A model generated the notes under the pieces. It was not told where the DNA came from. It searched no databases and saw only the letters and a list, made by a program, of their open reading frames with translations. From positions 141,212 through 205,211 of the forward strand of contig JAOAAX010000001.1 of NCBI GenBank assembly GCA_026418675.1: a stretch of DNA of 64,000 nucleotides, written 5' to 3'. Below, one piece after another: positions 1 through 64,000 of this stretch; position 1 is the first letter of the stretch; each line of letters begins with the position of its first letter. Made by a program: the position numbers and the translations under genes. The DNA comes from Chthoniobacterales bacterium. GTDB taxonomy: Bacteria; Verrucomicrobiota; Verrucomicrobiia; Chthoniobacterales; DYNR01.

Positions 1-714
1 CAGAAACGGCCAATGCACCAGAAAAAACATGCCAACAAATGCCGCTCCTCCCATCCCAAGCGATAAAACCCTCTCCCGAGGCCACCCCTCCCCAAAAATC
101 AAAAAAATCGCAACCGCACCCAGAAAAACCGCCGATACAATCAGCATCGGTTCCACCCGAATCAAAAAACACAAACTCAGCACCCCACCGGCAAACCCCA
201 TCCAGAAAACCCGTTGCCACCACTTCGGATAATCCACAACCAAAGCCTTCACAATCGCATACGCCGATATAACCGCTACAAAACCCATCCAATTCCGAAA
301 TGGCTTCCCCGGCATCAAAACCATAAATCCTGCTGCTAAAGCCGCTAACCACGCCCACGGAGTCAGCTCCCGCACAAGCCTCCACCCAAACCAAGCCGTT
401 ACTACCGCCAACCCGAAAAAGAAAACTTGCGTCAGCGCAAAATTCACACCAGCCACCTTGTAAATCCACGAAAGCGGTAAAAACCACAAAACATTATAAC
501 CGATAAACATATCCTTAAATGGGCGCCACCCTTCGTTCATTCGCTGGGCAATAATCACGTTGCTCCCCCCCTCGCCTGTCGTCCAAATTGCCGCGTCCCA
601 ATAAAGCGCATAGTAAACAACGGCAAAAACAAGTAGTACCAATCCTCCCCATCGCCTTAAAAAACCTTCCACCCCTTGCAGTGCTCCAATTACTCTAACC
701 AGGTAGCTTCTCAT
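1..714 (-). CDS. Integral membrane protein, possible glycosyltransferase/ArnT-like (partial; runs off the left edge)
   Basis: Reverse-strand reading from ATG at 714 stays open to the window edge: MRSYLVRVIGALQGVEGFLRRWGGLVLLVFAVVYYALYWDAAIWTTGEGGSNVIIAQRMNEGWRPFKDMFIGYNVLWFLPLSW..., with multiple hydrophobic segments. Confidence 0.6.
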   Translation of the reverse strand, partial: MRSYLVRVIGALQGVEGFLRRWGGLVLLVFAVVYYALYWDAAIWTTGEGGSNVIIAQRMNEGWRPFKDMFIGYNVLWFLPLSWIYKVAGVNFALTQVFFFGLAVVTAWFGWRLVRELTPWAWLAALAAGFMVLMPGKPFRNWMGFVAVISAYAIVKALVVDYPKWWQRVFWMGFAGGVLSLCFLIRVEPMLIVSAVFLGAVAIFLIFGEGWPRERVLSLGMGGAAFVGMFFLVHWPFL

Positions 715-876
715 CAATCCTCTGCAGTATGCATCGCTTGGCCTCCGTAGTCCCTTTTTTTCTTCCGGCCCTTGCATTTTGTTTCCGGTTGCGTTTGTTC
801 CAAAAACATTTCATCCGTCCCATGCACCTGAAACTCGGGCAAACATACTGAAGTCGCTGATACTACCTCCCAAATT

Positions 877-3222
877 ATGGCCGCCTCCTTATTCATCGTT
901 TTTCTTGCCTCTGCGATCTCTCCCCTCCTTGTCTATTTCTTGCGCACTCGGGCTAGCTACTTTCTTGCACTCGTTCCGCTCTCTATTTTCGTTCTTTACC
1001 TCCATTATCTTCAACGACTCCACGACGGCTCCCCCCTTCTCGAAACCATCCATTGGATCCAAAGTTTCGGAGTTCATCTGCAATTTCGCCTCGACGGACT
1101 CGCCTTACTCTTTCTCCTTCTCATAGCGGGCATAGGAACCCTCATTGTCCTCTATGCAGGCAGTTACCTAGCTGGCCATCCTCATCTTGGCCGCTTCTAT
1201 GCAATCCTCTTCCTCTTTATGGGAGCCATGCTCGGCCTTGTCGCCTCAGAAAATCTCATTGCACTTTTCGTTTTTTGGGAGCTAACGAGCCTCTCCTCCT
1301 ATCTCCTTGTTGGTTTTGATTACCGGAAAAAAGAAGCCCGGGCAGCCGCCCTCCAGGCACTCCTCGTCACTTTCACTGGCGGCCAGGCACTCCTTGTTGC
1401 ATTCCTCATCCTTGCCTCCCTAACGGATTCCTTTTCGTTTACTCAAATTTTAGAGAAAAAAATCCAAATTCAGCAAAACCCCTCCTATATCATCCTTGTC
1501 CTCTTGGTTCTAACTGGAGCTTTTACGAAATCTGCGCAAACTCCATTTCATTTCTGGTTGCCGGGTGCAATGGCTGCTCCGACCCCTGTCAGTGCATACT
1601 TGCACTCCGCAACGATGGTCACAGCTGGGGTTTTCCTTTTGGCTCGATTGACTCCCCTTCTTGGCGGCACCCACCTCTGGGCATGGTCCCTCACCTCCTT
1701 TGGCCTCCTTACGATGCTCACTGGATCCATCCTCGCCATCGGCCAAACTGACCTCAAACGCCTCTTGGCTTACACAACCGTCGCCGCGCTCGGGACAATG
1801 ACGATGCTCCTTGGCCTGGGAACCCCCTTAGCCGCTAAAGCCGCCATCGCTTTCCTCCTCGTTCACTCCCTTTACAAAGGCGCCCTCTTCATGGTCGCCG
1901 GTGCTGTGGACCACGAAACCCATACCCGGGACGTTCGCGACCTCGGGGGCCTCATCCGTCACATGCCCATTACAGCCATTGCTTCCGGTTTAGCTGCTCT
2001 GGCTATGTGCGGTGTCCCACCAGTTCTCGGTTTCATCTCCAAGGAGCTTATCTATGAAGCCAAGCTTGAATTTGGACAAATCGGTTGGTTTTTTGCAATC
2101 CTCGGTGTTATTGCAAATGCCCTTGTTGTTGCCGTTGCCCTTATTGTTGGAATCCGTCCTTTCTTAGGTTTCCCCTTGCACACGCCAAAGCATCCTCACG
2201 AAGCTCCGTTCCCACTTTGGTTCGGCCCACTCATCCTTGCTCTTTTAGGATTACTCTTCGGAATCGTTCCGCCATTGGTGGAACAAACCATCATAAAGCC
2301 GGCAGTTGTTGCTGTCGTGGGAGATACAATAAAAGTCAAGTTGTCTCTTTGGCATGGTTTCACGCCCATGCTTGTTTTGAGCTTCGTCACGCTGCTTCTG
2401 GGTTTCTGCTTTTTCCGAATGCGTGAAAAATTCCGCCTCGCCCGCGAAACACTCACCCCCCTCCGCTATTACGGGCCAGAATCTCTTTACTCCTGTATCA
2501 TCAATCATTGGCTGCCTTCTATCGCATCGCTCCAAACTCGCATTCTCCAGCATGGCTACTTACGTTACTACGTCCTGAGCATCATCGCTGCTGCTGCCTT
2601 GGCGGTCGCAGCGGGCCTCTCGCGAATTTCCCTCCCTGGCACTTGGTTCACTTGGCGTTCTTTTGAGTGGTGGGAAGTTCTCCTCTGTGCAGCTATTTTT
2701 CTTGCCGGCTTTGCAGCCATCCTAACTTCCGGCAGAATCACCTCCGTCGTTCTTCTGGGAATCATCGGCTACACTATTTCCTTAATTTTCGCCCTCTATG
2801 GCGCGCCTGACCTTGCACTCACACAATTCCTCGTTGAAACCCTTACACTCATCCTCCTTGTTCTTGTCCTCTATCGACTGCCCAAAGCCAAAAGCCTCAG
2901 CTCCAAAGCAAGTCGGCTCCGCGACGCTCTCCTGAGCTTGGCTTTCGGCTTTGCAATCACCCTCCTCGTCCTCAAATCCCTTTATATCCCACACGACACA
3001 AAATTACCTGATTTTTTTGTCCAAAATTCACCGATCGCCCAGGGGCGAAACGTCGTTAATGTCATCCTTGTGGATTTCCGCGCACTCGACACACTGGGAG
3101 AAATTACGGTCCTCGGCATCTCCGCTGTCGGAGTTTGGGCTGTCCTGAGCTTTATTCGCAAGAAATCCTCCTCCGCTTCCGCCTCGCAAAAAAACTCTTC
3201 GCCAGCTTCTTTCGAACAATGA
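877..3222 (+). CDS. mrpA: Na+/H+ antiporter subunit A (Mrp/Mnh type, NuoL-like)
   Basis: 781 aa; NuoL/MrpA-like motifs ([50 protein letters not shown]) and a C-terminal MrpA-type extension; first gene of a complete mrpABCDEFG run. Confidence 0.95.
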
Positions 3223-3650
3223 ATTCGCTCCTCCTTCAGGTCTGCGCACGCATTACGTCGCCGTTGCAAATCATCCTTTCCCTCATTCTGCTTCTTCGTG
3301 GGCACAACGAGCCTGGCGGCGGCTTCATTGGTGGCTTGGTTGCTGCAGCAGGTATCATCCTTTACGGGTTTGCTTTCGGCTTCCACAGAGCCCTTTGTTT
3401 GCTCCCCCTGCCCCCCATCTCCTTCATTGCAATTGGCCTCCTCCTTGCCGCTTTTAGTGGAATCCCAGCCCTCCTAGCCGGACAACCCTACCTCACAGGC
3501 CTTTGGCCAAATCTCTCCATCCCAACCTTCCTCGCGGGAAACCTTAAACCAGGAACTCCACTATTTTTTGACTTAGGAGTCTACTTTTCCGTTTTCGGAA
3601 CCGTCCTCCTAATGCTTGAAACCTCAACGAAAAACGAAAATAGCCCCTGA
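3219..3650 (+). CDS. mrpB: Na+/H+ antiporter subunit B
   Basis: ATG at 3219 overlaps the mrpA stop (ATGA); [43 protein letters not shown] is typical of MnhB. Confidence 0.93.
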
Positions 3651-3654
3651 ATTC

Positions 3655-4023
3655 ATGGAGAATCTCCTAGCGATCACCATTGGAGCGATTTACGCCTTCT
3701 CATTCTACCTCCTACTCAGGCGTAGTCTTGTAAAGGTCATCCTGGGCGTGCTCCTTTTTGGACAAGGTGTCAACTTACTCATTTTCACAGCAGCGGGGCT
3801 GACACCTGACCGCGGCGCTTTTCTTAAAGAAGACGGCTCTCTCCAGCCCCCTTATGCTGACCCACTTCCTCAAGCCCTCATTCTCACAGCAATTGTTATC
3901 GGTTTTGGGGTCCTTGCTTTCACGCTCGCCATGATGCACCGTTTGCACCGCGAAACAGGCACCGACGACTTAGACGAATTGCGTAGCGACGAGTTCGACG
4001 ATCCTGACAAGCCAGCGCCATAA
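3655..4023 (+). CDS. mrpC: Na+/H+ antiporter subunit C (NuoK-like)
   Basis: MENLLAITIGAIYAFSFYLLLRRSLVKVILGVLLFGQGVNLLIF...; start chosen at 3655 inside the longer ORF 3616-4023. Confidence 0.92.
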   Translation: MENLLAITIGAIYAFSFYLLLRRSLVKVILGVLLFGQGVNLLIFTAAGLTPDRGAFLKEDGSLQPPYADPLPQALILTAIVIGFGVLAFTLAMMHRLHRETGTDDLDELRSDEFDDPDKPAP

Positions 4024-4027
4024 ACCG

Positions 4028-5566
4028 ATGAATCTTTTACTTGTTCTGCCAATTTTCCTCCCTCTTGTCTCCGCGGCAATTCTCCTTTTGATTCCCTCTG
4101 CGAAATTGCAGCGTTGGATACATATCGCTGCTTGCCTTGCCCATTTTGCCGCAAGCGCTTTGCTCTTGTGTGAAGTTCTCCGCAAGGGAATTACCGCCTC
4201 CCAATTAGGGAACTGGCCAGCTCCGTTTGGCATCACGTTTGTTGCCGATACTTTCAGCGCCATGATGGTCCTCATCACTGGTCTTATGGGCTTTCTTGTG
4301 GCTATTTACAGCCTCGATGACGTTTCCTCTGAACACCAAAAACGTGGATTTTACTCGCTCTACCAGGTCCTCCTTATGGGAGTGAGCGGGGCTTTTCTAA
4401 CAGGAGACCTCTTTAACCTCTTTGTCTGGTTTGAGGTTATGCTCATGAGTTCTTTTGTCCTGCTGGCTCTCGGATGCTCACGCCACCAGCTCTCCGGCGG
4501 AGTCAAATACCTTGTTCTTAATTTTCTATCTTCAAGTCTTTTTTTAACGGCACTTGGACTTATCTACTCCGTTACGGGAACGCTGAACATGGCCGATGCT
4601 GCGAATATCCTCAAAAGCTCACCTCTTGGAATAAGCTCCATGTCAGCAGCCATGCTGCTCATGGTTTCTTTTGGTATCAAGGCCGGGCTTTTTCCGCTCT
4701 TTGCCTGGTTGCCAGCCTCCTACCACACACCGCCTGTATCCGTTTCCGCGATTTTTGCCGCGCTTCTGACAAAGGTCGGCGTGTATGCACTAGTGCGTGT
4801 CTTTACGCTCATTTTTACCATACAAGTGGATTTTACTCACGATATCCTGATAGGCATATCCCTAATAACAATGCTTACAGGCGTCCTAGGAGCAGCCGCA
4901 CAGTATGAAACCCGCAAAATTCTTTCTTTCCATATCATCAGCCAAATCGGTTACATGACCCTCGGATTGGGCTTCTTTACCGAAGCCGCACTAGCAGCCA
5001 CAGTCTTTTATATAATCCACCATATTGTCGTAAAAACGAATCTATTCCTCATCGCCGGAGCCATTTCGAAACTCAAAGGAACGGCGGAGTTGAAGAAAAT
5101 CGGCGGCCTCTATGCTGAATCTCCGTGGCTTGCTTTACTTTTTCTCATTCCGGCAATGTCGCTCGGTGGAATTCCACCGCTCTCTGGCTTCTTCGCAAAA
5201 TTTGCACTTGTTAAGGAAGGTGTCTCTCTCCATGCGTGGCTCTCGGTCTTCGTTGCTCTCGCTGTTGGCATCCTCACTCTTTATTCCATGACAAAAATTT
5301 GGGCAGAAGCTTTTTGGAAAGCTTCGCCCAATGAGAATGGCGATTTCGGTCTTGGTGACGCACCAGATCCAACTCCAACGTCCTCCACCACACCAAGCCT
5401 TCCTTCTTTGCCAGCAAGCTTCTGGGCAGCAATTACCGCAATGGCGGCAGTCACCTTAGCAATCAGCTCCTGGCCACAATGGCTTTTCGACCTGTCGGAA
5501 CGTGCTGCTGCTGAACTCTCTACCCCATCACATTACATTCAAGCCGTGCTCCACTCAAAACAATGA
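4028..5566 (+). CDS. mrpD: Na+/H+ antiporter subunit D (NuoN/M-like)
   Basis: 512 aa proton-conducting membrane transporter; position in the mrp operon. Confidence 0.94.
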   Translation: MNLLLVLPIFLPLVSAAILLLIPSAKLQRWIHIAACLAHFAASALLLCEVLRKGITASQLGNWPAPFGITFVADTFSAMMVLITGLMGFLVAIYSLDDVSSEHQKRGFYSLYQVLLMGVSGAFLTGDLFNLFVWFEVMLMSSFVLLALGCSRHQLSGGVKYLVLNFLSSSLFLTALGLIYSVTGTLNMADAANILKSSPLGISSMSAAMLLMVSFGIKAGLFPLFAWLPASYHTPPVSVSAIFAALLTKVGVYALVRVFTLIFTIQVDFTHDILIGISLITMLTGVLGAAAQYETRKILSFHIISQIGYMTLGLGFFTEAALAATVFYIIHHIVVKTNLFLIAGAISKLKGTAELKKIGGLYAESPWLALLFLIPAMSLGGIPPLSGFFAKFALVKEGVSLHAWLSVFVALAVGILTLYSMTKIWAEAFWKASPNENGDFGLGDAPDPTPTSSTTPSLPSLPASFWAAITAMAAVTLAISSWPQWLFDLSERAAAELSTPSHYIQAVLHSKQ

Positions 5567-5898
5567 GAATTCTAAAAAAATTCTTCCTTTTTATCCGTTT
5601 TCTGGCGTTTTACTCAAAAGAGGTTATTATCTCGAATTTACGGGTTGCCCATGACGTGCTTACTCCTCGGGATTATTCGCAGCCCGCGATTCTTGCTTTA
5701 AAATTGGACGCAACCCACGAGTGGGAAATTTTCCTCGTCGCCAACCTAATCAGCATGACACCGGGAACTTTGAGTATGGACGTATCCACCGACCGCAGAA
5801 CCCTCTACATCCACGCCATGTTTGCAGAAAACCCCGAACATCTGAAAAACGAACTCAAAGCAACGCTTGAAAGACGTGTGCTCGAATTGACGCGGTGA
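5563..5898 (+). CDS. mrpE: Na+/H+ antiporter subunit E
   Basis: 111 aa; EIFLVANLISMTPGTLSMDVSTDRRTLYIHAMF typical of MnhE; 4-nt overlap with mrpD. Confidence 0.93.
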   Translation: MRILKKFFLFIRFLAFYSKEVIISNLRVAHDVLTPRDYSQPAILALKLDATHEWEIFLVANLISMTPGTLSMDVSTDRRTLYIHAMFAENPEHLKNELKATLERRVLELTR

Positions 5899-6155
5899 AT
5901 GCGATTTTTGATTTCCTCACTTTTAGTCTCCTCGCGTGGGCCCTAGCCCTCACGGCTTTGCGCCTAATCCTCGGCCCTTCCCTCCCTGATCGGGCTGTCG
6001 CCCTCGATTTGCTTGGAACAGTAGTCCTCGCCTTCATTGCAGCTAACTCCTTGCAGTCAGGTGAAACTCTACTTCTTGATGTGCTGCTTGTCTCCGCGAT
6101 TATCCTCTTCCTCGGCACCATCGCCCTCGCTCATTATCTCGAACGTATCCGATGA
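5895..6155 (+). CDS. mrpF: Na+/H+ antiporter subunit F
   Basis: 86 aa; LRLILGPSLPDRAVALDLLGT motif of MnhF; 4-nt overlaps on both sides. Confidence 0.93.
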   Translation: MNAIFDFLTFSLLAWALALTALRLILGPSLPDRAVALDLLGTVVLAFIAANSLQSGETLLLDVLLVSAIILFLGTIALAHYLERIR

Positions 6156-6520
6156 ATTCCTCCTTTGAATGGATTGAATTGGTTGGCAGAACAATTGGTC
6201 TGCTCGGCGCTTTTTTTGTCTTCGTTGCAGCGCTTGGCGTATTCCGCTTCCCGGATGTTTATATGCGGACGCATGCCGCCACCAAAGCCGGCACACTTGG
6301 CCTTGGCTTGCTGCTGCTTTCTGTCGCTATCCAATACCCCTCCGTGCCAACTTTCCTAAAAGCCATCGTTATACTGATTTTCCTTTTCCTCACAGCCCCT
6401 GTTGCAGCACATGCCATCTCGCGCGCTGCTTTCCTGCAAAAGGTGAAACTTTGGGAGCGCACTCACACAAATGAGCTTGAAGGAAAGTATTCCGCAGATG
6501 GCAAAACTCTCGACTCCTAA
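6152..6520 (+). CDS. mrpG: Na+/H+ antiporter subunit G
   Basis: 122 aa; GVFRFPDVYMRTHAATKAGTLG motif of MnhG. Confidence 0.93.
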   Translation: MNSSFEWIELVGRTIGLLGAFFVFVAALGVFRFPDVYMRTHAATKAGTLGLGLLLLSVAIQYPSVPTFLKAIVILIFLFLTAPVAAHAISRAAFLQKVKLWERTHTNELEGKYSADGKTLDS

Positions 6521-6544
6521 GCCCCAAAACCATCTCTTGCCTCT

Positions 6545-7150
6545 ATGTTTACTGGACTAGTTGAAGAAACTTCCCGGCTTGCCTTCTATGAACCGCAGGA
6601 ATTTGGAGCACGTCTTACGCTTGAACCGCCATCCTTTGCTGAAGAACTCCACATTGGGGATAGCCTAGCCCTCAACGGCTGCTGCCTAACGGTAGCCCGT
6701 CTCGAGGCAGGCCATGCTCCCGGTTTCGATCTTCTCCAGGAAACGCTCGTCCGCACAAATCTTGGCCGGCTCCAAATTGGCTCCCCTGTTAATCTCGAAC
6801 GCCCTTTGCGGGCCGGTTCTCAACTCGGTGGCCATTTCGTTCAAGGTCACATTGACGCTACAACCTCTGTCCTCGAATCAACTTTCCGTGGTGATGACTT
6901 GTATCTTCGGTTCGGAATTCCACCTGGAGCCGAAAAGTTTTTCATCGAGAAAGGCTCGATCGCGGTCAATGGGGTCAGCTTGACTGTAGCGACCCTTGGG
7001 AAAACTGACTTTGGTGTCTGGATTATTCCGCACACACGTGCAGTCACCAACCTTGGCTTGCTCCAAATCGGGGACATCGTCAACCTCGAATATGACATGC
7101 TCGCCAAATACATCCTCCGTTTCCTTGAATTGCAGACACAAAAATCATGA
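6545..7150 (+). CDS. ribE: Riboflavin synthase alpha subunit
   Basis: N-terminal MFTGLVEE and internal repeat GHFVQGHID / VNGVSLTVA typical of two-lumazine-domain riboflavin synthase. Confidence 0.95.
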   Translation: MFTGLVEETSRLAFYEPQEFGARLTLEPPSFAEELHIGDSLALNGCCLTVARLEAGHAPGFDLLQETLVRTNLGRLQIGSPVNLERPLRAGSQLGGHFVQGHIDATTSVLESTFRGDDLYLRFGIPPGAEKFFIEKGSIAVNGVSLTVATLGKTDFGVWIIPHTRAVTNLGLLQIGDIVNLEYDMLAKYILRFLELQTQKS

Positions 7151-8559
7151 ATCTTCAAAATCTCCCTTCCTCCCTTCTGCAAGAGCTGTTCGAGTTCCTT
7201 CGCTTTCCAAGCGTTTCAGCAAATCCATCGTATGCCGAGCAAACCCGTGCTTGTGCCCGCTGGCTTTGCAATAAGTTCAAATCGCTGGGGCTTGAGTCAA
7301 ATCTTTGGGAGACGACTGGCTATCCTGTCGTCGTTGCACGGAATTCCCCCGACCCTTCTAAGCCTACAGTCCTCATTTACGGCCATTACGACGTTCAGCC
7401 CCCGGAACCATTGGATGCCTGGCACAATCCACCCTTTGAACCTGTTCTTCGCGACGACCGAGTCTACGCGCGCGGAGCTTCTGACAACAAAGGTCAGCTT
7501 TTTGCTCATATTGCCGGTTTGGAGCTATTGCTCCGAAATTCAAACGCTCTGCCAACAAATATCCTATTCCTTATCGAGGGAGAAGAGGAGATTGGCAGTT
7601 GCTCGCTACCGGCTTTTCTCAACCAGCACCAACGTCAGCTAGCATGCGATGTCGTAATTGTTTCCGACTCCGGTATGGTGGCTCACGGCTTCCCAACCCT
7701 TGCCTATTCATTGAGGGGCATCACCGCCCTCGAATGTTTCGTAAAAGGCCCTTCTCACGATTTGCATTCAGGAGTCTATGGCGGCGCTGTCCACAACCCG
7801 ATAGCTGCCGCTGCCCGCCTCATCGCTTCCTTGCACCACCCAGATGGGCGCGTTGCAATTCAAGGTTTTTACGATCGCGTCCGACCACTCGAGGCATGGG
7901 AGCGCGGAGCAGTAAAAAATCTTCCAATTGTGGAAGATGACATCCGTATTCAGACCGGTGCACCTAGTTTATTCGGGGAGCCAGGTTTTAACGCAATTGA
8001 ACGGATTGGCTCTCGTCCGACGGCCGAAGTAAATGGGATAGGAGGGGGCTACCAGGGACCCGGCACAAAAACCGTTATCCCAAGCGAGGCATTCTTCAAA
8101 CTGACCTTCCGTTTGGTTCCCGACCAGGATGCCGACGAAATTCTAACTCTTGCCGAGGAGCACCTGCGGGCACATTGTCCCCCTGGAGTGGTTCTCACAA
8201 TTCAACGCGGCCATAGCGGGAACTGGTTTTTCTCCAACCCTAATGCCCCCTATGCAACTGCTGCAAGGGAAGCTCTGCGAGAAGTTTTTGGGCAAGAAGT
8301 TGCACTCCTGCGGGAAGGTGGAAGTATCCCGATCCTCAGCGAAATTCAGAAAATATTTGGAGTCGAATGTCTACTTTTGGCGTTGGCATCTCCCGACTGC
8401 AATGCTCATGCGCCGAACGAAAACTTTCCTCTCGAGAATCTCCAACGCGGTATAACACTCCACCAAACGTTGCTTCGACGAATTGCCTCCGTCTTCCCGA
8501 CATTGCGCGGGAGCCAACCCTCTCCCTCAGCAGAGCAACGGGCTCGCTCGACTTGTTAA
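7147..8559 (+). CDS. M20 family dipeptidase/peptidase
   Basis: 470 aa; YGHYDVQPPEPLDAWHNPPFEPVLRDDRVYARGASDNKGQ and EGEEEIGS metal-site motifs. Confidence 0.93.
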   Translation: MNLQNLPSSLLQELFEFLRFPSVSANPSYAEQTRACARWLCNKFKSLGLESNLWETTGYPVVVARNSPDPSKPTVLIYGHYDVQPPEPLDAWHNPPFEPVLRDDRVYARGASDNKGQLFAHIAGLELLLRNSNALPTNILFLIEGEEEIGSCSLPAFLNQHQRQLACDVVIVSDSGMVAHGFPTLAYSLRGITALECFVKGPSHDLHSGVYGGAVHNPIAAAARLIASLHHPDGRVAIQGFYDRVRPLEAWERGAVKNLPIVEDDIRIQTGAPSLFGEPGFNAIERIGSRPTAEVNGIGGGYQGPGTKTVIPSEAFFKLTFRLVPDQDADEILTLAEEHLRAHCPPGVVLTIQRGHSGNWFFSNPNAPYATAAREALREVFGQEVALLREGGSIPILSEIQKIFGVECLLLALASPDCNAHAPNENFPLENLQRGITLHQTLLRRIASVFPTLRGSQPSPSAEQRARSTC

Positions 8560-8665
8560 ATTCGCTTTACCTAGAATAAGGCAAGAAAGTTCAGCGAAAA
8601 CTTTTCGCACTTAGGTGGAAAAGATTCCATCGCCGAGGAGGAGCAAGGTGGTATAGTTTTGTGGA

Positions 8666-9736
8666 ATGAGGTTTTCGCGTCGAAGTTTTCTCAAGAGGCT
8701 CGCTGCCGCAGCAACCCTCCTGCCTTTTGCTGGAGGCGGATTGGCTCGCGCTCAAAACCACGCTTCTTCTGAGAGGACTGGAAAAGAATCCGATCAGACG
8801 CAGGAAAATTTGGTAAAGGAGAAACCGGTTCCACGCCGGCAATTTGGACGGCACGCTGACATGCTGAGTGTGGTGGGAATTGGAGGCTTAACACTAGGCG
8901 GTGCCGAGTCGCGCGAGGAAGCACGCCGAATCGCTCACCGCGCGATCGAAGCGGGCATCAATTTCTTTGAAAATGCATGGGATTACCGTAGCGGCGAAGC
9001 TGAGGAATGGATGGGATATGCCCTCTCAGGAAATCGCGACAAGGTTTTCCTCATGACGAAAGTTTGCACCCACAGTAAACCCTTCCCCGAAGGTGGAAAA
9101 GAGGGAGCAATGCGAATGCTGGAAGATTCTCTCCGCAGGCTCCGCACCGACTTCCTCGACCTGTGGATGATTCACCAAATCGAAAATGATTTTGAAGTCG
9201 AACGCGCTTACTCCCCTGGTGGGGTTCTTGAAGCTTTGGAGCTTGCCAAAAAGCAGGGAAAAGTCCGGTATGTAGGCTTTACAGGACACACAAATCCGCA
9301 ATCTCATTTGAAGATGCTCGAAGGAGGCTTCCCATTCGATGCAACTTTGATGCCTGTTTCAGCTCTTGGTGCACTCAGTTCACGGCAATTCGAGCGGTTG
9401 CTGATGCCAGAACTCGGCCGAAGGAAAGTAGCCGTCCTTGGGATGAAAGGTTTTGGCGGTAGCAAGCGCGCACACTTGCACGGTCTGGTTAATGCCGAAA
9501 AAGTTCTCCGCTACAGCTTAAGTTACCCGGAGGTCTGTTGTCATGTCATTGGAATTGATAAGATGGAGTATCTGGAGAAAGCAATTGCTGCTTCTTACCT
9601 CGAACCAATGACTCCCACGGAGCGCGAAGCTTTTCAAGTCGCTGTGGCTGCTCAAGGAGGTTCTCGTTTTGCCGCTTATCTCAAGGAAAATTACCGTGAT
9701 GGCCACTGCGAAGTAGAAGTTGAACTCAACGCTTAA
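8666..9736 (+). CDS. Aldo/keto reductase with Tat-like signal peptide
   Basis: N-terminal MRFSRRSFLKRLAAAATLLPFAGGGLARA (twin-arginine RRSFLK); AKR barrel with DFLDLWMIHQI and GKVRYVGFTGH. Confidence 0.9.
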   Translation: MRFSRRSFLKRLAAAATLLPFAGGGLARAQNHASSERTGKESDQTQENLVKEKPVPRRQFGRHADMLSVVGIGGLTLGGAESREEARRIAHRAIEAGINFFENAWDYRSGEAEEWMGYALSGNRDKVFLMTKVCTHSKPFPEGGKEGAMRMLEDSLRRLRTDFLDLWMIHQIENDFEVERAYSPGGVLEALELAKKQGKVRYVGFTGHTNPQSHLKMLEGGFPFDATLMPVSALGALSSRQFERLLMPELGRRKVAVLGMKGFGGSKRAHLHGLVNAEKVLRYSLSYPEVCCHVIGIDKMEYLEKAIAASYLEPMTPTEREAFQVAVAAQGGSRFAAYLKENYRDGHCEVEVELNA

Positions 9737-9741
9737 TCCTT

Positions 9742-10332
9742 ATGAGTAAAAAAGATAGGCCCATCCGCTTATTTTTAGCGTTTCTTGTCTTTTTTTGCAC
9801 ATTTCCGCCTTCTTTCGCGGTTGCGGCTGCCAAGAAGCCATCGAATCGGTATGCCAATGAGATGGACAAGACTCTTGAGGAGCGGCTACTCAATCCAGAC
9901 CCGAATCGGAAAATCCCTGTTCCGGTTCAGAATCCCAGCCAATTTTCCGCGAAGTTGTTGAAAGAGGATTTCTTGAGCAAGAGAGTTGAAGCGGAAACGA
10001 TCAGCGTTAGGAAATTTCAGCGAATTCGGGACCTTGAATTGAAGCAATTGTCTGCCCTTACGCAGAGGGAACAAAATAAAAAAACCTATTGGGATGCAAC
10101 AAAGGGCACGAATTTGCTGCGGGATGCTATTATGGGCTCGACAAGACTGGCTAGGGAAAGGGAGTGGCTCCCAGCGGAAAGAATTACCGATCAGGATAGC
10201 ATGGGTGCTTATCCGACACGCCTGGCATACGTAGAGGGGAAAAGTCAAAAAATACTGGATGCAGAATCCGCTAAACAGCGGAAGGCGATTTCCGTTGAAG
10301 AACTGCGCCAACTGCTGAACAAGCCGAAATGA
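9742..10332 (+). CDS. Hypothetical secreted/exported protein
   Basis: 196 aa with N-terminal hydrophobic signal (LFLAFLVFFCTFPPSFAVAAA), sits between AKR and tyrS; overlaps tyrS start by 4 nt. Confidence 0.6.
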   Translation: MSKKDRPIRLFLAFLVFFCTFPPSFAVAAAKKPSNRYANEMDKTLEERLLNPDPNRKIPVPVQNPSQFSAKLLKEDFLSKRVEAETISVRKFQRIRDLELKQLSALTQREQNKKTYWDATKGTNLLRDAIMGSTRLAREREWLPAERITDQDSMGAYPTRLAYVEGKSQKILDAESAKQRKAISVEELRQLLNKPK

Positions 10333-11528
10333 GGGAATTTCCAAATCCAGAAGACCAAATGGAGGTGCTCTGCCGGGGATGCGAAAAAATCCTCACCCCA
10401 GAGGAGCTTCGGCAAAAACTGGCTGAGCGACGCCCATTGCGGGTGAAGCTTGGGGTTGATCCAACATCCCCCGACATCCACCTTGGCCATACCGTTGCAT
10501 TGGCTAAGATGCGCCAGTTTCAGGACCTCGGCCACACGGGCGTGCTCATCCTGGGCAGTTTTACAGCAATGATCGGTGATCCGACAGGCCGCTCTGTCAC
10601 CCGACCACAACTTACAAAGGAGGAAGTTCTGGCAAATGCAGCAACCTATCAGGAGCAGGCCTTTAAAGTTTTGGATTTTGAACGCACGGAAGTTGTCTTC
10701 AATGGCGACTGGTTTTTCAAAATGAGCTATGAAGAGGTTCTTCGGCTCAACAGTCTCGTAACGATGCAGCAGATGTTACAGCGGGAGGACTTTCGCGAAC
10801 GAATCGAAAGAGGCCACCCGATTCGCGCTCATGAAATCCAGTATCCGATCATGCAGGGATGGGATTCGGTCATGGTGCGAGCAGATGTGGAGTTGGGAGG
10901 GACAGACCAGCTCTTTAATGTTCTCGTCGGGAGGGATTTCCAAGCACATCAAGGTCAGCCCTTACAAGTGGCAATGCTGATGCCGATCCTCGTTGGAACC
11001 GACGGGACGCAAAAAATGAGCAAAAGTCTTGGGAATGCGATCGGGGTAACTGAAGAACCGGAACAGATGTTTGGGAAGATCATGAGCATTCCAGATAGTG
11101 CTTTGCGCCAGTATTATGAATTGCTTCTTGGGGAGACGCTCGACCCAAATGCCCACCCGATGGAACAAAAGAAAAACCTTGCCTATCGCATTGTCGCTCG
11201 ATTTCACTCGCACGCTGCCGCTAAAGCCGCACTCGATAATTTCGTCACCCGTTTCAGTAAACGGGACCTCGCCACAGCAGAGCTGCCAAAGTTCACGCCT
11301 CCGCCGAATCTCTCCACAACGGCTCTCTCGCTTACGGCAGCAGCGTATGAGAGTTGTTTCGGGCTGACTCCCTCGCGCAGCGAAATCCGCCGGTTAATTC
11401 AAGGAGGGAGCGTTCAGTGGAATGGAAAAAAACTTACCAATCCGAACGCCACTATAAGTATCACCGACGGGGGTGTTTTAAAACTGGATAAAATTCGCGC
11501 AGTTCGCATTATCCCACAGAAAAGTTAA
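10329..11528 (+). CDS. tyrS: Tyrosyl-tRNA synthetase
   Basis: 399 aa; LGVDPTSPDIHLGHTVAL (HIGH-type) and KMSKS motifs, S4-like C-terminus. Confidence 0.95.
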   Translation: MREFPNPEDQMEVLCRGCEKILTPEELRQKLAERRPLRVKLGVDPTSPDIHLGHTVALAKMRQFQDLGHTGVLILGSFTAMIGDPTGRSVTRPQLTKEEVLANAATYQEQAFKVLDFERTEVVFNGDWFFKMSYEEVLRLNSLVTMQQMLQREDFRERIERGHPIRAHEIQYPIMQGWDSVMVRADVELGGTDQLFNVLVGRDFQAHQGQPLQVAMLMPILVGTDGTQKMSKSLGNAIGVTEEPEQMFGKIMSIPDSALRQYYELLLGETLDPNAHPMEQKKNLAYRIVARFHSHAAAKAALDNFVTRFSKRDLATAELPKFTPPPNLSTTALSLTAAAYESCFGLTPSRSEIRRLIQGGSVQWNGKKLTNPNATISITDGGVLKLDKIRAVRIIPQKS

Positions 11529-11628
11529 AGTAAGGCCGGCACTGCTTCAGGCAAATTTCTTTTTCCGCCCATAAAGTTCGCCCTTGAATGCTTAAGTGGA
11601 AGAAGAAAACGAAGAGTGGAGAAGCTGC

Positions 11629-14376
11629 TTAACTGGTTTTGATGGAGGGGAAGCTTTCGACAGCATCAGCGCAGCGTTTGCAAAGGGTTGGGTGAGCCGG
11701 GTTGTGCCCAACATCGGGAAGATGGCGCCAACAGCGCTCGCATCGCGGCCAGGGCGCTTTGCGAAGTATGACGTTCCAATCGTCCGCCGGCTTTAGCTCT
11801 AAATGGCTTAGGATAAGGAATTCCTCCAGTTGATCTGCATACGGAATAAGCTCGTCATACTGGGCATGGGGAACGTGAAGCTGAATGTGCGCCTCCAAGG
11901 GCTTGCCAATCGTATTGTTCTTAATGGCTGCTTCCATCGCTTGGGAAATGCGGGAGCGAATTTCAAGCCAACCCCGAATTCGCGAAACAGCCGAATCGGC
12001 AATCAGCTCCTCCCTTTGATCCAAGGTCGGAAAGAGTTGCAAGTGAACAGAGGTGCCCGGGCGGAAATAGCCCCAGGCTTCTTCTGCAGTAAATGCTAGG
12101 ATGGGAGCAAGGAGACGGCAAAGCACATCAAAGAGCTCATACATGGTGGAGCAAGCCGCAAGCCGACGTGGACTCTGGAAGTGGTCGCAGTAAAGGCGGT
12201 CCTTGGTTATATCTATGTAGAGGCTGCTTAGCTCAACCGCACAGAATTGGGTCAGCTCTTGGTAAACCTTGTAAAATTCCAAGTTTTCGTAAGCGGTTTT
12301 GCAAATTTTACAAATACGGGCAGCTTCTGAGAGAACCCAGCGGTCAACTTCAGTTCGTTCTGGGAAGGGGATGGACATCGTGGAGTAGTCAAAGGAGTGG
12401 AGGTTGCCGAGGAGGATGCGGAGGGTATTGCGGATGCGCCTATAAGCATCGGATAAGCGAGTAAAGATTTCTTCGGAGAAGGGGACGTCGTCTGTAAAGT
12501 TGACACTGCAAACCCAGAGGCGAACGAGGTCGGCACCGTATTTTTCAACGTAATGGGAGGCTTCGGTTGGTTTTTGATAGCCAGCTTGCTCAGATTTAGA
12601 AATTTTTTTGCGGGTATCTACGTCCACGACGAATCCATGCGTGAGGACTTTGCGGTAAGGGGCTTGCAGACCCAGGGCAATGCTGGTCATGAGGGAAGAT
12701 TGGAACCAGCCGCGATGTTGGTCGGTAGCTTCGAGGTAGAGATCGGCAGGAAAGGCAAGTTGATCGTGATTACAGAGGACGGCCTGGTGGCTCACGCCGG
12801 AGTCAATCCAAACATCGAGAGTGTCGAGAGAGCGCGTTGTGCCACTTGGGAGGTTTAGGGTTTGGTTCCATTGCTCGTCGTCCCAATCAAACCAAACATC
12901 GGTTCCTTTTTGGCGGACAATCTCGGCAACGGAGCGAATGAGATTTGCATCGAGACGTAGAGAGCCATCGGGGAGATGGAAGGCAGGGAGAGGGACTCCC
13001 CACGTGCGTTGGCGTGAAATGCACCAATCTGGGCGAGCTTCCACAGTTCCGCGGATGCGGTTTTTTCCCCAACTAGGAAGCCACTCTACGGACTCGATTG
13101 CCTCGAGGGCTTTGGAGCGAAGCTCGTCAATGCGGATAAAGAATTGCTCGACGGCGCGGAAGATAACCGGGGTTTTGGAGCGCCAACAGAAGGGATAGGA
13201 GTGGGAGTAGTTTTCGCTGTGGATGAGAGAGGAATTGTTCCGAAGAATTTGGAGGATGTGGTCGTTTGCTTCAAAGACCTGTTTTCCAACGAGTTCAGGA
13301 AGGCCACATTCCGGGGTAAAGCGGCCGAGATCATCTACAGGCGAGAGGAGTTCCAGATTGAATTGGAGGCCAAGATGGTAGTCTTCCTCGCCGTGGCCTG
13401 GAGCAATGTGGACAAGGCCCGTGCCAGTATCGGCTGTCACGAAATTTGCAGGGAGGACCGGGACGACTCGGTCGAGGAAGGGATGACGAGCAGTGAAGCC
13501 AGAAGCAAGCTCCCGCCCACTGCAACGGGCCATCGGATGGGGACGGGAAATGGCCAGCTTTTGCACAAGGCCAGAAAGTAAAGGCTCGGCAAGTATAACC
13601 CGCCCGTGGTTGGGCAGCTCAACCAACACGTAATGAAAATCGGGATGAACAGCGATGGCCAAGTTGGCAGGAAGTGTCCAGGGAGTCGTTGTCCAAATGA
13701 CTAGCGAGGCATCCGTAAAAGCCGGCGAAGGAGGCTGAATAAGTGGGAATTTAACGTAGATGGAAGGGGAAATTTTCTCTTTGTATTCGACTTCGGCTTC
13801 AGCAAGTGCCGTGCAGGCACCCCAACTCCATAGAACAGGCTTTTTTTTGCGATATACGAGTCCTTTTTCAACAAACGTAGCCAAACACTCAAGGATGTGA
13901 GCTTCGTAAGCTGGGTCGAGGGTAAGGTAGGGATTTTCCCAATCACCAAGCACACCGAGGCGGCGGAATTGTTGGCGCTGGATGTTTATGAACTTGCGGG
14001 CGTAGTCGGCACAACGACGGCGAATTTGGACCGGCGAGAGGGTGTCGGCTGATTGGACGACTTTGTATTCGATGGGAAGCCCGTGGCAATCCCAGCCAGG
14101 AATGAAGGGAGTGCGAAAACCAGCCATGGATTTGGACTTAATGACGACATCCTTGAGGATTTTGTTGAGGGCAGTGCCCATGTGGACATCGCCATTAGCA
14201 AAAGGTGGCCCATCGTGGAGAATGTAAGTTGGGCAATTCTTGCGAACGGCTTGGATTTGCTGGTAGAGGTTTTCGCTTTCCCATTTTGCCAGGATTTGGG
14301 GTTCGCGCTGGGGAAGCCCAGCTTTCATCGGGAAATCTGTTTTCGGTAGGAGGACGGTATCTTTGTAGTTGATCAT
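11629..14376 (-). CDS. ileS: Isoleucyl-tRNA synthetase
   Basis: MINYKDTVLLPKTDFPMKAGLPQREP start; HGPPFANGDVHMGTALNKILKDVV, KISKS and the C-terminal zinc motif CERCWRHL...CKRC. Confidence 0.95.
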   Translation of the reverse strand: MINYKDTVLLPKTDFPMKAGLPQREPQILAKWESENLYQQIQAVRKNCPTYILHDGPPFANGDVHMGTALNKILKDVVIKSKSMAGFRTPFIPGWDCHGLPIEYKVVQSADTLSPVQIRRRCADYARKFINIQRQQFRRLGVLGDWENPYLTLDPAYEAHILECLATFVEKGLVYRKKKPVLWSWGACTALAEAEVEYKEKISPSIYVKFPLIQPPSPAFTDASLVIWTTTPWTLPANLAIAVHPDFHYVLVELPNHGRVILAEPLLSGLVQKLAISRPHPMARCSGRELASGFTARHPFLDRVVPVLPANFVTADTGTGLVHIAPGHGEEDYHLGLQFNLELLSPVDDLGRFTPECGLPELVGKQVFEANDHILQILRNNSSLIHSENYSHSYPFCWRSKTPVIFRAVEQFFIRIDELRSKALEAIESVEWLPSWGKNRIRGTVEARPDWCISRQRTWGVPLPAFHLPDGSLRLDANLIRSVAEIVRQKGTDVWFDWDDEQWNQTLNLPSGTTRSLDTLDVWIDSGVSHQAVLCNHDQLAFPADLYLEATDQHRGWFQSSLMTSIALGLQAPYRKVLTHGFVVDVDTRKKISKSEQAGYQKPTEASHYVEKYGADLVRLWVCSVNFTDDVPFSEEIFTRLSDAYRRIRNTLRILLGNLHSFDYSTMSIPFPERTEVDRWVLSEAARICKICKTAYENLEFYKVYQELTQFCAVELSSLYIDITKDRLYCDHFQSPRRLAACSTMYELFDVLCRLLAPILAFTAEEAWGYFRPGTSVHLQLFPTLDQREELIADSAVSRIRGWLEIRSRISQAMEAAIKNNTIGKPLEAHIQLHVPHAQYDELIPYADQLEEFLILSHLELKPADDWNVILRKAPWPRCERCWRHLPDVGHNPAHPTLCKRCADAVESFPSIKTS

Positions 14377-14495
14377 GGCATGTTTTTGGGCCTTCGGCGT
14401 GTAGCAAAAAAGTTTTGGACGTTGAAGACGCGAATTAGGGTGGAATTCGCACAGGGCGGCCAGGAAAGCCGCCACTAGAGAAAATAGATGCGCGG

Positions 14496-15869
14496 CTAGA
14501 TGTGGATTGCGTGGCCTTCGGAAGCGTGGGTTGCTTCGAGGACAGCTTCACTAAGTGTTGGATGGGCGTGAATGGTCTGCGCAATCTCGTCTTTTGTAGC
14601 TTCGAGGGTAAGAGCGAGACCAAGCTCGGCAATCATTTCGGTCGCATCGGCACCGATGATGTGAGCGCCAAGCAACTCTCCGTATTGTTGACCGAAAATC
14701 AGCTTGACAAAGCCTTCGCTTTCGCCGGCGGCAAGTGCCTTGCCGGAAGCGAGGAAGGGGAACTTGCCGACTTTGTAGGCAATGCCTCTTTCTTTGGCAG
14801 CGCGTTCGGTAAGCCCCACACTCGCCACTTGTGGCTGGCAATAAGTGCAACCGGGAAAGTTGCGGACTTTTTTAGGAGTAGAAACTCCGAAAATACCTTC
14901 AACAGCTTGGATGGCTTCATAACTTGCGACGTGAGCCAGCCACGGGGGGCCGATGATGTCTCCTGCAGCAAAAATGCCTTTGACACTCGTTTCATAGCGG
15001 TCATCGGTTTTGATGAAGCCGCGGTCGAGTGCAAGCTCAATACCGTGTGGGAGAAGGGGGCTAACCCCAATGGCTACAAGCACAATGGGAAATTCGAGGG
15101 TTGCGTCGGTTTTTCCGGAAAGCTGGACGCGAACTCCTTTGTTCGTTGTTTCTGCTTTTTCGACCTTTGTGCCTGTGTGAATGGTTATCCCCTGCTTGGT
15201 AAGAGCTTTTTCAAGAGCAGCACTGATTTCATCATCCTCCACGGGGAGAATGCGCTCCATCATCTCTACAAGAGTTACTTTGGTGCCAAAAGCATTGAAG
15301 AAATAGGCAAATTCGACTCCGATGGCACCCGCACCAATTATTAAGATTTGCTCAGGACGCTCGGGAAGAACCATCGCCTGCTTGCTGCTAATAACAGTTT
15401 TGCCATTGAAAGGAAGACCGGGAAGCTCGCGTGAAACACAACCCGTGGCAATAAGGATAAATTCGGACTCCAATGTTGTTTTTTTTCCGTCCGAGCCCGT
15501 AACTTCAACCGCGCCCGCCCGCGGAATCGAGCCCTCGCCACGAATATAGGCAACCTTGTTTTTCTTAAAGAGCATTTCGATACCGCCAGCAAGGCGATCG
15601 CTGACTTTTCTGCTGCGGCCAATAATTTTGGACCAGTCGAAGCGGAGGTTCTCAAAGGCTAGTCCGAATTCGTCAGCATGGTGAGAAAGCTGACGGTAAA
15701 GCTCGGCATTTTTAAGGAGGGATTTGGTGGGAATGCAGCCCCAGTTTAGGCAAGTTCCACCGGCCCGCTCCATCTCGACACAGGCAACGTTTTTTCCAAG
15801 TTGAGCGGCACGGATCGCGCCAACATAGCCGGCCGGCCCACCACCAAGAACAATGAGGTCGTATTTCAT
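14496..15869 (-). CDS. lpdA: Dihydrolipoyl dehydrogenase
   Basis: MKYDLIVLGGGPAGYVGAIRAAQLG, redox motif GGTCLNWGCIPTK, C-terminal HAHPTLSEAV. Confidence 0.95.
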   Translation of the reverse strand: MKYDLIVLGGGPAGYVGAIRAAQLGKNVACVEMERAGGTCLNWGCIPTKSLLKNAELYRQLSHHADEFGLAFENLRFDWSKIIGRSRKVSDRLAGGIEMLFKKNKVAYIRGEGSIPRAGAVEVTGSDGKKTTLESEFILIATGCVSRELPGLPFNGKTVISSKQAMVLPERPEQILIIGAGAIGVEFAYFFNAFGTKVTLVEMMERILPVEDDEISAALEKALTKQGITIHTGTKVEKAETTNKGVRVQLSGKTDATLEFPIVLVAIGVSPLLPHGIELALDRGFIKTDDRYETSVKGIFAAGDIIGPPWLAHVASYEAIQAVEGIFGVSTPKKVRNFPGCTYCQPQVASVGLTERAAKERGIAYKVGKFPFLASGKALAAGESEGFVKLIFGQQYGELLGAHIIGADATEMIAELGLALTLEATKDEIAQTIHAHPTLSEAVLEATHASEGHAIHI

Positions 15870-16020
15870 AAGTAGCTTTGTTTTCTTAACATAGGCGGGT
15901 TGCAATTGAGAAAGTTTTTTTTAGGACCTGGTTAAGGGGTTGCTGGATATAGCCGTTGGGTTGCCCAGAGACAGTGGGAGGAGGAGCGGTTGGTTTAGGT
16001 AGGGACGAAGCGAATTTTGG

Positions 16021-16440
16021 CTAAATGTCGGCCAAGTTCTTTAAACCGGATAACTTTATCGGAATAGCTTGGCAGAAATTCTCCCAACCAGGGAAATTCC
16101 ATCGGTTGGGGAAGTCGCGGCATTGTTGCGGCTTGACAGGTTGCAGCAGGCAGGAATTGCCGTCGAGCCATTCGCACTCGCCATTGTTTTTTTCGAGGAG
16201 GGCAAGTCCGCGTCGATCGTAACGGAGACGCGTGTGTTTCTGGATAAAGTCATACTCAGACAATCCTAAATGAGCAGCAATCTGAGCTATTTCCGACTCA
16301 GTGATTTTCACCTGTCCTGGCCACTTGCAGCAGTTCACACAGCGCTCACAAAGGTAATAGACGGTTGGATCATTCACGGCAGCTTGCGGTTGTAAGGAAG
16401 AACCTTCGACTGAATGTTCCGAAAAAGTTGACTTATTCAT
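16021..16440 (-). CDS. YkgJ-family CxxCxxCC iron-sulfur/zinc-cluster protein
   Basis: YYLCERCVNCCKWPGQVKITESEIAQIAAHLGLS...CLLQPVKPQQCRDFPNRW; start at MNKSTFSEHS preferred over the longer ORF. Confidence 0.75.
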   Translation of the reverse strand: MNKSTFSEHSVEGSSLQPQAAVNDPTVYYLCERCVNCCKWPGQVKITESEIAQIAAHLGLSEYDFIQKHTRLRYDRRGLALLEKNNGECEWLDGNSCLLQPVKPQQCRDFPNRWNFPGWENFCQAIPIKLSGLKNLADI

Positions 16441-16533
16441 CCAAATTCTTGGAAAGTCGTGGAAAAGGAAGATTTGCTTCTTTAAGACGATGAGGATAAA
16501 AAGAATGAGGAAAAACCCCCAGAGGATTTTGCA

Positions 16534-17580
16534 ATGCCTACACCCGCTGCGAATGGTTACCGGATGCCTGCTGAATGGGAGTCCCATGAAGCGACGTGGG
16601 TTTCGTGGCCGCATCCGGATGGAATCAGCTTCCCTGGAACGTATGAGAACGTAGTGCCGACGTTTGTGCGAATGGTGGAAGTGTTGGCGACGTCGGAGCT
16701 TGTAAGGATCAATGTGATGAACGCGGAGCAGGAAGCAGAGGTTAGGAAGCTCTTGAAAAGGGTTCCTCCAGAGCGGGTGGAGTTTTTTCACATTCCAACT
16801 AATGAGCCGTGGTGTCGGGATCACGGCCCAATTTTCGTTAAGCGGGAGCAGGAGCCTCAGCTTGCAATTGTTGATTTCGGCTACAATGCATGGGGGTGGA
16901 AGTATCCGCCGTGCGATTTTGACGATCAGGTTCCAACGTTAATCGGGAAAAAGCTTGGGTTGCGGGTGTTTGACTTCGGGAAATTCGTCCTAGAGGGAGG
17001 TTCGATTGACGTTAACGGCGATGGCACGCTTTTAACCACAGAAAGCTGCTTGCTCAATCCAAACCGAAATCCGCAAATGGATCGAGCAGCAATCGAGAAG
17101 AAACTACAAGAAGCTTTGGGAGTAAGGAAAATTCTTTGGCTTGGCAACGGGATTGTCGGCGATGACACAGATGGTCACGTAGATGTCATCGCCCGCTTCG
17201 TGGCGAGAGACACTGTTTTGGCGGCAGCTGAAGAAAACCCTGACGACGAAAATTACGAGTCATTAAAACAAAACTTAGACCGCCTGCACTGTATGACGTT
17301 GGACGATGGGACACCCCTAAAAGTGGACATTTTACCCATGCCGCCGCCGATTTATCGAAACGGGCACCGCTTGCCGGCTAGTTACGCGAATTTTTACATC
17401 GCAAACGAGGTCGTAATCGTGCCGATTTTCTTTGACATCAACGATCAATGGGCCGTTTCCATTCTGCAGCAACACTTCCCGACACGAAGAATTGTGCCGA
17501 TTGATTGTCGGGAACTGATCTGGGGACTGGGAGCATTCCATTGCCTCACCCAGCAACAGCCAGCCGTCTCTAGAAGCTAG
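16534..17580 (+). CDS. aguA: Agmatine deiminase (peptidylarginine deiminase family)
   Basis: MPAEWESHEATWVSWPHP, EPWCRDHGPIFV, FVLEGGSIDVNGDGTLLTTESCLLNPNRNP, DDTDGHVD; final catalytic Cys in WGLGAFHCLTQQQPA. Confidence 0.92.
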   Translation: MPTPAANGYRMPAEWESHEATWVSWPHPDGISFPGTYENVVPTFVRMVEVLATSELVRINVMNAEQEAEVRKLLKRVPPERVEFFHIPTNEPWCRDHGPIFVKREQEPQLAIVDFGYNAWGWKYPPCDFDDQVPTLIGKKLGLRVFDFGKFVLEGGSIDVNGDGTLLTTESCLLNPNRNPQMDRAAIEKKLQEALGVRKILWLGNGIVGDDTDGHVDVIARFVARDTVLAAAEENPDDENYESLKQNLDRLHCMTLDDGTPLKVDILPMPPPIYRNGHRLPASYANFYIANEVVIVPIFFDINDQWAVSILQQHFPTRRIVPIDCRELIWGLGAFHCLTQQQPAVSRS

Positions 17581-18935
17581 AGAAGTTTCCAAATAGTTCG
17601 TCCGGCTACAATCGTTTGGACTGCCCTACCCACAAATTCGCACCCGTGAAAGGGAGTGTTTTTAGAAAGGGAAAAGGATTGGTTACGATCGAAGGTCCAC
17701 CGGAGATTGGGCGAGATGAGAGTTAGGTCGGCTGGCGCCCCGGCGGTGAGTGTTCCAAGGTTGAGTTTTAGCAGGCGTGCTGGATTTACCGTATAGCAAG
17801 CGATGAGACGGGGCCAATCAATCGCCCTTTCACGATGGATAAGGAGTGTGGCAAATGCAGCCAACTCGGTTTCCAAGCCCGTCATGCCAAAGGGAGCGTG
17901 GTCAATTTCTACTTCTTTTTCGTAATTCGCATGGGGGGCATGATCACTTGCAAAAATGGTGATCGTGCCTTCAACAATGGCTTCGAGAAGAGCTTCGATG
18001 TCATGGCGTTCGCGCAAAGGAGGGTTGACCTTAAATGTGGAATCGAAATTTTGGAGTTTTTCGTCCGTAAACCATAGATGATGGGGGCAAACCTCGGCAG
18101 TGATTTTGAGCTTACGAGCGGAAGCTTCACGAAGGAGGCGGACGCTGCCAGCCGAGGAAACATGTTGGATGTGAATCGGAGTTGAGCAAAGCTCAGCAAG
18201 AAGGATGTTGCGGGCAACAATCACTTCCTCTGCAATTCGAGGCCAGCCCTGTAGGCCCAAACGAAGGCTCCATTGGCCTTCGTGCATTACGCCATCTGCT
18301 GAAAGGTTGTAGTCCTGGCAGTGATCGAGAACTGGAAGTTGAAACATGGAAGCATACTCAAGAGCGCGACGCATGACTTCGTGGTTCTGAACGCAATGCC
18401 CGTCATCCGTAATAGCTACGATACCTGCCTTCAACATCGAGCCAATCGGGGCAAGTTCTTCGCCAGCCAGGGATTTGGTAATTGCTCCAGCAATGAAAAC
18501 GCGAACACTGGACTTCTGCAAGATCCGCTGCAGCAACCACATTACAGCCGCTGGACTGTCGCAGGGTGGTGAGGTGTTGGGCATAGCAAGAACCGACGTA
18601 AAGCCACCCGCAGCAGCCGCAAAGGTGCCACTCTCTATCGTTTCTTTGTGAGGAGCACCAGGTTCCCTCAAATGGACGTGTATATCTATAAGACCTGGCG
18701 CTACGATCAGGCCCGAAGCATCAAGAGTCTGCGTCTCGGTTGGGAGTTTCGCAGGTGGATCCCCGATAATAACCCCACTTTGGATAAATAAGTCAGCAAT
18801 TTCGTCCCGTTGGTTGGCCGGATCAATGATTCTACCATTGCGGATGAGGAGGGGGGGAGCTGGTTTGGAGGAGACAGCCAAAGGCAGCACCTGAAGGGGA
18901 GAAAAAGGGGAAGAATTGGAGTGTATTTGGCTCAT
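17577..18935 (-). CDS. pyrC: Dihydroorotase
   Basis: 452 aa; DIHVHLREPGAPHKETIESGTFAAAAGGFTSV and ASDHAPH motifs. Confidence 0.94.
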   Translation of the reverse strand: MSQIHSNSSPFSPLQVLPLAVSSKPAPPLLIRNGRIIDPANQRDEIADLFIQSGVIIGDPPAKLPTETQTLDASGLIVAPGLIDIHVHLREPGAPHKETIESGTFAAAAGGFTSVLAMPNTSPPCDSPAAVMWLLQRILQKSSVRVFIAGAITKSLAGEELAPIGSMLKAGIVAITDDGHCVQNHEVMRRALEYASMFQLPVLDHCQDYNLSADGVMHEGQWSLRLGLQGWPRIAEEVIVARNILLAELCSTPIHIQHVSSAGSVRLLREASARKLKITAEVCPHHLWFTDEKLQNFDSTFKVNPPLRERHDIEALLEAIVEGTITIFASDHAPHANYEKEVEIDHAPFGMTGLETELAAFATLLIHRERAIDWPRLIACYTVNPARLLKLNLGTLTAGAPADLTLISPNLRWTFDRNQSFSLSKNTPFHGCEFVGRAVQTIVAGRTIWKLL

Positions 18936-19882
18936 TGAGCAGCAGGAGTTTTGCCTCCAGAACAGAGGTAGAGAACGGCCATCCGAACTGCAATTCCATG
19001 GGTGACTTGTTCGAGAATAACGCTCTGCGAGCTATTAGCGACGTCGCTATCTATTTCAACACCGCGGTTTATTGGGCCTGGGTGCATGATAAGGCAGTTC
19101 GGTTTGAGAGCACGAGCCCGTTCTTTGGTTAGGCCAAAGAGGGCTGTGTATTCTCCTGTGCTGGGAAAGTATTCCTTACGCTGGCGTTCGTGCTGGATGC
19201 GAAGGAGGTTAATGACATCCAAATGGGGGAGAATGGGATCGAGATGATGGTGAACGTATGCACCGAGTTGTTCGAAAAGTTTGGGAACGAGAGTTGATGG
19301 CCCAATCAGATGAACCTCTGCACCGAGTTTTAACAAAGCATGGAGATTTGAGCGGGCAACCCGACTGAAGAGAATGTCACCAACAATCCCAATTTTGAGG
19401 TTTTTGAATGAGCCGAAGTGCTCACGAATCGTAAAGGCATCCAAAAGTCCCTGGGTTGGGTGCTCGTGTGCCCCATCGCCAGCGTTAATTATGCTTGCTT
19501 CAAGACGGTCAGCGAGGAATTTGCACGCTCCAGCAGCACTGTGTCGGAGAACTATAATGTCGGCATGGAGAGCTTGAAGATTTTTGGCAGTGTCAATCAG
19601 GGTCTCCCCTTTTTGAAGGCTAGAAGCAGTGGCAGACATGTTGATTACGTCAGCACTTAGCCGAAGAGCAGCCAGCTCGAAAGAAACCCGCGTGCGTGTG
19701 CTCGGCTCAATGAAAAAATTGATTAGCGTGCGGCCACGTAAGGAGGGAACTTTTTTGAGGTCGCGCTCCCCAACCGTTTTAAAAGCAGCCGCCGCATTAA
19801 GAATAAACTCGATCTCCCAAGCCTCAAGTTCGTCAAGAGAAAGTAAATGGCGACGGTTCCACTCGCGCGTTGGGAAGCTCAT
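18932..19882 (-). CDS. pyrB: Aspartate carbamoyltransferase catalytic subunit
   Basis: FFIEPSTRTRVSFELAALRLSADVINM; overlaps pyrC and pyrR by 4 nt. Confidence 0.95.
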   Translation of the reverse strand: MSFPTREWNRRHLLSLDELEAWEIEFILNAAAAFKTVGERDLKKVPSLRGRTLINFFIEPSTRTRVSFELAALRLSADVINMSATASSLQKGETLIDTAKNLQALHADIIVLRHSAAGACKFLADRLEASIINAGDGAHEHPTQGLLDAFTIREHFGSFKNLKIGIVGDILFSRVARSNLHALLKLGAEVHLIGPSTLVPKLFEQLGAYVHHHLDPILPHLDVINLLRIQHERQRKEYFPSTGEYTALFGLTKERARALKPNCLIMHPGPINRGVEIDSDVANSSQSVILEQVTHGIAVRMAVLYLCSGGKTPAAQ

Positions 19883-20454
19883 GTCAGAATGGGACGAACA
19901 AGTTGAACCGAATCCGGAACTCCATCTATGTTTTGAAAGCGCACTCGAATGCGGTCAGCGTATTCAGTCGGAATTTTAATGCCCACATAGTCGGCTTGAA
20001 TGGGCAATTCACGATGCCCACGGTCAACAAGAACAGCAAACTCTATTCGGCCCGGACGCCCAAAGGAGTAAAGCGCCTCAATAGCAGCTCGCGCACTACG
20101 CCCCGTAAAAAGAACATCATCCACAAGGAGGATAAAACGCCCCTCAATGTCCAAAGGAAGCTTGGTTGGATGGATGGCCGGAAGTGAGGGACGCTGCTTA
20201 AGATCGTCACGGTGCATTGAAACATCAACACTTCCAAGTAAAGGGTTGAATCCGGTTCGCCGGGAAATAGCAAGTTGGATTCGACGAGCTACCTCTACAC
20301 CACGTGTTTGAACACCGACAATGTATAGGTCTGGTTTTAGATTATGCCGAGCAACAACTTCATCGGCAATTTTTTCGATATACTCAGCGATTTTTTCAGC
20401 ATCTAAAAGAGACTGCAGTTGAACTTTTGCAGTTTGGTTCTGAGAATGGGACAT
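19879..20454 (-). CDS. pyrR: PyrR bifunctional pyrimidine regulator / uracil phosphoribosyltransferase
   Basis: 191 aa; VGVQTRGVEVARRI and PRPP loop ILLVDDVLFTGRSARAAIEAL. Confidence 0.93.
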   Translation of the reverse strand: MSHSQNQTAKVQLQSLLDAEKIAEYIEKIADEVVARHNLKPDLYIVGVQTRGVEVARRIQLAISRRTGFNPLLGSVDVSMHRDDLKQRPSLPAIHPTKLPLDIEGRFILLVDDVLFTGRSARAAIEALYSFGRPGRIEFAVLVDRGHRELPIQADYVGIKIPTEYADRIRVRFQNIDGVPDSVQLVRPILT

Positions 20455-20519
20455 GGAATAAAATGCTAACCTCGATTGGCCTCACTAACACTAGCAAACA
20501 AAGCAGGTGAAAATCGGAT

Positions 20520-20750
20520 TTAACTTGCCTTTTTTTGCTCTTGCTCGCGAAGTGCGGCTCGTTCTCGTTTCCATTGAGAACGATGATGAATAATCCAGTC
20601 AAGTAAAGCGCGCTCAAAGCCAATGTCGTAGCCGCACTTTTCGCTTTCGAGCCATTTGTGGCGGAGAATCTCTTCCCGCTCTGCAAGAAACTCGCGGTAA
20701 AGCTGCGACTCCCGAAGCAGGTCGTTCCTTTCCGGATCGCTCGAATTCAT
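20520..20750 (-). CDS. Small conserved-looking hypothetical protein
   Basis: 76 aa ORF, strongly charged (LYREFLAEREEILRHKWLESEKCGYDIGFERALLDWIIHHRSQWK), in the gap between dnaA and pyrR, same strand. Confidence 0.5.
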   Translation of the reverse strand: MNSSDPERNDLLRESQLYREFLAEREEILRHKWLESEKCGYDIGFERALLDWIIHHRSQWKRERAALREQEQKKAS

Positions 20751-20879
20751 GAGTCAATTTTTAAAATATTCAAAAAGAGTAAAATTCGTCAAGTTTGCGG
20801 TTGTAAAGTTTTAATGAGGATAATAAGTCTTCATAAACGATAAAGGCATCGAAATTAGCTGCCCGGGCAAGTTCGAACA

Positions 20880-22292
20880 TTAGCGCTGAAGTTGGCTTGT
20901 AATGGAATTGATGGTATGGCGGATTTTTTCGTCCTCAGCTATGCGTTTTTTGATGAGTCGGTGGGCATGGAGAACTGTGCCATGATCCCGTCCTCCGAAA
21001 GCCTCACCGATGTCGGTAAGAGAGGCGTCGGTAAGTTCGCGTGCAAGATACATTGCCACTTGACGAGGGAAAGCAATGTTAGCAGGACGCCGCTTGCTGG
21101 TCATATCCGCAAAGCGGACATCGAATGTCTCGGCAACTTTGCGTTGGATTTGCTCAATGGTTACAGCACGGCGAGCCTGTTCCTGGAAAATGTCACGCAG
21201 GAGATTGTCAAGAGTATTCCGAGAAACAGGTTGACCACTTATGCTTTGGTAAGACGCAACCCGGGTAAGCGCACCTTCAAGGCGGCGGACGTTGTTGCGA
21301 ATACGGTCAGCAAGGTATTCAAGAACCCAATTTTCGATGCGGATCTGAAGAGAAGCAGCTTTGCTTTTGAGGATGGCGATCCGAGTTTCGACATCAGGAG
21401 GCTGGATTTCCGCTGTCATTCCCCACTCGAAGCGGGATACGAGGCGCTGCTCGAGCTTTTCAATTTCGCAAGCAGGGCGATCGCTAGTTAGAACAATCTG
21501 TTTGTGTCCGTCGTGGAGTGCATTGAAGGTGTGAAAGAATTCCTCCTGGGAACGCTCTTTGCCTGCAAAAAAGTGAATATCGTCAATCAGTAGAACGTCA
21601 GCATGACGGTATTTCTTGCGAAATTTTACGAGTGTGCCGTGTTGGAGTGCGTCGATAAACTCGTTTGTAAATTGCTCGCTCGTTAGATAAGCAATACGAG
21701 CTGTTTTTTTGTTGTGAAGAACAGCGTGGCCAATGGCATGAAGAAGATGAGTTTTGCCCAACCCGCTTCCCCCATAGATGAAAAGGGGGTTATAATGAAG
21801 AGCAGGAGCCTTCGCAACAGCAAAAGCTGCAGCATAGGCAAATTGGTTGTTGGGCCCCACAACAAACGACTCGAAAGTATTCCGAGGATTTAAAGGAGCA
21901 CCCCGGCAGTCCTCGTTTTTTTCAGTTCTGCGTGTTGGTGCCTCAGAGGAACTATTCGTATGGTGAGACTCGTCCTCCGGATGCTCATTGGTTAGGAAAG
22001 CAATTTTGCGAGGAGCACCAAGAACCGAATCAACAACAACTTCAAGAATTGGAAGATAGTTGCTCTCAAGGAAAAATTGGTGAATGGCATTAGGAACTAT
22101 AAACGTGCAAGTTGAGCCATCATCTCCACCCCATGCTAACTCGCGAAACCAGCGTTCAAAACTATCAGAGCTGATTCGTTCGCGAATTTGGGCTAAAATT
22201 TTGTTAAAAGGCGCGTCGTCAACCGTCGTTTCGAAGTTATCCACCGAAGCAAACAAAGGTTTATTAGAATTCGAAACCTTTTTTTTCATCAT
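20880..22292 (-). CDS. dnaA: Chromosomal replication initiator protein DnaA
   Basis: NPLFIYGGSGLGKTHLLHAIGH, VLLIDDIHFFAGKERSQEEFFHTFNAL, C-terminal DIGEAFGGRDHGTVLHAH. Confidence 0.95.
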   Translation of the reverse strand: MMKKKVSNSNKPLFASVDNFETTVDDAPFNKILAQIRERISSDSFERWFRELAWGGDDGSTCTFIVPNAIHQFFLESNYLPILEVVVDSVLGAPRKIAFLTNEHPEDESHHTNSSSEAPTRRTEKNEDCRGAPLNPRNTFESFVVGPNNQFAYAAAFAVAKAPALHYNPLFIYGGSGLGKTHLLHAIGHAVLHNKKTARIAYLTSEQFTNEFIDALQHGTLVKFRKKYRHADVLLIDDIHFFAGKERSQEEFFHTFNALHDGHKQIVLTSDRPACEIEKLEQRLVSRFEWGMTAEIQPPDVETRIAILKSKAASLQIRIENWVLEYLADRIRNNVRRLEGALTRVASYQSISGQPVSRNTLDNLLRDIFQEQARRAVTIEQIQRKVAETFDVRFADMTSKRRPANIAFPRQVAMYLARELTDASLTDIGEAFGGRDHGTVLHAHRLIKKRIAEDEKIRHTINSITSQLQR

Positions 22293-22560
22293 CGCACCCC
22301 TTGGTTAATTATAAGAAATTGAACAATTTAAGCTAAAAATTTGTGGGGGTTTTTGAATAAAGAAATTCGCATGGCATTGATAATTAATAACTTGCAAACT
22401 ACCTTTTCGATAGAAACATAGGGGAAGTTTTAAAAAAAAGAAAATTTCAAAAAAGCGGCAATTCTTTGATTTACAAGTAAGAAACAAAGTTATTAAATAT
22501 GTTATTAACAAGTTATTCACAAGAAACATGGCTATTGGCTTGCCGTTTGAGAAGGGCAGA
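22293..22560. promoter_or_regulatory. AT-rich dnaA-upstream region, candidate replication-origin or dnaA-regulatory segment
   Basis: AT-rich DNA directly upstream of dnaA containing TTATTCACA (22513-22521), a match to the DnaA-box consensus TTATNCACA; a TTATCCACC near-match lies just inside dnaA at about 22238. Confidence 0.3.
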
Positions 22561-23000
22561 TTTTAGCTAACTCACAAAAATTTTTCAAGATAAAAAGCAG
22601 GCCAAAGATTTTAACATTTTCGGTGTTGACAGAATTCGGGAAGAATTGGTGGTCCATGCAGAGAGGACTTTGAACCGAAGAAAACTGAGGAATCCGATCA
22701 CGAGAGGGCAGAAGCGGTCCTTCTTTCGGCAAGAAAAATGGGATTAGGGCACAGCTCCATGATGAAACACTCCGATTCTTGAGCAGTGGAGTTTTGGCAT
22801 CCAGCTTGGGAAGTTGCTTTGCATTCCAGAGGGACTGTTAAATGATCGTAAAAATTGGAAGAAAAATTGTTTTTTTAAACTAAATGGGGGAAACGATGTT
22901 GTAGAAATTCTCATGAGAGGTGTGGACATCCCGTGGAAGAATTACTCAAAAGATAAGGATGAGTTTATAGTTAAAGTGTGGAACTCCCTTGGGTATTAAG

Positions 23001-23804
23001 ATGAGCATTAGAGCTGTTCTATTCGATTTGGACGATACTTTGATAATTGATGAAGCTGCTACCCGCGCTGCTTGGATTGCAGCAGCAAATAAAGCCATTC
23101 AATTTGGAGCAGAAGAAAAAACTTTTCTCTCTAGCGCAACAAGGATCGCGCGGGAACTTTGGGAGAAAAACCCCCATAAGGCCTTATGTGAAAAGATTGG
23201 GATAAACGATGCGGAGTGCATTTGGGGCAGCTTCACCGACAAGACGCATGAGTTTATTGAACTAGGGAAGTGGGCAAACAAATTCCGGAAGAATGTTTTC
23301 GCCGAAGCTTTGGCTGAACAATCTCTAACAGTGCCAGAGATCGCAATAGAAGAGGTGCTTATCGCATATTCTGAAGTTCGTCGCCGCGAAGGACGTTTAT
23401 TGCCAAATGCCCTTGATTGCTTGGCTCAAATAAAAAAAATTGGTTGTAAAGTTGGGTTGCTAACTAATGGAGCTCCCTCGATCCAAAATGCAAAAATTGA
23501 TGCTGTAAATTTACGCGACTTCTTTGACGCAATTGTTATCTCAGGAGAATTTATGATTGGTAAGCCGGAAGCTAAGATTTTCGAAATATTGCTAAAAAAG
23601 TTAGGAGTCGAGGTCAAAGAAGCTGTAATGGTTGGAAATAGCCTCGCAAGAGATATCGCCGGAGCTCAATCCTTGGGGTTGCGATCTATTCTCTTACTGG
23701 TGCCTGGAGCTGGAGAACCAGCAAACGTAAAACCCGATGCAATAGCACAGAGTCTTTTAGAGATCCCCAATATACTATTAAATTGGATAAAAAGTGCCAC
23801 ATAA
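23001..23804 (+). CDS. HAD superfamily hydrolase
   Basis: MSIRAVLFDLDDTLI, LLTNGAP, GKPEAKIFEILLKKLGV, MVGNSLARDIAGAQSLG. Confidence 0.9.
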   Translation: MSIRAVLFDLDDTLIIDEAATRAAWIAAANKAIQFGAEEKTFLSSATRIARELWEKNPHKALCEKIGINDAECIWGSFTDKTHEFIELGKWANKFRKNVFAEALAEQSLTVPEIAIEEVLIAYSEVRRREGRLLPNALDCLAQIKKIGCKVGLLTNGAPSIQNAKIDAVNLRDFFDAIVISGEFMIGKPEAKIFEILLKKLGVEVKEAVMVGNSLARDIAGAQSLGLRSILLLVPGAGEPANVKPDAIAQSLLEIPNILLNWIKSAT

Positions 23805-23812
23805 GTTGAATT

Positions 23813-24913
23813 ATGAGCTTACAATCTTTAGATCATTCTACCAACACCACCAGGAAACTTAGTCGAGAAGAAATCGAAGGAAAAGTAAATGAACTTGTTG
23901 CTTCCGTAAGCTCGGGAAATAAAACGGCCTTACTGGCCGGTATGATCTATACGGTGTTGGGTTTAGGGGAAGACAACGCAGAAATCTCCGACTTAAAGCT
24001 TCTGGGTAAAGCATTAGCCGAAATGCGTCGGGCAAATGCCGTCTTCCAACCCTTCCGTCATACTCGCAAGGTAGCTGTTTTTGGTTCTGCTCGAACAAAA
24101 CCCGAAGAAGCCGAGTTTCAAACCGCTTTAGAATTCGCCAAACGTATTGTTGCTGAGGGATTCATGGTTATCACTGGTGGTGGAGACGGTATAATGGGAG
24201 CCGCCCAACTCGGTGCAGGTGCAGATCGCTCCTTCGGACTCAACATCCGTTTGCCTTTTGAACAGCGTCCAAACGCTATAATTCAAGGAAATCCCAAATT
24301 AATTACCTTTAATTATTTCTTTGCAAGAAAATTGAGCTTCATGAAGGAAACCCATGCTTTCGTCCTACTACCAGGAGGATTTGGAACTTTGGACGAAGGT
24401 TTTGAGTCCCTTACTTTGATGCAAACAGGAAAAACACAAATCGCCCCCATAATTTTATTAGATAAACCGGATGGCTTTTATTGGGAAACTTGGCGAAGAT
24501 TTATTGAAAATGACCTCTTCAGAAAAGGACTTATTTCCGAATCCGATTTCCATCTCTTTCACATTACCCGCGATGTCCAGGATGCTATAAATCAAATCCT
24601 AAATTTTTATCGCGTTTTCCACAGCTACCGGTGGGTTCGAGATCAACTCGTCATTCGTCTCACAGCTCCACTAGTAGATGAAGATCTAGCACTCCTGAGT
24701 GAGCGCTTTTGCAACCTGTTAAATACTCCTTCAATAGAACAAACAGGCCCTCTTCCTGAAGAAAGAGAAGACGAAAATATTGCTCACTTGCCACGACTAG
24801 TTCTTACGCCTTCAAAAAAGGATTTCGGTTACTTGCGTCTATTGATAAACCACATCAATCAATCCAAAACCAAAAACTATTCTGAACTAAGCAAACCCTC
24901 CTATCGAGCATAA
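23813..24913 (+). CDS. LOG family protein (TIGR00730-like, lysine decarboxylase-like Rossmann fold)
   Basis: VAVFGSARTKPEEAEFQ, MVITGGGDGIMGAAQLGAG, LLPGGFGTLDEGFESLTLMQTGK. Confidence 0.9.
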   Translation: MSLQSLDHSTNTTRKLSREEIEGKVNELVASVSSGNKTALLAGMIYTVLGLGEDNAEISDLKLLGKALAEMRRANAVFQPFRHTRKVAVFGSARTKPEEAEFQTALEFAKRIVAEGFMVITGGGDGIMGAAQLGAGADRSFGLNIRLPFEQRPNAIIQGNPKLITFNYFFARKLSFMKETHAFVLLPGGFGTLDEGFESLTLMQTGKTQIAPIILLDKPDGFYWETWRRFIENDLFRKGLISESDFHLFHITRDVQDAINQILNFYRVFHSYRWVRDQLVIRLTAPLVDEDLALLSERFCNLLNTPSIEQTGPLPEEREDENIAHLPRLVLTPSKKDFGYLRLLINHINQSKTKNYSELSKPSYRA

Positions 24914-24919
24914 CCGAGT

Positions 24920-25462
24920 ATGAAAATTTATACCAGAACCGGAGATAATGGAGACACATCTCTGTTTTCAGGGGAACGTGTTCCCAAAAACCATCCTCTT
25001 CTTTCTGCTTATGGAACCATTGACGAGTGCAACTCCATGCTCAGTGCAGCTATAGCTCTAACTTCTCACTCAGAAATTATACATCTCGGTCAATTTCTTC
25101 AGAACCTATTCTTCAAACTTGGTGCAGATTTAGCAACAACAGAAAATTCTTCTCGAAATGTTCAAAGAATAACAACAGAAGACGTCGCAAATATCGAATC
25201 CAAATTAGACGAAATCCAATCCATCCTGCCACCGTTACGCACATTTATCCTGCCAGGTGGAACCCCAGCTGCCGCTTTTTTGCACACTGCAAGGACTATC
25301 GCTCGAAGAGCAGAGAGAGAAACAATCGAAGCAAAAAAAATTACTCCTATTAACCAACAAGCTCTTGTCCTCTTAAACCGCATTTCCGATCTATTATTCC
25401 TCATGGCACGATATGAAAATTTCTTAGCCAAAAAACCAGAAATACCTTGGGAACCAAAATAA
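24920..25462 (+). CDS. Cob(I)alamin adenosyltransferase, PduO/ATR type
   Basis: MKIYTRTGDNGDTSLFSGERVPKNHPLLSAYGTIDECNSML... RTIARRAERETI. Confidence 0.93.
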   Translation: MKIYTRTGDNGDTSLFSGERVPKNHPLLSAYGTIDECNSMLSAAIALTSHSEIIHLGQFLQNLFFKLGADLATTENSSRNVQRITTEDVANIESKLDEIQSILPPLRTFILPGGTPAAAFLHTARTIARRAERETIEAKKITPINQQALVLLNRISDLLFLMARYENFLAKKPEIPWEPK

Positions 25463-25506
25463 TGGCCCCTGCTTTTTGATAAAACGATAATCTCTTTCAC
25501 TATCGA

Positions 25507-27195
25507 GTGCCCAAAAATTCAACAAAAAGAAAGCAAATAAATTCAAATAAATATTTAAACTACAATAAGTATTTGTTTCTAAGTCTAATTATTTTTATTC
25601 TGTTTTTTTGCATTATATCTTTTTTGAATCAAAATAAAGAATTACTTCCAGGCGGGGAAATTTTATTTGCTTACGACTCAAAAGAATATCTCCAAAAAGA
25701 AAATTTATTAGAAAAACCACCCCTAGCTTTTTTTTTATCTTTTATAATAGAGAAATTTTCACTTTTTGATATCCAGTCAGGAGTTACCTTAACTTCTACT
25801 TTTGCTTGTGCATTATTAATTTCAGCCACATATTTACTCGGCTTTTTTGCAAAAAATACAAAAACAGGTCTTCTTTCTTCGATGATTTCATTTTGTTTTG
25901 CTGGCCTTATTCCTTTAGCTCGAGATGAACCAGCTATAGCTCTTTCAGCTGGATTTACAACATGGAGCCTTATTTTTGCAATCTTGGCACAAGAGATAAA
26001 GAATTGGATTTTTGGGTTTTGGTCCTGTGTTATTTTATGCTTCCTTTCTTCCGGTATAATACCAATATTCCTTTTAATTCTTGGAACCATCCTTTCTCTC
26101 TGGCTTTGTTGCGGGAATCAAAGTATAAAAAAGCTATTGTTCACACCTGCTTTCTTCTTTTTTTTAATTTTTATTTTTTTTTCCCTTTTTTTCATTGATA
26201 ATCTTTCTTTTGAAAAAATAGTAAAAATACAAATACCAGTTTCTAAATCAAATCCTTGGCTTTTTACAGGTATTTATACAAAAATTAACTATCTGTTTCT
26301 CTTCTTTTTAATACTTTTTTCTTTATGGCCTTGGTTATTGATGCCAAATATTATTTTGCATGGGTTAACTGCCAAAAAAAGCCATCCTGCTACTGGAGTT
26401 TTGTGGATTCTCCCAGGAATAAGTCTTATCCTACTTCTTTTACAAGGTTTTCAGACGGCAAGTGCATTACTTTTTATGATCCCTGCTATTTCCGTTGGAA
26501 TTGCTATTTGCTTTTCCGGTCTATTAGAAGACATTGAACTAGATTTCTCCGCTCCTAATCGAGCTTTAACTATAACTGGAATCATTTTATCTTTTTTACT
26601 ATGGATGTTTCCATGGTGGGGAGGGCAACTAGCCGTAGAATGGAATATTCTTAAGCGACAAATGGAGGGATTCTGGTTAGATTGCAGTAGCTTTGGTGCT
26701 CGCGAGTTCGAATTACTTTCCCAGCAAATTTTGCCAGGTTGTTTGTTTTCGACTTTTTGTGGTTTTTGGGCCCTTTTCTTCTCAAGGTATAAATGGAATC
26801 ATGCCTTAATTTCTTGTTGGCTTGTTTGTGGAGCTATTGGAGTCTGGACATCTCATAAATTCGTTGATCAAATTACAGATTTAACCTCATTACGCAACTT
26901 CGCATCCTGGCTACAATCAAAAAACTCATCAGCCATCATCCTCGTAGACCAACCTAAGCTCGTCGCTGCTCAACTCGCATTTGTCTCCAAAAATAGAATT
27001 TTTTGGTTAGAACATGATCAACAAAACTCCCCTAATATAGATATAAATAAGCAAAAAATTCAAAATTTACTTCGTTCATCACAAATACTTCTCCTTACTC
27101 ATCCAGAAAACTACCATTTATGGAAACAAATAATTCCTGACCTTGAAATTCTTCGTCGCAGAAGACATTATCTGGTATTGCAAAAACACGAATAA
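25507..27195 (+). CDS. Multi-spanning membrane protein, glycosyltransferase family 39/ArnT-like
   Basis: 562 aa from GTG; many hydrophobic helices; SKEYLQKENLLEKPPLAFFLSFIIEKFS resembles the periplasmic loop of PMT-type glycosyltransferases; AT-rich. Confidence 0.6.
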   Translation: MPKNSTKRKQINSNKYLNYNKYLFLSLIIFILFFCIISFLNQNKELLPGGEILFAYDSKEYLQKENLLEKPPLAFFLSFIIEKFSLFDIQSGVTLTSTFACALLISATYLLGFFAKNTKTGLLSSMISFCFAGLIPLARDEPAIALSAGFTTWSLIFAILAQEIKNWIFGFWSCVILCFLSSGIIPIFLLILGTILSLWLCCGNQSIKKLLFTPAFFFFLIFIFFSLFFIDNLSFEKIVKIQIPVSKSNPWLFTGIYTKINYLFLFFLILFSLWPWLLMPNIILHGLTAKKSHPATGVLWILPGISLILLLLQGFQTASALLFMIPAISVGIAICFSGLLEDIELDFSAPNRALTITGIILSFLLWMFPWWGGQLAVEWNILKRQMEGFWLDCSSFGAREFELLSQQILPGCLFSTFCGFWALFFSRYKWNHALISCWLVCGAIGVWTSHKFVDQITDLTSLRNFASWLQSKNSSAIILVDQPKLVAAQLAFVSKNRIFWLEHDQQNSPNIDINKQKIQNLLRSSQILLLTHPENYHLWKQIIPDLEILRRRRHYLVLQKHE

Positions 27196-27209
27196 TAATT
27201 AAATACATC

Positions 27210-27803
27210 TCACTTTTTTGATAAGTAATCTTTCTTCCTAGGGAATATGCGAAATCTTTCTAATAATTTCAGTGATTGTTTTAGGGGTAAACCTATAACA
27301 TTTGTTTTTGAGCCTTCTATAACTTCAATAATTTCCCCAAAATCCTCTTGAGCAGAATAGGCACCAGCTTTATCCAAAGGAAAGATTCTTCCATAATAAC
27401 GCCGGATATCCTCATTTCTAAGTTGTCGTATCTTTACTCGGGAAACTTCGAAAAAGGCTAACAATTTTTCTTCACTTTTAATACAGACCCCAGTATAGAC
27501 TTCATGAATCTTTCCATTAAGTGAGGCCAACATTTCCTCTGCTTCTTTATAGTTTGAAGGCTTGCCTAATATTTTACCTTCTAAAACCACTATTGTGTCA
27601 GCTGCTAAGACAACATTTTTAGGGAAACGTCTAAAGACAAAAAAGGCCTTGCTTACAGCATTCCTTAAACAGACATCTTTAGGTTTTCCTTCAACAATCT
27701 CTTCAATTTTCGCCTCCTCAATTCTAAACTTAATCCCCGCAAGGCGTAGAATCTCTTGCCTCCGTGGAGACGCTGAGGCTAAAATAAGTTCACTGCCCTC
27801 CAT
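27210..27803 (-). CDS. Maf-like nucleotide pyrophosphatase
   Basis: MEGSELILASASPRRQEILRLAGIKF, VLAADTIVVLEGKILGKPSNYKEAEEMLASLNGKIHEVYTGV. Confidence 0.93.
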   Translation of the reverse strand: MEGSELILASASPRRQEILRLAGIKFRIEEAKIEEIVEGKPKDVCLRNAVSKAFFVFRRFPKNVVLAADTIVVLEGKILGKPSNYKEAEEMLASLNGKIHEVYTGVCIKSEEKLLAFFEVSRVKIRQLRNEDIRRYYGRIFPLDKAGAYSAQEDFGEIIEVIEGSKTNVIGLPLKQSLKLLERFRIFPRKKDYLSKK

Positions 27804-27815
27804 TCTTAATTCCTT

Positions 27816-27851
27816 AAAAAAAAAAAAACCCGCCACTATTCCTGTGGCGGG
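27816..27851 (-). terminator. Intrinsic terminator downstream of the second hsp20
   Basis: Perfect 8-bp stem CCCGCCAC(TATTCCT)GTGGCGGG (27829-27851) with a 13-nt A-run at 27816-27828, read as a U-tract on the minus strand. Confidence 0.85.
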
Positions 27852-27865
27852 TTTCTATTAAAACT

Positions 27866-28234
27866 TTAATTAATACTGATTTTTCGTGGCTTATGGGCTT
27901 CTGCCTTTTGGAGTCGTATCCGTAGCAGCCCCTGCTCAATAGTTGCCTGGATGCTGCTAGGATCAATGGTTGGGTCAAGGTCGAATACTCTGCGATAATC
28001 CGCTGGTCGGATTTCCTGCAGTAGAACTCGACCACCTTTCTCTTTCTGCTCCCTATGCCCGATAATTATCAGTTTCCCATCCTCAAACGTGAGGTCAACA
28101 CCACTCTTTGAAACCCCAGGTAATTCAACCTCAACTACGTAACCATCTCCATCTTGATGAATATCAACAGCAGGAGTTGTATATTCTATGGGTCTTGCTT
28201 GACCTGTTGTTTGTTGGGTTATTTCTTTGCTCAT
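27866..28234 (-). CDS. Hsp20/alpha-crystallin small heat shock protein
   Basis: TPAVDIHQDGDGYVVEVELPGVSKSGVDLTFEDGKLIIIGHR...; strong SD (AAAGGAGGTG) upstream. Confidence 0.92.
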   Translation of the reverse strand: MSKEITQQTTGQARPIEYTTPAVDIHQDGDGYVVEVELPGVSKSGVDLTFEDGKLIIIGHREQKEKGGRVLLQEIRPADYRRVFDLDPTIDPSSIQATIEQGLLRIRLQKAEAHKPRKISIN

Positions 28235-28318
28235 TCAAAACACCTCCTTTCTTTTTACTGTTTATTTTGGAATGCTGGCAAGGCAACAGCTCTACCAGCA
28301 TCCCAGCTCATCTAACGC

Positions 28319-28774
28319 CTATGATACTCCAACCTCAATCTTCTTTGGTTTCGCCTCCTCTGCCTTCGGCAAAGTCACCGTCAGAATTCCATCATTATAA
28401 GTTGCTGTGACCTTTGTTGCATCCACTGCAGTCGGCAGGGTTATTGAACGGCTGAACTTGCCAAAAAACCGTTCATTGCGGAAGCTTTCGCCAGTATTTT
28501 CAGACCTCTCCGCCTTCCGTTCCCCGGAGATAGTCAAAACATCCCTCTCCAATGATATATCGAAGTCTTCTTTCTTCATACCGGCTACTTCGAGTTCTAC
28601 CGTAACTGCGTGGTCATCTTCCCGAACATCCATCGCTGGGAACCATTCACGATATCCCAACGGCGCACTTGCTGCTAGGGCAAGTGCACTGTCAAAAAGA
28701 TCACGAAGAGAATTTAACCGATCAAAGGTAGTCCACAAGTCCTTAGCTACTGGATTGTAACGAATTAGTTTCAT
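28319..28774 (-). CDS. Hsp20/alpha-crystallin small heat shock protein
   Basis: FPAMDVREDDHAVTVELEVAGMKKEDFDISLERDVLTISGERK...FSRSITLPTAVDATKVTATYNDGILTVTLPKAEEAKPKKIEV. Confidence 0.94.
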   Translation of the reverse strand: MKLIRYNPVAKDLWTTFDRLNSLRDLFDSALALAASAPLGYREWFPAMDVREDDHAVTVELEVAGMKKEDFDISLERDVLTISGERKAERSENTGESFRNERFFGKFSRSITLPTAVDATKVTATYNDGILTVTLPKAEEAKPKKIEVGVS

Positions 28775-28988
28775 TGACTTTTCCCTCCTTTCTTTTGAAT
28801 TTTTTCAAATTCCTCTACAAGCTTAAAAAATACCAAATCTCAGTTCGGTTCATTAACAGTTGATTAACAAAATCTTAAATAAAAAAAACTGCCCGCAACA
28901 AAGCGGTAATGTGTCAATATGGCGCTAATTTTTAGACGTTACTAACATTTTTTGTGTGTCACAGATATACAAAATGCCCTAGTTCGTA

Positions 28989-30212
28989 TCAAAAACTCAA
29001 GCCCTCTCCCCTTACTTCAAATATCCTAAGTATTACTTCCTCTATCAAATTATTTGGACATGATGCTCCTGCCGTAATTCCAATTTCTACTTCTCCACAA
29101 GGCAACCATTTCTCTGCCTCAACTTCAACCTTCAATCCTATATCAAAATGACAAATTCTTTCTGCGGACAAAATCCTTGAACTGTCTCGAATAAAATAGG
29201 TCGGCACTTTCTCTTTTGCGATTTCTACCAAATGGGTGGTATTTGAACTATTATAGCCGCCAACCACCACCATCAAATCCGGTGGCTCCTTTAGAAGTTC
29301 AAATAGGGCATCCTGCCTCTCCTGTGTCGCTCCACAAATAGTATCAAAAGCACGGTAATTCGCCAAACTTCCCCCATCGCGATATTGAATTGCCCAACGA
29401 AGAAGATTCTGAATCTCCTCAGTTTCCCTTTTTAGCATCGTCGTTTGATTTGCTACCCCGATCTTTTTTAAATCTCGATCCGGATGAAATCCTTTCGATG
29501 TTTTCCCCTCAAACATCTGGAGAAAAACATTCGCATCGCCTCCATAGGCTATGTAATTAGCGACAAGTGTTGCTTCTTTCAGGTCGTAGACAACCACATA
29601 ATGCCCCGTCCCACCTCCAACTGCTCGAGAAGCCGTCGCGCGAGTTTCCTCGTGGCCTACCTTCCCATGAAGAATGGTTGTGACTCCCTCCTTAGAATTT
29701 TGTCGCACTCGTTTCCAAACGCTCATTACATCCCCACAAGTCGTATCCACTATTTGACACCCTATTTGCTGCAACCTCTCGTTGACTTTAACCTCCGCTC
29801 CAAAAGCCGGCAAAATCACAACATCTTCCTTACGGATCCTAGCAAAATCCTCATTCCTCAATAACGTCGGGAGCATCTCAATCCCCAGCTCCTTCAGTTG
29901 CCCATTTACTTCAGGATTATGGATAATCTCTCCTAGTAAATATACCCGACGGTCAGAAAATAACTTCCTGGCTGCATAGGCAAGATCAATTGCCCGCTCA
30001 ACCCCATAACAAAAACCAAACTGACGCGCTAAACGAATCGTTGTTCTCCCAGCTCGCAAGATCCCTCCTTGCTCTTTCGCTTTCTCAACCAACTCACTCC
30101 GATAATGCCGCTCAACCAATTGCCGAATTTCCTCCATCACATCCGGCGATCGCAAATTCCGCTGTCTTCTCCTGCCTCCTCCATCCTTAGCTGCAGCCTC
30201 TTCCTGGCTCAT
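28989..30212 (-). CDS. ispH: 4-hydroxy-3-methylbut-2-enyl diphosphate reductase (long, cyanobacterial/plant-like form)
   Basis: 407 aa; RQFGFCYGVERAIDLAY, GEIIHNPEVN, DTTCGDVMSVWKRV, GYNSSNTTHLVEIA. Confidence 0.92.
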   Translation of the reverse strand: MSQEEAAAKDGGGRRRQRNLRSPDVMEEIRQLVERHYRSELVEKAKEQGGILRAGRTTIRLARQFGFCYGVERAIDLAYAARKLFSDRRVYLLGEIIHNPEVNGQLKELGIEMLPTLLRNEDFARIRKEDVVILPAFGAEVKVNERLQQIGCQIVDTTCGDVMSVWKRVRQNSKEGVTTILHGKVGHEETRATASRAVGGGTGHYVVVYDLKEATLVANYIAYGGDANVFLQMFEGKTSKGFHPDRDLKKIGVANQTTMLKRETEEIQNLLRWAIQYRDGGSLANYRAFDTICGATQERQDALFELLKEPPDLMVVVGGYNSSNTTHLVEIAKEKVPTYFIRDSSRILSAERICHFDIGLKVEVEAEKWLPCGEVEIGITAGASCPNNLIEEVILRIFEVRGEGLSF

Positions 30213-30228
30213 AATTCAGACAAACTTG

Positions 30229-31953
30229 TCACATTTTTTCTGGACATTTGATACCCAAAAGGTTTAACCCTGTTCGTATAGCTTTTGCTGTAGCAGCACA
30301 TAGAAGCATACGCCCAGCCCGCGTTTCCTCATCTGCTTTTAGCACGGGACAAGTTTCATAAAAACCATGAAAGGTATTGGCAAGTTCATACAGGTAATTG
30401 CATAAGTGATTCGGCCGAAAACCATCCAACACTTCAGGAACTATTTCTCCAAACTTACAGAGCTGAAGTGCTAACTGTCGCTCCTCAACCATCTTCAACA
30501 GCAAAGGGTAATCGGCCAAACTCTCCTCAGGCTCATTTTCCATACCCACTTTACGGAACATAGACCGTATTCGCACATATGCATTTTGCAAATACGGAGC
30601 GGTGTTTCCCTGAAACGCTAGCATCTTATCCCACGAAAAAACATAATCCGTCATCCGGTGCTGTGAGAGCTCCGCATATTTTACCGCCCCTATTCCAATC
30701 GCTCGTGCAATCCCTTCGACCTCCTCCTCCCTCATCCCAGGATTCTTCTCCCTTACGATCTTTCTCGCCCGCTCCATTGCTTCCCCAAGCACTTCGGCCA
30801 ATCCGACATTTTCCCCTGATCGCGTCTTCATAATCTTCCGATCCTCCCCGAGAATACTTCCAAATGCAATATGCCGGGCATTCACCTCCAACCCCATCCT
30901 TCGGGCAACTTCAAAAACCTGCTGAAAATGCAATGCCTGGGGTGCTCCGGTTACATACCAGATCTCATCCGGCTGCCATCGTTCCATTCGGTATTCCAGA
31001 GTTGCCAAGTCGGTTGTCGCGTATAAAAAGCCCCCATCCCGTTTCCGAATCAAACACGGCTTATCGGCTAACTCCTTATCTTCAGGAAAAAAAACACAAA
31101 CAGCCCCCTCACTCCAACTTGCTATACCCTGTTTCAACAATCGCTCCACAAGCGGCTCCAACCGCTCATTATAAAAGCTTTCCCCCAACCGCTCATCAAA
31201 TCTCACATCCAACAGTTCATACAGCTTTTCAAACTCTGCCCATGTCAACTCCACCACCTGTCGCCAGATCGCCAAATTCTCCTCCTCTCCCTTTTGCAGC
31301 CGCACAAGCTCCTCTCGCACACCCCGGGCAACCTCTGCGTCTCTTTCCTCTAAGGCATTCACCTCCCGATACAATCTTAACAATTCCGCCACAGGTTCCC
31401 GTTCCAGGGCTTCCCGATTCAGCATCTTCTTCCATCCATAGATCACTTTTCCAAACTGTGTTCCCCAGTCTCCCAAGTGGTTATCTGTTATCACCTCATG
31501 ACCTAGAAAGCGCGCAATTCTTGCCAACGAATCCCCTAGAATCGTGCTCCGGATATGCCCCACGTGCATTGGCTTCGCTACATTCGGCGAGCTAAAATCT
31601 ATAACGATTCGCATCCTTCTCCCCGCCAATCCCACACCAAACCGCTCATCCCTCAATGCCTCCTTCAAAACTCCTACAATTGCCCCTTCCCGAACGCGAA
31701 AATTCAAAAACCCAGCACCCGCCACCTCCGGCCGAAAAACCACCTCGCTCCCATCGTCCCAACTCTCCAAAATCCTGCCTGCCACTTCTCTCGGCCTCTC
31801 TCTCTTCGCCTTCCCAATTACCATTGCACAATTCGTCTGATAATCGCCGAACCTTTCCTCAGCAGTAGGCACGACCTCCCCTGCCTCCTGTGGCAAGCCT
31901 GCTCTCCCAAGTGCTCCTTCAAGCTCCTTCCGTATCCTTTCCCGAAGTGTCAT
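30229..31953 (-). CDS. argS: Arginyl-tRNA synthetase
   Basis: IDFSSPNVAKPMHVGHIRSTILGDSLARI, KTRSGENVGLAEVL, C-terminal anticodon-binding domain. Confidence 0.95.
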   Translation of the reverse strand: MTLRERIRKELEGALGRAGLPQEAGEVVPTAEERFGDYQTNCAMVIGKAKRERPREVAGRILESWDDGSEVVFRPEVAGAGFLNFRVREGAIVGVLKEALRDERFGVGLAGRRMRIVIDFSSPNVAKPMHVGHIRSTILGDSLARIARFLGHEVITDNHLGDWGTQFGKVIYGWKKMLNREALEREPVAELLRLYREVNALEERDAEVARGVREELVRLQKGEEENLAIWRQVVELTWAEFEKLYELLDVRFDERLGESFYNERLEPLVERLLKQGIASWSEGAVCVFFPEDKELADKPCLIRKRDGGFLYATTDLATLEYRMERWQPDEIWYVTGAPQALHFQQVFEVARRMGLEVNARHIAFGSILGEDRKIMKTRSGENVGLAEVLGEAMERARKIVREKNPGMREEEVEGIARAIGIGAVKYAELSQHRMTDYVFSWDKMLAFQGNTAPYLQNAYVRIRSMFRKVGMENEPEESLADYPLLLKMVEERQLALQLCKFGEIVPEVLDGFRPNHLCNYLYELANTFHGFYETCPVLKADEETRAGRMLLCAATAKAIRTGLNLLGIKCPEKM

Positions 31954-31992
31954 ACTCCTCCCGCTACGGTCCCCTCTTGATCCCCTCCCACT

Positions 31993-32466
31993 TTACTTCG
32001 AGTGCCTTTTTAGCACTTGCAGAATCCCTTCTCTTCCTTCCGCTGCAGCCAACTCCTCCCTCACGTTCCGATCCATTAACGACCTCGCTATCGCTGCCAA
32101 CGTATTCAGATGCAACTTAAAGTTCTCACGCGGCACGATAAAAAGCACGACAAAATAGACCAACTGATTATCCTGCGCATCAAACTCAATCCCTTTCCTC
32201 GACCTCGCAAAAACCACCACAACCTCACTCACGCATTCCGAAGGGATATGCGGAATCGCCACCCCGTGACCTATCCCTGTGCTTATGCTCTCCTCACGCC
32301 GCTTCAGCGCTTCATAGATCGTATCTCGATCCTCAGCTCGTATCCCTCCACAATCTACCAGGAAATCTACTAGCTTCTGTATTGCTTGCCAACGATCCTC
32401 AGCCTCAAATTCAGGCACTATCCTCTCCAATTTAAGCAAAGATGCCAAAGTCATGCCAACTAGCAA
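31993..32466 (-). CDS. PTS IIA (fructose/nitrogen PtsN-type) domain protein
   Basis: EALKRREESISTGIGHGVAIPHIPSECVSEVVVVFARSRKGIEFDAQDNQLVYFVVLFIVP: IIA-Ntr phosphorylation-site region. Confidence 0.85.
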   Translation of the reverse strand: MLVGMTLASLLKLERIVPEFEAEDRWQAIQKLVDFLVDCGGIRAEDRDTIYEALKRREESISTGIGHGVAIPHIPSECVSEVVVVFARSRKGIEFDAQDNQLVYFVVLFIVPRENFKLHLNTLAAIARSLMDRNVREELAAAEGREGILQVLKRHSK

Positions 32467-32530
32467 AAAATGCTATCTTCTTTCCACTCCCCCTTTTGGC
32501 AAGCAAAATCTTCCTAAATCTCCTCTCCCT

Positions 32531-33508
32531 TCACCACCCTAGCACCTTCGCGAAAATTAGAGGTGCCACTATTGTCGCATCCGACTCAATCACATACTTC
32601 GGCGTCTCAACTCCAAGCTTCCCCCATGTTATCTTCTCATTCGGTATCGCGCCCGAATACGAACCATAACTCGTTGTCGAATCCGATATCTGACAAAAAT
32701 ATCCCCAAAGTGGAACATCCGTCCGCCGCATGTCCTGGTGCAGCATAGGAACAACACATATCGGAAAATCCCCGGCTATCCCACCTCCAATCTGGAAAAA
32801 ACCAATCGAACTCCCCCTTGAAGTCTCCATATACCAATTTGCCAACTCAATCATATATTCAATCCCACCGCGCACTGTCAGCACATTCTTCACATCCCCC
32901 ATCATACAATGGGCCGCATACATATTCCCTAGTGTAGAATCCTCCCAACCAGGCACAAACATTGCTATCCCCATTTCCTTCGCTGCCAACACCCAACTGT
33001 CCCTCGGGTCTATCTGAAAACTCCTCTTCAACTCCTCCTGCTCCAAGATCCTCCAGAAAAATTCATGTGGAAAATACCGCTCCCCACAACGATCCGCTGC
33101 CACCCATTCCCGCAAAATCGCATCCTCTATCCGTCTCATTGCCTCCATCTCAGGAATACACGTATCCGTCACCCGATTCATGTGCCGCTCCAGCAGCGCC
33201 CGCTCATCCTCAGGTGTCAAATCACGCCAATTCGGTATCCGTTCATAATAGTCATGCGCAACCAAATTAAAGACATCTTCTTCCAAATTAGCCCCCGTGC
33301 ATACTATCCCATGCACCTTCCCTCGCCGAATCATCTCCGCAAGCGACAGCCCAAGCTCCGCCGTGCTCATCGCGCCGGCAAGCGTGATAAGCATTTTTCC
33401 TCCACCCTCCAGATGCCGGATATAGCCATCCGCAGCCTCTTTAAGCGACGCCGCGTTAAAATGCCGAAAATGCTTGTTAATAAAATCCGTAATCGGCTTC
33501 TCACTCAT
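32531..33508 (-). CDS. Deoxyhypusine synthase family protein (DHS-like)
   Basis: GGKMLITLAGAMSTAELGLSLAEMIRRGKVHGIVCTGANLEEDVFNLVAHDYY; C-terminal EKITWGKLGVETPKYVIESDATIVAPLIF aligns with the DHS catalytic-lysine segment WGKI. Confidence 0.88.
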   Translation of the reverse strand: MSEKPITDFINKHFRHFNAASLKEAADGYIRHLEGGGKMLITLAGAMSTAELGLSLAEMIRRGKVHGIVCTGANLEEDVFNLVAHDYYERIPNWRDLTPEDERALLERHMNRVTDTCIPEMEAMRRIEDAILREWVAADRCGERYFPHEFFWRILEQEELKRSFQIDPRDSWVLAAKEMGIAMFVPGWEDSTLGNMYAAHCMMGDVKNVLTVRGGIEYMIELANWYMETSRGSSIGFFQIGGGIAGDFPICVVPMLHQDMRRTDVPLWGYFCQISDSTTSYGSYSGAIPNEKITWGKLGVETPKYVIESDATIVAPLIFAKVLGW

Positions 33509-33643
33509 ACTCATCGCAAGCCGCTCATTATTGCCCCAAATCCTCCATCTTGCAAGACCACCCTCCAATCCCACTTCCCCATACCTCTCCTCACGAAAAA
33601 AAAACTGCATCCACTACAAAAAAACAATCCCCCAAAAAAAATT

Positions 33644-33673
33644 AAAAAAAAAGATATATGTATCTTCTTTTTT
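33644..33673 (-). terminator. Possible terminator downstream of the permease gene
   Basis: AAGATA-TATG-TATCTT hairpin flanked by A-run (left) and T-run (right) in the gap between the permease and DHS-like genes. Confidence 0.45.
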
Positions 33674-33775
33674 ACTTTTTCCTTATCCCCGCCTCCCTAC
33701 TCCACCCCAATCCTTCGCTTAGCACCAATTCCCCAACTCAAAAAAAGTTCGAGTTATAACTGGACCGGCCCTCCT

Positions 33776-34732
33776 TCAGGGCAAAAACCATCCCCCTATT
33801 TTCCAACACATCAGCCCAATCAGAACAGCCGAACCAACTCCAAGTCCAACCACATACCTCCATCCCAAAAAACTTAAGTAAAGAAAAAAGAGCTTTACGT
33901 CAAATATAGGCCCATAAACCAAAAAAGCCAACTTCGCAAAACTCGGAACAGCGACCATCCCAGCGGCAACAAACGCATCCGACGAACTGCACACCGACAA
34001 CAGCCCCGCCATACCCATCATCCCAAAAATTCCCAGCCACGGTTCCTCCGCCATCACCAACATCGTATCAACTGAAAATGCGGTCCCAACAAAAGCCGCT
34101 ATCGCTGCACCGAGACAAAAATAGAAGAGCATATCCAAAAAATCTGAAGCAGCTGAATTCATAACAGCCCTCCATCCCTCCTTCCCCAATTCCTCCCCCG
34201 ACATACCTCCCTCTCCCGCCGGCCTTCGACCTGCCGAACCCCCGGCACTGCCCCAGCTGAACCTTGTCGCCACCCCTCCACTCCTCACAACCCACTCCTT
34301 CGGCAGATTCGCCGCGGCAAGCCCCGCTATCGTTGCTACCAACCACCCAAAAACCAACCTCATCACAACCATCAACTCCCCACCTTGAAACCGAAAAGCC
34401 GCCCACGTGCTTAACCCTACCAACGGATTTACCGACGGCACGGCCAATAAAAATGCAATCCCATGACCAATTGGCATCCCTCGCGACACCATCCTCCGCA
34501 CGATCGGCACAGTCGCACACTCACACAACGGCAATAGAAAGCCAACCCCTGCAACCAGCGGTATCCACCCCAACCCAACACCACAACCCACTCCCTGATA
34601 CCTATTCACGATAAACCTGTCAAATATTGCAGAAATTACTGCCCCTGCCAGCAGAAACGGCACACCCTCAAACAGGATCCCCAGAAAAGCAAACGCAAAG
34701 TCCGCGGCAGAAAAACGAACCCACACACCCAC
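33776..34732 (-). CDS. Permease, PF03773-like (ArsP/DUF318 family)
   Basis: FEGVPFLLAGAVISAIFDRF, PLCECATVPIVRRMVSRGMPIGHGIAFLLAVPSVNPLVGLSTWAAF. Confidence 0.87.
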   Translation of the reverse strand: MGVWVRFSAADFAFAFLGILFEGVPFLLAGAVISAIFDRFIVNRYQGVGCGVGLGWIPLVAGVGFLLPLCECATVPIVRRMVSRGMPIGHGIAFLLAVPSVNPLVGLSTWAAFRFQGGELMVVMRLVFGWLVATIAGLAAANLPKEWVVRSGGVATRFSWGSAGGSAGRRPAGEGGMSGEELGKEGWRAVMNSAASDFLDMLFYFCLGAAIAAFVGTAFSVDTMLVMAEEPWLGIFGMMGMAGLLSVCSSSDAFVAAGMVAVPSFAKLAFLVYGPIFDVKLFFLYLSFLGWRYVVGLGVGSAVLIGLMCWKIGGWFLP

Positions 34733-34751
34733 CTCCCACCATCCCCTTCAC

Positions 34752-35147
34752 TCACCTTAGCACCATCTGCCCTAGTGCCAAACCCCACCACGTCGAAAGC
34801 AAACAAACCACAAGGCTCAAACCCATATTCGCAAACGCATAATGGACTTGCCCGCTTTGAAACAACTGGATGGTTTGATAACTAAACGACGAGAAAGTCG
34901 TAAATCCACCAAGAATCCCCACAACGATCAACTTGCGAATCGCATCCGATGCCACCAACGGCCCACCGGGAGACAACACCCCCAACACAAATCCAATTGC
35001 AAAGCACCCCAAAAAATTCGCCAGAAACGTCCCCACCGGAAACCGATCCCCAAACCGAATTGCAGCAAAATCCGACAAAGCCATCCGTGCTGCGCTCCCA
35101 ATCGCTCCTCCGATCATTACATAAACATAATCCTGCATCGTGCTCAT
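34752..35147 (-). CDS. crcB: Fluoride ion channel CrcB/Fluc
   Basis: MIGGAIGSAARMALSDFAAIRFGDRFPVGTFLANFLGCFAIGF...GILGGFTTFSSFSYQT. Confidence 0.93.
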   Translation of the reverse strand: MSTMQDYVYVMIGGAIGSAARMALSDFAAIRFGDRFPVGTFLANFLGCFAIGFVLGVLSPGGPLVASDAIRKLIVVGILGGFTTFSSFSYQTIQLFQSGQVHYAFANMGLSLVVCLLSTWWGLALGQMVLR

Positions 35148-35352
35148 CGCTAATTACCTCCCATTGCACTCACCACCATCTCTACCCCATCCCACTTTGT
35201 CAAACCACTTTCTCCCCTCCAAACTCCCTGCTCGCAGCACTCAATAAAAAACCCTTATGTCGAATTTATTCGCCACACCCATTCCCACCCTATGCACCGC
35301 TAACGTTTCCCATTGACAACTCAATACCAAAGTTTTCACAATAACTAAATCT

Positions 35353-36243
35353 ATGAAAAATTTACTCCTCCTCGCCCTCTCTGCGCTTCTCCTATCTCCC
35401 GCCGCCTATGCAGGTTCTCTTGGCGGACCCGCCCCATTCCGTAACGGAAGCCCTATCTCAACAGGCACCGATGGCACATACAACGCCGCTTTCCGTGGCC
35501 AAAACCTCTCCGGCATCTTCCGCTTCTCCATCCAGGAAGGCAGCCAAACCGGCGGCATCGTCCTCCCTTCCATCTCCGGCCCACGGCCAGACCCAAGTCA
35601 AGCCAACGCTTACACAGTAACTGTCGCAACTTACAGCTCCCGCTTCAATACTTGGGTCGCTTGGTATGAAGGTATCGCTTACCGTGGCCTCACCGACGCA
35701 GCCATTACTCAAGGAACCGTCTCCGGCGTCCTCGCTGTCCAAATTTCCCCATCCACTGACCTCCCCCAACCTGGAAGATTTGCACCAGTAGCTTTTTCTA
35801 ACTTTTTACCATCAATCTATTCCAGCATTGTTAACGGAACTGCACTAGTTGTTCAAGATGGTAATCCTCCTGTAACAACAATCTTCTCCACAGCAGCAAA
35901 CCGAACAGTTTCAATCAATGCAGCTCTATCTGCTCCTCAAACGTGGGGTGCTCCTCTCGCAATCAATTCTGTCCTCCAATCGGGCGAATTCCATGGAATC
36001 CTAGTCCAGAAAAGTCCCTATGGCGAAATAAAAGGAAAGGGTAGATTCGCCGTTGTTCGCGATGGGGGGCTCGACCCGAACCGCCCTGCAGGAGCTCTAT
36101 CTAGTTTGGATGCAACCATCTATGCTTCCGATATAACCCGCGCTGCCAACAACCCCCGCTACCGTTCCGAATATGTTGATTTCACATGGAAAGGTGCCCG
36201 TGTCCAATCCGCCAACCCCAACCTCACCTTCGCACGCTTTTAA
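35353..36243 (+). CDS. Hypothetical secreted protein
   Basis: 296 aa with clear signal peptide MKNLLLLALSALLLSPAAYAG; no recognised enzymatic motif. Confidence 0.7.
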   Translation: MKNLLLLALSALLLSPAAYAGSLGGPAPFRNGSPISTGTDGTYNAAFRGQNLSGIFRFSIQEGSQTGGIVLPSISGPRPDPSQANAYTVTVATYSSRFNTWVAWYEGIAYRGLTDAAITQGTVSGVLAVQISPSTDLPQPGRFAPVAFSNFLPSIYSSIVNGTALVVQDGNPPVTTIFSTAANRTVSINAALSAPQTWGAPLAINSVLQSGEFHGILVQKSPYGEIKGKGRFAVVRDGGLDPNRPAGALSSLDATIYASDITRAANNPRYRSEYVDFTWKGARVQSANPNLTFARF

Positions 36244-36280
36244 TTACTTCGCCAAATCCAATTCCTGAGTTTCTTGATTT

Positions 36281-36796
36281 TTGACCCAACCTCGCAATTC
36301 GAAGAAAAGTTCCCCTGCACGCGCTTTTACTCTCCTCGAGCTAGTCATCGTTGTCGCCATTATTGCAACGCTCATTGCCTTAACCATCTCTACGTATCCG
36401 CGCATCTTTGACTACGCTCTCAAAGTCCGCTGCATGTCTAACCTCCGCTCCCTCCACCACGTCTTCACCCTCTACCTCGCTGACAACGAACACTGGCCCC
36501 AACCTCCCGAAGGTCAGGAAGACTCCGCATGGTGGATCACTGCCCTCGAACCTTACGGCGGAGAAAAAAAGCTCTGGTTCTGCCCCAAACTCCAGCGCAT
36601 GTTCTCGGATGCTCCCCCCTCCCAACAGCCAGCCATTCACTACCTCCCTACCCTCTTCGATTCCAATCCTCTCACCCCCCACAAATGGTCAACTATGCCT
36701 TGGCTTATGGAATTCGCTGACGCTCACGGCGATGGCCCCCTCATTCTCTTCGCAAATGGTGCTATAAAGTCCGCCAACGAATTCTTCTCCCAATAA
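36281..36796 (+). CDS. Type II secretion/pseudopilin-like protein with prepilin N-methylation motif
   Basis: ARAFTLLELVIVVAIIATLIALTISTYPRI... cleavage/methylation motif; from TTG. Confidence 0.82.
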   Translation: MTQPRNSKKSSPARAFTLLELVIVVAIIATLIALTISTYPRIFDYALKVRCMSNLRSLHHVFTLYLADNEHWPQPPEGQEDSAWWITALEPYGGEKKLWFCPKLQRMFSDAPPSQQPAIHYLPTLFDSNPLTPHKWSTMPWLMEFADAHGDGPLILFANGAIKSANEFFSQ

Positions 36797-37151
36797 CTCC
36801 ACCTACTTTCCCCTACCACAGCTCTCTGCCCAACACAACCGCCAACCCCCCCACCCTCACCCAATAATTAAACGATATACCCGTCATTTTATTTTTCAAA
36901 ATACCTCCCTCCTCTTAGCTCCCCTCCCTCTGAATCATCCCTCCCCACCCCAACTCCATCTTATAGCTCTCACCCACTCCCGAAGTTAGGCATCACTCAC
37001 CACACCCTTCACTACACTCTCCACCTCACCTCCAATATCTCAACCCCATCCTAACCGGAATGCCCCCCTATTAGCGGACCGAAGTTCCCCACCTCCCTTC
37101 ATTCTGATTGCCTCCAACTTCAGAATCCCCTTAAATCATAGCAAAAAAATC

Positions 37152-38147
37152 ATGAACAGAACTACCCGCCTCTCCGCACGCCTCGAAAGTTTCGGAACCC
37201 CTCCCGCCCTCCGTGTCATCGAAGAACCCCTTCCCTCACCTGCTCCCGGCCAACTCCTCCTCCAAATGCTCGCTGCCCCCATTAACCCTGCCGACATCAA
37301 CATCCTCGAAGGCAAATATGGCGAATTGCCCGATCTCCCCGCTTACGTCGGCAACGAAGGCGTCGGCAAAGTCTTAGCAATTGGCGAAGGCGTTACCGGT
37401 TGGCAAATCAGCGACCTCGCACTGCCTATGTGCCGTGGAACCTGGCAATCCCATCTCCTCACAAACGCCAGCGACGCCATCGCTTTACCTACATCCCTCG
37501 ATACCAACCAAGCCTCCATGCTCACCGTCAATCCGGCAACTGCCTTCCTCCTCCTTAAAGAAATCGTCCCTCTGACTCCCGGCGAATGGATCATCCAAAA
37601 CGCCGCAAACTCCGGCGTAGGCCAATGCGTCATCCAGATCGCAAAACAACTCGGCCTTCACGTCATTTCCATTGTCCGCCGCGAAGAACTCGTTGAACCC
37701 CTCCGCACCCTTGGCTCCGACGAAGTCCTCCTCGACTCCGCCGACCTCAAATCCGCCATCCCCTCCATCTGCGGCAAAAACCGCCCCCGCCTCGGCCTCA
37801 ACTCCGTCGGCGGCCAAAGCGCTCTCGACCTTGCCAACTGCCTCGCCAACGGCGGCACCCTTGTCACCTTCGGCGCTATGAGTCGCCAGCCCCTCAAAAT
37901 CCCAAACGGTCTGCTCATCTTTCGTGACATCCGCTTCATCGGCTTCTGGCTCACCCGCTGGCTCAAAACTGCTTCCCGCGAGCAAAAACAAACCCTATAC
38001 TCCCAGCTCGCCCAATGGGCCTCCGAGGGCAAGCTCTACCAACCCGTCGCAACCACTTACCCATTGCAAGACGTCTTCACTGCCATCGAAGCCGCCCAAG
38101 CCGAACGCCGCAACGGAAAAATCCTCCTCACACTCTCTCTCCCCTAA
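37152..38147 (+). CDS. Zinc-type alcohol dehydrogenase-like / MECR-like quinone oxidoreductase
   Basis: 331 aa MDR fold: PINPADINILEGKYGELPDLPAYVGNEGVGKVLAIGEGV, NSGVGQCVIQIAKQLG. Confidence 0.88.
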   Translation: MNRTTRLSARLESFGTPPALRVIEEPLPSPAPGQLLLQMLAAPINPADINILEGKYGELPDLPAYVGNEGVGKVLAIGEGVTGWQISDLALPMCRGTWQSHLLTNASDAIALPTSLDTNQASMLTVNPATAFLLLKEIVPLTPGEWIIQNAANSGVGQCVIQIAKQLGLHVISIVRREELVEPLRTLGSDEVLLDSADLKSAIPSICGKNRPRLGLNSVGGQSALDLANCLANGGTLVTFGAMSRQPLKIPNGLLIFRDIRFIGFWLTRWLKTASREQKQTLYSQLAQWASEGKLYQPVATTYPLQDVFTAIEAAQAERRNGKILLTLSLP

Positions 38148-38223
38148 ATTCCCTTGGTTTTTCTTACCTAAACGCCCCTACGCACCCCCAAAAAACTCTC
38201 TCCACAAATCCTCCCACTCGACC

Positions 38224-39132
38224 ATGATCGTTCGAAACTACAAAGCCTGGCAAGGGGCTACCTTCTCCTACATAAGCTGGGAACCTTCTACCCAACCCAT
38301 CGCTACCACCATCATCCTTCACGGGATGGGTTCCTTCGCCACGGAAATGGCTCCCCTTGGGGAAGCTCTTTCCCGTGTGGGAATCGCCGCTCATGCGCCA
38401 AATCTCCGCGCCAACGGCTTCGACCCCAACCCATACCGCCGCGGTCATGGCTTCCGCTACCTCCATTACCTCGAAGACTTCCGCGCTTTCCTCCAATCAG
38501 TTTGCCCCACCACCCCCCATCCCCCCCTCTTCCTCGCCGGAGAAAGCATGGGAGGCCTCCTCTCCGCTTGCTTCCTCACCGAGCCAGACCTAGCTCCTCG
38601 CTTCCGCGGCGCCATCCTCCTCGCGCCGGTCTTTACCCTCCGCCAACCCATCCCTCCCATCATTAAGTTCCTCTTTGAAGCCTTTGCCGCTCTTTTCCCT
38701 CGTCTAGTCTTCTCTCCAGCCTTCTTCATCCATGGGAAAGACGACCCCGTCCCCCTTACCCGCGACACTGCTTACGAAAATTACATCTACAACTCACCCC
38801 ACCGCATCAAAAACTACACGATCGGTTTCACTGCCGGCGTCGGAAGACTCATGCAGCAAGCCACAAACGCAGCAACCAAAATCCACACCCCCCTCCTCCT
38901 CCTCAACGGCGGCGACGACGTCTTCATCTCCCCTCAACAAGCAAAAGAGTGGTTCAACCGCCTCGCCTCCACAGATAAAACCCACGTCATCTACCCACAA
39001 AGCCGCCACCTCCTCCTCCACGAATTCGACACCCCTTCCGTCCTCCATACCATCCTCGACTGGATTCAACACCGCTTAGCAAACACCCCACCCACAGCCG
39101 CACTCCCAACTTCCCTCCCTGCCGCAGCATGA
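38224..39132 (+). CDS. Alpha/beta hydrolase (monoacylglycerol lipase-like)
   Basis: ILHGMGSFATEMAPLGEALSRVGIAAHAPNLRANG, nucleophile elbow LAGESMGGLLS; start MIVRNYKAWQG. Confidence 0.87.
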   Translation: MIVRNYKAWQGATFSYISWEPSTQPIATTIILHGMGSFATEMAPLGEALSRVGIAAHAPNLRANGFDPNPYRRGHGFRYLHYLEDFRAFLQSVCPTTPHPPLFLAGESMGGLLSACFLTEPDLAPRFRGAILLAPVFTLRQPIPPIIKFLFEAFAALFPRLVFSPAFFIHGKDDPVPLTRDTAYENYIYNSPHRIKNYTIGFTAGVGRLMQQATNAATKIHTPLLLLNGGDDVFISPQQAKEWFNRLASTDKTHVIYPQSRHLLLHEFDTPSVLHTILDWIQHRLANTPPTAALPTSLPAAA

Positions 39133-40064
39133 AACTCCTCCTCGTTGACGGCCACTACTACCTTTACCGTTCCTTCCACGCCGTCCACGGCCTCCGCAAC
39201 TCCAGCGGCCAACCCACCAATGCCCTCTTCGGCTTCGCAAAAGCACTCCTCAAAATGCTCGACGACCTCAAACCATCCCACGGCGCTGTCTTCTGGGATG
39301 CCGGCATACCTCACGAGCGCCTCCACCTCTGCCCCGCTTACAAACAAAACCGGCCTCCCATGCCCAGCGACCTCAAACTCCAAGAACCCCCCGCTCGTAA
39401 CCTCCCCACACTCCTTGGCCTCCAATCCCTCTCCCTCCCAAACTACGAAGCCGACGACCTCATCTACGCTTACGCTTCCTCAGCACCACCCACCGCAGAA
39501 ACCTTCATCGCTTCCGCCGACAAAGACATCCTCCCTCTCATCTCTCCAAACTGCAAAATCTACTCCACAAACAAAGCCGACCTCCCCTCTCCGAACTCCT
39601 CCTATGCCCTCCTGGGCGAAAAAGAAATCCATGCCAAGTGGGGTGTTCCTCCCCATTCCATCCCTGAACTCCTCTCCCTCACCGGGGATGCCTCCGACAA
39701 CATCCCAGGCGTCCCAGGCATCGGCCCCAAAACCGCTACCACCCTCCTAAACCAATTCGGCTCCCTCCACAATCTCCTTCAAAACCTCGACCAAATCCCC
39801 AATCCCAAACTCCGTTCTCAACTCACCAATTCAAAAAACCAAATCCTCACCAACCTCCAAATCATCCGCCCACACCCTCCCCAATACCTCCCAACTCCCT
39901 TCGAAACCCTCGCCCTCTCCCCACAACCGGAAAAGCTCCACAACTTCTTCCAAACCTGGGAATTCCACTCCCTCCTAAACTCACCTCCGAAAAACAAAAA
40001 ATTACCAAACCCAACCCCTCCCCCCGCTCAGGGCTACCTCCCCCTCCAATTCCCCTCATCGTGA
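39129..40064 (+). CDS. 5'-3' exonuclease (PolI N-terminal-domain-like, FEN family), stand-alone
   Basis: MKLLLVDGHYYLYRSFHAV, YEADDLIYAYA, SADKDILPLI, SLTGDASDNIPGVPGIGPKTATTLLNQFGS; no polymerase domain follows. Confidence 0.9.
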   Translation: MKLLLVDGHYYLYRSFHAVHGLRNSSGQPTNALFGFAKALLKMLDDLKPSHGAVFWDAGIPHERLHLCPAYKQNRPPMPSDLKLQEPPARNLPTLLGLQSLSLPNYEADDLIYAYASSAPPTAETFIASADKDILPLISPNCKIYSTNKADLPSPNSSYALLGEKEIHAKWGVPPHSIPELLSLTGDASDNIPGVPGIGPKTATTLLNQFGSLHNLLQNLDQIPNPKLRSQLTNSKNQILTNLQIIRPHPPQYLPTPFETLALSPQPEKLHNFFQTWEFHSLLNSPPKNKKLPNPTPPPAQGYLPLQFPSS

Positions 40065-40564
40065 CTACCCAAGTTTTCGAAAAAAACTGGACCCCAGACG
40101 ACCGCGCCACCCTTTGCTTCATCACTCACAACTCCAACATCCTCCTCATCCGCAAAAAACGCGGCCTCGGCGCAGGCAAAATCAACGCACCAGGCGGGAG
40201 AATCGAACCAGGCGAATCCGCTGAACAAGCCACCATCCGCGAATGCCTCGAAGAACTCCACATCTCCCCTGTCAACCCTCAACTCCGCGGCGAGCTTTTT
40301 TTCCACTTCACTTCAGGCTACCGCCTCCACTGCGGCGTCTTCCTCGCCAACCAATTCTCAGGAACTCCTGCCGAAACACCAGAAGCAACCCCACTCTGGA
40401 CACCCATCTCCCAAATCCCATTCGACCAAATGTGGCAAGACGACCGCATCTGGCTCCCTCCCCTCCTCGAGGGCAAAACCTTCCGCGCATGGTTCGTCTT
40501 CGAGCACGAATCCATGCTCGATCACAAAATCGAATGGAATCCTCCTTTCCTCACCATTTTTTAG
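40061..40564 (+). CDS. NUDIX hydrolase (MTH1/8-oxo-dGTPase-like)
   Basis: GKINAPGGRIEPGESAEQATIRECLEELHI matches the Nudix box; GTG start overlaps the upstream stop. Confidence 0.88.
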   Translation: MTTQVFEKNWTPDDRATLCFITHNSNILLIRKKRGLGAGKINAPGGRIEPGESAEQATIRECLEELHISPVNPQLRGELFFHFTSGYRLHCGVFLANQFSGTPAETPEATPLWTPISQIPFDQMWQDDRIWLPPLLEGKTFRAWFVFEHESMLDHKIEWNPPFLTIF

Positions 40565-40580
40565 TCCTCACTCCCCACCT

Positions 40581-41972
40581 TCATTTCGCCCCTTTACCCA
40601 GCAAAACAATCGGAATCGTCCGCAGGAGAATCCACAAATCCAACGCCAACGACCAATTGTCAATATACTCCAAATCCATCCTCACCCATTCCTCAAAATC
40701 TTTCACTTCATTCCGCCCGCTAATCTGCCACAAACACGTCAACCCTGGCTTCATGCTCAGTCGCCGCCGGTGGCTCAACTTGTCAAACTTCTCTACCTCA
40801 TAATCCGGCAACGGTCGCGGCCCAACAAAACTCATCTCCCCTTTCAGGATATTCCACAACTGCGGCAGTTCATCCAAGCTCGTCCTCCTCAAAAAACTCC
40901 CCAGCGGCGTCACTCGCGGATCATTCGTTAACTTAAACACAGGCCCACTCATCTCATTCTTTTCCAAAAGCTGCTCCCTCATCCGATCCGCACCCTCATA
41001 CATCGAACGAAATTTCAACATCACAAACTTCTTCCCATGCAAACCCGACCGCACCTGCCGAAAAAATATTGGCCCCCGTGACGTCATCTTAATCGCCACC
41101 GCTATCACCAAAAACAACGGACTCAACAATATCAAAAGCAAAAAAGCCATGATCCGATCCAGCACCTCCTTCCCAAACAAACTCCACGACAACTCCGGCG
41201 TTGCCCGAAAAACCAACATCGGATGCCCACTCATAAAATCATAAGTCGGTCGAGCTACAGACGTCCGCACAAAATTTGCACTCAACCATGCCTCCACCCC
41301 TTCCGTCTCGCATGCGCTAATCGCCTCCTGCATCCGATCCACTTGCATCTTGTGAAAACACAGAATCACCCGCCCAACCGCATGCCGATGCAACGCATCA
41401 AGAAAGGTCTCCATCCCCTCCTTTTCTAAATCAATCCGCTGAACAAGATTCATTTCGTGCCGAATCCCCTGCGGCAAACCCTCCCAAAACTCCTTCATCG
41501 CCTCCCTCTCCCCCGCTAACAAAATCCTCTCCCGCAAATCTCCCTTCCGAACAAACTGAACGTAGATAGATTCACTGACAATATCCCGCACAAGCAAACA
41601 CAAAGGCCCCAAAACCATCTCCATAACCAAAACCGACCGACTCGGCACATAAACCCGAAAAAATATCACACACAATCCCATCGCAAGCATCACCACTACC
41701 CCAGCCCGAACCAACTGACTCACCCGCGTCCCAAGTTTGTTCTGAAAAACCGGCCTGTAAAATCCCTGCATCCCAAGCGCCACTGGCCCAAAAACCATCA
41801 ACAAAATCATCATCCACAGACTCTCCCGAAACGGCGGTATCTCCCGCAGAAAATCAATGTTAATCACCGCATCTTCCCGTAACTTGTAACTCACCCAGTG
41901 CACAAAGCCCAACAACAGCGAATCAACTACCTGATTCAACTTGGACAGAAACTCCCGCCGTTTCGCTGTCAT
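40581..41972 (-). CDS. Exopolysaccharide biosynthesis polyprenyl glycosylphosphotransferase (WcaJ/WbaP-like)
   Basis: C-terminal KMTSRGPIFFRQVRSGLHGKKFVMLKFRSMYEGAD...LRRTSLDELPQLWNILKGEMSFVGPRPLPDYEV...MKPGLTCLWQISGRNEV. Confidence 0.93.
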   Translation of the reverse strand: MTAKRREFLSKLNQVVDSLLLGFVHWVSYKLREDAVINIDFLREIPPFRESLWMMILLMVFGPVALGMQGFYRPVFQNKLGTRVSQLVRAGVVVMLAMGLCVIFFRVYVPSRSVLVMEMVLGPLCLLVRDIVSESIYVQFVRKGDLRERILLAGEREAMKEFWEGLPQGIRHEMNLVQRIDLEKEGMETFLDALHRHAVGRVILCFHKMQVDRMQEAISACETEGVEAWLSANFVRTSVARPTYDFMSGHPMLVFRATPELSWSLFGKEVLDRIMAFLLLILLSPLFLVIAVAIKMTSRGPIFFRQVRSGLHGKKFVMLKFRSMYEGADRMREQLLEKNEMSGPVFKLTNDPRVTPLGSFLRRTSLDELPQLWNILKGEMSFVGPRPLPDYEVEKFDKLSHRRRLSMKPGLTCLWQISGRNEVKDFEEWVRMDLEYIDNWSLALDLWILLRTIPIVLLGKGAK

Positions 41973-42072
41973 GCTATTCTTTCGTCAATCCCATTCCAAT
42001 CTTTAGCTTACTCTCGCTCAATACAACAATTCCCATTTCCAGAATCTTTGGAAAAAATTTCCTCTCCTGCCC

Positions 42073-42837
42073 TTGCAAATGCAAAACCCTCATAAAAAAA
42101 TACCTATAACTCCAAAAAAACCCTTGCTTGTCGCTATTGCTCATACCCAACAAGGACTACGCAAACTCTCCAATCAATTCCATCCCGACTCTCGCCTCAA
42201 ATGGTGTCCGGATATTGTCGAGCTCCGCCTCGATTTATTCTCCCCCCAACCAGATTCCCTTACCAGCCTCCCTTTCCCCATCCTCCTCACCCTCCGCCAC
42301 TCCTCCGAAGGTGGTAAATTCTCGGGCTCCCCAGACCAACACCTCGAAACCATTTCCCCTTACCTCCCATTTGCAACCGCTCTCGACATAGAACTTACCC
42401 GCGCACAATCCTACCCGCAAACCCTCTCCCTCTATCTCCAAAAAAATTTCCCCATGATCCTCAGCTACCACAACTTTTCCGAAACTCCTCCCTACTCCTT
42501 CCTTTGCCAACTCCTCCATGAAGCCACTTCCCTCGGTGCCTCCGCACTCAAAATCGCTACCGCACTCCAAAAACCTTCTGATCTCATCCCCCTCATCCAA
42601 ATCCTCGCCCACTCCACCCGCCTCCCTATCGCCGTCATGGCTATCGGCCCATTAGCCCCCACTGCCCGTCTCTTCCTCGCTGCCGCCGGTTCAGTTCTCA
42701 ATTACGGCTGGCTCCATAAACCCATCGTCCCAGGCCAACTCTCCGCTCCTACCCTTGCTAAACTCCTCCACCAATTCAACATCCGCCCAGCCCTAGGACA
42801 CACTTACCCACCACCGCATAGCCCCGCCAACCTTTAA
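42073..42837 (+). CDS. aroD: Type I 3-dehydroquinate dehydratase
   Basis: VELRLDLF, LTLRHSSEGGKF, ILSYHNFSETP, ALKIATAL, VMAIGPLAPTARLF. Confidence 0.85.
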   Translation: MQMQNPHKKIPITPKKPLLVAIAHTQQGLRKLSNQFHPDSRLKWCPDIVELRLDLFSPQPDSLTSLPFPILLTLRHSSEGGKFSGSPDQHLETISPYLPFATALDIELTRAQSYPQTLSLYLQKNFPMILSYHNFSETPPYSFLCQLLHEATSLGASALKIATALQKPSDLIPLIQILAHSTRLPIAVMAIGPLAPTARLFLAAAGSVLNYGWLHKPIVPGQLSAPTLAKLLHQFNIRPALGHTYPPPHSPANL

Positions 42838-42875
42838 AATTGCATAAAACTCCCCTCCCAAAACATCATTGTCTT

Positions 42876-43376
42876 ATGCCCATTCCACTCCCATTCAATC
42901 TCATCCCCTTAACTCTCATCGCTCTTACCTGCCTCCCTTTCCACCTCCTCTCCGCCACGCCCTCCCCATCCCCATCACCACCTCCCCAAAACCAAAATTC
43001 CCAAAAATTCGACCTCCCCATCGCAAAAGGACAGGATATACTCGGCATCCGCGCCCCCATCTACGACGAAACCAACACCCTCATCGCACTCATCGAGGCA
43101 GAACTAGCAAGAAAAGAATCCGACCAACTCATCTCCTTCCAAAACGTTTCACTCGAACTCTACGACGACATCCGCCGCAAACTCCACATCCATTCACCCC
43201 TATCCCAACTCGATACAAACACCCTCATCATCTCCACTAATTCCGGCATCACCATTACCCGTGACGACTTCTCCATCCAGTCCAATTTTGCAGATTTCGA
43301 CATCCAAAAACAAATCCTCAAACTCTCAGGCCCAACCAAAATGACCATCTTCTCTGCCGATTCCCTCCAACCGTAA
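42876..43376 (+). CDS. LptC-like periplasmic protein (LPS export)
   Basis: N-terminal signal/TM, beta-rich body, position directly before LptA- and LptB-like genes. Confidence 0.55.
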   Translation: MPIPLPFNLIPLTLIALTCLPFHLLSATPSPSPSPPPQNQNSQKFDLPIAKGQDILGIRAPIYDETNTLIALIEAELARKESDQLISFQNVSLELYDDIRRKLHIHSPLSQLDTNTLIISTNSGITITRDDFSIQSNFADFDIQKQILKLSGPTKMTIFSADSLQP

Positions 43377-43397
43377 ATATTCCAACCTCAAACAACC

Positions 43398-43982
43398 ATG
43401 AATAATTTCAAAACTGTTCTCTGGATATTCCTATCCGTAATTTCCCTCACCTTTCCCTGCTCTTCCCAGGATTCCCCCTCCATGAACCCGGAACAACCTG
43501 AGAAAAAAAAACCCCTCCTTCCCGAACTCATCCCCACCAAACGACCCCAAAACTCCCAAACCACCATCACAGCCAACAATTCCGCTTCCTTCGACAACCG
43601 CTCTGGCATCGCTGAATTCTCCGGTAATGTTCAAATTAGCGATCCGCAATTCGAACTCTCTTGCGAGAAACTCCGCGCAATCCTCCGCGAAGACAGAAAA
43701 GGCCTCCAACGCGTCGAAGCCATCGGCAACGTCGTCATCCGCCACCACTCAAAAGACGAATCCGGTAAAGACGTCCTCTCCACTGCCAAAGCCGGAAAAG
43801 CCATCTACCACGTCGAAACAGGCGACCTCGAACTCATCGAATGGCCTCAAATCACTCAAGGCATCAATTCCCACGTTGCAAACGAACCACAAACTAAAAT
43901 GCTCCTCAACCGCGCCGGTCGCATCATAACCACAGGCTCCAGCAAAACCGTCATCGCAGACACCGGTAACGCCAAACCTTAA
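43398..43982 (+). CDS. LptA/OstA-like LPS transport periplasmic protein
   Basis: Signal peptide; DNRSGIAEFSGNVQISDPQFELSCEKLRAILREDRKGLQRVEAIGNVVI is an OstA-like pattern; followed by lptB. Confidence 0.78.
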   Translation: MNNFKTVLWIFLSVISLTFPCSSQDSPSMNPEQPEKKKPLLPELIPTKRPQNSQTTITANNSASFDNRSGIAEFSGNVQISDPQFELSCEKLRAILREDRKGLQRVEAIGNVVIRHHSKDESGKDVLSTAKAGKAIYHVETGDLELIEWPQITQGINSHVANEPQTKMLLNRAGRIITTGSSKTVIADTGNAKP

Positions 43983-44015
43983 CCTCGAAAAAAACAACAC
44001 CCCTCAAATCACTCT

Positions 44016-44804
44016 TTGAACCCAACCACACAAACTCCCCAAAAAAACCCATCCCTCGAATCCTTCCGCCGCGAAGCACGCGGCTCCCTCCTCAGAACAG
44101 AACAACTTGTCAAAATTTACGGCGGCCGCCCAGTCGTCAATGGCGTAGACATTCACGTCCGCTCCGGTGAGGTCGTCGGCCTTCTCGGCCCAAACGGCGC
44201 CGGTAAAACTACCACCTTCTACATGATTGTTGGCCTCGTCCGCCCCAACTCCGGCAAAGTCTTCTTCCGTGGAACAGACGTCACCCGCCTGCCCATGCAC
44301 CGCCGCGCCCAACAGGGTATGGGCTACCTCCCACAGGAAGAATCCATCTTCCGCCGCCTCACCGTCCGCCAAAACCTCATGGCTATCCTCGAAACTCGCC
44401 CTCTCACAAACACCCAGCGAAAAAAACGCTGCGACGACCTCCTCGAACAGTTCGGCATCGCTCACCTCGCTAACAACGTCGCACTTACCCTCAGCGGTGG
44501 CGAAAAACGCCGCCTCTCCATTGCACGCTCCCTCATCACTGAACCTTCCCTTCTCATGCTCGACGAACCCTTCAGCGGTGTTGATCCCATCGCCGTCTAT
44601 GACATTCAGCAAATCATCCAAAACCTTCGCTCCAATGGCCTCGCAATCCTCATAACAGACCACAACGTCCGCGAAACCCTCAACATCGTTGACCGCGCTT
44701 ACCTCATCTACGAAGGGCAAGTCGCAAGCCAAGGCACTAAAGACTTCCTCCTCAACGACCCAATCAGCCGCAAACTTTACCTCGGCGAAACCTTCTCCAT
44801 GTAA
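44016..44804 (+). CDS. lptB: LPS export ABC transporter ATP-binding protein
   Basis: LLGPNGAGKTTTFYMIVGLVRPNSGKVFF, GMGYLPQEESIFRRLTVRQNLMAILE, LSGGEKRRLSIARSLITEPSLLMLDEPFSGVDPIAV. Confidence 0.94.
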   Translation: MNPTTQTPQKNPSLESFRREARGSLLRTEQLVKIYGGRPVVNGVDIHVRSGEVVGLLGPNGAGKTTTFYMIVGLVRPNSGKVFFRGTDVTRLPMHRRAQQGMGYLPQEESIFRRLTVRQNLMAILETRPLTNTQRKKRCDDLLEQFGIAHLANNVALTLSGGEKRRLSIARSLITEPSLLMLDEPFSGVDPIAVYDIQQIIQNLRSNGLAILITDHNVRETLNIVDRAYLIYEGQVASQGTKDFLLNDPISRKLYLGETFSM

Positions 44805-44883
44805 TCCCCACTCGCAAAAAAAAATATAGACAATAAAATCCATTTTCCTGCTTTACCCCTTAAAACCGAAATTCCCATCCACC

Positions 44884-45930
44884 GTGCCCACCCAACAAAA
44901 ATTCTCCCCTGAGCCTCTTACCGTCGGACAATTCTTCGCCACTTACGCTAAACGCCTCGGCCTCCGCCTCGCCAGTTCCGCACGCGGCCTCAATCGCATC
45001 ATCCGCGAACCTACCATCAACCGCCCAGGACTCGCACTCGCCGGCTTCTTCCACTACTTCCCGGCAAAGCGCATCCAGGTATTCGGCGCTTCAGAAATGA
45101 GTTACCTCAGAAGCCTCCCCGAAAAAACCGCCCAGGAGCGCGTCCGCGCTCTCTTCGAGCGCAACTTCCCTTGCGCCGTCATCGCCCGCGACTCCCGCAT
45201 CCCTCCGTGGTTCCTCCAAATCGCCGAAGCCAACTCCACTCCACTCTTCCGCACTGCCATGATCACCATGAAGTTCACCAACGCCGCTACTCTCGCTCTC
45301 GAAGCAGAATTCGCCCCTCAAACCTCCGAGCACGGGAGCATGGTGGACATCATGGGCATCGGAACCCTCATCCGCGGCCCTTCCGGCATCGGCAAAAGCG
45401 AATGCGTCCTCGGCCTCATCGAGCGCGGCTACAGCCTCGTCAGCGACGACATCACACGCTTCCGCCTCGTAGATGGCCGGGAAATCGTAGGAATGTCTTC
45501 CGAACTCTCCCGCTTCCATATGGAAGTCCGAGGTATCGGCATCATCAACGTCGCCGCTATCTTCGGCGTCGGCGCTGTCCGCGCCGAAAAACGACTCGAC
45601 CTCGTCGCAACTCTCGAAGATTGGGACAAATGCGATGACCTCGACCGCACTGGTCTCACCTCCCTCACTTACGAAATTCTCGGAATCCCCATCCCTCACG
45701 TCATCATCCCAGTCCGCACAGGCCGCGACCTCGCCCGCCTCGTCGAAGTCGCCGCACTCGACCAAAAACTCAAATCCATGGGCTACCATTCCGCGCTCGA
45801 ATTCAACCAACGCCTCCTCCAACTCATCCGCCAGGATTCCAAACAAAATTCCCAACAAGCTCCCCCCACACCAACACCTAATAACACAACCCAACAAACC
45901 ACCTCACCAACTCCACCTCAAAATCCATAA
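44884..45930 (+). CDS. hprK: HPr kinase/phosphorylase
   Basis: GTG start; Walker A GPSGIGKSECVLGLIERGYSLVSDD and signature MEVRGIGIINVAAIFGVGAVR. Confidence 0.94.
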   Translation: MPTQQKFSPEPLTVGQFFATYAKRLGLRLASSARGLNRIIREPTINRPGLALAGFFHYFPAKRIQVFGASEMSYLRSLPEKTAQERVRALFERNFPCAVIARDSRIPPWFLQIAEANSTPLFRTAMITMKFTNAATLALEAEFAPQTSEHGSMVDIMGIGTLIRGPSGIGKSECVLGLIERGYSLVSDDITRFRLVDGREIVGMSSELSRFHMEVRGIGIINVAAIFGVGAVRAEKRLDLVATLEDWDKCDDLDRTGLTSLTYEILGIPIPHVIIPVRTGRDLARLVEVAALDQKLKSMGYHSALEFNQRLLQLIRQDSKQNSQQAPPTPTPNNTTQQTTSPTPPQNP

Positions 45931-45998
45931 TCCCTTCCCTTCACTTTCCTCTTCCCAAAACTTACTCACCAATCTACTATCTTTTCCACAAACACCAT

Positions 45999-46679
45999 AT
46001 GTCTGCAGCAGTTGCCCCTCCCCCACTCGACCGCAAATTCGTCGAATCCCTCGTCCGCGAATCACTCTACCGCCAAATCGGTCGCCCTCTCCCCGCAAAA
46101 GAACCTCCACTCCTCGTCGTCAATAGCTCCGCTCGCCACATGCACGTTTCACAAAAGGACCTAGAAGTCCTTTTTGGTCCAGGCTACCAACTCAAAGTTC
46201 ACAAGTGGCTCTACCAGGAAGGCTTCTTTGCCGCAGAAGAAACCGTCACTCTCATCGGCCCACGAAGGCGCATCATCCCCAACCTCCGCATCCTCGGCCC
46301 CTGCCGAAACCTCACTCAGATCGAACTCGCCTACACCGACGCTATCCAACTCGGCCTCGACATCCCTACCCGCCTCTCCGGCGACATCGAAGGAACGCCA
46401 GGCGCCTATGTCATGGGTCCTGCAGGCATGATCGAACTCAAACAAGGCGTCATCCGTGCGGCCCGTCACGTCCATATGGGCCCCGCCGACATCGAATATT
46501 ACGGCGTCAAAAACGGCGATCGTATGAAACTCCGCGTCGTCTCCCCCCCTAATACCGTTGTATTTGAAGATGTTATTGTCCGTTACGACCCCAACGTCCG
46601 CCTCGAAGTCCATATTGACACAGACGAAGCCAACGCCTGTAACCTCTCTCAGGCCATCAAAGTCGAGCTCTTCCGCTAA
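45999..46679 (+). CDS. pduL: BMC phosphotransacylase (PduL-type phosphate propanoyltransferase)
   Basis: NSSARHMHVSQKDLEVLFG, GPCRNLTQIELAYTDAIQLG, RAARHVHMGPADIEYYGVKNGDRM; N-terminal amphipathic helix LDRKFVESLVRESLYRQI resembles an encapsulation peptide. Confidence 0.93.
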   Translation: MSAAVAPPPLDRKFVESLVRESLYRQIGRPLPAKEPPLLVVNSSARHMHVSQKDLEVLFGPGYQLKVHKWLYQEGFFAAEETVTLIGPRRRIIPNLRILGPCRNLTQIELAYTDAIQLGLDIPTRLSGDIEGTPGAYVMGPAGMIELKQGVIRAARHVHMGPADIEYYGVKNGDRMKLRVVSPPNTVVFEDVIVRYDPNVRLEVHIDTDEANACNLSQAIKVELFR

Positions 46680-46786
46680 CCAAATCCACCAATTTCCTCC
46701 GCTAATTTCTGAACCCATCAACCAAACCAAAGAACAAAGAAAACCCAAAAAATTCTCAAAACAACCGTTAAACCCAAACCTACAAA

Positions 46787-47056
46787 ATGAACGAAGCCAT
46801 TGGTCTCATTGAAACGCGCGGCTACGTTGGCCTGGTTGAAGCCAGCGACGCAATGGTCAAAGCCGCTAACGTCGAACTCGTCAAATCCATCCCCATCGGC
46901 GGTGCCCTCATCACTACCATCGTCCGGGGCGATGTCGGAAGTGTCAAAGCCGCTGTCGAAGCCGGTCGCGAAGCCGTCAAACGCGTCGGAACCCTCGTCG
47001 CTTCTCACGTAATCGCTCGCCCAAGCCCAGAGCTCCTTAAATTCTTCACTTCTTAA
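46787..47056 (+). CDS. BMC-H hexameric shell protein (paralog 1)
   Basis: 89 aa; [58 protein letters not shown]. Confidence 0.95.
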   Translation: MNEAIGLIETRGYVGLVEASDAMVKAANVELVKSIPIGGALITTIVRGDVGSVKAAVEAGREAVKRVGTLVASHVIARPSPELLKFFTS

Positions 47057-47116
47057 CCAACCTCGAAACCATCGACCTAAAAACCATAAAATAAATAATC
47101 AACCATTTTATCTCCT

Positions 47117-47425
47117 ATGGCAGGACAAGCTCTCGGAATGATCGAAACCAAAGGCCTCGTCGCTCAATTCGAAGCCACAGACGCAATGCTCAAAGCCGCT
47201 AACGTCGAACTCGTTGGCTGGGAAAAAATCGGTTCCGGCCATGTCGCCGTCTTCATCCGTGGGGACGTCGCAGCCGTCAAAGCCGCAGTTGAAGCGGGTG
47301 CAACCGCCGCCTCCGCTATCGGCGAAGTCGTGGCTGTTCACGTAATCCCGCGTCCTCACGAAGACCTCCCAGGCCTCGGCAAATTCCTCCAAGGCGCTTC
47401 AGCTCCCAAGTCAGCAGCAAAATAG
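47117..47425 (+). CDS. BMC-H hexameric shell protein (paralog 2)
   Basis: 102 aa; [58 protein letters not shown]. Confidence 0.95.
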
Positions 47426-47652
47426 TCTTGCTCGAACTTGCTCGAACTTGCCGAGCCAAAAGCCCCTCTGCTCCAAAATCAAACGCTCCGAAATCTAAAT
47501 TTTCGGAAATTCCCCAATCACACAAGCAACCATACGGCAAACTCCCTCGTCGCCACCATTAAACCCCAAAAAACCAATTAATCGTAGACTCACCGATCCC
47601 AGCAAACTCAACCACCCCATACCTATACGTCTAGATAGCCCTTCCCGTTTCC

Positions 47653-48858
47653 ATGGCCGCTAAACCACAGGCAATCCTCGTTGCAAACATCGGCAGCACC
47701 TCCTTTAAATTCCGCCTCTACCAAATGCCAGAAGAGCGGCTCCTTGCAAAAGGTGCGGCCGACCGCATCGGCTCACCCGAATCCTCTTGGTCCCTCCAGC
47801 TCGATTCCGGTAACAAATCCTCTGGCTCCGCAACCTTCCCAGATTACGGTTCCGCTGCAGAATTCTTCCAAACAAAACTCATTCAATCCGGAACCATCGA
47901 AAGCTTTACCCAGCTCGCCGCCTTCGGTTTTAAGCCCGTAATGGCCCGCGACATCAGCGGCTGCCAATTCATGGACGAAACCGTCCTCAAAGCAATGGAG
48001 TTTTTCAGCCCCGTCTTCCCAGCCCACAACCCACCCTACATCCGCGCTGTCCGCGACCTCCAAAACCGCTTCCCCTCCATCCCCTGCATCGGCTTGTTCG
48101 AGACCGCCTTCTACGACCACGTCCCAGAACATCACCGCCGAATGGCCGTCCCCCTCCGCTGGGAACGCGACTACGGCGTCCGTCGCTACGGCTTCCATGG
48201 CGCAAGCCATCGCTACGTAACTTCTCGCCTCGCAGAAATCCTCGGCCATTCAAACCTCCGCATCATCTCCTGCCACCTCGGCGGCAGTTCCTCCATCGCC
48301 TGCGTCCGAAATGGCGTCGCAGTGGACTCAAGCTGGGGCATGACGGCTCAAAGCGGTCTCCCACACAATAACCGCGTCGGCGACTTCGACGCTTTCGCCT
48401 TGCTTTACGTCATGTCCCAATTCGGCCTAACCATCGAACAGGTCGCATCAGACCTCAGCAAAAACGGCGGCCTCAAAGGAATGTCCGGACTCGATTCCGG
48501 CGACGTCCGCGACCTCGAAGCCGCTGCAGCAGCAGGAAATAAAGACGCAAAAATTGCCCTCCAAGTCTTCATTTCCGCCGTCCGCAAATACATCGGCCAA
48601 TTCCTCGTCGAGCTAAACGGAGCCGACGCCATCATCTTCACCGCAGGTATCGGAGAGAATAATCCCCACCTCCGCGCTGAAATTTGCGCCAATATGTCCT
48701 TCTGTGGACTCGAACTCGACCCAGCCATCAACAACAACACCCTCGCAAAAGAAGCAAAAATCTCGACCGAAAACTCCAAAATCGCCGTCTGGGTCATCCC
48801 CACAAACGAAGAGCTCGTCATCGCACGTGCAGCTTGGCAGCTCCTCCACCAAAAATAA
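47653..48858 (+). CDS. ackA: Acetate/propionate kinase (BMC-associated)
   Basis: ILVANIGSTSFKFRLY, RRYGFHGASHRYV, SCHLGGSSSIACVRNGVAVDSSWGMTAQSGLPHNNRVGDFD, FTAGIGENNPHLR. Confidence 0.93.
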   Translation: MAAKPQAILVANIGSTSFKFRLYQMPEERLLAKGAADRIGSPESSWSLQLDSGNKSSGSATFPDYGSAAEFFQTKLIQSGTIESFTQLAAFGFKPVMARDISGCQFMDETVLKAMEFFSPVFPAHNPPYIRAVRDLQNRFPSIPCIGLFETAFYDHVPEHHRRMAVPLRWERDYGVRRYGFHGASHRYVTSRLAEILGHSNLRIISCHLGGSSSIACVRNGVAVDSSWGMTAQSGLPHNNRVGDFDAFALLYVMSQFGLTIEQVASDLSKNGGLKGMSGLDSGDVRDLEAAAAAGNKDAKIALQVFISAVRKYIGQFLVELNGADAIIFTAGIGENNPHLRAEICANMSFCGLELDPAINNNTLAKEAKISTENSKIAVWVIPTNEELVIARAAWQLLHQK

Positions 48859-48962
48859 CCCCCATTTCTAAAATATTTCTTCACCCCATCAACGAGAATA
48901 AACCCGAATAAACCCAAACAAACTCCCAACCAAATACACTAACCCAAAAACTAAAAACGCCT

Positions 48963-49244
48963 ATGTCCCAACAAGCCATCGGAATGATCGAAACTCGGGG
49001 CCTCGTCGCCCTCGTTGAAGCTACCGACGCCATGCTCAAATCGGCCAACGTCACACTCGTCGGCCCCATGACACAAGTCGGAAACGCCCTCGTAACTGCA
49101 GTCGTCACAGGCGATGTTGCCGCCGTAAAAGCCGCAGTCGAAGCTGGCCGCGCAAGCGCTCAAGCCCTCGGCGAAATCGTATCCGTCAGCATTATCGCCC
49201 GCCCCAACCCAGAATTGACCACCGTCTTGCCAAAGGCGAAATGA
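48963..49244 (+). CDS. BMC-H hexameric shell protein (paralog 3)
   Basis: 93 aa; [59 protein letters not shown]. Confidence 0.95.
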   Translation: MSQQAIGMIETRGLVALVEATDAMLKSANVTLVGPMTQVGNALVTAVVTGDVAAVKAAVEAGRASAQALGEIVSVSIIARPNPELTTVLPKAK

Positions 49245-49552
49245 TCCTCGCACGCGTCGAAGGAAGCATCGTCGCCACGAAAAAAAACCAGAAAATGACG
49301 GGGAGCAAATTCCTCCTCGTTCGCCCTCTGGTCGTAGATACGCCAGACGCAACCTCCTTTCGCGAAGGCCAATCCACACTCGTAGCAACCGATGCCCTTG
49401 GCGCAGGAGAAGGCGACATCGTCCTCGTCGTCCAAGGAAGCTCCGCACGCCTCGCAATGGACAATAAAGACACCCCTGTTGATGCCGTCGTCATCGGAAT
49501 CGTTGATTCCGTGGATATCGGCAAACGCATCCTCTACTCCGCCCGTGGCTGA
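49241..49552 (+). CDS. BMC-P pentameric vertex protein (EutN/CcmL family, paralog 1)
   Basis: MILARVEGSIVATKKNQKMTGSKFLLVRPL...ATDALGAGEGDIVLVVQGSSARLA...VDAVVIGIVD; 4-nt overlap with the BMC-H gene. Confidence 0.94.
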   Translation: MILARVEGSIVATKKNQKMTGSKFLLVRPLVVDTPDATSFREGQSTLVATDALGAGEGDIVLVVQGSSARLAMDNKDTPVDAVVIGIVDSVDIGKRILYSARG

Positions 49553-49712
49553 ACTCACCCACTCATCCCCTAATCCATTCCCACAAACCCCACCGTTTTC
49601 CCATCCCCAACCGTGAACCCCAATCCCCTTCCTTATCCTCTTCCTACCAATCCCTAAGCCGCACCACTCACCTACGAGCATAAAATCTTAAAATCAGATA
49701 AAAAAATCTTTT

Positions 49713-51134
49713 ATGGACCAACAGCTCATCTCCCGTGTTGTTAGCGAGGTTCTCTCTCGGCTCCAGCAAGTCCAATCCGCTGTCGCAACCAGCTCCACCG
49801 GCTTTGGCGTTTACGAAAAAATGGACGACGCCATCGCCGCAGCCCAAAATTCCTTTGAAAAACTCCGCGAAGGCGGCTTTCGTGCCCGCAAAGAAGCTAT
49901 CGCTGCCATCCGCCGCCTCTGCGTCCAAAATGCTGAGCCGTGGGGGCGCCTCGAATTCGAAGAAACAAAAATTGGCCGCCTCAAACACAAAATAGAAAAA
50001 CTCCGTATTTGTGGCGACCTCGTCCCTGGCGTAGAATTCCTCGAACGCCAGGCCTTCACCGGCGATTTCGGCCTAACGGTCATTGAATACGCCCCGTGGG
50101 GCGTCATTGGTGCTGTCACTCCCTCAACGCATAGTGTCCCCACCCTCACCGGCAACGCAATCAACATGATTGCCGCAGGCAACGCAGTCGTCTTCAACAC
50201 ACATCCCTCCGCTTGCAACTGTGCTGCCGTTGCCATCCGCTCCTACAACGAAGCCATTTACCAGGCCACTGGCATTAGCGACCTCCTCTGCACCGTCCGC
50301 AAACCCACCCTCGAGACCTTCGACACAATGTGCAAAAACCCCCATATCAAACTCCTCTGCGTCACCGGCGGGCCAGGCGTCGTCAAAGCCGCCATGCGCA
50401 CAGGCAAACGCGCCATCTGCGCCGGCCCAGGCAACCCACCCGTCGTCGTTGACGAAACCGCCGACATCGAACGCGCCGCACGCTCCATCATCCAAGGAGC
50501 CTCCTACGATAACAACCTCCTCTGCATCGGCGAAAAAGAAGTTTTCGTCGTAGATTCCGTCGCCGACAAACTCATCGCTGCACTCAAAGCCGCAGGCGCC
50601 GTCCAGCTCAACGACGAACAAATCGCCGCCCTCACCAAAGCCGCCTTCATCTTCCCCGAAGGACAAGGCTGTGGCTGCGCCCACCCAGTCGTCAACAAAA
50701 AGCTCGTCGGCGCCGATGCCGCAACCCTTGCACAAACCATCGGCCTCAACGTTCCACCCCATACCGAACTCCTCTTCGGCGAAACCCACGCCGACCACCT
50801 CTTCGTCCAAGAAGAACAAATGATGCCCTTCATCCCAATCGTCCGCGTCCGCAACGTTGACGAAGCCATTGAGCAAGCCATCCGTGCCGAACACGGCTAC
50901 AAACACACCGCCATCATGCACAGCCAAAACATCGCCAACCTAACCCGCATGGCCCAGCTCGTAGATACCACTCTCTTCATCAAAAACGGACCCTGCATGA
51001 CCGGACTCGGCCTCGGCGGCGAGGGATTCCTTTCCTTCTCCATCGCTACCCCCACTGGCGAAGGCGTCACCACCCCCATGACCTTCACCCGTTCCCGCCG
51101 CTGTGTCATGGTTGAAGCCCTCAACATGTTTTAA
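49713..51134 (+). CDS. CoA-acylating aldehyde dehydrogenase (BMC signature enzyme)
   Basis: GVIGAVTPSTHSVPTLTGNAINMIAAGNAVVFNTHPSA, KRAICAGPGNPPVVVDETADIERAARSIIQGASYDNNLLCIGEKEV; N-terminal helix LISRVVSEVLSRLQQV. Confidence 0.94.
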   Translation: MDQQLISRVVSEVLSRLQQVQSAVATSSTGFGVYEKMDDAIAAAQNSFEKLREGGFRARKEAIAAIRRLCVQNAEPWGRLEFEETKIGRLKHKIEKLRICGDLVPGVEFLERQAFTGDFGLTVIEYAPWGVIGAVTPSTHSVPTLTGNAINMIAAGNAVVFNTHPSACNCAAVAIRSYNEAIYQATGISDLLCTVRKPTLETFDTMCKNPHIKLLCVTGGPGVVKAAMRTGKRAICAGPGNPPVVVDETADIERAARSIIQGASYDNNLLCIGEKEVFVVDSVADKLIAALKAAGAVQLNDEQIAALTKAAFIFPEGQGCGCAHPVVNKKLVGADAATLAQTIGLNVPPHTELLFGETHADHLFVQEEQMMPFIPIVRVRNVDEAIEQAIRAEHGYKHTAIMHSQNIANLTRMAQLVDTTLFIKNGPCMTGLGLGGEGFLSFSIATPTGEGVTTPMTFTRSRRCVMVEALNMF

Positions 51135-51152
51135 CTCCTCCCGCCTAACGCT

Positions 51153-51428
51153 ATGCGCGTCGCTAAAATCCAAGGCTACGTCACCTCTACCGTCAAACAT
51201 CCAAGCCTCCACGGCCAACGCCTCCTCATCGCCCAACCCCTCGACGCGCAAAACCTCCCCGATGGCCCACCCCAAGTCGTCATTGACCCGCTCGGCGCAG
51301 CCATCGGCCAACACGTCATCATCACCAGCGACGGCGCAGAAGCTCGCGAAATCGTCAAAGACCCCCTAAGCCCAGCCCGCTGGAACATCCTCGGCATCAT
51401 CGACCCCGAACGCTCCCTCGCCACATGA
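51153..51428 (+). CDS. BMC-P pentameric vertex protein (paralog 2)
   Basis: MRVAKIQGYVTSTVKHPSLHGQRLLIAQPL...QVVIDPLGAAIGQHVIITSDGAEARE...RWNILGIID. Confidence 0.93.
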   Translation: MRVAKIQGYVTSTVKHPSLHGQRLLIAQPLDAQNLPDGPPQVVIDPLGAAIGQHVIITSDGAEAREIVKDPLSPARWNILGIIDPERSLAT

Positions 51429-51754
51429 GAATCGGAACTGTCATCGGCCGCGTCACCCTCTCTGTCCGCCACCCCTCCTTCCGTGGCGAGCGGCTCCTCC
51501 TCACCCTCCCCTGGAAAAATTCCACCTTCTCCAAACCAAATTCCTACGATTTTAGCATCGTCGTCTATGACCAGCTCGGTGCAGCCGTCGGCCAACAAAT
51601 CTGCATTAGCGAAGGCCGCGAAGCCGCTTGCCCCTTCCCAGAACCCACCCCCATTGACGCCTACTGTGCCGCTCTCATTGACGAAATTGCTTACACTGAA
51701 GGCGATGCCATCCCCCACACGCAAGCCCCTCCACAAACAACCTCCAATCCCTAA
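51425..51754 (+). CDS. BMC-P pentameric vertex protein (paralog 3)
   Basis: MRIGTVIGRVTLSVRHPSFRGERLLLTLPW...IVVYDQLGAAVGQQICISEGREAA...DAYCAALID; ATGA overlap with the upstream gene. Confidence 0.92.
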   Translation: MRIGTVIGRVTLSVRHPSFRGERLLLTLPWKNSTFSKPNSYDFSIVVYDQLGAAVGQQICISEGREAACPFPEPTPIDAYCAALIDEIAYTEGDAIPHTQAPPQTTSNP

Positions 51755-51778
51755 ACCATCAAGCCACAAAATCCAACT

Positions 51779-52906
51779 ATGAGCGTGTTCTCCGCAAAAG
51801 ACGCTGAAGAATTCCTAAAATCTGGCGCGAAGGAACTCCGCTACAACCGCAACCTTCAAATCACCCCTGGCGCACGCGACCTCCTCAGCGAAGCTGGCAT
51901 CCGTTTAATCTTCGAATCAGACTCACCCACTCCAGCCAACTCCCCCATCCCCCTCTCCCACGCCTCCAATACCCCACGGCCCATGAACACCAAACCCGTT
52001 GCCACTCATTCCCCAGATGGTAAACCCTACAAACCAGAACACCTCGCTCTCTTCACCTCCCCCGAAGCCGAAAAACTTAAGCTCGAAATCTGCGACATCG
52101 GCCGCCGCATGTGGATGCGCGAATACACCGACGGCAACGGCGGCAACATCTCCGCTCGCATCGGCCCAAACGAATTCCTCTGCACTCCCACCGGCGTCAG
52201 TAAAGGCTTCCTCACCCCCGATATGATCTGCATGGTTGACAGCAACGCAAACCAACTCGCCGGCTCCCTCCCACGCACGAGCGAAATCACCACCCACCTC
52301 GCCATCTACAAAACAACCCCCGAAGCCAAAGCCGTCTGCCACGCCCATCCCGTCCACGCCACCGCATTCGCCGTCGCTGGCTTTGAACCACCTCCACGCC
52401 TCATCCCAGAATGGGAAGTCTTCGTCGGCAAAGCCGCCCTCGCTCCTTACCGCACCCCAGGCAGTCCCGAAATGGCAGAAGTCATCGGCCCTCTAGCTCC
52501 AAAACACCAATCCATCCTCATGGGAAACCATGGCGTCATCTGCTGGGGAACAAGCGTCGAAGACGCTTACTTCAAAATGGAAATCACAGATGCTTACTGC
52601 CGCACCATCTTCATCGCTATGCAACTCCCCAGCGGCCAACACCCAACCATCCCCTGCGACAAAATGTCCGAACTTCTCGAACTCAAAAAGAAAATGGGCC
52701 TCCCCGATCCCCGTTACGACCTCAAACCCGCCGAACTCTGCGAAGTCGATCCTTGGGCACTCATGCAGGACCGCCCCCGCACCTGCTCCTCTCCGGCACA
52801 GCCTTGCCACCCATCCCCAAACTTCACCCAAGCCACAAACGCCGAACTCGAAGCCCTCGTCCAATCCCTCACAGACGAAATCATGGCCAAACTCACCCCA
52901 AAATAA
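51779..52906 (+). CDS. Class II aldolase (fuculose-/rhamnulose-1-phosphate aldolase family) with N-terminal extension and C-terminal encapsulation-like helix
   Basis: Aldolase core EYTDGNGGNISARIGPNEFLCTPTGVSKGFLTPDMIC...HAHPVHATAF...GNHGVICWGTSVEDAYFKME; C-terminal AELEALVQSLTDEIMAKLTPK; N-terminal ELRYNRNLQITPGARDLLSEAGIRLIFE. Confidence 0.92.
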   Translation: MSVFSAKDAEEFLKSGAKELRYNRNLQITPGARDLLSEAGIRLIFESDSPTPANSPIPLSHASNTPRPMNTKPVATHSPDGKPYKPEHLALFTSPEAEKLKLEICDIGRRMWMREYTDGNGGNISARIGPNEFLCTPTGVSKGFLTPDMICMVDSNANQLAGSLPRTSEITTHLAIYKTTPEAKAVCHAHPVHATAFAVAGFEPPPRLIPEWEVFVGKAALAPYRTPGSPEMAEVIGPLAPKHQSILMGNHGVICWGTSVEDAYFKMEITDAYCRTIFIAMQLPSGQHPTIPCDKMSELLELKKKMGLPDPRYDLKPAELCEVDPWALMQDRPRTCSSPAQPCHPSPNFTQATNAELEALVQSLTDEIMAKLTPK

Positions 52907-53146
52907 GCGGAACAGACCCCGCCCCATCACACACAAAAAATCTCAAAACCCTCAACTCCTCAACTCCTCAACTCCAAACCTTCAAAACCTCAAAACCCCC
53001 CACAAAAACCTCACCCACACAAAAAAACCGAAACCAACCACCTCACAACCAATTTTCCATCCCACCCTCGAACCTAAACCCCACACACTCCAATCCCCAT
53101 CCCATAACAAAAAAACGAATCCTCCACACCATCTAACCATCCAACC

Positions 53147-54073
53147 ATGAATGTCGCAATCATCGGAGCTGGTGGCCGCGTCGGAAGCTGCGCGGCTTTC
53201 TGCCTACAAATTCGCGGAATCGTCCGCGAAATCATCCTCCTCGATGCCAACCAAGCCGCTTGCGAAGGCGAAGCCCTCGACCTCCTCCACGGAGCAGCAC
53301 TCACTGCAGACCAACGCATCTACGCCGGTTCCTACAACGACGTCCCTCGCGCCGACGTCATCATCATTACCGCCGGCCTCCGTCGCAAGCCCGATGAATC
53401 CCGCCTCGACCTCATCAACCGCAACGTCGCTCTCTTCCTAAGCATCCTCGACCAACTCCAGGCAAACGGCCTCCGGCCCGACTCCATCGTCCTTGTCGTC
53501 AGCAATCCCGTGGACATCCTCACCCAACTCGCTGTCCGAAAACTTAACCTCCCACCCCATCAAATCATCGGACTCGGCACCGTCCTCGATACCTCCCGCT
53601 TCTGCTCCCTCATAGCCGAAAGCCTTAAGCTCCCTGCAACACAAGTCCGCGCACTCATCCTGGGCGAACACGGCGACTCCATGCTCCCAGTCTGGTCTGC
53701 AGCTACTGTTGACGGCCTCCCTCTCCTCAAATTCCCCGGCGCTACCCCAGCTTGGCAAAACCAAATCTTCGAACGCACGAAAAACAGCGGCGCCGAAGTT
53801 ATCAGCCGCAAAGGAGGCGCTGGCTTCGCAGTCGGCATTGCCATCAACGAAGTCGTAGAGAGCATCGCCCTCGATCGCCACCGCATCCTCCCTGTCAGCT
53901 CCCTTATCAACGGCATCTATGGCATCCGCGACGTCTGCTTAAGCGTCCCAACTGTCGTTGCAAGAAAAGGTGTCGTCCAAACAATCGAACTGGAACTTTG
54001 GCCAAAAGAATTAAACGCACTCCAAGCCTCTGCCCGTGCGCTCTCCGAAACCTTCTCAAAAATCAAAACGTAA
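53147..54073 (+). CDS. L-lactate/malate dehydrogenase family protein (BMC-associated)
   Basis: MNVAIIGAGGRVGSCAAFCLQIRGIVREIILLDAN, VVSNPVDILTQLAVRKLNLPPHQIIGLGTVLDTSRF, LGEHGDSMLPVWS. Confidence 0.92.
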   Translation: MNVAIIGAGGRVGSCAAFCLQIRGIVREIILLDANQAACEGEALDLLHGAALTADQRIYAGSYNDVPRADVIIITAGLRRKPDESRLDLINRNVALFLSILDQLQANGLRPDSIVLVVSNPVDILTQLAVRKLNLPPHQIIGLGTVLDTSRFCSLIAESLKLPATQVRALILGEHGDSMLPVWSAATVDGLPLLKFPGATPAWQNQIFERTKNSGAEVISRKGGAGFAVGIAINEVVESIALDRHRILPVSSLINGIYGIRDVCLSVPTVVARKGVVQTIELELWPKELNALQASARALSETFSKIKT

Positions 54074-54141
54074 TCACCCCATCCCTTCCAGTCCCAGCCC
54101 TAGAACTAAATATGCCAGGTAGAAACTAACCCTAAAAAATA

Positions 54142-54790
54142 CGCCGCCCTAAAAGGGCTAAACACAGCAGCCCAAGGCATCGCCCCGTGTAATAACGACG
54201 AAAAATATCTACACGCCGCCCTGAAAGGGCATAATACATCATCCTAGGGTATCGCCTTGGGAACATGCCCCCAAAAAAAACACGCAAGCCTCGAAGGGGC
54301 AACATAGGGGAGCCCATGGCATCATCCTCGAATCATGTGGCAAAAAACACGCGAAGCCCCGAAGGGGCAGCATATGCTAGCCCAGAGGATCATCCTCGAA
54401 TCATGCGGCAAAAAAACACGCGAAGCCCCGAAGGGGCGACAATATGAGAGCCCAGGGCAACGCCCTGGGTTAAAACGGGAACAAAAAAATTTCGCCCTGA
54501 AGGGGCGAAACAAATCGTGTAGATTGATTTGTTGGGGAGGTTGGATAAAATGTTCCGCCCTTTCAGGGCTTCGGTCTAATTTTGGCGTTTTTCCCCAGGG
54601 CGCTGCCCTGGGCTATCATATTATGCCCTTTCAGGGCAGCATATTTTTTTTTTTGACATTATATCCAGAGCGTCGCGTTGAGTTGATATGTTCTGCCCCT
54701 TTAGGACGAGGGATATTTATTTCTTACAATTGTTTTCAGTTTGTCTTTCAGGGCTAATTTGTTCCTACTGTTTGGCCCATTCAGGCAGCG
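54142..54790. repeat. Array of REP/BIME-like two-hairpin palindromic repeats, mirrored about roughly 54.53 kb
   Basis: About 70-nt periodic units starting near 54142, 54214, 54282, 54350, 54419 and a half unit at 54492 (e.g. CGCGAAGCCCCGAAGGGGCGACAATATGAGAGCCCAGGGCAACGCCCTGGGTT), followed by reverse-complement units (CCGCCCTTTCAGGGCT; CCCCAGGGCGCTGCCCTGGGCTATCATATTATGCCCTTTCAGGGCAGCAT) and decayed copies to about 54790. Confidence 0.88.
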
Positions 54791-54894
54791 TATCGTTTTT
54801 TCTCTTCGTTACATTATCTGATCTTACAAGGTAGGCTCTTGGTTGGAACTCGGCGTGTTACTCGATGCTTGAGGGAGAGTATAATCGCGATGGT

Positions 54895-56337
54895 TTAATC
54901 TTCACCTTGGGCTTTGGTGAACCCGTTGGAGCCGTCTATTTCTTCGAGTTTTTCGAGATGCATCCAACGAAAGCCAGCTTTTTCGATTGCGTCGAGATAG
55001 TTGGCAAGACAGGCGTTGTCAGGGAAGGTTTCGATAGCAAGGTGTCGGCAACGCCAATGATCTACAGCATCGGTATTAGCTCCTTTAGAGGGATAGACCT
55101 GTGTGCCGCGATTTGAAATCATTTTGAGTTTCAAACCAAAGGCAGGAGCGGTTTTTTCTAAAAATTCGCCAAGTTGGTTTGCGGAGCAGCCTGCTTCGAG
55201 AAAGATGTCGCAACCGACAGTGCGGCGATTGCTAGGAACTACCACAACGGGATCGCGAGGCAAGCTTGGGATCTTGATCTGCTTGTAATTACGGGCAGCG
55301 AGCTTGCTGGGGACTTTTCCAAGGTTCGCAATAACTGCATCGGCAAATTCAGCCGTGCCAGTTGGATTCTGGACGCCGGGGACGTCGCGGGGAACGGTTT
55401 TGCCCTCTTCGAAAGTGAAAAGTATGGCATTTTCGAGTTTCGAAGCTGCCTCTAACTCACCCAAGTATCGGAGCATCATTACGCCGGAGAGAGCAACCGC
55501 AGTGGGATTAGCTACGTTTTTACCTGCGTATTTGGGGGCGGAACCGTGGACAGCCTCGAATATAGCAATTCCATCGCCGAGATTTGCTGAGGGGGCAAAG
55601 CCAAGTCCACCGATCAGGCCCGAGCCGAGGTCGCTAAGAATATCACCATTCATATTCGTCGTAACAATGACTTCAAACTGCTCGGGTTTTTTCGCCAATT
55701 GATGTGCGCAGTTGTCCACAATGATGTGATGCGCTTGGATATCCGGATATTCTTTGGCGATTTCTTCAAAAGTGCGTTTGAGAAAGCCTTCGGTAAGCTT
55801 CATGATGTTGGCCTTGGTGGCACAGTGGACGGAAGAGCGCCCTTCAGCCCGTGCAAGTTCAAAAGCTAGGCGGACGACTTTTTCGCAACCCTTGCGGGAA
55901 ATTAGCTTCAAGCATTCGGCCACGCCCGGCGTTTGCATGTATTCGATGCCTGCATAGAGGTCCTCGACATTTTCGCGAACGATTACGAAGTCGAGGCCTC
56001 GTCCGCTAAAGGGAGTCGTAACGCCTGGGAATTCGCGGACGGGCCGGACATTGCCAAAAGTTTCAAAGAGTTTTCGGAGGGTTACATTGGCGGATTTCTC
56101 ACCGAAGCCAACTGGAGTTTCGAGCGGGCCTTTGAGAACACAGCGGGTGCGAGAAATGGACTCAATGGTCTCGTTTGGGACCCCTGAAGCAATCCCTTTG
56201 CGGAAAACAGAGGCACCTGCTTCCGCTTCCTCCCACTCAATTCTGACACCTGTAGCATCAATCATTTTGCGTGTTGCCCCAATCACTTCAGGACCAATTC
56301 CATCTCCGGGAATGACGGTAACTTTGTGCGATTTCAT
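54895..56337 (-). CDS. icd: NAD(P)-dependent isocitrate dehydrogenase (isocitrate/isopropylmalate DH family, C-terminally extended)
   Basis: MKSHKVTVIPGDGIGPEVI, DFVIVRENVEDLYAGIEY, VTTNMNGDILSDLGSGLIGGLGFAPSANLGDGIAIFEAVHGSAPKYAGKNVANPTA; extra C-terminal domain of about 140 aa. Confidence 0.9.
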   Translation of the reverse strand: MKSHKVTVIPGDGIGPEVIGATRKMIDATGVRIEWEEAEAGASVFRKGIASGVPNETIESISRTRCVLKGPLETPVGFGEKSANVTLRKLFETFGNVRPVREFPGVTTPFSGRGLDFVIVRENVEDLYAGIEYMQTPGVAECLKLISRKGCEKVVRLAFELARAEGRSSVHCATKANIMKLTEGFLKRTFEEIAKEYPDIQAHHIIVDNCAHQLAKKPEQFEVIVTTNMNGDILSDLGSGLIGGLGFAPSANLGDGIAIFEAVHGSAPKYAGKNVANPTAVALSGVMMLRYLGELEAASKLENAILFTFEEGKTVPRDVPGVQNPTGTAEFADAVIANLGKVPSKLAARNYKQIKIPSLPRDPVVVVPSNRRTVGCDIFLEAGCSANQLGEFLEKTAPAFGLKLKMISNRGTQVYPSKGANTDAVDHWRCRHLAIETFPDNACLANYLDAIEKAGFRWMHLEKLEEIDGSNGFTKAQGED

Positions 56338-56520
56338 TGTTTGTGGTTAGTAAGTTCTTTGTTCGGCGAATGGTTGGGATTCTAGCCCTCTACAAATGGG
56401 AAACGCGAGAAATTTCCCGAATTGAAAAAAGAAAAAATAGATAAGCTTCTACACTTTGCGAGCAGGTGCTGCTGAAGGACCAGCAACATGCAGGAGAAGA
56501 CTATTTGAGGAAGGGACGAG

Positions 56521-57090
56521 TTAATGGACCGCCGGGACTTGTCTTGCAATCCAGCCGTAGATCGGCTTGCCAAGCTGAAGGAAACGGGTTTGGAATTCGG
56601 TAGGTGGCCAATCTCCAACGGGATCTTCGGGCAGAATTCTCCAACTTGGCTCCGCGTTGAGGATTTTCAGCGAATGCAGGTAATAGGGCTCATCATCGGT
56701 TAAAAAGCGGATTGTTCCATCCGGAATTAAGACCCGCGCGAAAAGTGTGAAAATTCCCGGGTTGATAAGGCGGCGCGGAGCGTGACGCCTCTTTGGCCAT
56801 GGATCGGGAAACAGGACATGAATGCGGCAGGCACAGTTCGGCGGTAGGTGCAAAGCAAGGGCATGGCGGATTTCGGCACGGACGACACGCACATTCTGGA
56901 GGCTTTGGTTCAGAATTTTTCGACGAGTTTGGCGGGCGCGTTCAATTTGCCATTCGATGCCGAGGAAACGCCGGTCGGGATAAAGCGCTGCAGCAGCGAG
57001 AAGGAAATGTCCCCGTGCACAGCCGAGGTCAATTTCGAGAGGGCGTGGGTCGTTCCACCAAGTGGAATCGAGGGTTGAGAATTCAAACAA
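56521..57090 (-). CDS. trmB: tRNA (guanine-N7-)-methyltransferase
   Basis: LEIDLGCARGHFLLAAAALYPDRRFLGIEWQ, IHVLFPDPWPKRRHAPRRLI; start uncertain, the frame is open upstream of the TTG. Confidence 0.88.
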   Translation of the reverse strand: MFEFSTLDSTWWNDPRPLEIDLGCARGHFLLAAAALYPDRRFLGIEWQIERARQTRRKILNQSLQNVRVVRAEIRHALALHLPPNCACRIHVLFPDPWPKRRHAPRRLINPGIFTLFARVLIPDGTIRFLTDDEPYYLHSLKILNAEPSWRILPEDPVGDWPPTEFQTRFLQLGKPIYGWIARQVPAVH

Positions 57091-57191
57091 ATGGGCATCG
57101 GCAGGCGGCGGCTTGCGAGGGGGAGGAATGCGCGCCGGATCGCCTTTGCCAATCGGGATGAGGGGCGGAATATCGGAAAGGGACGATAGAT

Positions 57192-58892
57192 TCAGGGGAT
57201 GGGGAAACGAGCGGTTAACTCAAGAACTTGTGCGCGGATTTCCTGGAGTTTGGCTTCGTCTGAACGGGCTTGCAAAACGGCATGGATGAGTTCTGCGACT
57301 TCCATCATTTCGTCTTCCCTAAACCCGCGTGTCGTCATTGCAGGGGTGCCAAGGCGAATTCCCCCCGTCTTAGAAATTGGCTCTGTGTCGAAAGGAATAG
57401 CGTTTTTGTTGACGGTGATGGCGGCTTTATCAAGGGTAATTTGTGCAGTGAGGCCGTCGAGACCAGCCGGGCGCAGGTCCACCAAAAGGAGGTGGTTGTC
57501 CGTGCCACCAGAGACGATTCGATAACCGAGGTTGGCAAGACGCGCCGCTAATGCCTTGGAGTTCGCTACAACCTGCCGAGCGTAATTGGCAAATTCGGGC
57601 TGAAGGGCAAGGCCTAAGCATACGGCTTTTGCAGCAATGACGTGCATGAGAGGCCCCCCTTGAACACAGGGGAAAACATTGGAATCTATCTTTTTTGCAA
57701 ATTCCTCGCGACAGAGGATTAGCCCGCCACGGGGACCGCGGAGGCTTTTGTGGGTTGTGGTCGTAACGAAATGAGCGTGAGGGACAGGATTGGGATGAAC
57801 CCCGCCAGCTACAAGCCCAGCAATGTGTGCCATATCCACAAAGAGATATGCTCCGACAGAATCAGCAATTTCTCGCATGCGGGCAAAATCAATGATTCGC
57901 GGATAAGCAGAAGCGCCGGCAGTAATCATACGCGGGCGCTCGCGTTGGGCAATTTCGGCTAGTTCGTCATAATTGATGAGTTCCGTCTGGCGATCCACTC
58001 CATAATGGATAACATTGTATATTTTTCCGGAGAAATTAGCTTTATGGCCGTGGGTGAGGTGGCCACCGTGAGCGAGGTCCATGGTGAGGATTTTGTCGCC
58101 GGGCTGGAGAACGCTGAAATAAACGGCCATGTTGGCTTGGCTGCCACTGTGAGGTTGGACGTTGGCGTGCTCGGCACCGAAAAGCCGTTTCGCACGCTCA
58201 ATTGCGAGCGCTTCGATTTCATCAACGTGTTCACAACCACCATACCAGCGTCGGCCGGGGTAACCCTCGGCATACTTATTAGTAAGACAGGAACCTTGGG
58301 CTTCGAGAACAGCCAGCGGCGCGTAATTTTCTGAAGCAATCAACTCGATGTGCTCGGCTTGGCGAAGGGCTTCGCGCTCGATGGCTGTAAAAACGGCCGG
58401 ATCGGCATGAGCAAGATGACGTGGGGTTCGTTTTGGGATCATATTCGGTTCGGAATCAAGTTTTTGGAGAATGGCAGCGACGGCTTTTTTTAGGATTTCC
58501 TTGCATTCGTAATAAACCTCGAGGGGGCCGCCAATTGGGTCCGGGACACTACGCTCGCCGTCTAAGAATTCCCGGATTAGAAAGACTTTGTGCTCGGCTT
58601 CGGGAAAAAGGATGTGGAGGATTTCTCGGTGGTCACGAGTCATAGCAAAAATGAGGTCTGCCTCGTAAACCATAGTTGCGCTGAGGGCGCGGCTGCGGTG
58701 CAGGGTAAGATCAATTCCCTCCTCCGCAAGCACTTGAACAGCCTGGGAGGACGGGGGGCGTCCTTCAATAGCATCAATGCCTGCGGATTGGACGCGAATA
58801 TCTTTTCGCGAACCAAGGAGCTGGCGCATGAGGGCTTCCGCCATGGGGCTGCGGCAGGTATTCCCTGTGCAGACAAAAAGAATGGAAATCAT
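57192..58892 (-). CDS. glyA: Fusion: low-molecular-weight protein-tyrosine phosphatase - serine hydroxymethyltransferase
   Basis: 566 aa uninterrupted ORF; N-terminal [15 protein letters not shown] (C-x5-R P-loop) and VPDPIGG, then [46 protein letters not shown]...[15 protein letters not shown] (SHMT). Confidence 0.92.
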
Positions 58893-58983
58893 GGATTGGC
58901 GGAGGCGTTATAAATTTTCGTTAGGACGTTACTAGGCGACAGTGGAATTGGTGAATTTGCTAAGAGGCGTTGAGGAAGTCAAG

Positions 58984-61900
58984 TCAACTGACAGAGTAGG
59001 CAACCCGCGAGGGGAGGAGTCCAGGCAGAGCTGTGGAAATTTCTGTGAGGAGAGCGTTCACGTTGCCCACACAGAATCTTTGGCTTGGACGCATGGTTAG
59101 CGATGAGCCGTCCGCTTTTTTAAAAGTTAGCCAGAGGGGGCGCTTGCCTTGCTGATTTGAGAGGATGGAATGCAGACGCTCGAGCTTCTCAGAGTTGAGG
59201 GAATCAAAAAGGATAACAAGCTCGAATGGTTTGAGATCTCTTTTTTCCTTAAGAAGCGATGCAGATTCAAGGGTTGCGCGGATGGTATCGTCATCCTGGA
59301 GAACGGCTCGAATTTTGGCCTCGATTGCTTTTCCAACGGCGAGAAAATTCTGGTATTTTTCGAGTTGCTCCTCCCAAACAGTAATTTCCAGTTGGGAGGA
59401 AAAATCTTCGAGGGTAATGCGGACAAATGAGCGTTTGGATTTGGATAAATGCTTTGAAAATGCGTTGATGATGCCTGCAATTTTGAGGGTTGTCTGCTCA
59501 TTAGAGAGCTTTAGCGGCAGCTCGGAGATGGGACATATTTCAGATGAGTCAAAATTGCCGACATATTTGTCGAGTGGATGGCCGGAAAAGTAATAACCCA
59601 AGAGGTCCTTTTCCATGGCGAGGATTTGGTCGAGATCCCAAGGTTTTAAGTTTTTGTCATCGTGTGTTGGGAAGGGATTAACGAACTCAAGTTCATCGAA
59701 GAGGGAACGCTGGCCGATGGAGCGATCGCGATGGATTCCGGAAGCGGCGTTGAGGATTCGGTCGAGGTGAGCATCAAGTAAATAGCGCGGTGTTCCTAAA
59801 CAATCGAAAGCGCCAGCTTGGATAAGGCTCTGGAGGAGTGGACGTTTGCAATCGGGACAACGTGCGCAAAATTCGCCTAAGCTCGTAAAAGGGCCATTAG
59901 TATTTCGTTCGCGCAGGGCAGCAGCTATAGCCTCAGCCCCCACGTTCTTGATCGCTGCAAGGCCGAAAAGAATGGCAGGTTTGCCTTTATGGACACATGG
60001 GGTAAATTTCAGCTCGCTGCGGTTTATATCGGGTGGAAGAACCTGTATCCCCACCCGCTGGCAGTCGGCAATTATAGAACCTAATTTTTCTGTTTTGCCT
60101 TCTTCGTTGCTGAGGAGAGCGCAGAAAAATTCGACCGGATGGTGAGCTTTAAGCCAAGCCGTTTGATAGCAAATCAATGCATACGCGGCACTGTGGCTTT
60201 TGTTGAAACCATATTCGGCGAATTTTGCTATGAAGTCGAAAATGGCGTTAGCTTGTTCTTCGGGGATGTTGTTGACGCGCTTACAGCCCTCAACAAAGTT
60301 TTTTCGCTCTTTATCCATTTTCTCTTTGTCTTTTTTCCCCATAGCGCGGCGCAAAAGGTCAGCTTGGCCAAGCGAATAACCGGCAAGGACATTTGCCGCT
60401 CTCATAACTTGCTCTTGATAGACAAGGATGCCATAGGTCTCGCGGCAAATTGGCTCCAGAAGGGGGTGCGCGTATTCGATTGGTTGAAGCCCTTTCTTGC
60501 GTTCGATGTAGTTTGGAATGAACTGCATAGGGCCGGGACGGTAGAGAGCAAGAAGGGCAATGATGTCTTCAATTGTGCGAACATCGAAACGGCGACAAAC
60601 TTGGGTAATACCAGGTTTTTCAACCTGGAATACGCCAAGTGTTTCCCCCCGGTTGAGAATGTCGAAGGTGTCCTGGTCATCGAGAGGAATATTTAAGATA
60701 TTGAAGTCTGGAATTTTTTTGCGAATGAGCTGCGAAGCGTCCTCGATAACGGTAAGAGTTTTAAGGGCAAGGAAATCCATTTTGAGGAGGCCCAGATCGG
60801 TAAGGGGGGACATGGAGTATTGGGTAACAACAATGTTTTTTTGGCCTCGGCAGAGGGGAATGTATTCGTCGAGGGGACGGTCGCCGATGACGATCCCAGC
60901 AGCATGGACACCGGGATTGCGAGCCAATCCCTCTAGACGTTTTGCGTAATCCCATACTTGTTGGAGATCCGGCGAGTCCTTGAGGAATTTTTCAATCTCC
61001 GGATTTCGTTGGAGTGCTGAGTCGAGAGTTATATCAGGAGTAGCTGGGATGAGCTTTGCAAAAACGTCTATTTCCTCAGTAGGGATTTTATTGAGTACAC
61101 GGGCAACGTCACGAATGGCGCTTCGAGCACCAAGAGTTCCAAAGGTGATGATGTGAGAAACCTGCCTTTCCCCGTATTTGCGACGGACGTAGTCAAAAAC
61201 CTCTGACCGGCGGTCCATGCAAAAATCAATGTCAATGTCGGGTGGGGTAACGCGCTCGGGGTTTAGGAACCGCTCGAAGATGAGGCCGTAACGGATGGGA
61301 TCAACGTCCGTAATTTCTAACACGTAAGAGACGAGGGAGCCTGCGGCTGAACCACGCCCTGGGCCAACAGGAACGCCGTTCTTTTTTGCAAAGTGGATGA
61401 AGTCCCAGACGATTAGGAAATAGCTAGCAAAGCCGGTTTTATTGATAACGGAGAGTTCGTAATCAAGGCGTTGGCGTAGAGATGGGTCGGAGTGCGCGCG
61501 GTCGCCATAACGTTTCGTCAAACCCTCTAGGCAAATTTGGCGGAGGTATTCCTCTTGGGTCAAACCGTCTGGAGTGGGGAAGTGCGGATATTTGTTTTTT
61601 CCGAATTCGAGTTGGACGTTACAGCGCTCAGCGATAGAAAGGGTGTTTCGGCAAGCCTCGGGGATTTCATTGAAAAGAGAAAACATTTCGGCTGGGGTTT
61701 TAAAATAAAGCTCCGGCGAAAAACGGAGGCGATTGGGAGAATCGAGTGTGGTGTCAGTGCCGATGCAAACTATGATTTCGTGAATATCGTATTGGGAGCG
61801 GTCGAGGAAATGGACGTCGTTGGCTGCCACGAGTTTTAAGTCAAGCTCACGGGCAAGACGGATGAGCTGAGGGTTGTTCTGCCGTTGGACTTCGAGACCA

Positions 61901-62442
61901 AAGTCATGTAATTCGACATAGAAGTTGTCTTTTCCGAAGATGTCGCGATAAGCGGCAAGAGATTCTCGAGCCTTTTGCAGGTTCCCATTGCTGAGATGAT
62001 AGTTTGCTTCTCCTTTAACACAGCCGCTAAGCACAATTAGGCCACGGGAATGCTTGGCCAGAAGCTCACGGTCCACTCGAGGTTTGTAATAAAAACCATC
62101 CAGCCAGGAAGCGGTGCTCAATTTCACTAAATTCTGGTAGCCTTCGTTGTTCTCGCACAGAACGGTTAGGTGGAAGTTGTTCGGCAAGCCGGAGGTGTTC
62201 TTACGCTCACGCATCGAGCCCGGAGCGACGTAAAATTCACAACCGATGATCGGGCGCACTCCCGCTTTGTTGGCAGCCTGGACGAATTCTACCGCGCCGT
62301 GCAGGTTGCCGTGGTCGGTCATGGCAACAGCGGGCATCTTGAGTTGGCAGGCGCGTTCAATGAGCTGTGGGATGCGGATCGTCCCATCAAGCAGGGAGTA
62401 TTCCGTATGAACATGAAGATGGATGAAATTTTCGCGTTGCAT
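58984..62442 (-). CDS. dnaE: DNA polymerase III alpha subunit
   Basis: MQRENFIHLHVHTEYSLLDGTIRIPQLIERA (PHP), GPGRGSAAGSLVSYVLEITDVDPIRYGLIFERFLNPERVTPPDIDIDFC; start at 62442 preferred over the ORF start at 62526. Confidence 0.94.
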   Translation of the reverse strand: MQRENFIHLHVHTEYSLLDGTIRIPQLIERACQLKMPAVAMTDHGNLHGAVEFVQAANKAGVRPIIGCEFYVAPGSMRERKNTSGLPNNFHLTVLCENNEGYQNLVKLSTASWLDGFYYKPRVDRELLAKHSRGLIVLSGCVKGEANYHLSNGNLQKARESLAAYRDIFGKDNFYVELHDFGLEVQRQNNPQLIRLARELDLKLVAANDVHFLDRSQYDIHEIIVCIGTDTTLDSPNRLRFSPELYFKTPAEMFSLFNEIPEACRNTLSIAERCNVQLEFGKNKYPHFPTPDGLTQEEYLRQICLEGLTKRYGDRAHSDPSLRQRLDYELSVINKTGFASYFLIVWDFIHFAKKNGVPVGPGRGSAAGSLVSYVLEITDVDPIRYGLIFERFLNPERVTPPDIDIDFCMDRRSEVFDYVRRKYGERQVSHIITFGTLGARSAIRDVARVLNKIPTEEIDVFAKLIPATPDITLDSALQRNPEIEKFLKDSPDLQQVWDYAKRLEGLARNPGVHAAGIVIGDRPLDEYIPLCRGQKNIVVTQYSMSPLTDLGLLKMDFLALKTLTVIEDASQLIRKKIPDFNILNIPLDDQDTFDILNRGETLGVFQVEKPGITQVCRRFDVRTIEDIIALLALYRPGPMQFIPNYIERKKGLQPIEYAHPLLEPICRETYGILVYQEQVMRAANVLAGYSLGQADLLRRAMGKKDKEKMDKERKNFVEGCKRVNNIPEEQANAIFDFIAKFAEYGFNKSHSAAYALICYQTAWLKAHHPVEFFCALLSNEEGKTEKLGSIIADCQRVGIQVLPPDINRSELKFTPCVHKGKPAILFGLAAIKNVGAEAIAAALRERNTNGPFTSLGEFCARCPDCKRPLLQSLIQAGAFDCLGTPRYLLDAHLDRILNAASGIHRDRSIGQRSLFDELEFVNPFPTHDDKNLKPWDLDQILAMEKDLLGYYFSGHPLDKYVGNFDSSEICPISELPLKLSNEQTTLKIAGIINAFSKHLSKSKRSFVRITLEDFSSQLEITVWEEQLEKYQNFLAVGKAIEAKIRAVLQDDDTIRATLESASLLKEKRDLKPFELVILFDSLNSEKLERLHSILSNQQGKRPLWLTFKKADGSSLTMRPSQRFCVGNVNALLTEISTALPGLLPSRVAYSVS

Positions 62443-62553
62443 AAGCAGCAATTCAGCGTTGCTTTGTGAATTAAGATGTAGCTTTCTCCCTTTTTGAGCC
62501 AACGGTTTTTCTTGTTTTGCTTCCAACGTGGTATATGAGGCATTCTTTCTGAC

Positions 62554-63657
62554 ATGTATTCAGCATTTGCACCTGGAAGAGTTGAAATTCTCGGCAACCA
62601 TACGGATTACAATCAGGGGCTCGTTCTTTCGGCAGCCCTCGAGCTCGGAACGACCTGCCGCGGGCGAAAAATTGAGGAGCAGCAATACCGTTTCCGGAGC
62701 GAAGGTTTCACGAAAACCTATCAATTCCCAACAGGACAAACTCTGCAACCGGTCGCAGATTGGGTGGACTACCCTTTGGGTGTGTTGGCTATGTTCATAA
62801 GAAGGGGTTTTGAGATACCCCCCTTTGAATGCGAATTTTCTTCTACCCTGCCTGTCGGAGCCGGACTCTCCAGCTCGGCAGCTATTGAGGTTTCTTTCGC
62901 CTTATTCCTTTGCCGCCTTTGTGGCCTAGAAATACAAGCTTTTGAATTGGCCCAGCTCTGCAAGCAGGCCGAGAATGAGTTTGCCGGAGTGCAGTGTGGC
63001 TTGCTGGATCAAGTTTCTTCGATTTTCGGAAAAAAAGACCACTTTATCTTTTTTGATTGTAAGACCCATGGAGTGCGGAGGATTGCGATGCCGGCAGGAG
63101 CTGTGCTGCTAATATGCGACTCGACAGTTCGGCATGAATTGACGAGCGGTGAATACAACGAACGGCGTTACTCATGTTTTGAAGCTGCTGAAAAGCTCGG
63201 CTTTAAGAGTCTCCGGGAAGCTACTACAGAGCAGGTTGTAAATAGCAAGTTGCCGGAGCTTCTGAAGCGGCGGGCGCTTCACATAACGGGTGAAAATGAG
63301 CGTGTAAGGTTGGCTGTTGAGGCAATGAAAAAGGGAGATTTAGCTGAAATGGGATGGCTGCTGTTTGAATCGCACGAAAGCTCCCGGAGGAATTTTGAGA
63401 ATAGCACGGAGGAACTGGACGAACTCGTAGAAATAGCTCGGAAAATAAAAGGAGTATATGGAAGCCGGCTGACCGGAGGAGGTTTCGGTGGTGCAACGGT
63501 TTCCCTTGTAGAAGCAAACCGCGCAGAGCAAATCGCTCAGGAACTTGTCGAAGAATTCCGCCGACGGCGCAAATTAGAAGCAAAGGTATTGATTTGCCCT
63601 GTAGGAGACGGTGCCGTGGAGACCGAAGACTATCTGCCAAACTTATCCGGCTCCTAA
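62554..63657 (+). CDS. galK: Galactokinase (GHMP family)
   Basis: APGRVEILGNHTDYNQGLVLSAAL, LPVGAGLSSSAAIEVSFALF, GVYGSRLTGGGFGGATVSLV. Confidence 0.93.
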   Translation: MYSAFAPGRVEILGNHTDYNQGLVLSAALELGTTCRGRKIEEQQYRFRSEGFTKTYQFPTGQTLQPVADWVDYPLGVLAMFIRRGFEIPPFECEFSSTLPVGAGLSSSAAIEVSFALFLCRLCGLEIQAFELAQLCKQAENEFAGVQCGLLDQVSSIFGKKDHFIFFDCKTHGVRRIAMPAGAVLLICDSTVRHELTSGEYNERRYSCFEAAEKLGFKSLREATTEQVVNSKLPELLKRRALHITGENERVRLAVEAMKKGDLAEMGWLLFESHESSRRNFENSTEELDELVEIARKIKGVYGSRLTGGGFGGATVSLVEANRAEQIAQELVEEFRRRRKLEAKVLICPVGDGAVETEDYLPNLSGS

Positions 63658-63678
63658 AGGTGGTAAAAGCCCTAGGTT

Positions 63679-64000
63679 ATGTTGCAAAACTTCATTTTCG
63701 ATTGGTCGGGGACCCTAGCCGACGACTTACAACCTGTTTGGAAAGCCACAAATCGAATTTTTCTAGAATATGGGCGGCGGGAACTAACCTTGGATGAGTT
63801 TCGCCAACACTTCCGCCTCCCTTTTTCTGGCTTCTATGCAGAGCTTTTGCCAGAGGCAACTGAGGAAGGACTCGAGGCGCTCTATGAAAGGTTTTTTGCA
63901 GGGCTGATAGATGACGTAAAACTGCTGCCTGGAGCAAGGGAATTTCTAGAATGGTGCAAGAGAAATGGGAAGCAGACATTCCTCCTAAGCACAATTAAAA
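63679..64000 (+). CDS. HAD superfamily phosphatase (partial; runs off the right edge)
   Basis: Forward reading from ATG at 63679: MLQNFIFDWSGTLADDLQPVWKATNRIFLEYGRRELTLDEFRQHFRLPFSGFYAELL...LLPGAREFLEWCKRNGKQTFLLSTIK, open to the window end. Confidence 0.8.
   Translation, partial: MLQNFIFDWSGTLADDLQPVWKATNRIFLEYGRRELTLDEFRQHFRLPFSGFYAELLPEATEEGLEALYERFFAGLIDDVKLLPGAREFLEWCKRNGKQTFLLSTIK

What the first reader, a model, noticed from the sequence alone, without database searches (positions are those of the whole stretch)
45999..54073. Complete bacterial microcompartment operon of the planctomycete/verrucomicrobial (PVM) sugar-aldehyde type
Eleven consecutive same-strand genes encode PduL, BMC-H, BMC-H, AckA, BMC-H, BMC-P, CoA-aldehyde dehydrogenase, BMC-P, BMC-P, class II aldolase and LDH/MDH-like dehydrogenase. 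Established knowledge: this enzyme set matches the BMC characterised in Planctomyces limnophilus for L-fucose/L-rhamnose degradation (aldolase yields lactaldehyde; AldDH + PduL + AckA give propionyl-CoA, propionyl-phosphate and propionate; LDH recycles NADH). No BMC-T protein is visible, so the shell would be built from only H and P types. No fucose/rhamnose isomerase, kinase or transporter is in the window, so the substrate is inferred.
Basis: partly seen in the sequence, partly recalled or inferred. Interest (0 to 1): 0.75.

Follow-up and report, generated by a model that had tools for sequence, protein, structure and literature searches.

The report
Ordinary fucose/rhamnose-type bacterial microcompartment operon
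An uncultured verrucomicrobial bacterium carries a complete, well-known kind of protein organelle that breaks down plant and algal deoxy sugars, most likely L-fucose in this genome, and turns the toxic by-product lactaldehyde into lactate.

Summary
In detail: 45999-54073 holds eleven intact same-strand genes, pduL-BMC-H-BMC-H-ackA-BMC-H-BMC-P-AldDH-BMC-P-BMC-P-class II aldolase-LDH/MDH. They are the only BMC-domain shell genes in the 2.34-Mb genome, and there is no BMC-T. The host belongs to the Verrucomicrobiota, order Chthoniobacterales. Named verrucomicrobial genomes keep the gene order (59 of 63 complete loci strictly). AldDH falls in one fully supported clade apart from EutE, PduP and GRM. 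This is a PVM-type metabolosome, already described for Chthoniobacteraceae (PMC11596606). The interpretation needs correcting. The chemistry is lactaldehyde to lactyl-CoA to lactyl-phosphate to lactate, not propionate. Outside the window, this genome has a RhaB/FucK-type kinase, a divergent fucose-isomerase-like protein and LutABC lactate oxidase. It has no rhamnose isomerase of two searched families and no other class II aldolase, so L-fucose is likelier than rhamnose. The usual upstream DeoR regulator is missing; hprK sits there instead. The 'LDH' carries an invariant malate-dehydrogenase-like residue, so its substrate is open. Interest is low: a new member of a known kind.

The parts
45999..46679 (+). 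PduL phosphotransacylase (regenerates CoA; lactyl-CoA to lactyl-phosphate inferred)
   Evidence: PF06130 E=3.4e-68; NF011652 above cut-off
46787..47056 (+). BMC-H shell hexamer 1
   Evidence: PF00936 E=2.4e-27; 80-93% identical in the nearest loci
47117..47425 (+). BMC-H shell hexamer 2, with the KAAN and PRPH motifs of 'basal' facet hexamers
   Evidence: PF00936 E=4.2e-29; closest solved chains are a BMC-H tandem fusion (6ner) and PduA; motif definition from PMC8217296
47653..48858 (+). AckA acetate/propionate-family kinase (lactyl-phosphate to lactate + ATP inferred)
   Evidence: PF00871 E=3.7e-99; TIGR00016 above cut-off
48963..49244 (+). BMC-H shell hexamer 3
   Evidence: PF00936 E=8.4e-24
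49241..49552 (+). BMC-P shell pentamer 1
   Evidence: PF03319 E=2.1e-28
49713..51134 (+). CoA-acylating aldehyde dehydrogenase; N-terminal helix MDQQLISRVVSEVLSRLQQ is a probable encapsulation peptide
   Evidence: NF011927 E=1.1e-193, above cut-off; catalytic C271 invariant in 83 sequences; closest solved chains include 5jfl and 4c3s, the latter from the C. phytofermentans fucose/rhamnose BMC (source organism of 4c3s from own knowledge and PMC4762007)
51153..51428 (+). BMC-P shell pentamer 2
   Evidence: PF03319 E=3.2e-25
51425..51754 (+). BMC-P shell pentamer 3
   Evidence: PF03319 E=6.2e-16
51779..52906 (+). Class II sugar-1-phosphate aldolase, the signature enzyme (DHAP + L-lactaldehyde inferred); extra N-terminal domain and a C-terminal helix (possible encapsulation peptide)
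   Evidence: PF00596 E=2.2e-44; metal-ligand set E169/H188/H190/H251 invariant in 73 sequences; related to FucA structures; the only PF00596 protein found in the genome
53147..54073 (+). LDH/MDH-family dehydrogenase, presumed NAD+ regenerator, true substrate unknown
   Evidence: PF00056 and PF02866; motif AGLRRKPDESR with R80 invariant in 37 sequences
44884..45930 (+). hprK, HPr kinase/phosphorylase, 68 bp upstream of pduL; neighbour occupying the place of the usual DeoR regulator; possible read-through transcription
   Evidence: PF07475 and PF02603; gap; DeoR found next to pduL in 54 of 62 comparable loci

Best explanation
This is a PVM-type catabolic bacterial microcompartment of an uncultured Chthoniobacterales bacterium. 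Shown from sequence: a complete H/P-only shell set and the enzymes aldolase, CoA-acylating AldDH, PduL, AckA and an LDH/MDH-family dehydrogenase, in the canonical order. Inferred mechanism: a cytosolic isomerase and a RhaB/FucK-type kinase make a 6-deoxy-ketohexose-1-phosphate. The encapsulated aldolase splits it into DHAP, which leaves for glycolysis, and L-lactaldehyde, which is held inside the shell. AldDH oxidises lactaldehyde to lactyl-CoA, PduL makes lactyl-phosphate and recycles CoA, and AckA yields L-lactate and ATP. The LDH/MDH-like enzyme re-oxidises NADH, possibly by reducing part of the lactaldehyde. L-lactate is then oxidised to pyruvate by LutABC, encoded about 0.18 Mb away on the same contig. 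In this genome L-fucose, via a divergent fucose-isomerase-like protein, is a likelier substrate than L-rhamnose, because no rhamnose isomerase was found.
For: Gene families and intact catalytic residues. Same order in relatives and in named verrucomicrobial genomes. AldDH clade of 83 rows separated from EutE, PduP and GRM with support 100. A RhaB/FucK-type kinase gene lies next to or within about 3 kb of the BMC operon in L098, L102, L103, L117 and L119, and rhaA lies next to it in L115 and about 4 kb away in L119. In G031 (L048) operon, kinase and Lut genes form one cluster. Among 57 genomes all 11 BMC carriers have the kinase and an isomerase (RhaA or L008 type), against 22/46 and 25/46 of non-carriers (Fisher p=0.0014 and 0.0043; RhaA alone 10/11 vs 14/46, p=0.00036). 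The own genome has the kinase (best solved match L-fuculose kinase 4c23), the fucose-isomerase-like protein, complete LutABC and no other class II aldolase. The BMC-free relative G056 clusters the L008-type isomerase, kinase, a bifunctional rhamnulose-1-phosphate aldolase/short-chain dehydrogenase and LutABC, which points to the same lactaldehyde-lactate-pyruvate route. Published pathway: PMC8857213 and PMC11596606.
Against: No isomerase, kinase, transporter or sugar-specific regulator lies within the operon; the pathway is stitched together from four separate places. The isomerase-like protein scores below the Pfam gathering score, matches no NCBIfam model, and its profile matches no solved isomerase. 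All BMC-carrying relatives have RhaA but this genome does not; the assembly is 94% complete, so RhaA could simply be unassembled. Substrate specificity of class II aldolases cannot be read from sequence, and the best NCBIfam model (below cut-off) is a 3-oxo-tetronate-4-phosphate decarboxylase. The association statistics treat related genomes as independent.
Confidence: 0.87

Rival explanations
1. The organelle serves both L-rhamnose and L-fucose, as in Planctopirus limnophila, and rhamnose isomerase is missing only because the assembly is incomplete.
For: All 10 BMC-carrying relatives have RhaA; the genome is 94% complete in 131 contigs; the kinase scores best against rhamnulokinase models, though below their cut-offs.
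Against: Neither RhaA (PF06134) nor the other rhamnose isomerase type (TIGR02635) is found, while an alternative isomerase candidate is present.
Confidence: 0.35
2. One reading: the pathway ends in propionyl-CoA, propionyl-phosphate and propionate.
For: PduL and AckA family names include propionate; GRM5 and PDU compartments do make propionate.
Against: Propionyl-CoA requires propionaldehyde from 1,2-propanediol by a B12- or glycyl-radical dehydratase; none of the eleven genes is one. The published PVM scheme gives lactyl-CoA, lactyl-phosphate and lactate. Lut lactate-oxidation genes cluster with the sugar genes in relatives and are present here.
Confidence: 0.04
3. The compartment handles a different ketose-1-phosphate (for example 5-deoxyribulose-1-phosphate giving acetaldehyde, or ribulose-1-phosphate), and the deoxyhexose link is inherited annotation.
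For: Class II aldolases are promiscuous (PMC4207490); this genome lacks RhaA; weak model matches include other sugar-phosphate families. The isomerase/kinase pair needed for a 5-deoxyribose route was not searched for.
Against: Deoxyhexose kinase and rhaA genes lie by the orthologous operon in relatives; kinase and isomerase co-occur with the BMC; LutABC fits a lactate product.
Confidence: 0.1
4. The last gene is a malate-type dehydrogenase, not a lactaldehyde or lactate dehydrogenase, and recycles NADH with oxaloacetate or another acid. (This concerns one step and is compatible with the best explanation.)
For: Invariant R at the LDH Q102 position in all 37 orthologues; only the malate dehydrogenase NCBIfam model PRK06223 passes its cut-off. 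Other loci lack this gene, and six named loci of the nearest clade have a PduS/RnfC-like protein there instead (plus a PduT-like BMC-T in the five whose contig is long enough), which fits an NAD+-regeneration role but does not require lactate as substrate.
Against: The closest solved chains are LDHs, and the chain 1y6j deposited as L-lactate dehydrogenase also has R there; the position four residues on is glutamate, as in LDHs.
Confidence: 0.35

Closest known systems
PVM BMC of Planctopirus (Planctomyces) limnophila, pvmABDEGHIJKLMNO (Erbilgin et al. 2014, described in PMC4207490 and PMC11958385)
   Same: Class II aldolase as signature enzyme, AldDH, PduL, AckA, LDH/MDH-family dehydrogenase, BMC-H and BMC-P shell genes; aerobic fucose/rhamnose catabolism through lactaldehyde
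   Different: No DeoR regulator (pvmA) at the locus; the planctomycete sequences themselves could not be fetched here, so the comparison is by published gene content
Verrucomicrobial PV-BMC of Puniceicoccaceae/Akkermansiaceae (PMC8857213) and freshwater Verrucomicrobia (PMC5615132)
   Same: Three BMC-H and three BMC-P with the same enzymes; lactyl-CoA to lactate scheme
   Different: Those genomes also carry fucI, rhaA and transporters; here only a divergent fucose-isomerase-like protein and a kinase were found
Chthoniobacteraceae SH-KS-3 metabolosome (PMC11596606)
   Same: Related family, same lactaldehyde-to-lactate scheme, LutABC, LDH at the BMC locus
   Different: There LutABC lies in an operon with the rhamnulokinase; here the two are on different contigs, and no rhamnose isomerase was found
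GRM5 (fucosome) of Clostridium phytofermentans
   Same: Fucose/rhamnose and class II aldolase; AldDH 4c3s is among the closest solved structures
   Different: GRM5 reduces lactaldehyde to propanediol and dehydrates it with a glycyl radical enzyme; that enzyme is absent from this operon

Membership tests
PVM-type BMC locus | Class II aldolase (PF00596) signature enzyme within the shell-gene cluster | tested here: met
   51779-52906, E=2.2e-44; metal ligands invariant
PVM-type BMC locus | Metabolosome core: CoA-acylating AldDH plus PduL phosphotransacylase | tested here: met
   both above curated cut-offs
PVM-type BMC locus | Lactate/malate-family dehydrogenase as the presumed NAD+-recycling enzyme | tested here: met
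   53147-54073; its activity is not testable here
PVM-type BMC locus | Shell of BMC-H and several BMC-P without BMC-T | tested here: met
   3 BMC-H + 3 BMC-P; no other PF00936 domain in the genome
PVM-type BMC locus | AldDH groups with PVM AldDHs rather than EUT, PDU or GRM | tested here: met
   83 verrucomicrobial AldDHs, from loci showing this gene order as far as their contigs reach, form one side of a branch with support 100 against EutE, PduP, a Rahnella GRM enzyme and a clostridial one; no planctomycete reference was available
PVM-type BMC locus | DeoR-family regulator next to the operon (ancillary in PMC4207490, not defining) | tested here: not met
   hprK lies upstream instead; the only DeoRC protein in the genome is on contig C38; 54 of 62 comparable loci have it
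PVM-type BMC locus | Induction and polyhedral bodies on fucose or rhamnose | not testable with these tools
   Needs culture
L-fucose/L-rhamnose utilisation pathway | Deoxyketose kinase in the genome | tested here: met
   RhaB/FucK-type kinase on C98
L-fucose/L-rhamnose utilisation pathway | L-rhamnose isomerase in the genome | tested here: not met
   PF06134 and TIGR02635 negative; 94% complete assembly
L-fucose/L-rhamnose utilisation pathway | L-fucose isomerase in the genome | tested here: inconclusive
   531-aa protein L008 matches Fucose_iso_C and Fucose_iso_N1 below gathering scores; next to the kinase in G010 and in one cluster with it in G022, G035 and G056
GRM5 / PDU (propionate-forming) BMC | Glycyl radical or B12 diol dehydratase in the locus | tested here: not met
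   All eleven genes assigned, none is a dehydratase

The most novel reading that the evidence does not exclude
This lineage has trimmed the PVM system to a fucose-only form: rhamnose isomerase and the dedicated DeoR regulator are gone, a previously uncharacterised fucose-isomerase-like family (L008) feeds the organelle, and the operon sits behind hprK under HPr-kinase-linked control. In related loci the NAD+-regenerating step is modular: an LDH/MDH enzyme in some, and a PduS-like flavoprotein with a PduT-like BMC-T shell protein in others.
Probability: 0.25. Interest if true: 0.4.

Novelty: new member of a known kind. Interest (0 to 1): 0.2.

Why it matters
It confirms that a small uncultured Chthoniobacterales genome keeps the complete deoxy-sugar organelle, and it fixes two points for annotators: the carbon product should be lactate, not propionate, and the gene called LDH should not be trusted as a lactate dehydrogenase. 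The side findings (a swappable NAD+-recycling module and an uncharacterised isomerase family that shares clusters with the kinase and the lactate oxidase) are testable with ordinary enzymology.

Tried and rejected
The 2014 P. limnophilus paper is not held; its content was taken from later papers. Direct placement against planctomycete PVM proteins was not possible: the single genome-contig scan listed verrucomicrobial relatives among its best 80 (one record is titled Proteobacteria but sits inside the verrucomicrobial clade), and plasmids gave only more distant enzymes of EUT, PDU or GRM type among the best hits. A profile of the L008 isomerase family found no solved isomerase, so its fold was not confirmed; it was not sent to structure prediction because loci from the genome search are not on that tool's list of permitted sources. 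Helical-moment tests of the putative encapsulation peptides were mostly uninformative (of the three peptides only the AldDH N-terminus stood out, shuffle fraction about 0.05). Promoter and terminator scans gave no excess over shuffles, so operon borders and read-through from hprK remain undetermined. The idea that the L008 isomerase tracks BMC presence was tested and rejected (3/11 vs 17/46, p=0.73); likewise Lut presence (7/11 vs 25/46, p=0.74).
Full report
Observation. The eleven genes are present, intact and consecutive on the + strand at 45999-54073. Gaps are short, with 4-bp overlaps at H3/P1 and P2/P3. The window is the right end of contig C41 of a 2.34-Mb, 94%-complete assembly, and the three BMC-H genes are the only PF00936 domains in it, so the statement that there is no BMC-T holds genome-wide.

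What it is. Relatives of the AldDH at 71-79% identity come from Chthoniobacterales and neighbouring verrucomicrobial MAGs. The order pduL-H-H-ackA-H-P-AldDH-P-P-aldolase is kept in 10 of 56 order-level relatives and in the named genomes. Of 63 loci holding all ten genes, 59 are in strict order by best hit; in the other four one BMC-H gene was the best hit for two of the paralogous BMC-H queries. An AldDH tree puts 83 of these verrucomicrobial enzymes on one side of a branch with support 100, away from EutE, PduP, a Rahnella glycyl-radical-type enzyme and a clostridial one. Gene content matches the PVM locus type as described in PMC4207490 and the verrucomicrobial PV-BMC with three BMC-H and three BMC-P (PMC8857213). 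The same system has been described for Chthoniobacteraceae (PMC11596606), so this is a further member of a known kind. PMC8217296 counted 285 PVM representatives in 2021.

Mechanism. The aldolase has the FucA-like metal ligands (E169, H188, H190, H251, invariant in 73 sequences) and the AldDH has its catalytic cysteine (C271, invariant in 83) (the roles of these residues are from established knowledge of the families). Established chemistry and the published scheme give L-lactaldehyde + DHAP, then lactyl-CoA, lactyl-phosphate and L-lactate with ATP. Genomic context supports lactate as product. In G031 the BMC operon is followed by the kinase, a two-domain class II aldolase and Lut genes; in G010 an isomerase, the kinase and LutABC are adjacent; in the BMC-free genome G056 the same genes surround a bifunctional rhamnulose-1-phosphate aldolase/short-chain dehydrogenase and LutABC. 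The own genome has a complete LutABC at C41:1543-4613.

Substrate in this genome. The BMC aldolase is the only class II aldolase found in the assembly. A RhaB/FucK-type kinase lies on C98; its closest solved relative is an L-fuculose kinase, although its best profile is rhamnulokinase, below that model's cut-off. No rhamnose isomerase of the two searched families was found, although all 10 BMC-carrying relatives have RhaA. A 531-aa protein on C39 matches the fucose isomerase domains below Pfam's gathering score. Its family adjoins the kinase in G010 and shares a cluster with it in G022, G035 and G056. Both the kinase and one of the two isomerase types are found in all 11 BMC carriers among 57 genomes, each against about half of the others. 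L-fucose is therefore the leading candidate, rhamnose second, with the caveat that about 6% of the genome may be missing.

Points of difference. First, a DeoR regulator stands next to pduL in 54 of 62 comparable loci. Here hprK lies 68 bp upstream, and the only DeoRC protein of the genome is on C38. Second, the dehydrogenase carries an invariant motif AGLRRKPDESR with arginine at the position that in LDH is the pyruvate-selecting Gln102 (residue role from established knowledge). Only the malate dehydrogenase subfamily model passes its cut-off. One chain deposited as LDH (1y6j) also has Arg there, so the substrate stays open. Third, the gene is not universal: 35 loci have it next to the aldolase and 27 with enough sequence do not. 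In six loci of the nearest clade (L096, L099, L101, L104, L110, L118) a PduS/RnfC-like flavo-iron-sulfur protein takes its place, followed by a PduT-like BMC-T in the five loci whose contig is long enough to show it. This replacement is indirect support that the LDH/MDH enzyme serves NAD+ regeneration (inference).

Verdict. Observation confirmed; type assignment supported; product chemistry corrected; substrate narrowed but unproven. Ordinary for the field, with a few testable side observations.

Noticed in passing
L096:13051-14916 (also L099, L101, L104, L110, L118): In PVM operons of several close relatives the LDH/MDH gene is replaced by a PduS/RnfC-like protein, followed (except in the truncated L099) by a two-domain PduT-like BMC-T, so the 'no BMC-T' rule of PVM loci is not general and NAD+ recycling looks modular.
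   Followed up: partly
L008:1414-3006 (-) = G000:C39; relatives L050-L060: A highly conserved (81% mean column identity) fucose-isomerase-like family below Pfam threshold and without an NCBIfam match; shares clusters with a RhaB/FucK-type kinase, a class II aldolase and LutABC in relatives.
   Followed up: partly
L181:2035-3120 (-) = G001:C40: The closest family-level relative lacks the BMC AldDH but keeps an orphan copy of the BMC-type aldolase (56% identity, N-terminal domain retained, altered C-terminus), apparently a remnant or re-used enzyme.
   Followed up: partly
54132-54710: Array of palindromic repeats (GCCC-GAAG-GGGC type) with 68-72-nt spacing, about six copies in one orientation then about three in the other, in the 821-bp gap between the convergent ldh and icd genes; a consensus search found no other copies in the window.
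   Followed up: partly
57192-58892 (-): One ORF fuses a low-molecular-weight protein-tyrosine-phosphatase-like domain (residues 3-147) to serine hydroxymethyltransferase (164-565).
   Followed up: no
window, change near 54000: Strong C-rich coding strand (GC skew about -0.25 to -0.6 for the + strand genes at 42-54 kb), changing sign where gene direction switches at about 54 kb.
   Followed up: no
L048:9472-10767: A 431-aa protein with two class II aldolase domains in tandem follows the kinase in G031; similar double-domain ORFs occur in other relatives.
   Followed up: no
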